A stretch of 20,299 bases of DNA from the IMG/VR virus record IMGVR_UViG_3300010354_000888, positions 1-20,299 of that record; one strand, 5' to 3'. Below, piece after piece: positions 1 through 20,299 of the stretch. The stretch comes from a virus. Each line of letters begins with the position of its first letter. Positions within the stretch are counted from its first letter, which is position 1. Both the position numbers and the translations under genes were made by a program. The notes under the pieces are model-generated. The model saw only the letters and a list, made by a program, of their open reading frames with translations, had not been told where the DNA came from and did no database searches.

Positions 1-19
1 CACCCCACCACCGGCAGTC

Positions 20-748
20 ATGCCAGAGCTCCCCTTCCTTGCGGCGCCGACGCGTCGCACCCAGCTGGTCACGGCGACGATCGGAGAGGACACCTACAGC
101 CTGGAGTTCCCGGTCTACAGCTCCCTGCGGGCCGGCGAAGAAATCCAAATCCGTGACAGCGACTACCAGGCCGCCGTCTACCGGGAGAGCAGCCACCTCG
201 CTGACGCCCTGGTGGCTGAAGGCACCGAAGAGACGGAGGCACAGCGCCTGGCGATCCGTTGCCTCTCGACACGGCTGGGGATCCCTGTGCCACTGGAGGC
301 TGCCGAACAGCGCATCCTCCTGCGCCATGCTGACCTGGTGGCCCGGATCCAGGCGACGCTATCGGCCGAGTACGCGCAGCAGGTCCGGCGGACCGTGACG
401 GCCCTCATCGCCCACCGCCTGCCCGGTTGCCGGGACTGGACTGAGGCGGACACCGATGCCAAGGTGCCCGGCCCCCTGCGAGACGCGATCGCCGCCTTCG
501 CCGATCAGGAGCGCAACGCCAACCAGCCGCAGCGCACGCCGGAGGAGCTGGTCGAAACCATGGTCGAGACGCTGGGAAAGCTCGGGCCAATGGCGGCCGA
601 CTCCCAGAGCCCACCGACTGGGGAGCCCTCTACTGGCGCTGTCGAGAGCTCTGGCCCGATGCTCCCGAGTTCAGCCCCGAGCGATTCGCCAGCCTCACCA
701 CGGCCTACATCCTCCAGGCGATCGAAGAAGGCACTCGGCGCCGCCTGA
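20..748 (+). CDS. Tail assembly chaperone, short (G-like) product
   Basis: This 242-residue protein is the zero-frame product of a two-frame gene. By analogy with lambda gpG it would act in the cytoplasm, binding the tape measure protein and recruiting tail tube subunits. What is seen: a soluble protein with a beta-rich N-terminus (residues 1-60), a helical middle (about 60-185), and a low-complexity Pro/Ser-rich tail (about 190-242) ending in Arg/Lys. That tail lies exactly where the second frame is also open, as expected when one frame of an overlap is constrained by the other. The slippery site falls at codons 185-187. The ATG at 20 is the first start in the window; no good Shine-Dalgarno sequence precedes it. 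The assignment rests on the frameshift layout and on nearness to the tail tube and tape measure genes, not on a recognised sequence family. Confidence 0.75.
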   Translation: MPELPFLAAPTRRTQLVTATIGEDTYSLEFPVYSSLRAGEEIQIRDSDYQAAVYRESSHLADALVAEGTEETEAQRLAIRCLSTRLGIPVPLEAAEQRILLRHADLVARIQATLSAEYAQQVRRTVTALIAHRLPGCRDWTEADTDAKVPGPLRDAIAAFADQERNANQPQRTPEELVETMVETLGKLGPMAADSQSPPTGEPSTGAVESSGPMLPSSAPSDSPASPRPTSSRRSKKALGAA

Positions 749-1242
749 GCCAGCTTCACGACGCAGAGCGGCCCATCGCCTGGCTGCATCAGACCCTCAT
801 TGCGGTCAATGCCACCGAACGCAGCTCCGTGCCGTCGGTCGACGACCTGTGCCTCTACCGCGTCCGCGAGCCCGACGAAGCGCCACCGGCAGAAGCCGGC
901 GCGGCGATGCTGGCGCTCATCGCCCAGCGGCAGTTCCCCGGCTGGGCGCTCTGCTTCTACGAGGCGCTCGAAACCTCCGGCCGTGGCCAGCCTGCCCCGC
1001 CAACCCTGGCCCTGGTGGCTGACGATGCGATCCTGCTGGCGCCGAGATTCACGCCGGGCGGCTGGACGGGCTTCCTGATCGCAGAGGGTCCGGCAGCGGG
1101 TCAGCCTCGGGCGTTTCATTCGCCGGAGCAACCGGAGGTTGTGACCTGGCTAGCTGTTCCCGTCGCGCCTGAGCCAGGCGCAGTGTGGGCGGCGGCAGCT
1201 GCATCTCTGCCCACTCTGCCGCCTCCCGATAGACCCGATTGA
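20..1242 (+). CDS. Tail assembly chaperone, long (GT-like) -1 frameshift product
   Basis: A -1 slip at 574-580 joins the first 187 codons of the upstream gene to a second frame read from 580 to the stop at 1240-1242, giving about 407 residues. The second frame has no stop from 445 to 1242. It has no ATG, GTG or TTG between 580 and the GTG at 829, so its protein-like stretch at 601-828 (Trp- and Leu-rich helices such as DWGALYW and YILQAIEEGTRRRL) cannot be made by independent initiation at a common start. In lambda the T domain of gpGT contacts the tail tube protein while G binds the tape measure; the same division is inferred here. The C-terminal segment (residues about 270-407) looks folded, with motifs such as QFPGWALCFYEAL. 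The last 194 bases overlap the antisense AP2 gene. An independent product starting at GTG 829 is a less likely alternative. Confidence 0.72.
574..580 (+). promoter_or_regulatory. Programmed -1 frameshift slippery heptamer GGGAAAG
   Basis: In the zero frame the bases read G GGA AAG, fitting the X XXY YYZ rule, and this is the heptamer known from the lambda G/GT junction. It lies inside the region where both frames are open (445-748). After the slip, reading continues from 580 as Ala-Arg-Ala and reaches the well-formed second domain. Confidence 0.82.
582..659 (+). other. Possible stimulatory RNA structure after the slippery site
   Basis: TCGGGCCA (582-589) is perfectly complementary to TGGCCCGA (652-659), and an inner stem CTCCC/GGGAG (601-605 with 621-625) lies in the loop. 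The outer stem starts one base after the heptamer, closer than the usual 5-9 base spacing. It would have to be partly melted at the moment of slippage, and its role is uncertain. Confidence 0.35.
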
Positions 1243-1381
1243 CGGCTAGTTCAGCCTCTAGGACGCTGCGGAAGTAGCCGAGCGAGTAGCGGCGCCCACC
1301 CCACCAGACACGGGCCTGGAAGGGCCTGCGTGGATTGGCCTGCGGGACGAAGGACACCCCGCGGGGATAGGCGCCTGACAC
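1049..1381 (-). CDS. Small AP2-domain DNA-binding protein, antisense
   Basis: A 110-residue minus-strand protein. Residues about 7-55 fit the AP2/ERF DNA-binding fold: a GVSF opening, the strand FQARVWWGGRRYSLGYF, then the helix EAELAVNRVYREAA. This matches the family pattern of W/F-x-A-R, GK/R-x-x-x-LG-x-F and E-A-A-x-A-Y. Such domains occur in plants and also in cyanobacterial and phage proteins, often beside HNH homing endonucleases; no HNH motif is visible here. The rest (residues 58-110) is a Pro/Ala/Arg-rich tail. The start is a GTG at 1381; no ATG exists before the in-frame stop upstream, and no clear Shine-Dalgarno sequence is present. The gene lies mainly in the gap between chaperone and tail tube, with its 3' 194 bases antisense to the chaperone end. 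It could be a regulator, a remnant of a homing element, or no longer expressed. Confidence 0.68.
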   Translation of the reverse strand: MSGAYPRGVSFVPQANPRRPFQARVWWGGRRYSLGYFRSVLEAELAVNRVYREAAEWAEMQLPPPTLRLAQARREQLARSQPPVAPANETPEADPLPDPLRSGSPSSRPA

Positions 1382-1486
1382 GGCTTGCGGTGGGTAGGTG
1401 CTGTCAGTGTTCCGGCCCGATCGTCAAGCCACGGGGCCGGCTTGTGCATGTCGGGACTGCTGACGGGAAGTCCACAGGATCCCGTC

Positions 1487-2317
1487 ATGGCGCAGGTCTA
1501 TTCGCAGGCCTACGGCTACAACTTCTACATGCAGCTCATCAAGAAAGATGCGCTGGATTTCGCTGATCTGAACCTCGGTGGCCTTGGTGCCGGGAAGTTC
1601 ATGGACATCAGCACCCTGGCCAGCAACAGTGCCGCTGTGACCAAGGTGGGCACCGTCGCGACTCTCGGCATCGGCTTTGGCACCAACAAGGCCACCACGA
1701 AGGCCGCGCTGGCCTCCAACGTCGTCACGCTCACCTTTGCTGCTGCGCACGGCTTCACGGTCGGTCAGACCATCGTGGTGTCCGGCTTCACCGGCGCCTT
1801 TGCTGGCATCAACGGCAAGGCCACGGTCGCCAGCGTGACCACCAGCAGCCCCTTCACTCTGACCTACGCGCTGACGGCTGCCAACATCGCCGAGGCGTCT
1901 GTAGTGGGCTCCGTGCTGCCGGCCCTGGCCCTGGACGGCACCGACACCCCCATCCGCCTGCTGGGCCTCACCAACGCCGCCCCGCAGGAGGGTGAGAACG
2001 AGGAAACCGTCGTCACCTACGACGACGAGGCGAAGTCGTTCGACACCTCCATTGCCACCAGCAAGAGCTTCAGCTGGACCCTGGAGGGCGTGACCGATCA
2101 CAGTGATGCGGCCTACAAGCTGCTGCGCCTAGCATCGAAGGAATCGGTCCGCGAGGGCCTGATGATCAAGTACGCCCGCGTCGGCCCTGTCGGCAAGACG
2201 GAGACCACGTTCGGCTTCGGTCGCATCACCGGCTTCAACGAGACCCCGCCTGCTGGTGGGATCGTGAAGTGGAGCTCTGGCATCAAGGCCTACGGCCCCT
2301 ACGAGCTGGAGTTCTGA
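1487..2317 (+). CDS. Major tail tube protein with inserted domain
   Basis: A 276-residue protein proposed to form the rings of the tail tube around the tape measure. The start at 1487 is preferred over an in-frame GTG at 1385 because AGGA (1476-1479) sits 7 bases upstream and the extra N-terminus would be unlike the mature protein. The C-terminal half (residues 145-276) looks like a tail tube fold, with the strand-rich stretch FDTSIATSKSFSWTLEGVTD and the ending IKAYGPYELEF. Residues about 62-143 appear to be an insertion, with the pattern VVTLTFAAAHGFTVGQTIVV seen in small beta modules (FCCH-like, HGF-x-x-GQ) found in many phage virion proteins. Such an insertion would probably decorate the outside of the tail. 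The position, two genes before the tape measure, supports the role. Confidence 0.78.
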   Translation: MAQVYSQAYGYNFYMQLIKKDALDFADLNLGGLGAGKFMDISTLASNSAAVTKVGTVATLGIGFGTNKATTKAALASNVVTLTFAAAHGFTVGQTIVVSGFTGAFAGINGKATVASVTTSSPFTLTYALTAANIAEASVVGSVLPALALDGTDTPIRLLGLTNAAPQEGENEETVVTYDDEAKSFDTSIATSKSFSWTLEGVTDHSDAAYKLLRLASKESVREGLMIKYARVGPVGKTETTFGFGRITGFNETPPAGGIVKWSSGIKAYGPYELEF

Positions 2318-2538
2318 TCAGCGCCTGCTGAGTTGGCCCCTGCCGGTTCGCCGGTGGGGGCCTTCTGCTGCGGGAGCGTCGCGCGCGCCTGCGCCATGGC
2401 GTAGGCGCGTTGGGCGATGCCCCAGTCGAGGACCTTGTGGGCGATCTTGCGCAGGGCCTCCACATCACCCGGGCCGGCCTGGTTGATCATCCGACGCCAG
2501 TTCTCATGGGTGAACTGTTCGTTGAGAGGCAGGGCCAT
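2299..2538 (-). CDS. Small unknown protein, antisense orientation
   Basis: A 79-residue minus-strand protein beginning MALPLNEQFTHENWRRMINQ. Residues 1-52 look like a compact helical domain: amphipathic, with charged and hydrophobic residues in helix register and Trp at 14 and 38. Residues 53-79 form a Gln/Ala/Gly/Ser-rich tail. I do not recognise the family with certainty. The + strand translation of the same bases is unconvincing, which favours this strand. A longer minus-strand frame continues upstream to 2718, but that part is antisense to the next gene and looks like a shadow, so the ATG at 2538 is chosen. No Shine-Dalgarno sequence is evident. It overlaps the tail tube 3' end by 19 bases and diverges from the next gene 42 bases away, so a promoter would have to sit in 2539-2580 or beyond. 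Confidence 0.6.
   Translation of the reverse strand: MALPLNEQFTHENWRRMINQAGPGDVEALRKIAHKVLDWGIAQRAYAMAQARATLPQQKAPTGEPAGANSAGADQNSSS
2335..2367 (+). terminator. Hairpin terminator candidate after tail tube gene
   Basis: A 12-base-pair stem (2335-2346 with 2351-2362, two G-T wobbles) closes a TTCG tetraloop and is followed by TTCTG, a weak T tract. It starts 17 bases after the tail tube stop. It may terminate weakly or protect the 3' end of an abundant message. It also lies inside the 3' coding end of the minus-strand gene that ends at 2299. Confidence 0.55.
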
Positions 2539-2580
2539 GACGGTGGGGCGGTTGGGGGAGGTTGCCGGAAACCTGAGGGC

Positions 2581-3009
2581 ATGACCCTCCCCGCCACCGC
2601 CCAGGCCATCTACGACCTCCTGGTGGCCGATGCGGTCATCTCCCAGGGCCTCGGCACCTACACCTTCACCGACGGCGCGCAGATTCCCGCCATCGCGGTG
2701 TTGTTCGCCGGGGAGCACCTGCCGCCCGGCACCACGGTCGAGGGGGTGGAGGTGACCATCACGGCCCTGCCCAACGGCTACGGGCCGCAGCTCACCTACA
2801 GCAGCACGATCCTGAACCCCACCTGGCGGATCTACATCGCCGGCTGGCAGTCGGCCGCCACCCTGCAGGCCATGGCGCAGCGGATCATCGCCCTCCTGCC
2901 CGGCGCCACTGCAACACCGCTGCAGGGTGATCCGCCGGGTGAGGGGATCGGCGTTATTGATCAGGTCGTCGTGGCCTGGACCAATCCGACCCTATCTGTG
3001 GAGGCCTGA
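2581..3009 (+). CDS. Small tail protein, possible tail terminator/completion protein
   Basis: A 142-residue protein located just before the tape measure gene. The N-terminal helix (TAQAIYDLLVADAVI), following strands, a second helix near residues 92-107 (ATLQAMAQRIIALLP) and a closing strand (IDQVVVAWTNPTLSVEA) give an alpha/beta layout and length similar to siphovirus tail terminator (gpU-like) proteins, which cap the tail tube at its neck end. This is inference from shape and position; I do not see a diagnostic motif. The start at 2581 is chosen because the protein-like sequence begins there; an in-frame ATG at 2410 would add a stretch that is antisense to the minus-strand gene and looks non-coding. 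A GAGGG directly before the ATG is too close for a standard ribosome site, while a GGGGGAGG lies about 19 bases upstream. Confidence 0.6.
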   Translation: MTLPATAQAIYDLLVADAVISQGLGTYTFTDGAQIPAIAVLFAGEHLPPGTTVEGVEVTITALPNGYGPQLTYSSTILNPTWRIYIAGWQSAATLQAMAQRIIALLPGATATPLQGDPPGEGIGVIDQVVVAWTNPTLSVEA

Positions 3010-3012
3010 TTC

Positions 3013-6000
3013 ATGGCTGACTACACCGTCACGCTTGATGCTGACTTCAGTCAGGTCCTTGCCGGGTTCGCGAAGGTCGGCCAGACCGCCAAGCAGACCG
3101 GCGATCAGATGGGGAAGGGCCTCAGCGATGGCCTGACCACCGCCAACGCCAACATCGACGCCCTGAAGGCGCAGATCCGGTCCCTGGTAGCCACCCGCGC
3201 CACCTTCAAGGTGGACTCGGCGGAGTTCAAGACCGCGCAGCAGCAGATCGACCTGCTGCAGGGCAAGCTGGCCCAGGCCCGCGGCGAGCGGCTCCGGCTG
3301 CAGGTGGATGCGTCGGCGGTGGGGGCGGCGGCGGGTGAGCTGAAGAGGCTCGGGGATGCCGGCAAGCAGGTGGGACAGGGCGGGGTCGCGCTCAAGGTTG
3401 AGACCCCAGGCCTGCCGGAAAGCACCGACGGCTTCCGCCTCCTCGATGGCGTTGTGCAAGGGGTGGCGTTCAGCCTGTCGAACTCGGTTGTCAATGCGGC
3501 GGGTGCTGCATTCCAGGCGCTGCAGTCGGTCGTCACTCAGTACGCCGCGCTTGATACCGAGCTGCGCAAGGCTGCCGCCGCCAGTGGCGAGGCCGGCGCC
3601 TACGGCGAGCTGGCAGCAATCGTCGATCAGGTCGGCATCGACGCAGCCGGCACCACTCAGGAGGTCGCGCAGCTGGTCACCGAGCTGTCCCGCTCCGGCA
3701 TGACCGTCGATCAGGTCAAGGGCAGCCTCGCGGCGATCGTTCGCGGTGCCGAAGCGACCGGCACCAGCTTCGACCGAATGGGGTCAATCGTGGCCGCCAC
3801 CCTTAAGCAGTTCGGCCTGCCGGCATCACAGGCGACCCGCGTGGTGGATGCCCTGACCCAGGGCGCCAACGCTTCCGCAGCCAGCGTGGAGGGCCTCGGC
3901 TACGCCTTCAAGTACGCCGGTCCGGTGGCGAAGACCTTGGGCCTGTCGGTTGAGGATCTCGGCGTCGCGGTTGGCCTGTTGACCAACGCCGGCATCGACG
4001 CCTCAGAGGCTGGCGTCACCCTGCGGAATGGCCTCTCGAAGCTGGCCAGCGCTGCACCATCAACCGGCAGCGGGGTGCAGAAGCTCTCGGGGCAGGCTGC
4101 GGAAGCCGCCAGGGCGATGAAGACCCTCGGCGTGGACATCTACAACGCCGACGGGACACTTAAGCCCATGCGGCAGACCCTGCTGGCACTTAAGGGCGCA
4201 TTCGACAAGTTGGGACCGGCCGCGAAGATCCGCCTGGCATCGAGCATGTTCGGCGGGGAGGATGACGGGACGAAGTGGGTCGCTCTGCTGGATCAGAGCA
4301 CCACGGAGATCAACAAGATGGCCGATGCGATGGCCAACACCCGCGGCGCCACGGATCGCAACCGCGACGCCATGCAGGGCTTCGAGCTGAAGCTGAAGCA
4401 GCTGGACGGCACCCTCGGCAGCATCGGTAACACCTTCGGCAAGGTCGCAGCCGGCGCGCTAATGCCCCTGCTGGACGCGGCCAACGCCGTCATCGGTGTG
4501 ATCTCCGGCATGCCGGGCCCCGTCAAGGACACCGCCGCCGCGTTCATCCTGCTATCTGGTGGTGTGGCTGCAGCGACGGCAGCTGTGGTGATCTATCAGC
4601 GCGTGATGGCGTCCGCGATCGGACAGAAGGCCATCGCCGAGATCATCGCGCTCGGTGGTGCATTCCGCGTCGCGCTCGCCGGTGGCATCAAGGCCGCTAT
4701 CGCCAACTTCCCGGCCCTGCTTGGTGGCCTGGCGACGCTGGCGCTGCGGATCGGCTATGTCGTGGTGGCCTACGAAACCTTTCGAGCCATCACCGGTGCA
4801 TCCGATCGCGTCGGGAAGGGATTCAACGAGCGAATCAAGGAAACACAGAAGGCGCTTGATAGCGTCACGCCAGCAGCGGAGAGGGCATCAGGCGCGATCA
4901 GTGGCATTGGCAAAGGCGACAACCGCAACCTTCTGCAACTGCTCAACTTCGTTGAGAACTTTTCTCGTGCCGCCGACCTGAACACCATCCGGGGACAAAC
5001 GGAGCAACTGCAAAGCGCATTCACCGGCGTTCAGCAGCAAGCGCTCAAGACCTTTGAGGCCCTGAAGACCGCCACCAGCCTGACCGGTGAGCAGCGGAAA
5101 GACATCAACGACCGCATCAATGCTCTCAAGGTTGTCAAGGAACAGGCCGATTCACAGGCCAAGGCCTACAGGGACTTGGCGGACGAATACCGCGCCGCCG
5201 GCAAGAACGACATGGCGGAGATTGCCAACCGCAACGCCAACGCCATGCAGGTTGAGGTGGACACTTCCACCCGGCTGATCGCTGGCCTGCAGGGCATCCA
5301 GGTCCGCACCGAAGGCGTCAACGCCGTCACATCACAGGCGGTCAGCCTGACGGAGCAGCTCACGGCGGCCACCAGGGAGCGGATCCAGGCAGAGCAAGCC
5401 GTCGGGGGACTTGATGGCCGGTTGGCCGCTGGTCAGGCCCTGCTGGGCGTCACCCAGGCGATCGGAGAGGCTGAACAGGCCCGGTTCAGCATCACGAAAG
5501 CGGGGCTGGAGCTGGAGCTGAAGCAAGCTCAGGCCCGTGGCGCCGGGGAGGGTCAGCTGGAGGCCATTCGGCTCCGCATCGCTGCCAGTGATCGCGAGGC
5601 CCTCACCGCGCGATTCCGTGCCCTGGTGCGAGAGCAGGAGCTGCAGCGGTCCCTGCTGGCGCTGGAGCAGGAGAAGGCGCGGATCCAGGCCAATCAGGAG
5701 CTGAGCAGCGCCAGGGCTGATCGGCTGCAGGCAGAGGTTGAGCTAAGCAAGGCCGCCAGCGAGGAGGAGAAGCGCAAGATCAGCCTGCAGATCGAGGGCA
5801 TTGATGCGCAGATCACCGGCCGAGAGCGGGCCCTGGCCCTCCTCAACCAGACCCAGCCCCTGGAGCGCAAGGCCGCTGACCTGCAGGCCCAGACCGCACG
5901 CGCAGGCCTCCAGTCACAGGCGGCACAGGACGGCTACCGCATCGCCACCAATGGCTCCCTGGTGGCCATCAATGCCGTGGCGCAACGGCAGCAGCGCGTG

Positions 6001-7263
6001 GCGGAGTTGACAGAGGTCTCCCGGCGCGTCGAGCGCGAGGTGAGCCAGCAGCGGCTGAGCAACGCCGAGGCCCTCTCGGCCGCGCTGCAGGCCATCGGTG
6101 GGCTGGAGCAGAGCCGCTTCGACGTAGTCCGCTCCGGCCTGGAGTTCGAGCTGCAGAAGGCGCAGGAGCGCGGCGCCAGTGAGCAGGAGCTGGGGGCCCT
6201 GAAGGCGCGCATCGCCCAGCAGGACCGCGCCGCGATGGATGCCCGCTATCAGCAGCTGCAGCGCGAGCAGGAGCTGGAGCTGGCGATCCTGGCGATCAAG
6301 CAGCGGCAGCAGGCCCTCGAAGCTCAGCGGGCCGTGGCGGTGTCAGAAATAGACCTACGGGCGGCGCGAGCTGTACTGAGGGGGGCGCTTGCAAAGGGCG
6401 ACGCCAACGCGATCGACGCCGCTGAGGCCTTGGAGGCTAAGCAGCAGATCCTCCTCCAGGGCGAGCGGGAGAAACTCAGCCTCACCCTGCAGGGGCAGTC
6501 TGCTGAGCGCGCTGCGGTCCTGCTGCGGCAAGGTGCTGCCGACAACGCCATCCGGGCTGAGCAGGCGGCCAAGGGGTACGCCGTCGCACAGGAGAACAGC
6601 GGCGCTGCATCGCAAGCGATCCTGGCCGTCAACCAGTCGATCGCTGGCGTCCTGCAGGGGAACGCCGCCCTGGCCGGTCGCGCCATGCAAGACACCCAGT
6701 CAGCACAGCTCTACGTCGGGCAGGCCGCTGATGGCTCCATCGTCATCGCCAACAACCTCGGTGATGCGTCCGCCGCGGCAAGCAGCATCAAAGACCTTGA
6801 CCTGGCCGGCAAGTTCTCCGCCGTTGCATCCAGCATGGGCCAAGCCGCCACTCAGGCGCAGGCGTTCTACAGCTCGCTGAAGGCAGCCGCTGCCCTCCCT
6901 GGCGCCCGCTGGTCTGGTGGTCCGGTCGAGGCAGGCCAGGAATACCGGATCAACGAGCTGGGGCAGGAGGCCTTCCTCTCTGCAGGCCGCCTCAGCCTGA
7001 TCGATGCCCCGGCAAACAGCATCTGGCGCGCGCCGTCGCCTGGCGTCGTGATCCCCGCCGGTGTCACGGCACGCCTGCAGGCTCAGGGCCGCGCGCCGGT
7101 CGCCGTGAGCGGGGCCGGTGGCGGGGCCGGCGTGGCAGAGCTGGCAATCGAGGTCGGAAAACTCAGACAGGAGGTCGGCAACCTGGCCCGCCGCGACTGG
7201 TCGGTTCACGTTCAGCAGCGCACGGGGCCCACAGGTGCTCAGGTCCTCCGCCGCCTCCTCTGA
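3013..7263 (+). CDS. Tail tape measure protein (TP901 type)
   Basis: A 1416-residue protein that sets tail length and is thought to pass out of the tail during DNA entry. Residues about 165-400 match the TP901 tape measure domain, with helices such as ASVEGLGYAFKYAGPVAKTL and SEAGVTLRNGLSKLASA. Residues about 483-593 are strongly hydrophobic with several membrane-like segments, usual for the family and relevant to membrane penetration. Residues about 600-1230 are Gln/Ala/Glu-rich coiled coil, including a tandem duplication of about 211-214 residues. The C-terminus carries the common GGPVEAGQEYRINELGQEAF motif of phage tape measures. The start has a good Shine-Dalgarno sequence, GGAGG at 3000-3004, 8 bases before the ATG and inside the end of the upstream gene, which suggests coupling. 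By the rough rule of 1.5 angstroms per residue, the tail would be near 200 nm. Confidence 0.95.
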   Translation: MADYTVTLDADFSQVLAGFAKVGQTAKQTGDQMGKGLSDGLTTANANIDALKAQIRSLVATRATFKVDSAEFKTAQQQIDLLQGKLAQARGERLRLQVDASAVGAAAGELKRLGDAGKQVGQGGVALKVETPGLPESTDGFRLLDGVVQGVAFSLSNSVVNAAGAAFQALQSVVTQYAALDTELRKAAAASGEAGAYGELAAIVDQVGIDAAGTTQEVAQLVTELSRSGMTVDQVKGSLAAIVRGAEATGTSFDRMGSIVAATLKQFGLPASQATRVVDALTQGANASAASVEGLGYAFKYAGPVAKTLGLSVEDLGVAVGLLTNAGIDASEAGVTLRNGLSKLASAAPSTGSGVQKLSGQAAEAARAMKTLGVDIYNADGTLKPMRQTLLALKGAFDKLGPAAKIRLASSMFGGEDDGTKWVALLDQSTTEINKMADAMANTRGATDRNRDAMQGFELKLKQLDGTLGSIGNTFGKVAAGALMPLLDAANAVIGVISGMPGPVKDTAAAFILLSGGVAAATAAVVIYQRVMASAIGQKAIAEIIALGGAFRVALAGGIKAAIANFPALLGGLATLALRIGYVVVAYETFRAITGASDRVGKGFNERIKETQKALDSVTPAAERASGAISGIGKGDNRNLLQLLNFVENFSRAADLNTIRGQTEQLQSAFTGVQQQALKTFEALKTATSLTGEQRKDINDRINALKVVKEQADSQAKAYRDLADEYRAAGKNDMAEIANRNANAMQVEVDTSTRLIAGLQGIQVRTEGVNAVTSQAVSLTEQLTAATRERIQAEQAVGGLDGRLAAGQALLGVTQAIGEAEQARFSITKAGLELELKQAQARGAGEGQLEAIRLRIAASDREALTARFRALVREQELQRSLLALEQEKARIQANQELSSARADRLQAEVELSKAASEEEKRKISLQIEGIDAQITGRERALALLNQTQPLERKAADLQAQTARAGLQSQAAQDGYRIATNGSLVAINAVAQRQQRVAELTEVSRRVEREVSQQRLSNAEALSAALQAIGGLEQSRFDVVRSGLEFELQKAQERGASEQELGALKARIAQQDRAAMDARYQQLQREQELELAILAIKQRQQALEAQRAVAVSEIDLRAARAVLRGALAKGDANAIDAAEALEAKQQILLQGEREKLSLTLQGQSAERAAVLLRQGAADNAIRAEQAAKGYAVAQENSGAASQAILAVNQSIAGVLQGNAALAGRAMQDTQSAQLYVGQAADGSIVIANNLGDASAAASSIKDLDLAGKFSAVASSMGQAATQAQAFYSSLKAAAALPGARWSGGPVEAGQEYRINELGQEAFLSAGRLSLIDAPANSIWRAPSPGVVIPAGVTARLQAQGRAPVAVSGAGGGAGVAELAIEVGKLRQEVGNLARRDWSVHVQQRTGPTGAQVLRRLL
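5429..6690 (+). repeat. Tandem duplication inside the tape measure gene
   Basis: Two diverged copies, roughly 5429-6060 and 6064-6690, encode similar coiled-coil segments. Matching points include AIGEAEQARF (from 5458) with AIGGLEQSRF (from 6091), the ELELKQAQARGA and EFELQKAQERGA segments, REQELQRSLLALEQ with REQELELAILAIKQ, and GYRIA (5932) with GYAVA (6574). The spacing grows from 633 to 642 bases along the copies, always a multiple of three. Confidence 0.8.
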
Positions 7264-7271
7264 GCTGACCC

Positions 7272-8018
7272 ATGCCCGTCACAGTCGGCTCCCTCACGCT
7301 CTCCCGGTTGCAGGAGTTCCCGTTCGCCCATGGTGGCGACAGCCTCACAGGTCAGACCGCCAGGCGCTGGCCCGTAAAGGCGCTCTGCACCCCGGCCGAG
7401 TGGCTGCAACTGGACGGGATCTATGCCGCATGGAGGGCCTCGCGCCTGAGCGATCCCGACACCATGGTGTCACTGGCGATCGGCTCCACCGTCAACACCT
7501 CCGGCCAGCTCTGGGGGATGACCTGGAGCAACGTGGCCGCCTGGTTCACCGTGCCGCCGACACCCACCGCTGCCGGCGACTACGTGTCGGTCAGCTTCGA
7601 GCTCGTGGATGCCGCGCAGCAGCTGGCGGTCATGCTCCGCAGTGACGCGATCGCGACGGAGGTGCAGGACAACGAGAGCACTTATGGCACCTACTCCCTG
7701 GGTGGCGTCACCCTCAACCTCACCGCGCAACTGAACGACTACGACGACGGCCCCACCGCAGAGATGACCGCCGGTGGCACGCACGTCATCAAAGGGCCTC
7801 TGGCGGCCAGCCGGATCCGGCGAGTGCAGGGCTGGACGCACACCGCCAACGCCGGCACCACCATCCGCGGCTGGTACGAGCAGCAGATCGCCACCCTGCC
7901 GGCAGTGAACGCCGCATGGCCGATCAGTCCGCCACGGATCGAGCAGACGCCGGTGATCGTCAGCGGCGCGCGGGTCACGCGCTACCTCGTCTCTATTGAC
8001 CTGAAGGAGATCCGATGA
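7272..8018 (+). CDS. Distal tail / minor tail protein
   Basis: A 248-residue protein directly after the tape measure gene, the usual place of the distal tail protein that joins the tube to the baseplate. The N-terminal half is mixed, with conserved-looking Trp residues (RRWPVKALC, EWLQLDGIYAAW, WGMTWSNVAAW). The C-terminal half is beta-rich and ends in VTRYLVSIDLKEIR. This pattern suggests a sandwich-type virion protein. The assignment rests on position and on this appearance; no diagnostic motif is recognised. The ATG lies 8 bases after the tape measure stop with no strong Shine-Dalgarno sequence. The stop overlaps the next start (ATGA). Confidence 0.6.
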   Translation: MPVTVGSLTLSRLQEFPFAHGGDSLTGQTARRWPVKALCTPAEWLQLDGIYAAWRASRLSDPDTMVSLAIGSTVNTSGQLWGMTWSNVAAWFTVPPTPTAAGDYVSVSFELVDAAQQLAVMLRSDAIATEVQDNESTYGTYSLGGVTLNLTAQLNDYDDGPTAEMTAGGTHVIKGPLAASRIRRVQGWTHTANAGTTIRGWYEQQIATLPAVNAAWPISPPRIEQTPVIVSGARVTRYLVSIDLKEIR

Positions 8019-11000
8019 CCGTTGATCTCCGCGCCATCGTCGCCTGCGACTTGGGCCACCTCATCAGCGGTGATGTCGGCAGCAACCACATCAGCGACCG
8101 TTCCGGGCTGGTGATGACTTCCGGCCGGCTGACGATCGAAGGCCTGCTGTCGCCCGCCCGCGGGACTGCCGTCAATCTCCTGGTGGCCTGCCCGCAGTTG
8201 AATCGGGTGACGCGGTTCCCGAAGGTGCTGCGGGTCATCCGCGCCACGTCCTACCCGCTCGACAACAGGACGGAGGTTGAAGTCGGCTGCATGCTGACCC
8301 TGATGAAGGAGCGGAAGGACAAGGCCACCTATTTCGCCTCCGGCAGCAACCCGCTATCAGCCCAGGCGCTGCTCACGCATTGCCTCGCAGCCATCGGCGT
8401 GACGTTGACGCCGGGCACGCGATCACTCACGCGCAGCTACCTGCTATCGCAGGTGGACCTGTCGCAGGGTTATGCGCAGATCATCGGTGATCTCATCCGC
8501 TCAGAGAACTGCGTCGGGCGCCTGCGGCCGGATGACACTCTGGAGATCATCGACATCAGCCTGAGTCAGGGCCGGCCCGGTCCGGTGCTGACAAAGGATG
8601 ATCTAGTGAGCATCGAGCCGATCAGCGGCGGGCAGGATCCACCGGACCAGTTCACCGTCACCTACAACGCCGTCGAGCGGCAGCCGGGCGACTCGTCAAC
8701 ACCGGTGCTGCCGGATTCGTACTGGACCACAAGCACGACGTACTCAGATCCTGATTACGTTTACATTCGATACACCGACTTTCAGGGGCAGGATCAGGCC
8801 TTTGCTTACTCAAATGCTGCAAGGACGGAAAGCCAGACCAGATACGAGGCAATCGAATACACCGACGCCGACGGCAAAAAGCAGAAACAGGAGGTTGCAA
8901 CGTACAAGATCGACACAAAATACTCTGCCGTCGGCGCTATCAACTCCGGGTTTCTGTCTAGCACGCTGAGGTACAACCTCAGGCCTGTTGACTTCTCCGC
9001 TAGCGCGGCCGGCATCGGCGTGACATGGTACACATACAACGTCACGAAGGATGGGCCGGTTCTGTCCACCGAAGCCACGGAGCAGCGAGTTTCAGAGATG
9101 GAGTTTGCCGGGGGCATGAGCATCCCGGATTACGTCAAGATTCAGGAGAACGGATCGGCTTTCGCTTACTACGTGCCTAATTACGCCACTTCTGGCATAG
9201 TCACGACGCGCACGGTGGTGAAGTATGAAACCGTCACCGTACCCATTGCTGGTGGACTAGAGCGCACGAAGACAAGAACCGAAACCAGCCGATGGATAAG
9301 CCGTGGCCTCACCCAGGAGGGCCAGCAAGAGTTTCAGTGGGCACTGAAGGACCGCGCTGATAACGACATCGTGCCGGGCCTGGTTCAGCAATACCAATCC
9401 CTCCGGTACGAAGGCACCGAGGTATCCACCAGCGAAGGAAAGCCCGCAGTCCCATCGCGCCCGCTCCCCCAGGAGGCGACCGCCGCCGCAATCGGTGGGC
9501 AGTCCACCAGCAGCAAGACGGCAACCGGCACCGTTCTCTACTCCGCTGGTCAGTCGCCGATCGACGCCATCACCACAACGGCCACCTATGACATGCCGTA
9601 CTGTCCGGATGACATCAGCACGCCGGGCACTGCGCAGGCCGCTGCGTTGGCGTTCGGGCAGAGCGAGGCGGCGCTAGATGTCGGGCATGCGTTCGGCTAC
9701 AACATCGTCACCAGCTTTGATCGGCTGCCGACACTGGAGCTGTCCACGGTCTACGTCCGCCTCGCCGGCATCGAGGTCGCATTCCTCACCGACAGCCTGT
9801 CATACGCCTTCGATGCCTCCGGCATGGTGGTCAGCTCCGATCTGATGCTGCTTGGCGTGAGCGGCTACTACGGCGCCACAGCACCCGCCACCAGCTGGAT
9901 TCGCCTTGCATCCTCGCCGTCGGCGCTGCCGCAAGCTCCGACGCCATCAACGAGCGTGGCGATGAAGGCGAACAGCATCAGCTATCCCGTCGGCGGCGTG
10001 GACCCGCGCAACCCTGGCGCCGTGTTCGCGCTGCTGGGCAATACCGGGGCCGACACCTTCGGCACCTATCAGGGCACGCCCCAGCTGGTCGGCCCCACGC
10101 TGGAGCTGGACGCCTTCGCCCTCGCCGCTGGCCCCACGGTTGACGTGGCGGACTTCAACTATGCGCTAGACACTGGCACTGATGTCGTTGACCTGGCAAC
10201 AGGTCCGGTGGTGGAGTTTGCATGGGTTACGACCATTGCAAGCCCTGCAGCGACAGTCGCCCTGACGCCGTTCGCACCGGCGATCAGCACAGGCGCGCGC
10301 GTGGCAGTACCTGCCGCCGCCTTGCAGGTCGAGGCTGCGGCTCCCGCTGTGGCAAGCGGCGCCACCGTGACAGTGCCTACTGCAGCTGTCGTCGTGGCTG
10401 GCGCGGCTCCCGACCTGGTGGGCCGGCAGAAGACCATCGTCAGCGTCCCAGCCGCAACTATCGAGCTGGCGGCAACTGCTCCGGTCATCCGGCGCGGTGC
10501 TGGTGTGCTGGTGCCAGCGGCAAACATCGCACTTGCAGCATCGGTGCCCGTGATTCAGACCGGAGCTGTCGATCCGAATTACGCCAACGTCTCTCTGTTG
10601 CTGCACATGGACGGCAGCAACGACAGCACCACATTCACCGACAGCGGGCCTAATGCCCTGACGGTTGAGGTTGTCGGCGGCGCGAAGATCACCACAGCAA
10701 ACAAGAAATATGGCACCGGCGCACTGACTACTGCAGTGAGCGGCGGCTATCTGCGCATCGCCTCAAACGGTGTCTTCAACATGGGGACATCACCGTTCAC
10801 GATTGAGTTCTTCACATACTGCTCGGATCAGAGCAATGTCTACGCCGCGCTGATCGGCAATGCGTCGTCGTGGGGCACCAACGCCTGCAGTATCAGATTC
10901 GATGACACGAACGGTCCCCAGCGCTTCCTGGTGGCGTGCAACACGTCAACCGGCGGGACCACGCTCTTCAGCACAAGTTCGACATACACCTTCAACCAAT

Positions 11001-11254
11001 GGAGGCATGTGGCCGTTGTTCGCAATGGAACCGCCATGCAAATCTATGTGGATGGCCAGCTGGCCGGTAGCGCGACGATCTCCGCGTCTGCTCAGTTCGA
11101 CTGGTCTGCTGGCGGATACTTCTACGTCTGCTATTCCTTCGACGGCGCCAACAGCAACTCCAGAGAGATCACGGACGAGATCCGTGTTACCAAGGGGATC
11201 GCGCGCTACACCAGCGCATTCACGCCACCGGCTGCAGCGTTTGCCGATCGGTGA
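8015..11254 (+). CDS. Large baseplate/tail tip protein with repeat stalk and LamG-like lectin domain
   Basis: A 1079-residue protein, probably part of the tail tip and host recognition. Residues 1-215 form a compact domain with strands and helices such as LIRSENCVGRLRPDDTLEI and PVLTKDDLVSIEPISGGQDP, resembling hub-like domains that often follow distal tail genes. Residues about 230-470 are Tyr/Thr-rich beta sequence encoded by lower-GC DNA. Residues about 470-640 return to typical style. Residues 742-853 form five repeats of 22-24 residues. Residues about 851-1079 are a LamG/concanavalin-like jelly roll, with NVSLLLHMDGSNDSTTFTDS, the strand FTIEFFTYCS, WRHVAVVRNGTAMQIYVDG and EITDEIRVTKGIARYT. 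Such domains bind carbohydrates, so a role in surface sugar binding is inferred. The start has AAGGAGA (8004-8010) 4 bases upstream and overlaps the previous stop. Confidence 0.72.
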   Translation: MTVDLRAIVACDLGHLISGDVGSNHISDRSGLVMTSGRLTIEGLLSPARGTAVNLLVACPQLNRVTRFPKVLRVIRATSYPLDNRTEVEVGCMLTLMKERKDKATYFASGSNPLSAQALLTHCLAAIGVTLTPGTRSLTRSYLLSQVDLSQGYAQIIGDLIRSENCVGRLRPDDTLEIIDISLSQGRPGPVLTKDDLVSIEPISGGQDPPDQFTVTYNAVERQPGDSSTPVLPDSYWTTSTTYSDPDYVYIRYTDFQGQDQAFAYSNAARTESQTRYEAIEYTDADGKKQKQEVATYKIDTKYSAVGAINSGFLSSTLRYNLRPVDFSASAAGIGVTWYTYNVTKDGPVLSTEATEQRVSEMEFAGGMSIPDYVKIQENGSAFAYYVPNYATSGIVTTRTVVKYETVTVPIAGGLERTKTRTETSRWISRGLTQEGQQEFQWALKDRADNDIVPGLVQQYQSLRYEGTEVSTSEGKPAVPSRPLPQEATAAAIGGQSTSSKTATGTVLYSAGQSPIDAITTTATYDMPYCPDDISTPGTAQAAALAFGQSEAALDVGHAFGYNIVTSFDRLPTLELSTVYVRLAGIEVAFLTDSLSYAFDASGMVVSSDLMLLGVSGYYGATAPATSWIRLASSPSALPQAPTPSTSVAMKANSISYPVGGVDPRNPGAVFALLGNTGADTFGTYQGTPQLVGPTLELDAFALAAGPTVDVADFNYALDTGTDVVDLATGPVVEFAWVTTIASPAATVALTPFAPAISTGARVAVPAAALQVEAAAPAVASGATVTVPTAAVVVAGAAPDLVGRQKTIVSVPAATIELAATAPVIRRGAGVLVPAANIALAASVPVIQTGAVDPNYANVSLLLHMDGSNDSTTFTDSGPNALTVEVVGGAKITTANKKYGTGALTTAVSGGYLRIASNGVFNMGTSPFTIEFFTYCSDQSNVYAALIGNASSWGTNACSIRFDDTNGPQRFLVACNTSTGGTTLFSTSSTYTFNQWRHVAVVRNGTAMQIYVDGQLAGSATISASAQFDWSAGGYFYVCYSFDGANSNSREITDEIRVTKGIARYTSAFTPPAAAFADR
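10238..10573 (+). repeat. Five 22-24-residue beta repeats in the tail tip protein
   Basis: Five consecutive units share the pattern VPAAxxxLAAxAPVIxxGA: from 10238 (ASPAATVALTPFAPAI), 10304, 10370, 10442 and 10508 (LVPAANIALAASVPVI). The third unit has two extra residues. They probably form a stiff stalk carrying the lectin domain that follows at once. Confidence 0.8.
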
Positions 11255-11261
11255 CACGGAA

Positions 11262-11277
11262 ACCTAGGCCACTAGGT
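11262..11277 (+). other. Short inverted repeat between tail genes
   Basis: ACCTAG and CTAGGT form a perfect 6-base-pair inverted repeat around GCCA in the 33-base gap before the gene starting at 11288. No T tract follows, so it is not a standard terminator. It could be a weak message hairpin or chance. Confidence 0.35.
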
Positions 11278-11287
11278 CTAGCCCGCC

Positions 11288-11719
11288 GTGCCTGTCACCA
11301 TCAGCCTTTACAACCACACCGCGAAGCTGTTCGCTGATGGCAGCAACGCTGCCGGTGACACATACAAAGTCCGACTGATGTCGGCGGCGACATTCAACGC
11401 CACGCACACCACCTTGGCGGCCACCAATGGCACGGAGGTTGCTAACGGCAATGGCTACATCACCGGCGGCGCCACGCTTTCTGGCGTGACCGTGGCAACA
11501 ACCACCACGAACGATGCCACGTTCGACGCCAACGACGTCACCTGGTCCGCCTCTGGTGGCAGTATCAGCGCTGTGGCTGCGATTCTCTACAACGACAGCG
11601 ACACCAATGATCCGCCGTTGGCCTTTATCGACTTCGGCGGAACCGAGACGGCAGGCGATGGGACGGACTTCAAGATCGTCTGGAACGCTTCCGGCATCTT
11701 CACCTTCACGGTGGCCTGA
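11288..11719 (+). CDS. Small beta-rich virion protein
   Basis: A 143-residue protein from a GTG start. It is Thr/Ala/Asn-rich with alternating strand patterns, for example YKVRLMSAATFNATHT, VTWSASGGSISAVAAILYND and TDFKIVWNASGIFTFTVA. This style is common in small phage structural proteins found near tail tip and fibre genes. No catalytic motif, signal peptide or membrane segment is seen. The family is not named with confidence; a baseplate or decoration role is inferred from position only. No clear Shine-Dalgarno sequence precedes the GTG, and a short inverted repeat lies just upstream. The next gene starts 2 bases after the stop. Confidence 0.65.
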   Translation: MPVTISLYNHTAKLFADGSNAAGDTYKVRLMSAATFNATHTTLAATNGTEVANGNGYITGGATLSGVTVATTTTNDATFDANDVTWSASGGSISAVAAILYNDSDTNDPPLAFIDFGGTETAGDGTDFKIVWNASGIFTFTVA

Positions 11720-11721
11720 CC

Positions 11722-12123
11722 ATGACCTTCACCATCACCCCAGGCGAACTTCAATACGAGCATGGCCTTGTGCTCAGCGGCCAGAGCTACAAGGTCTTCT
11801 GCGCCACCACCGGCACCCTGACCATCGCCAGCACCGTCACGCAATGGGAGGCGGCAGAGATCGCCGCCACTGGTGGCTACGTCGCTGCTACCGGCACCAT
11901 TGCCGCCGGGGCGCTGAACACCACCACGGGCCGATGGGAGTCGCCGGTGATCTCCGGGCAGTTCGGTCCTGCTAGCGGTGCCGGGTTTCAGTTCGACGCC
12001 ATGATTATCAAGATCGGCACCGCGCGGACCAGGCCCTATGCGGTGCGCTTGTTTCCCACGCCGATCGTGCTTGCATCCGGCCAGACCCGAGGCTTTCAGT
12101 TCACGTTTGGCGTGAAGCCGTGA
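11722..12123 (+). CDS. Small virion protein of unknown role
   Basis: A 133-residue protein, beta-rich and poor in charged residues, with stretches such as YKVFCATTGTLTIASTVTQW and GFQFDAMIIKIGTARTRPYA. It resembles the preceding gene product in style and may be a partner of similar fold, but clear sequence identity is not visible. It begins 2 bases after the upstream stop and its own stop overlaps the next start (GTGA), so the three genes 11288-13589 are probably translated as one coupled set. The function is unknown; a tail-associated structural role is inferred from context. Confidence 0.65.
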   Translation: MTFTITPGELQYEHGLVLSGQSYKVFCATTGTLTIASTVTQWEAAEIAATGGYVAATGTIAAGALNTTTGRWESPVISGQFGPASGAGFQFDAMIIKIGTARTRPYAVRLFPTPIVLASGQTRGFQFTFGVKP

Positions 12124-13589
12124 CCCTCAAGGTTGACCTGGAGGATGTGCCATTTGCCATCCTCGAAGCGGTCAAGGAACGGATCCTGGGGAATCGCCGC
12201 CGACTGCAGGGACAGCCCGAGCCACGCCCGCGGCCGTCATTGCGCCCCAGGCCGCAGCTCAGGAAGTTTGGCGCCAGCTCGCAGCGGTGGGTGAGGCCGG
12301 AGCCGGCAGCGGTGCCAACGGGACAGCGCAACATCGGCCACCTGTGGCGGTTCACCACTGACGAACCGCTATTCAATGATGGCGTGACGTACGGGTTCCA
12401 ATCTTTTACGATCCAGCCAGCTCTTGGCCCAAATCCGCCCGTGCTGGTGTCAGGTCCAGCGGTTGCGCGTGTTCAGAATCTGCTGATCGGCTACAGGCGC
12501 ACTACTCGCCTCTATTGCGGCAACGGGTCACAGTATGTCGAGATTGAACACGGAAACACGCAGGCTCAGCTGATTCCGACCTACTCGGGATTCCCGTACG
12601 TGCAAGGCCAATCGCCCCTGCAATCAGTAGCGGCGAATGTCTTCTGTGGTCAGGTTGACGCTTTTAACATCATCATCCTGCCGGCGGGCGAGGATCGATT
12701 CGTTGTGCTGTTTGTCGCTTACAACAGCATGGCGGCCGTCAATGATTACGTGCCGGTCAACGGCCCAACCAGCACAGACATCTTGGGCAGGGATTTCGCT
12801 TCGGCCACATTCCCTGATTACGGCCCCCCGTATCAGCCGACGCCTGGCAGCGCGGTCTATTACTCTGATCTGCAATCATTCACTACTGATATTCGATCTT
12901 CTAGCGTGAAGCGCTGCTTTATCTGCAGCAATAGCCGAATCAGAGAGATCAGTTTTCCCTCCAAGATGTCATCGCTGCTCAACACCATTCTGCCACCAGC
13001 GCAGACGGAGCGGCGCATTGTGCAGACCGGTGCGCTCTCGCCATCCGGCGCGATTCTCGTTGCTCCCGTTGACGTTCCGGTGTTCACGCCGTCCATCAGT
13101 GGCGGCCGTGTCGGCATGTATGCGCTCTATTCAGACGCAAACACGCCGGAGGTCTACAACTTCTCGATCAACCCAGAGAACACCGCCTACCTGTCCGCCG
13201 AGAGCATCAACGCCTGGCAGTCCCTGATTGGTGGCGTCGTGCGTCCCATCCCGTCGTCGCTGCGGTGGGTCATGGAAGACACCAGCGCGGGAGGGGCCTA
13301 TGCGCCTGGGGCGGTCGGCAACCAAGACTTCTTCGACACCAACCTTCCGTTCCGGTACGGCACCTGGCGGGTGCCGAATCAGCAGCCGGAGTACCGCGAG
13401 GACTACACCTATGACCCAGCTTCCTACTCGCGCGACATCGAAGCGCATCGGATGCGCCGCATCGGAGTGTCGCCGGTAGAGGAGTTCGAGGGCAGTGAGC
13501 TCTACACCGTCAGCGACTGGGGTGAGCCCGACTACTGCCGCCGAGTCTGCCTGGCGATGGGCTTCACCGATGCCGACTTGAGGCCATGA
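12120..13589 (+). CDS. Unknown virion-associated protein, 489 residues
   Basis: The start is GTG at 12120, overlapping the previous stop. Residues 1-24 form a short amphipathic start (VPFAILEAVKERILG). Residues 25-62 are a basic Arg/Pro-rich linker (QPEPRPRPSLRPRPQLRK). Residues about 70-330 look like a beta-rich body with many Tyr and Phe. Residues about 380-489 are acidic and Tyr/Asp-rich and end with EPDYCRRVCLAMGFTDADLR. The DNA from about 12360 to 13000 is visibly lower in GC than its surroundings (28 of 60 bases at 12841-12900). I do not recognise the family. A tail tip, fibre-attachment or receptor-facing role is possible from its location after the lectin-bearing tip protein. The stop overlaps the next ATG (ATGA). 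Confidence 0.65.
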   Translation: MTLKVDLEDVPFAILEAVKERILGNRRRLQGQPEPRPRPSLRPRPQLRKFGASSQRWVRPEPAAVPTGQRNIGHLWRFTTDEPLFNDGVTYGFQSFTIQPALGPNPPVLVSGPAVARVQNLLIGYRRTTRLYCGNGSQYVEIEHGNTQAQLIPTYSGFPYVQGQSPLQSVAANVFCGQVDAFNIIILPAGEDRFVVLFVAYNSMAAVNDYVPVNGPTSTDILGRDFASATFPDYGPPYQPTPGSAVYYSDLQSFTTDIRSSSVKRCFICSNSRIREISFPSKMSSLLNTILPPAQTERRIVQTGALSPSGAILVAPVDVPVFTPSISGGRVGMYALYSDANTPEVYNFSINPENTAYLSAESINAWQSLIGGVVRPIPSSLRWVMEDTSAGGAYAPGAVGNQDFFDTNLPFRYGTWRVPNQQPEYREDYTYDPASYSRDIEAHRMRRIGVSPVEEFEGSELYTVSDWGEPDYCRRVCLAMGFTDADLRP

Positions 13590-13714
13590 CCGAGCAGCTG
13601 CAACAGACCACCGATGCACAGGCTGCCCTGGTGGAAGCCGCGCAAATGCGGATCGCGACGCAACGTATCCGGCTGCAGCAGAAACAACAGGCTCGGAAAG
13701 CTAGCGGGCGATGA
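13586..13714 (+). CDS. 42-residue Gln-rich helical protein
   Basis: A short frame beginning MTEQLQQTTDAQAALVEAAQ and ending in a basic Gln/Arg/Lys-rich helix. It starts at an ATG that overlaps the stop of the upstream gene (ATGA at 13586-13589), a strong sign of translational coupling, and ends 12 bases before the scaffolding gene. The whole sequence is predicted helical by eye. The function is unknown; it could be a small scaffold or head-assembly helper. Confidence 0.5.
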   Translation: MTEQLQQTTDAQAALVEAAQMRIATQRIRLQQKQQARKASGR

Positions 13715-13726
13715 AAGCGTGACGCT

Positions 13727-14497
13727 ATGCGTTTCCCCCACCCCTGGCCCACTGTTGACGCCAATCCTCCTGGTGAGATCGACGGCGGCGGTGCTGCACC
13801 GGAAGACACGGCCACCAATGGCGACGACAACGCCGACGAACTGACCAAGCTGCGCAAGCTGGCTGAGAACCTACGAGAGGAGGCCCGTCGTGAGCGGAGC
13901 CGTGCACAGGCGGCACAAGCTCAACTCAAGGAGATCGGAGACGCCAACCCGAAGGTCCTCGAAGAGGCTCAGCGCCGGGCCGAGAAAGCGGAGCAGGATC
14001 GCCTACTGGCCGAAGAGCGGGCGAACCTCAAGATCCAGCAGATGCAGAAGCAGCTGGAAGACAAGACCGCGAAGGTGCTCAGTGAGGCCCAGACCCGCGC
14101 CCAGGCGGCCGAACGCGAGGCCCTGCGCGTCAAGGCAGAGCGGGACTTTCTTGCTGCTGATGGCCTACTGGAAGCCTCCAGCGTCGATGGCCGCACGCCG
14201 TTCGATTACGTCTGGCTGTTGCATGGCGACCGGATCGCGGAAGACACTAGCGGCCGCTACATCAAGGACGAAAACGGCCTGCCACTGCTGGATCCAGAGA
14301 CTAACAAGCGGGTCACCGTAAAGGATTTCTTCTCCAAGCTCCGCGACGATCCCGTGCATGGGATCCACTTCAAGCCCCGCTATGGCTCCGGCGGTGGTGC
14401 CCGCGGTGGCTTCGACGGCCGCGTCAGCAGCGGACAGGATCTGTCGCGCCTGAGCACTGCTGAGAAGTTTCAGGTGGCCTTCGGCCGCAAGTCCTGA
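13727..14497 (+). CDS. Capsid scaffolding protein
   Basis: A 256-residue protein that probably guides major capsid protein assembly and is then lost. Residues 1-38 are acidic, Gly/Pro-rich and disordered. Residues about 38-145 are a long charged coiled coil (LRKLAENLREEARRERSRAQ, then further Glu/Lys/Arg/Gln-rich heptads). Residues about 145-215 are a compact domain with TPFDYVWLLHGDRIAED and TVKDFFSKLRDDP. A Gly-rich linker (GSGGGARGGFDG) leads to a C-terminal helix, LSTAEKFQVAFGRK, which may bind the capsid protein. The layout and the position directly before the major capsid gene are typical of scaffolds in phages with HK97-fold capsids. No protease motif is visible. There is no strong Shine-Dalgarno sequence. 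Confidence 0.8.
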   Translation: MRFPHPWPTVDANPPGEIDGGGAAPEDTATNGDDNADELTKLRKLAENLREEARRERSRAQAAQAQLKEIGDANPKVLEEAQRRAEKAEQDRLLAEERANLKIQQMQKQLEDKTAKVLSEAQTRAQAAEREALRVKAERDFLAADGLLEASSVDGRTPFDYVWLLHGDRIAEDTSGRYIKDENGLPLLDPETNKRVTVKDFFSKLRDDPVHGIHFKPRYGSGGGARGGFDGRVSSGQDLSRLSTAEKFQVAFGRKS

Positions 14498-14519
14498 GCA
14501 AGCCGTGCCCGTGGCTTGC
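14498..14519 (+). other. Hairpin in the leader of the capsid gene
   Basis: GCAAGCC (14498-14504) pairs perfectly with GGCTTGC (14513-14519) around an 8-base loop, just after the scaffold stop. No T tract follows. The 111-base gap to the capsid gene is the longest gap between same-strand neighbours in this part of the window and also contains TGGCG/CGCCA around TGA. A message-processing or stability role is possible; no convincing promoter was found. Confidence 0.4.
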
Positions 14520-14608
14520 GGCTGCGGGCAACTTGCGGCGATACGGGGAAGCGTGATGCACCCCAGCTGGCGTGACGCCACCGAAACCAACACCCCAATT
14601 CTCTACCA

Positions 14609-15529
14609 ATGGGACTGACTCTTCTGGAGGCGGCCAAGTCGGAGCGTGATCCGGCCCGTCTCGCCGTTATCTCCGAACTCTCCGAGGGTGACCTGATGGG
14701 CGTCGTGCCCTTTCAGGACATCGAAGGCGAAGGCGTCTTCTACGACCAGGAAGGCGAGCTGCCGGCCGTCGGCTTCCGTGGCATCAACGAAACCCTTGAG
14801 GCCACCTATGGGGTGATGAATCCCCAGGCCGAGAAGCTGAAGATCATGGGTGCGGAGGTCGATGTAGACACCGCCATCATCGACATGCGTGGCCCTCAGG
14901 CTGTCGCCGATCAGGTGCGCATGAAGGTCCGCTCCCTGCGGATGACCTTCGAGGATCAGTTTATCAACGGTGACGAGAGCACCAATCCTCGCGCCTTCGA
15001 TGGCCTGCGTCGTCGCATCAATACCGGCAGCTCCCAGGCGATCAGCATGGGTGGCGCTCTGTCGCTCTCCGCACAGGATGAGCTGATCGACGCCTGTGAC
15101 GCGATGGGTGGTCAGAAGTATCTGATCATGAACAAGAAAATGCGTCGGCGCCTCAACACCGCCAGCCGCAACTCCTCCATCGGTGGATTCATCAACTACA
15201 CCCTGGATGAGTTCGGGCGTCGCGTGACCCAGTACGGCGACGTGCCGATCATCGTGACGGACGTCAACGCACAGAATCAGCCGATTCAGCCCTTCACCGA
15301 AGTATCGAGCTCCACCAGTATCTATTGCGTGGCATTCGGTGATCTGCTCACCACCGCCATTCAAGGCCGCGCCCGTGGCCAGTTCGGTGTCAGCGTGCGG
15401 CAGCTCGGCGAAGTGTCGGATGCACCGGTCGATCGCACCCGCATCGAGTGGTACTGCGGCATGGCTGTCTACAACGGCCGATCTGCTGCCCGCCTGACCG
15501 GCGTGACTGACGCGGCCGTGGTGGCCTGA
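14609..15529 (+). CDS. Major capsid protein (HK97-like fold)
   Basis: A 306-residue protein proposed to form the icosahedral shell. Features fitting this family are the N-terminal arm (LLEAAKSERDPARLAVISEL), the acidic E-loop-like segment EGEGVFYDQEGELPAVGFRG, the spine-helix region AVADQVRMKVRSLRMTFEDQ followed by FINGDES, and the A-domain stretch QKYLIMNKKMRRRLNTASRN with VTQYGDVPIIVTDV. The fold was not computed, but the phrase pattern FEDQFINGD...FDGLRRRI is typical of capsid proteins in this size class. It follows a scaffold gene and precedes a small accessory gene. The ATG at 14609 has no Shine-Dalgarno sequence, which is notable for a protein needed in large amounts. Confidence 0.85.
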   Translation: MGLTLLEAAKSERDPARLAVISELSEGDLMGVVPFQDIEGEGVFYDQEGELPAVGFRGINETLEATYGVMNPQAEKLKIMGAEVDVDTAIIDMRGPQAVADQVRMKVRSLRMTFEDQFINGDESTNPRAFDGLRRRINTGSSQAISMGGALSLSAQDELIDACDAMGGQKYLIMNKKMRRRLNTASRNSSIGGFINYTLDEFGRRVTQYGDVPIIVTDVNAQNQPIQPFTEVSSSTSIYCVAFGDLLTTAIQGRARGQFGVSVRQLGEVSDAPVDRTRIEWYCGMAVYNGRSAARLTGVTDAAVVA

Positions 15530-15559
15530 TCCCTTCTATTCACCCTGAGGTAACACATC

Positions 15560-16018
15560 ATGGGAGCTCGCTCCGCAGGCCTTCTGCCCCGCAGGGGCTA
15601 TACGCTCGACGCGGCCACCGTCCTGGTGGGCCCCGTCGCTGCTGGCACCCGAGGCCGTGCCGCTGAAACCCGCACCGGTGCTGCCCGGATCCTGAACACC
15701 CGCCTGGAGGCTCAGGACACGTTCAAGCTGGTGGCTCGTGGCAATGCCTCGGCTGCCGGGCAGTACACCGTGCAGGTGGCTCATGTTCCCGAAGGCGGGA
15801 CCGTGAATAACAGCCACTACGCCACCATCGCCGTGATCACCTGCGCGCCTGGTATCCAGGAGATCGCGCTGTCCGGCGCTCAAGTCCGTGCACTGGCTGC
15901 AGCCGGTGCGTCGATCACTTCCGGAGACGTGCGCGTCGTGGCGATCCGCGCCAACGCTGGCACCGATGCAAACGCTCCCGCTGGCGTCAACACGATCAGC
16001 GTGGATCTGGCCTACTGA
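15560..16018 (+). CDS. Probable capsid accessory/decoration protein
   Basis: A 152-residue protein directly after the capsid gene. Residues 1-50 are basic with a TRTGAARILNTRLEAQ stretch, followed by a beta-rich part (QYTVQVAHVPEGGTVNNSHY, ATIAVITCAPGIQEIALSG) and the end VNTISVDLAY. Capsid stabilising or decoration proteins commonly occupy this slot, and the beta content fits, but no family is recognised. The start has one of the clearest ribosome sites in the window, TGAGGT about 9 bases before the ATG, unlike the capsid gene itself. A strong intrinsic terminator lies 8 bases after the stop, so this gene probably ends a head transcription unit. Confidence 0.65.
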   Translation: MGARSAGLLPRRGYTLDAATVLVGPVAAGTRGRAAETRTGAARILNTRLEAQDTFKLVARGNASAAGQYTVQVAHVPEGGTVNNSHYATIAVITCAPGIQEIALSGAQVRALAAAGASITSGDVRVVAIRANAGTDANAPAGVNTISVDLAY

Positions 16019-16026
16019 TTCAACAC

Positions 16027-16061
16027 GCCCTGCGGTGCATTCGTGCGCCGTGGGGCTTTTT
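16027..16061 (+). terminator. Intrinsic terminator after the head genes
   Basis: A 13-base-pair stem (16027-16039 with 16044-16056, three G-T wobbles) closes a TTCG tetraloop and runs straight into five T residues (16057-16061). This is the clearest terminator in the window. It separates the capsid genes from the fibre genes. Confidence 0.88.
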
Positions 16062-16082
16062 ACTATCTACGAGGACTGAGCA

Positions 16083-16235
16083 ATGGCTTCGTTTGCGATG
16101 CCCCAGGGCGTGACGGTTGAGCAGATGCTGGTGGCCATGAGCCAGCGGGAGCCGGAGTCGGCACAAGAGCCTGCACCTAAGGCGAAGCGATCGCGGTCTG
16201 ACAAGTCGGCTGAGGCGACTGAGCTGGAAAGCTAA
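16083..16235 (+). CDS. 50-residue protein of unknown role
   Basis: A short frame starting MASFAMPQGVTVEQMLVAMS and continuing as a charged Glu/Lys/Arg/Ser-rich tail. GAGGA (16071-16075) lies 7 bases before the ATG, a good ribosome site, and the gene is the first after the terminator. It ends 3 bases before the next gene. The first 20 residues look like an amphipathic helix and the rest looks disordered. The function is unknown; a small assembly partner of the fibre proteins is one possibility. Confidence 0.62.
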   Translation: MASFAMPQGVTVEQMLVAMSQREPESAQEPAPKAKRSRSDKSAEATELES

Positions 16236-16238
16236 GTT

Positions 16239-16586
16239 ATGGCACGGATCCAGCCTGGCACCTACACCCTGCGCATCCCTCAGCGAGCAACGCTTGAGGA
16301 GTCGTTGACGCTGAAGGCTGGTGGCCAGCCTGTGAACCTGACCGGCTATACGGTGTTGGCTCAGGTTTGGCGCGACGAAAAGCGCCGGCTCAAGCTGGCA
16401 GACCTGACCGTGACGTATGTCAATCGCGCGACGGGCAGCATCAAACTGTCACTCACGCGCGCGCAGACACGGCTGATTACTAGGAGCGGATTCTGGGACT
16501 TGCTGGTGATTGAGCCGGACGGGGAAGCGGATTACTGGCTGGAGGGTCCGGCCGTGCTTGATGTTGGCCTGACGGACGATCAATGA
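16239..16586 (+). CDS. Small beta-rich fibre-associated protein
   Basis: A 115-residue protein with regular strands: [48 protein letters not shown] and [20 protein letters not shown]. The plan, an unstructured start then an immunoglobulin-like sandwich with the phrase VNLTGYT, resembles the N-terminal domain of baseplate upper proteins (BppU-like) that anchor fibres. This is inference from motif style. The stop overlaps the next start (ATGA at 16583-16586), so it is coupled to the tail fibre gene and probably attaches that fibre to the tail tip. Confidence 0.62.
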
Positions 16587-19237
16587 GCAACCAGGTTGAG
16601 GTCGTTGTCAACGCCGCCAGCGTCCCGACAACCGTTGAACTGACAGCACCTGGACCGCAGGGGCCACCTGGGCCGGCGGGCGCCACTGGGGCGCAGGGCC
16701 CGCAGGGTATTGCAGGTCCCCAAGGCCCCGCTGGCGCAACCGGCGCCACTGGTCCGCAGGGTCCATCGGGCGTCATCACTGCCACGGCTCCGGCCACCTA
16801 CGACGCCGGGACGAAGGCCGTCGGCGTCGCCGTCGGCACCACGGCAGGCACAGCGGCGGCTGGTGATGACAGCAGGTTTGCGGAACTCAAGGCCAGGCTT
16901 GACGCCTTCCGTGATGCGACTTGTTTCTATGTCTCAAAGCGCATCACCGCAAGCGACAGCAATAACGGCACAAGCGAGGGTGAACCATTCCTGACGATCG
17001 GCGCCGCAGTGGCAGCAGCCAATGCCTACGTCACTGCTAACCCTGGTGCTCGGGCTCGAATCAAGGTTGGGCCGGGCCGGTTCGTAGAGAGTTCCCTGCC
17101 ATTCAGGACCAAGCCTGACATTCTGGTCAAGGGAGCCAGTCAGCGAGGCACGGTGATTGAGCCGGCCAGTGGTCAAGAACTCAACGGGTTCTTTGCTCTG
17201 GACTCCGGTTGCATGGTGGCTGACTTCCGCTTTGCGGGCCACCAGGCAACCGATACCAGCTCGACAGACTCAACAGTCGGAACCAGGGCCTGGGCGGTGC
17301 GCCTGAACGAGCTGGCAAATGGCGGGCAGGGCGTGATCCTGACCGCCAGCCCCTACATCAAAGACTGCGCCAGCATCACCGCTGAGGACGACGCGGGCCT
17401 GGGCGGCAGCACCAGCACCGGCGACACCGGCGGCGGTGTGCTGGTGGATGGTGCAGCATGCCATCCGACCAGCCCGCTGCGGTCCATCCTCTGCTACGGC
17501 TTCACCCAGCAGAACCTCGGGGGCCCCGGTTGCGTTGTGCGGAACGACGCCTATGCCGAGCTGGTGTCTTTCTTCGGCTTGTTCGGCACTTGGCATGTCC
17601 AGTGCGAGACCGGCGGCCAGGCGACGCTCAGCGGCGGTGGTGCCAGTGAGTTCGGCATCTATGGCCTGGTGGCCGACGGCTACAGCGGCACAGCGCTCTA
17701 CACCGGCTCTCTCCGTGTCGCTGCGTCTAGCGGTGCCACCACCGTCGATGTGGTCAGCCTGTCGGCGAACCGCTTGGGCTCCAGCAGCCGGCCCGCGCCG
17801 GGGCAGATCATGCTGCTCGGTGGCAATCCCTACGTCGTCCAATCCAGCAGCCCGATCGATGCCACCGGCAGCGTGGTGGCCGATACGGCGCCGACCCGGG
17901 CGGGCTACCGAGTGAGCTTCTACAACCCGAGCGGCACCGGCCTGGCGGGCAACGTGGCGCAGGGTGCAACGGCCGACTTCCGGCAGCGGTCGCAGATCAG
18001 CGCCGGCTGTCACTCGGCGAACTACGTCGGCAGCGGCACCAACTACTCGGCGCTGCCCTGGAACGGCGGCGTTCCGATCCGTGGCAATGAAGCGGTCGAA
18101 CGGAATCTCGGTCGCGTGTTCGGCCTGATCGTCAACGACGTGGGCGATGTGCGCATTGCCGGCGGCGCGTTCGCGGTGGACGGGACAACCGGCGCGGTCA
18201 CGATCAACACCAACCAGTTCAACCTGTCCGGCCTCAACGCCATCGGGCCGTTCAGCCGGAACGGTGGCGCCTCGACTGTCGGCGTGCAGCTGCAGGAGGT
18301 GAGCAACAGTGCCTCGCTGCTGGCCAGCACCGGCACCAGCGACGGCAACACCGCGCCAACCCAGTTCGCGGTCAGGACCTACGCGGACGGTCGGTTCCTG
18401 GCGGGGCTGACGGCAACCGCGGGGCAGCCACTGACGGTCAGCGACACCAGCACGCAGGACGGCGCGGGGTTCTGGACCCGCAGCCGGAACATCGAGCTGT
18501 CGCTGAACGCGCCGAACGGGCTCGCGCGACTGGACGGCTCCGGGCTGATCCCGGCGGCGCTGCTGCCGTCCTATGTGGACGATGTGCTGGAGTTCGCGAA
18601 TCTGGCGGCGTTTCCGGCAACGGGCGAGAGCGGGAAAATCTACGTCGCCCGCGACAACGGCAAAACCTACCGCTGGAGCGGCAGCGCTTACATCGAGATC
18701 AGCGCCAGCCCCGGCAGTACAGACGCAGTGCCCGAGGGCAGCGTCAACCTGTATTTCAGCCAGGCCCGCGCCAGGCAGTCGATCAGCGCTAGCGGCTCGC
18801 TGGCCTACGACTCGGCCACGGGCGTCATCAGCTACACCGCGCCGACCCTGGCCAGCGTGGCACTCTCCGGCGCCTACTCCGATCTGGGCGGCCGGCCCAC
18901 ATTGGGAACCGCTGCCGCTCTGAACGTCGGCACCGGCGCTGGCAACGTGGTGCAGCTGGACGGCGCCGGCCGACTGCCGGCGATCGACGGCTCTCAGCTG
19001 ACGAACATGGCCTCGCTGGTTGGTCCGCAGGGCCCAGCCGGCCCCACTGGCCCGACTGGCGCCACGGGCCCACAAGGTCCAGCCGGGCCTGCAGGGCCAG
19101 GCGTGCCGACGGGCGGCACCATTGGGCAGGTGCTCACGAAGCTCAGCGCGACCAACTACGACACTGCATGGCAAACGTCGACTGGCGGCAGCTCCTCCCC
19201 CGGCGCAAATCTTTTCCTGAATATCACCAGCATCTGA
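16583..19237 (+). CDS. Tail fibre with collagen-like segments and beta-helix
   Basis: An 884-residue protein likely to form a trimeric fibre for host contact. Residues 1-23 are a short attachment region. Residues 24-63 are 13 Gly-X-Y triplets (collagen-like). Residues about 110-220 begin with [20 protein letters not shown], an entry motif of right-handed beta-helix proteins, and the body to about residue 640 is Gly/Ser/Thr/Asn-rich repeating strand. Residues about 650-720 carry a widespread phage fibre module ([40 protein letters not shown]). Residues about 735-810 repeat a second module ([20 protein letters not shown]). Residues 814-840 are a second collagen-like run, followed by [20 protein letters not shown], another common fibre phrase. 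No catalytic glycanase residues can be assigned by eye. A long open frame on the other strand is a compositional shadow. Confidence 0.85.
16652..16768 (+). repeat. Collagen-like Gly-X-Y run, N-terminal
   Basis: Thirteen unbroken Gly-X-Y triplets rich in Pro, Ala, Thr and Gln, for example [15 protein letters not shown]. In phage fibres such runs form triple helices that join domains and hold trimers together. Confidence 0.9.
19022..19102 (+). repeat. Collagen-like Gly-X-Y run, C-terminal
   Basis: Nine Gly-X-Y triplets ([16 protein letters not shown] and so on) near the C-terminus of the fibre. The composition is similar to that of the N-terminal run. Confidence 0.9.
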
Positions 19238-19240
19238 ACC

Positions 19241-19636
19241 ATGGCAGCCAATCCCAGCTACATCTCAACGCCACGCATCGGACGTTGCTCGCTGCAGACG
19301 GCAAACACTGCAACGGATGGCACCGGCACGATCACCGATCTGCTCACCGGGGTCGCAGCGGGCACGCGCGTGCTGAGCGTCAACGTGCAGGGCACCGTGC
19401 AGACCGCAGGCGCCCTGGTGAACCTGTTCCTGTGGGACGGCACGCAATGGGATCTATTCGATCAGATCACCATTACCGCGACGACAGGCAACAACACCAC
19501 CAAGGCCTACCGTCTGGTGACGCCATACACCGATCTGGTGCTACCAAGTGCAACATGGAAACTCGGCGCGACGATTACGGTTCAGCCGACCAGTGGGACC
19601 GTCCGTGTTGCAGCGTTCGGTGGTGATCTGACATGA
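19241..19636 (+). CDS. Small beta-rich virion protein between fibre genes
   Basis: A 131-residue protein with a repeated strand pattern: TRVLSVNVQGTVQTAGALVN, LFLWDGTQWDLFDQITITAT, then LGATITVQPTSGTVRVAAFG. It looks like a single beta-sandwich domain. It starts 3 bases after the fibre stop and overlaps the next start (ATGA), so it is translated with both fibre genes. It may be a fibre adaptor or tip protein. The family is not recognised with certainty. Confidence 0.65.
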   Translation: MAANPSYISTPRIGRCSLQTANTATDGTGTITDLLTGVAAGTRVLSVNVQGTVQTAGALVNLFLWDGTQWDLFDQITITATTGNNTTKAYRLVTPYTDLVLPSATWKLGATITVQPTSGTVRVAAFGGDLT

Positions 19637-20299
19637 ACCTGAACTCCGCTGGCTGGCCCGCACAGCTGCTGCGACTGGTCGCCAGATTGCGCAGTGATGG
19701 CCTCAACAGCACAACGCCGGTCACTGAGATCAACGGCGGCAACATCAGTGCCACTAATGCTGACATTGCCTTGGTGGTCAAGGGCGCGGGGGCAATATTG
19801 GCCAACGTGCCAGACGGAACAGTTGTTGGCGGAAGTAAGAGAGGCCAGTTTGCTACTGATTTGCAAAAGTCTCGCACAATCTCAACCCGTGTCGCATCTG
19901 GAACCAACTCAGGAATTTTGAGTGGCTCCAATAATGGGGCCACCTCATCGGGATCTGCCATAGTTGGAGGTGACAACAACACCGCCACCAGCTCTCATGC
20001 GTTCGTTGGCGGCGGTCTGTTTAATACAGCATCTGGCATACAATCAGCTGTCTTGGGTGGCAATTCCAATCTGGCAGCAGCCACAAATAGCGTTGTAGCA
20101 GGAGGAAGTTCTAACGTTGCTGATGGCACCAATTCCTGTATTCTTGGTGGCCGGCTGGGCTCGACCCGAAGCATAAACGGATTTCATGTATTTCCAGCTT
20201 GCAATGCTCCAATTGCAAGCGCTAGTGGAATATCCCAGTGTGGACTTCTGGTCATTGCCAGGGAAACCACAAGTGCGTCTGCAACTGTTCTAGCCAGCA
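19633..20299 (+). CDS. Adhesin-like fibre protein, 3' end outside the window
   Basis: The frame opens at an ATG overlapping the previous stop and stays open for 222 codons to the window end, so the gene is partial. Residues 1-30 are a helical start (MNLNSAGWPAQLLRLVARLR). Residues about 45-70 contain one degenerate repeat unit (VPDGTVVGGSK). Residues 93-173 form five exact 15-residue units plus part of a sixth, with the pattern SxxxGGxxNxAxxxx, as in the head repeats of trimeric autotransporter adhesins (YadA/Hep_Hag type), a left-handed beta-roll. This fold is used in some phage fibres, so a trimeric receptor-binding fibre is inferred. Hand-counted GC is 27-32 of 60 bases in lines from 19921 to 20220 against 42 of 60 at 18121-18180, suggesting acquisition by exchange. 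Confidence 0.75.
   Translation, partial: MNLNSAGWPAQLLRLVARLRSDGLNSTTPVTEINGGNISATNADIALVVKGAGAILANVPDGTVVGGSKRGQFATDLQKSRTISTRVASGTNSGILSGSNNGATSSGSAIVGGDNNTATSSHAFVGGGLFNTASGIQSAVLGGNSNLAAATNSVVAGGSSNVADGTNSCILGGRLGSTRSINGFHVFPACNAPIASASGISQCGLLVIARETTSASATVLAS
19909..20151 (+). repeat. 45-base / 15-residue adhesin head repeats
   Basis: Units start at 19909, 19954, 19999, 20044 and 20089, with a partial sixth at 20134. Each is exactly 45 bases long. Protein units include SAIVGGDNNTATSSH, SAVLGGNSNLAAATN and SVVAGGSSNVADGTN. The DNA is well diverged between units, so the period is conserved at protein level. Confidence 0.88.

Follow-up and report, generated by a model that had tools for sequence, protein, structure and literature searches.

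Gene content at the locus

The window, by which we mean the whole stretch of DNA that was analyzed, is a GC-rich IMG/VR virus record of 20,299 bases (IMGVR_UViG_3300010354_000888). Its first gene is a cassette in which two reading frames overlap at a slippery heptamer, and genes of a tail module follow. The features of the cassette and its neighborhood are as follows.

20..748, plus strand: zero-frame ORF (ATG at 20, stop at 748, 242 amino acids), encoding a putative G-like chaperone
445..748, plus strand: stretch open in both the zero and the -1 frame, without significance when taken alone
574..580, plus strand: slippery heptamer G GGA AAG in zero-frame phase, with GGA from 575
580..1242, plus strand: -1-frame half, T-like, 220 amino acids, with a helical part and then a C-terminal beta domain
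1049..1381, minus strand: HNH-related ORF with similarity to the C-terminal portion of HNH endonucleases (phrog_99, E 2.5e-5)
1487..2317, plus strand: major tail protein gene, the downstream neighbor of the cassette, whose homologues match tail-protein phrogs
2581..3009, plus strand: conserved tail-module gene (gp2581), function not assigned
3013..7263, plus strand: tape measure protein gene

A preliminary description of this DNA, made from the letters alone, had reported two frames open together from 445 to 748, a GGGAAAG in zero-frame phase at 574-580 and 83 codons without a usual start past that site. All three statements were confirmed. The -1 frame stays open over positions 445-1242, the GGA codon of the heptamer starts at 575, and the first ATG, GTG or TTG of the -1 frame after the heptamer is the GTG at 829. 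Within the zero-frame ORF, residues 1-187, which extend to the slip site, constitute a conserved domain, and the last 55 amino acids past the site form a low-complexity readthrough tail.

Homologues of the downstream neighbor match phrog_38654 (tail protein) in 16 of 16 cases and phrog_1407 (major tail protein) in 8 of 16, with a best E value of 1.3e-10 for the latter. In relatives, a gene of the tail completion/Neck1 type lies upstream of the cassette, and every locus that is long enough has the order neck-type gene, cassette, major tail gene, tape measure gene. The cassette precedes the major tail gene and does not lie between the major tail and tape measure genes. In PSS2 (phage P-SS2), the major tail gene (ORF 076) stands directly before the tape measure gene (ORF 077), and the cassette is found some 18 kb upstream. 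No other frameshift cassette is seen between the window's major tail and tape measure genes, and gp2581 abuts the latter. The gp2581 gene follows the major tail gene in the window's group of relatives, and its homologue in the S-CBS2/S-CRES group resides between the cassette and the major tail gene. In PSS2 the homologue is ORF 066, a virion protein encoded directly after the cassette.

The minus-strand ORF at 1049-1381 appears AP2-like by eye and shares about 190 bases with the final part of the T half. It is conserved in the window's group, with up to 78% identity (locus L012), and S-CBS2 and the S-CRES phages carry a full HNH gene at the same place and in the same orientation. Between the major tail gene and gp2581, the minus strand has a small ORF (2317-2553) that lacks a family match and is conserved in L012 (81%), L002, L021, L032 and L035. 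Scaffold-like and major capsid genes at 13727-15529 lie downstream of the tail genes; thus, the head and tail modules on the window fragment are swapped in comparison with lambda. Farther along, a long ORF (16583-19237) has collagen-like Gly-X-Y stretches at both ends and probably encodes a tail fiber.

Conservation of the slippery site

Neither the overlap nor the heptamer is remarkable when the window is considered in isolation. If the codons of the zero-frame ORF are shuffled, a -1 run as long as the observed one or longer arises in 51% of shuffles. Because about half of the shuffles match it, the double-open stretch is no evidence by itself, and we rejected it as a significant signal in this GC-rich DNA. 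Similarly, 1.7 copies of GGGAAAG are expected by chance in the window, and one copy is unremarkable. In-phase XXXYYY is rare: among the 5,982 codon positions of the CDSs in the window, 2 carry it, and GGA accounts for 35 of the 595 glycine codons in its genes. Support for the cassette is comparative: it comes from retention of the heptamer across loci, and not from the openness of the frames.

Relatives of the -1 half were found in IMG/VR and in the isolates S-CBS2, S-CRES1, S-CRES2, S-CRES3 and PSS2. Where the two overlapping frames join, the overlap contains exactly one in-phase canonical heptamer of the form X XXY YYZ in 85 of 86 loci, the window included. Clustering of the 86 loci at 85% identity yielded 33 lineages, which carry GGGAAAG (24 lineages), AAAAAAG (8) or GGGAAAA (1). 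The occurrence of three heptamer types indicates that slipperiness has been kept, rather than one sequence. The only locus without a canonical heptamer is L014, a close relative of L012 and L013, which has GGAAAAG at around 1346-1376 and a zero frame that closes early. GGAAAA belongs to the "twofour" type among the -1 motifs listed by the authors of PRFect (PMC10274946), and the L014 site may therefore still slip.

The preliminary description had proposed that relatives be checked for both frames and the heptamer. Both are kept, with L014 as the sole exception; it alone retains the two frames without a canonical heptamer. A single continuous frame was not seen at the cassette among the loci examined, and the two-frame layout is present in every locus inspected. 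A search for a conserved stimulatory RNA structure (stem-loop or pseudoknot) 3' of the heptamer revealed none, with a mean z of about -0.3 for 60-base windows in the 33 lineages.

The arrangement also extends beyond the loci from which these counts were made. A profile built from the -1 halves alone was run over 386 cyanobacterial genomes and produced, beyond a MAG that was already known, five loci in four genomes (L176, L177, L178, L180 and L179). In each of the five, an upstream frame in the right phase joins the T-like frame at a slippery site. These sites are GGGAAAC, GGGAAAG, GGGAAAA, GGGAAAA and, in L179, CCCAAAA/AAAAAAA. L179 is the most degraded of the cyanobacterial loci, with stops that interrupt the T match. 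In the four intact loci, a motif of the LPFK-x-x-P type opens the upstream frame, as it does in the window's family. One of the cyanobacterial copies lies inside a contig of more than 5 Mb (G383), which suggests that these distant copies are prophages.

The tail modules of PSS2, S-CBS2 and S-CRES1-3 have the same cassette, slippery site and neighbors as the window. In the deposited records of these phages, the cassette is annotated as two separate ORFs, with T beginning at an internal start. The S-CRES records apply the label "tail assembly protein" to the T half only. The S-CBS2 record calls both cassette ORFs "hypothetical" and labels gp13, gp14 and gp18-gp20 as structural. That automated annotation would split or miss such a family had been anticipated from the window's letters, and these records bear this out.

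Folds and families of the two halves

AlphaFold models of both halves were built on alignments of 29 relatives, with three named-phage rows left out. Residues 1-187 of G are modeled with a mean pLDDT of 92 as a beta hairpin followed by helices. The T half (220 residues, mean pLDDT 90) is modeled with helices to residue 134 and a six-strand region at 144-210. The pTM of the T model is 0.60, which leaves less certainty about how its two parts pack together.

Both models were compared with the PDB by using Foldseek and VIA-align, and nothing credible or significant was found among the solved structures compared. Structure prediction, which the preliminary description had suggested for both domains, hence gave confident models without a significant match to a solved structure. 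In a viral library, the G model is matched by UniProt A0A346A5Z9 (probability 1.00, E 0.022) and the T model by A0A346A600 (probability 0.47, E 1.1). The accession numbers are adjacent, and the two proteins are perhaps products of neighboring genes of one phage.

Sequence searches gave a faint functional link for one half of the cassette. All 33 T halves match phrog_34388 (best E 1.4e-102), a family that is listed without a function and that names neither the frameshift nor the upstream half. PF06223 (Phage_tail_T, the family of lambda T) matches 5 of the 33 T halves, with E values up to 0.1. The best of these matches, that of PSS2 (E 6.4e-4), scores 20.5 bits, below the curated cut-off of 25.9 bits, and the window's own T half is not matched by PF06223. 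Faint and below the cut-off as it is, PF06223 constitutes the only functional link of the cassette by sequence. A T profile found nothing among the sequences of solved structures and no direct lambda T homology among single lambda proteins. The lambda-T relatives in IMG/VR are too close to lambda for a useful profile.

The G domain has no TAC family match in Pfam or PHROGs, and a G profile detected no homology to lambda G among single lambda proteins. When run against the sequences of solved structures, the G profile matched only repeat proteins of the TAL effector type over ~40 residues, which we judged to be chance. An NCBIfam search also returned nothing. The preliminary description had seen no likeness to lambda G or T by eye. 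This holds for G, which has no detectable homology, but the T half is faintly linked to lambda T through PF06223.

Function of the cassette

We interpret the cassette as a frameshift cassette for tail assembly chaperones in a siphovirus related to cyanophages, with a probability of roughly 93%; slippage and partner binding are predicted features of this reading. The chaperone role is suggested by the position of the cassette, its frameshift architecture and the absence of its products from P-SS2 virions. In P-SS2, the two halves of the cassette are ORF 064 (34537-35211) and ORF 065 (35232-35765). The published virion proteome table, which gives the ORFs with peptides detected in purified virions, lists ORFs 061-063 and 066-069, and not ORF 064 or 065 (PMC2784084). 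A chaperone would be expected to be missing from the mature virion, as these two ORFs are; the observation concerns one relative and, as a non-detection, is weak negative evidence. Virions of lambda also lack gpG and gpGT (PMC5009743). The P-SS2 paper nowhere mentions a frameshift (PMC2784084).

Most ribosomes that start at the ATG at 20 would continue to the stop at 748 and produce a G-like protein. At G GGA AAG (574-580), a minority would move back by a single base; their product, read in the -1 frame as far as 1242, would be a G-T fusion of 407 residues. Such slippage would take place without detectable help from a downstream RNA structure. If the products act like those of lambda (PMC5009743), the G part would coat the tape measure protein, and the T part would recruit the major tail protein to it. 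Both G and G-T would then leave before the virion is completed. The sequences themselves establish the two-frame architecture, the conserved heptamer, the change of selected frame at the heptamer and the tail gene neighborhood; slippage, its rate and the partners bound by G and T are inferred.

The frameshift could be real and programmed and yet serve another step of assembly. G and G-T would then act, for example, in neck formation or head-tail joining and not as chaperones of the tape measure protein. Such a role is conceivable because the cassette comes after a neck-type gene and before the major tail gene. It would suit a cassette that adjoins a gene of the tail completion/Neck1 type and, in PSS2, is 18 kb from the tape measure gene, and whose products combine a G half lacking a TAC family match with a T half bearing a large extra beta domain. 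It fits less well with the PF06223 link, faint though this is, with cassette ORFs that are missing from P-SS2 virions and with the lack of a second frameshift cassette between the major tail and tape measure genes. On balance, we consider this role improbable.

Divergence among relatives bears on which frame is coding. Upstream of the heptamer, third positions of the zero frame show the greatest divergence in each of the 14 lineage pairs. Directly after it, -1-frame third positions are the most divergent in each of the nine pairs in which the frames still overlap. If the zero-frame tail mattered, the first positions of the -1 frame would be expected to be the most variable after the heptamer, but they are not. 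S-CBS2 and S-CRES1, two AAAAAAG lineages, lack this tail because their heptamer is immediately followed by a stop codon. The switch of third-position divergence at the heptamer indicates that coding passes to the -1 frame at the heptamer. Judged by these patterns of divergence, this frame is a genuine half of a gene, in agreement with the earlier claim that it encodes a protein-like domain.

These patterns, together with the absence of a start near the junction in the window, make it very improbable that the T half is a separate gene, translationally coupled to G from its own start within the overlap, with the heptamer being incidental. Deposited annotations do begin the T half at internal codons, and start codons closer to the junction occur by chance in some relatives. 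However, the first usual start in the window lies 83 codons into the conserved domain, and the conserved residues W19, P26, F31, L39 and Y43 all precede it. Furthermore, selection on the -1 frame begins right at the heptamer, and 85 of 86 loci keep the heptamer in phase. A sequencing or assembly error, by which an indel would have split one gene, is suggested by nothing beyond the split itself and is excluded, because complete isolate genomes, many independent metagenome contigs and cyanobacterial genomes all show this division together with an in-phase heptamer.

The cassette resembles lambda G/GT in encoding a zero-frame protein and a -1 fusion, in its tail gene neighborhood and in the weak match to the T family in relatives (PF06223); lambda G/T carries the identical heptamer, GGGAAAG. 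The two systems also differ. The T-like half has 205-231 amino acids compared with 144 for the annotated lambda T ORF, and it carries an additional beta domain at its C terminus. Many lineages, unlike lambda, have a zero frame that stays open for some 39-63 codons past the site. The lambda cassette resides between V and H, whereas the cassette described here is upstream of the major tail gene. The preliminary description had called it a lambda-type cassette; the frameshift architecture and conserved heptamer uphold that name, but the gene position does not. Because the position differs and the T-family match is below threshold, we file it as a variant frameshifted tail chaperone and do not assign it to the lambda T family. 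Most of the testable defining features of the lambda G/GT system are nevertheless present, and by analogy the cassette may work in the same way.

Tail assembly chaperones are hard to spot by sequence, and a -1 slip site is therefore often the best handle on them. In this case, the slip site links two genes that are labeled "hypothetical" in marine cyanophages sequenced long ago, so that they form one predicted product, and phrog_34388 would gain a function as the putative T half of a chaperone. The published P-SS2 virion proteome agrees with this assignment. The locus shows that such a cassette can lie outside the interval from the major tail gene to the tape measure gene, and annotators who restrict their search to the place it has in lambda would overlook it. 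More tentatively, cyanobacterial phages and their kin might share a large unrecognized family of frameshifted tail chaperones encoded upstream of the major tail gene. The beta domain of T could give the fusion an extra contact, such as a dock on the tail tube or neck, and tail initiation would be organized differently from that of lambda; we regard this extended proposal as possible but rather doubtful. The frameshift trick itself is known from lambda, and the family that appears to use it here is very different and was previously unrecognized in sequenced marine cyanophages.
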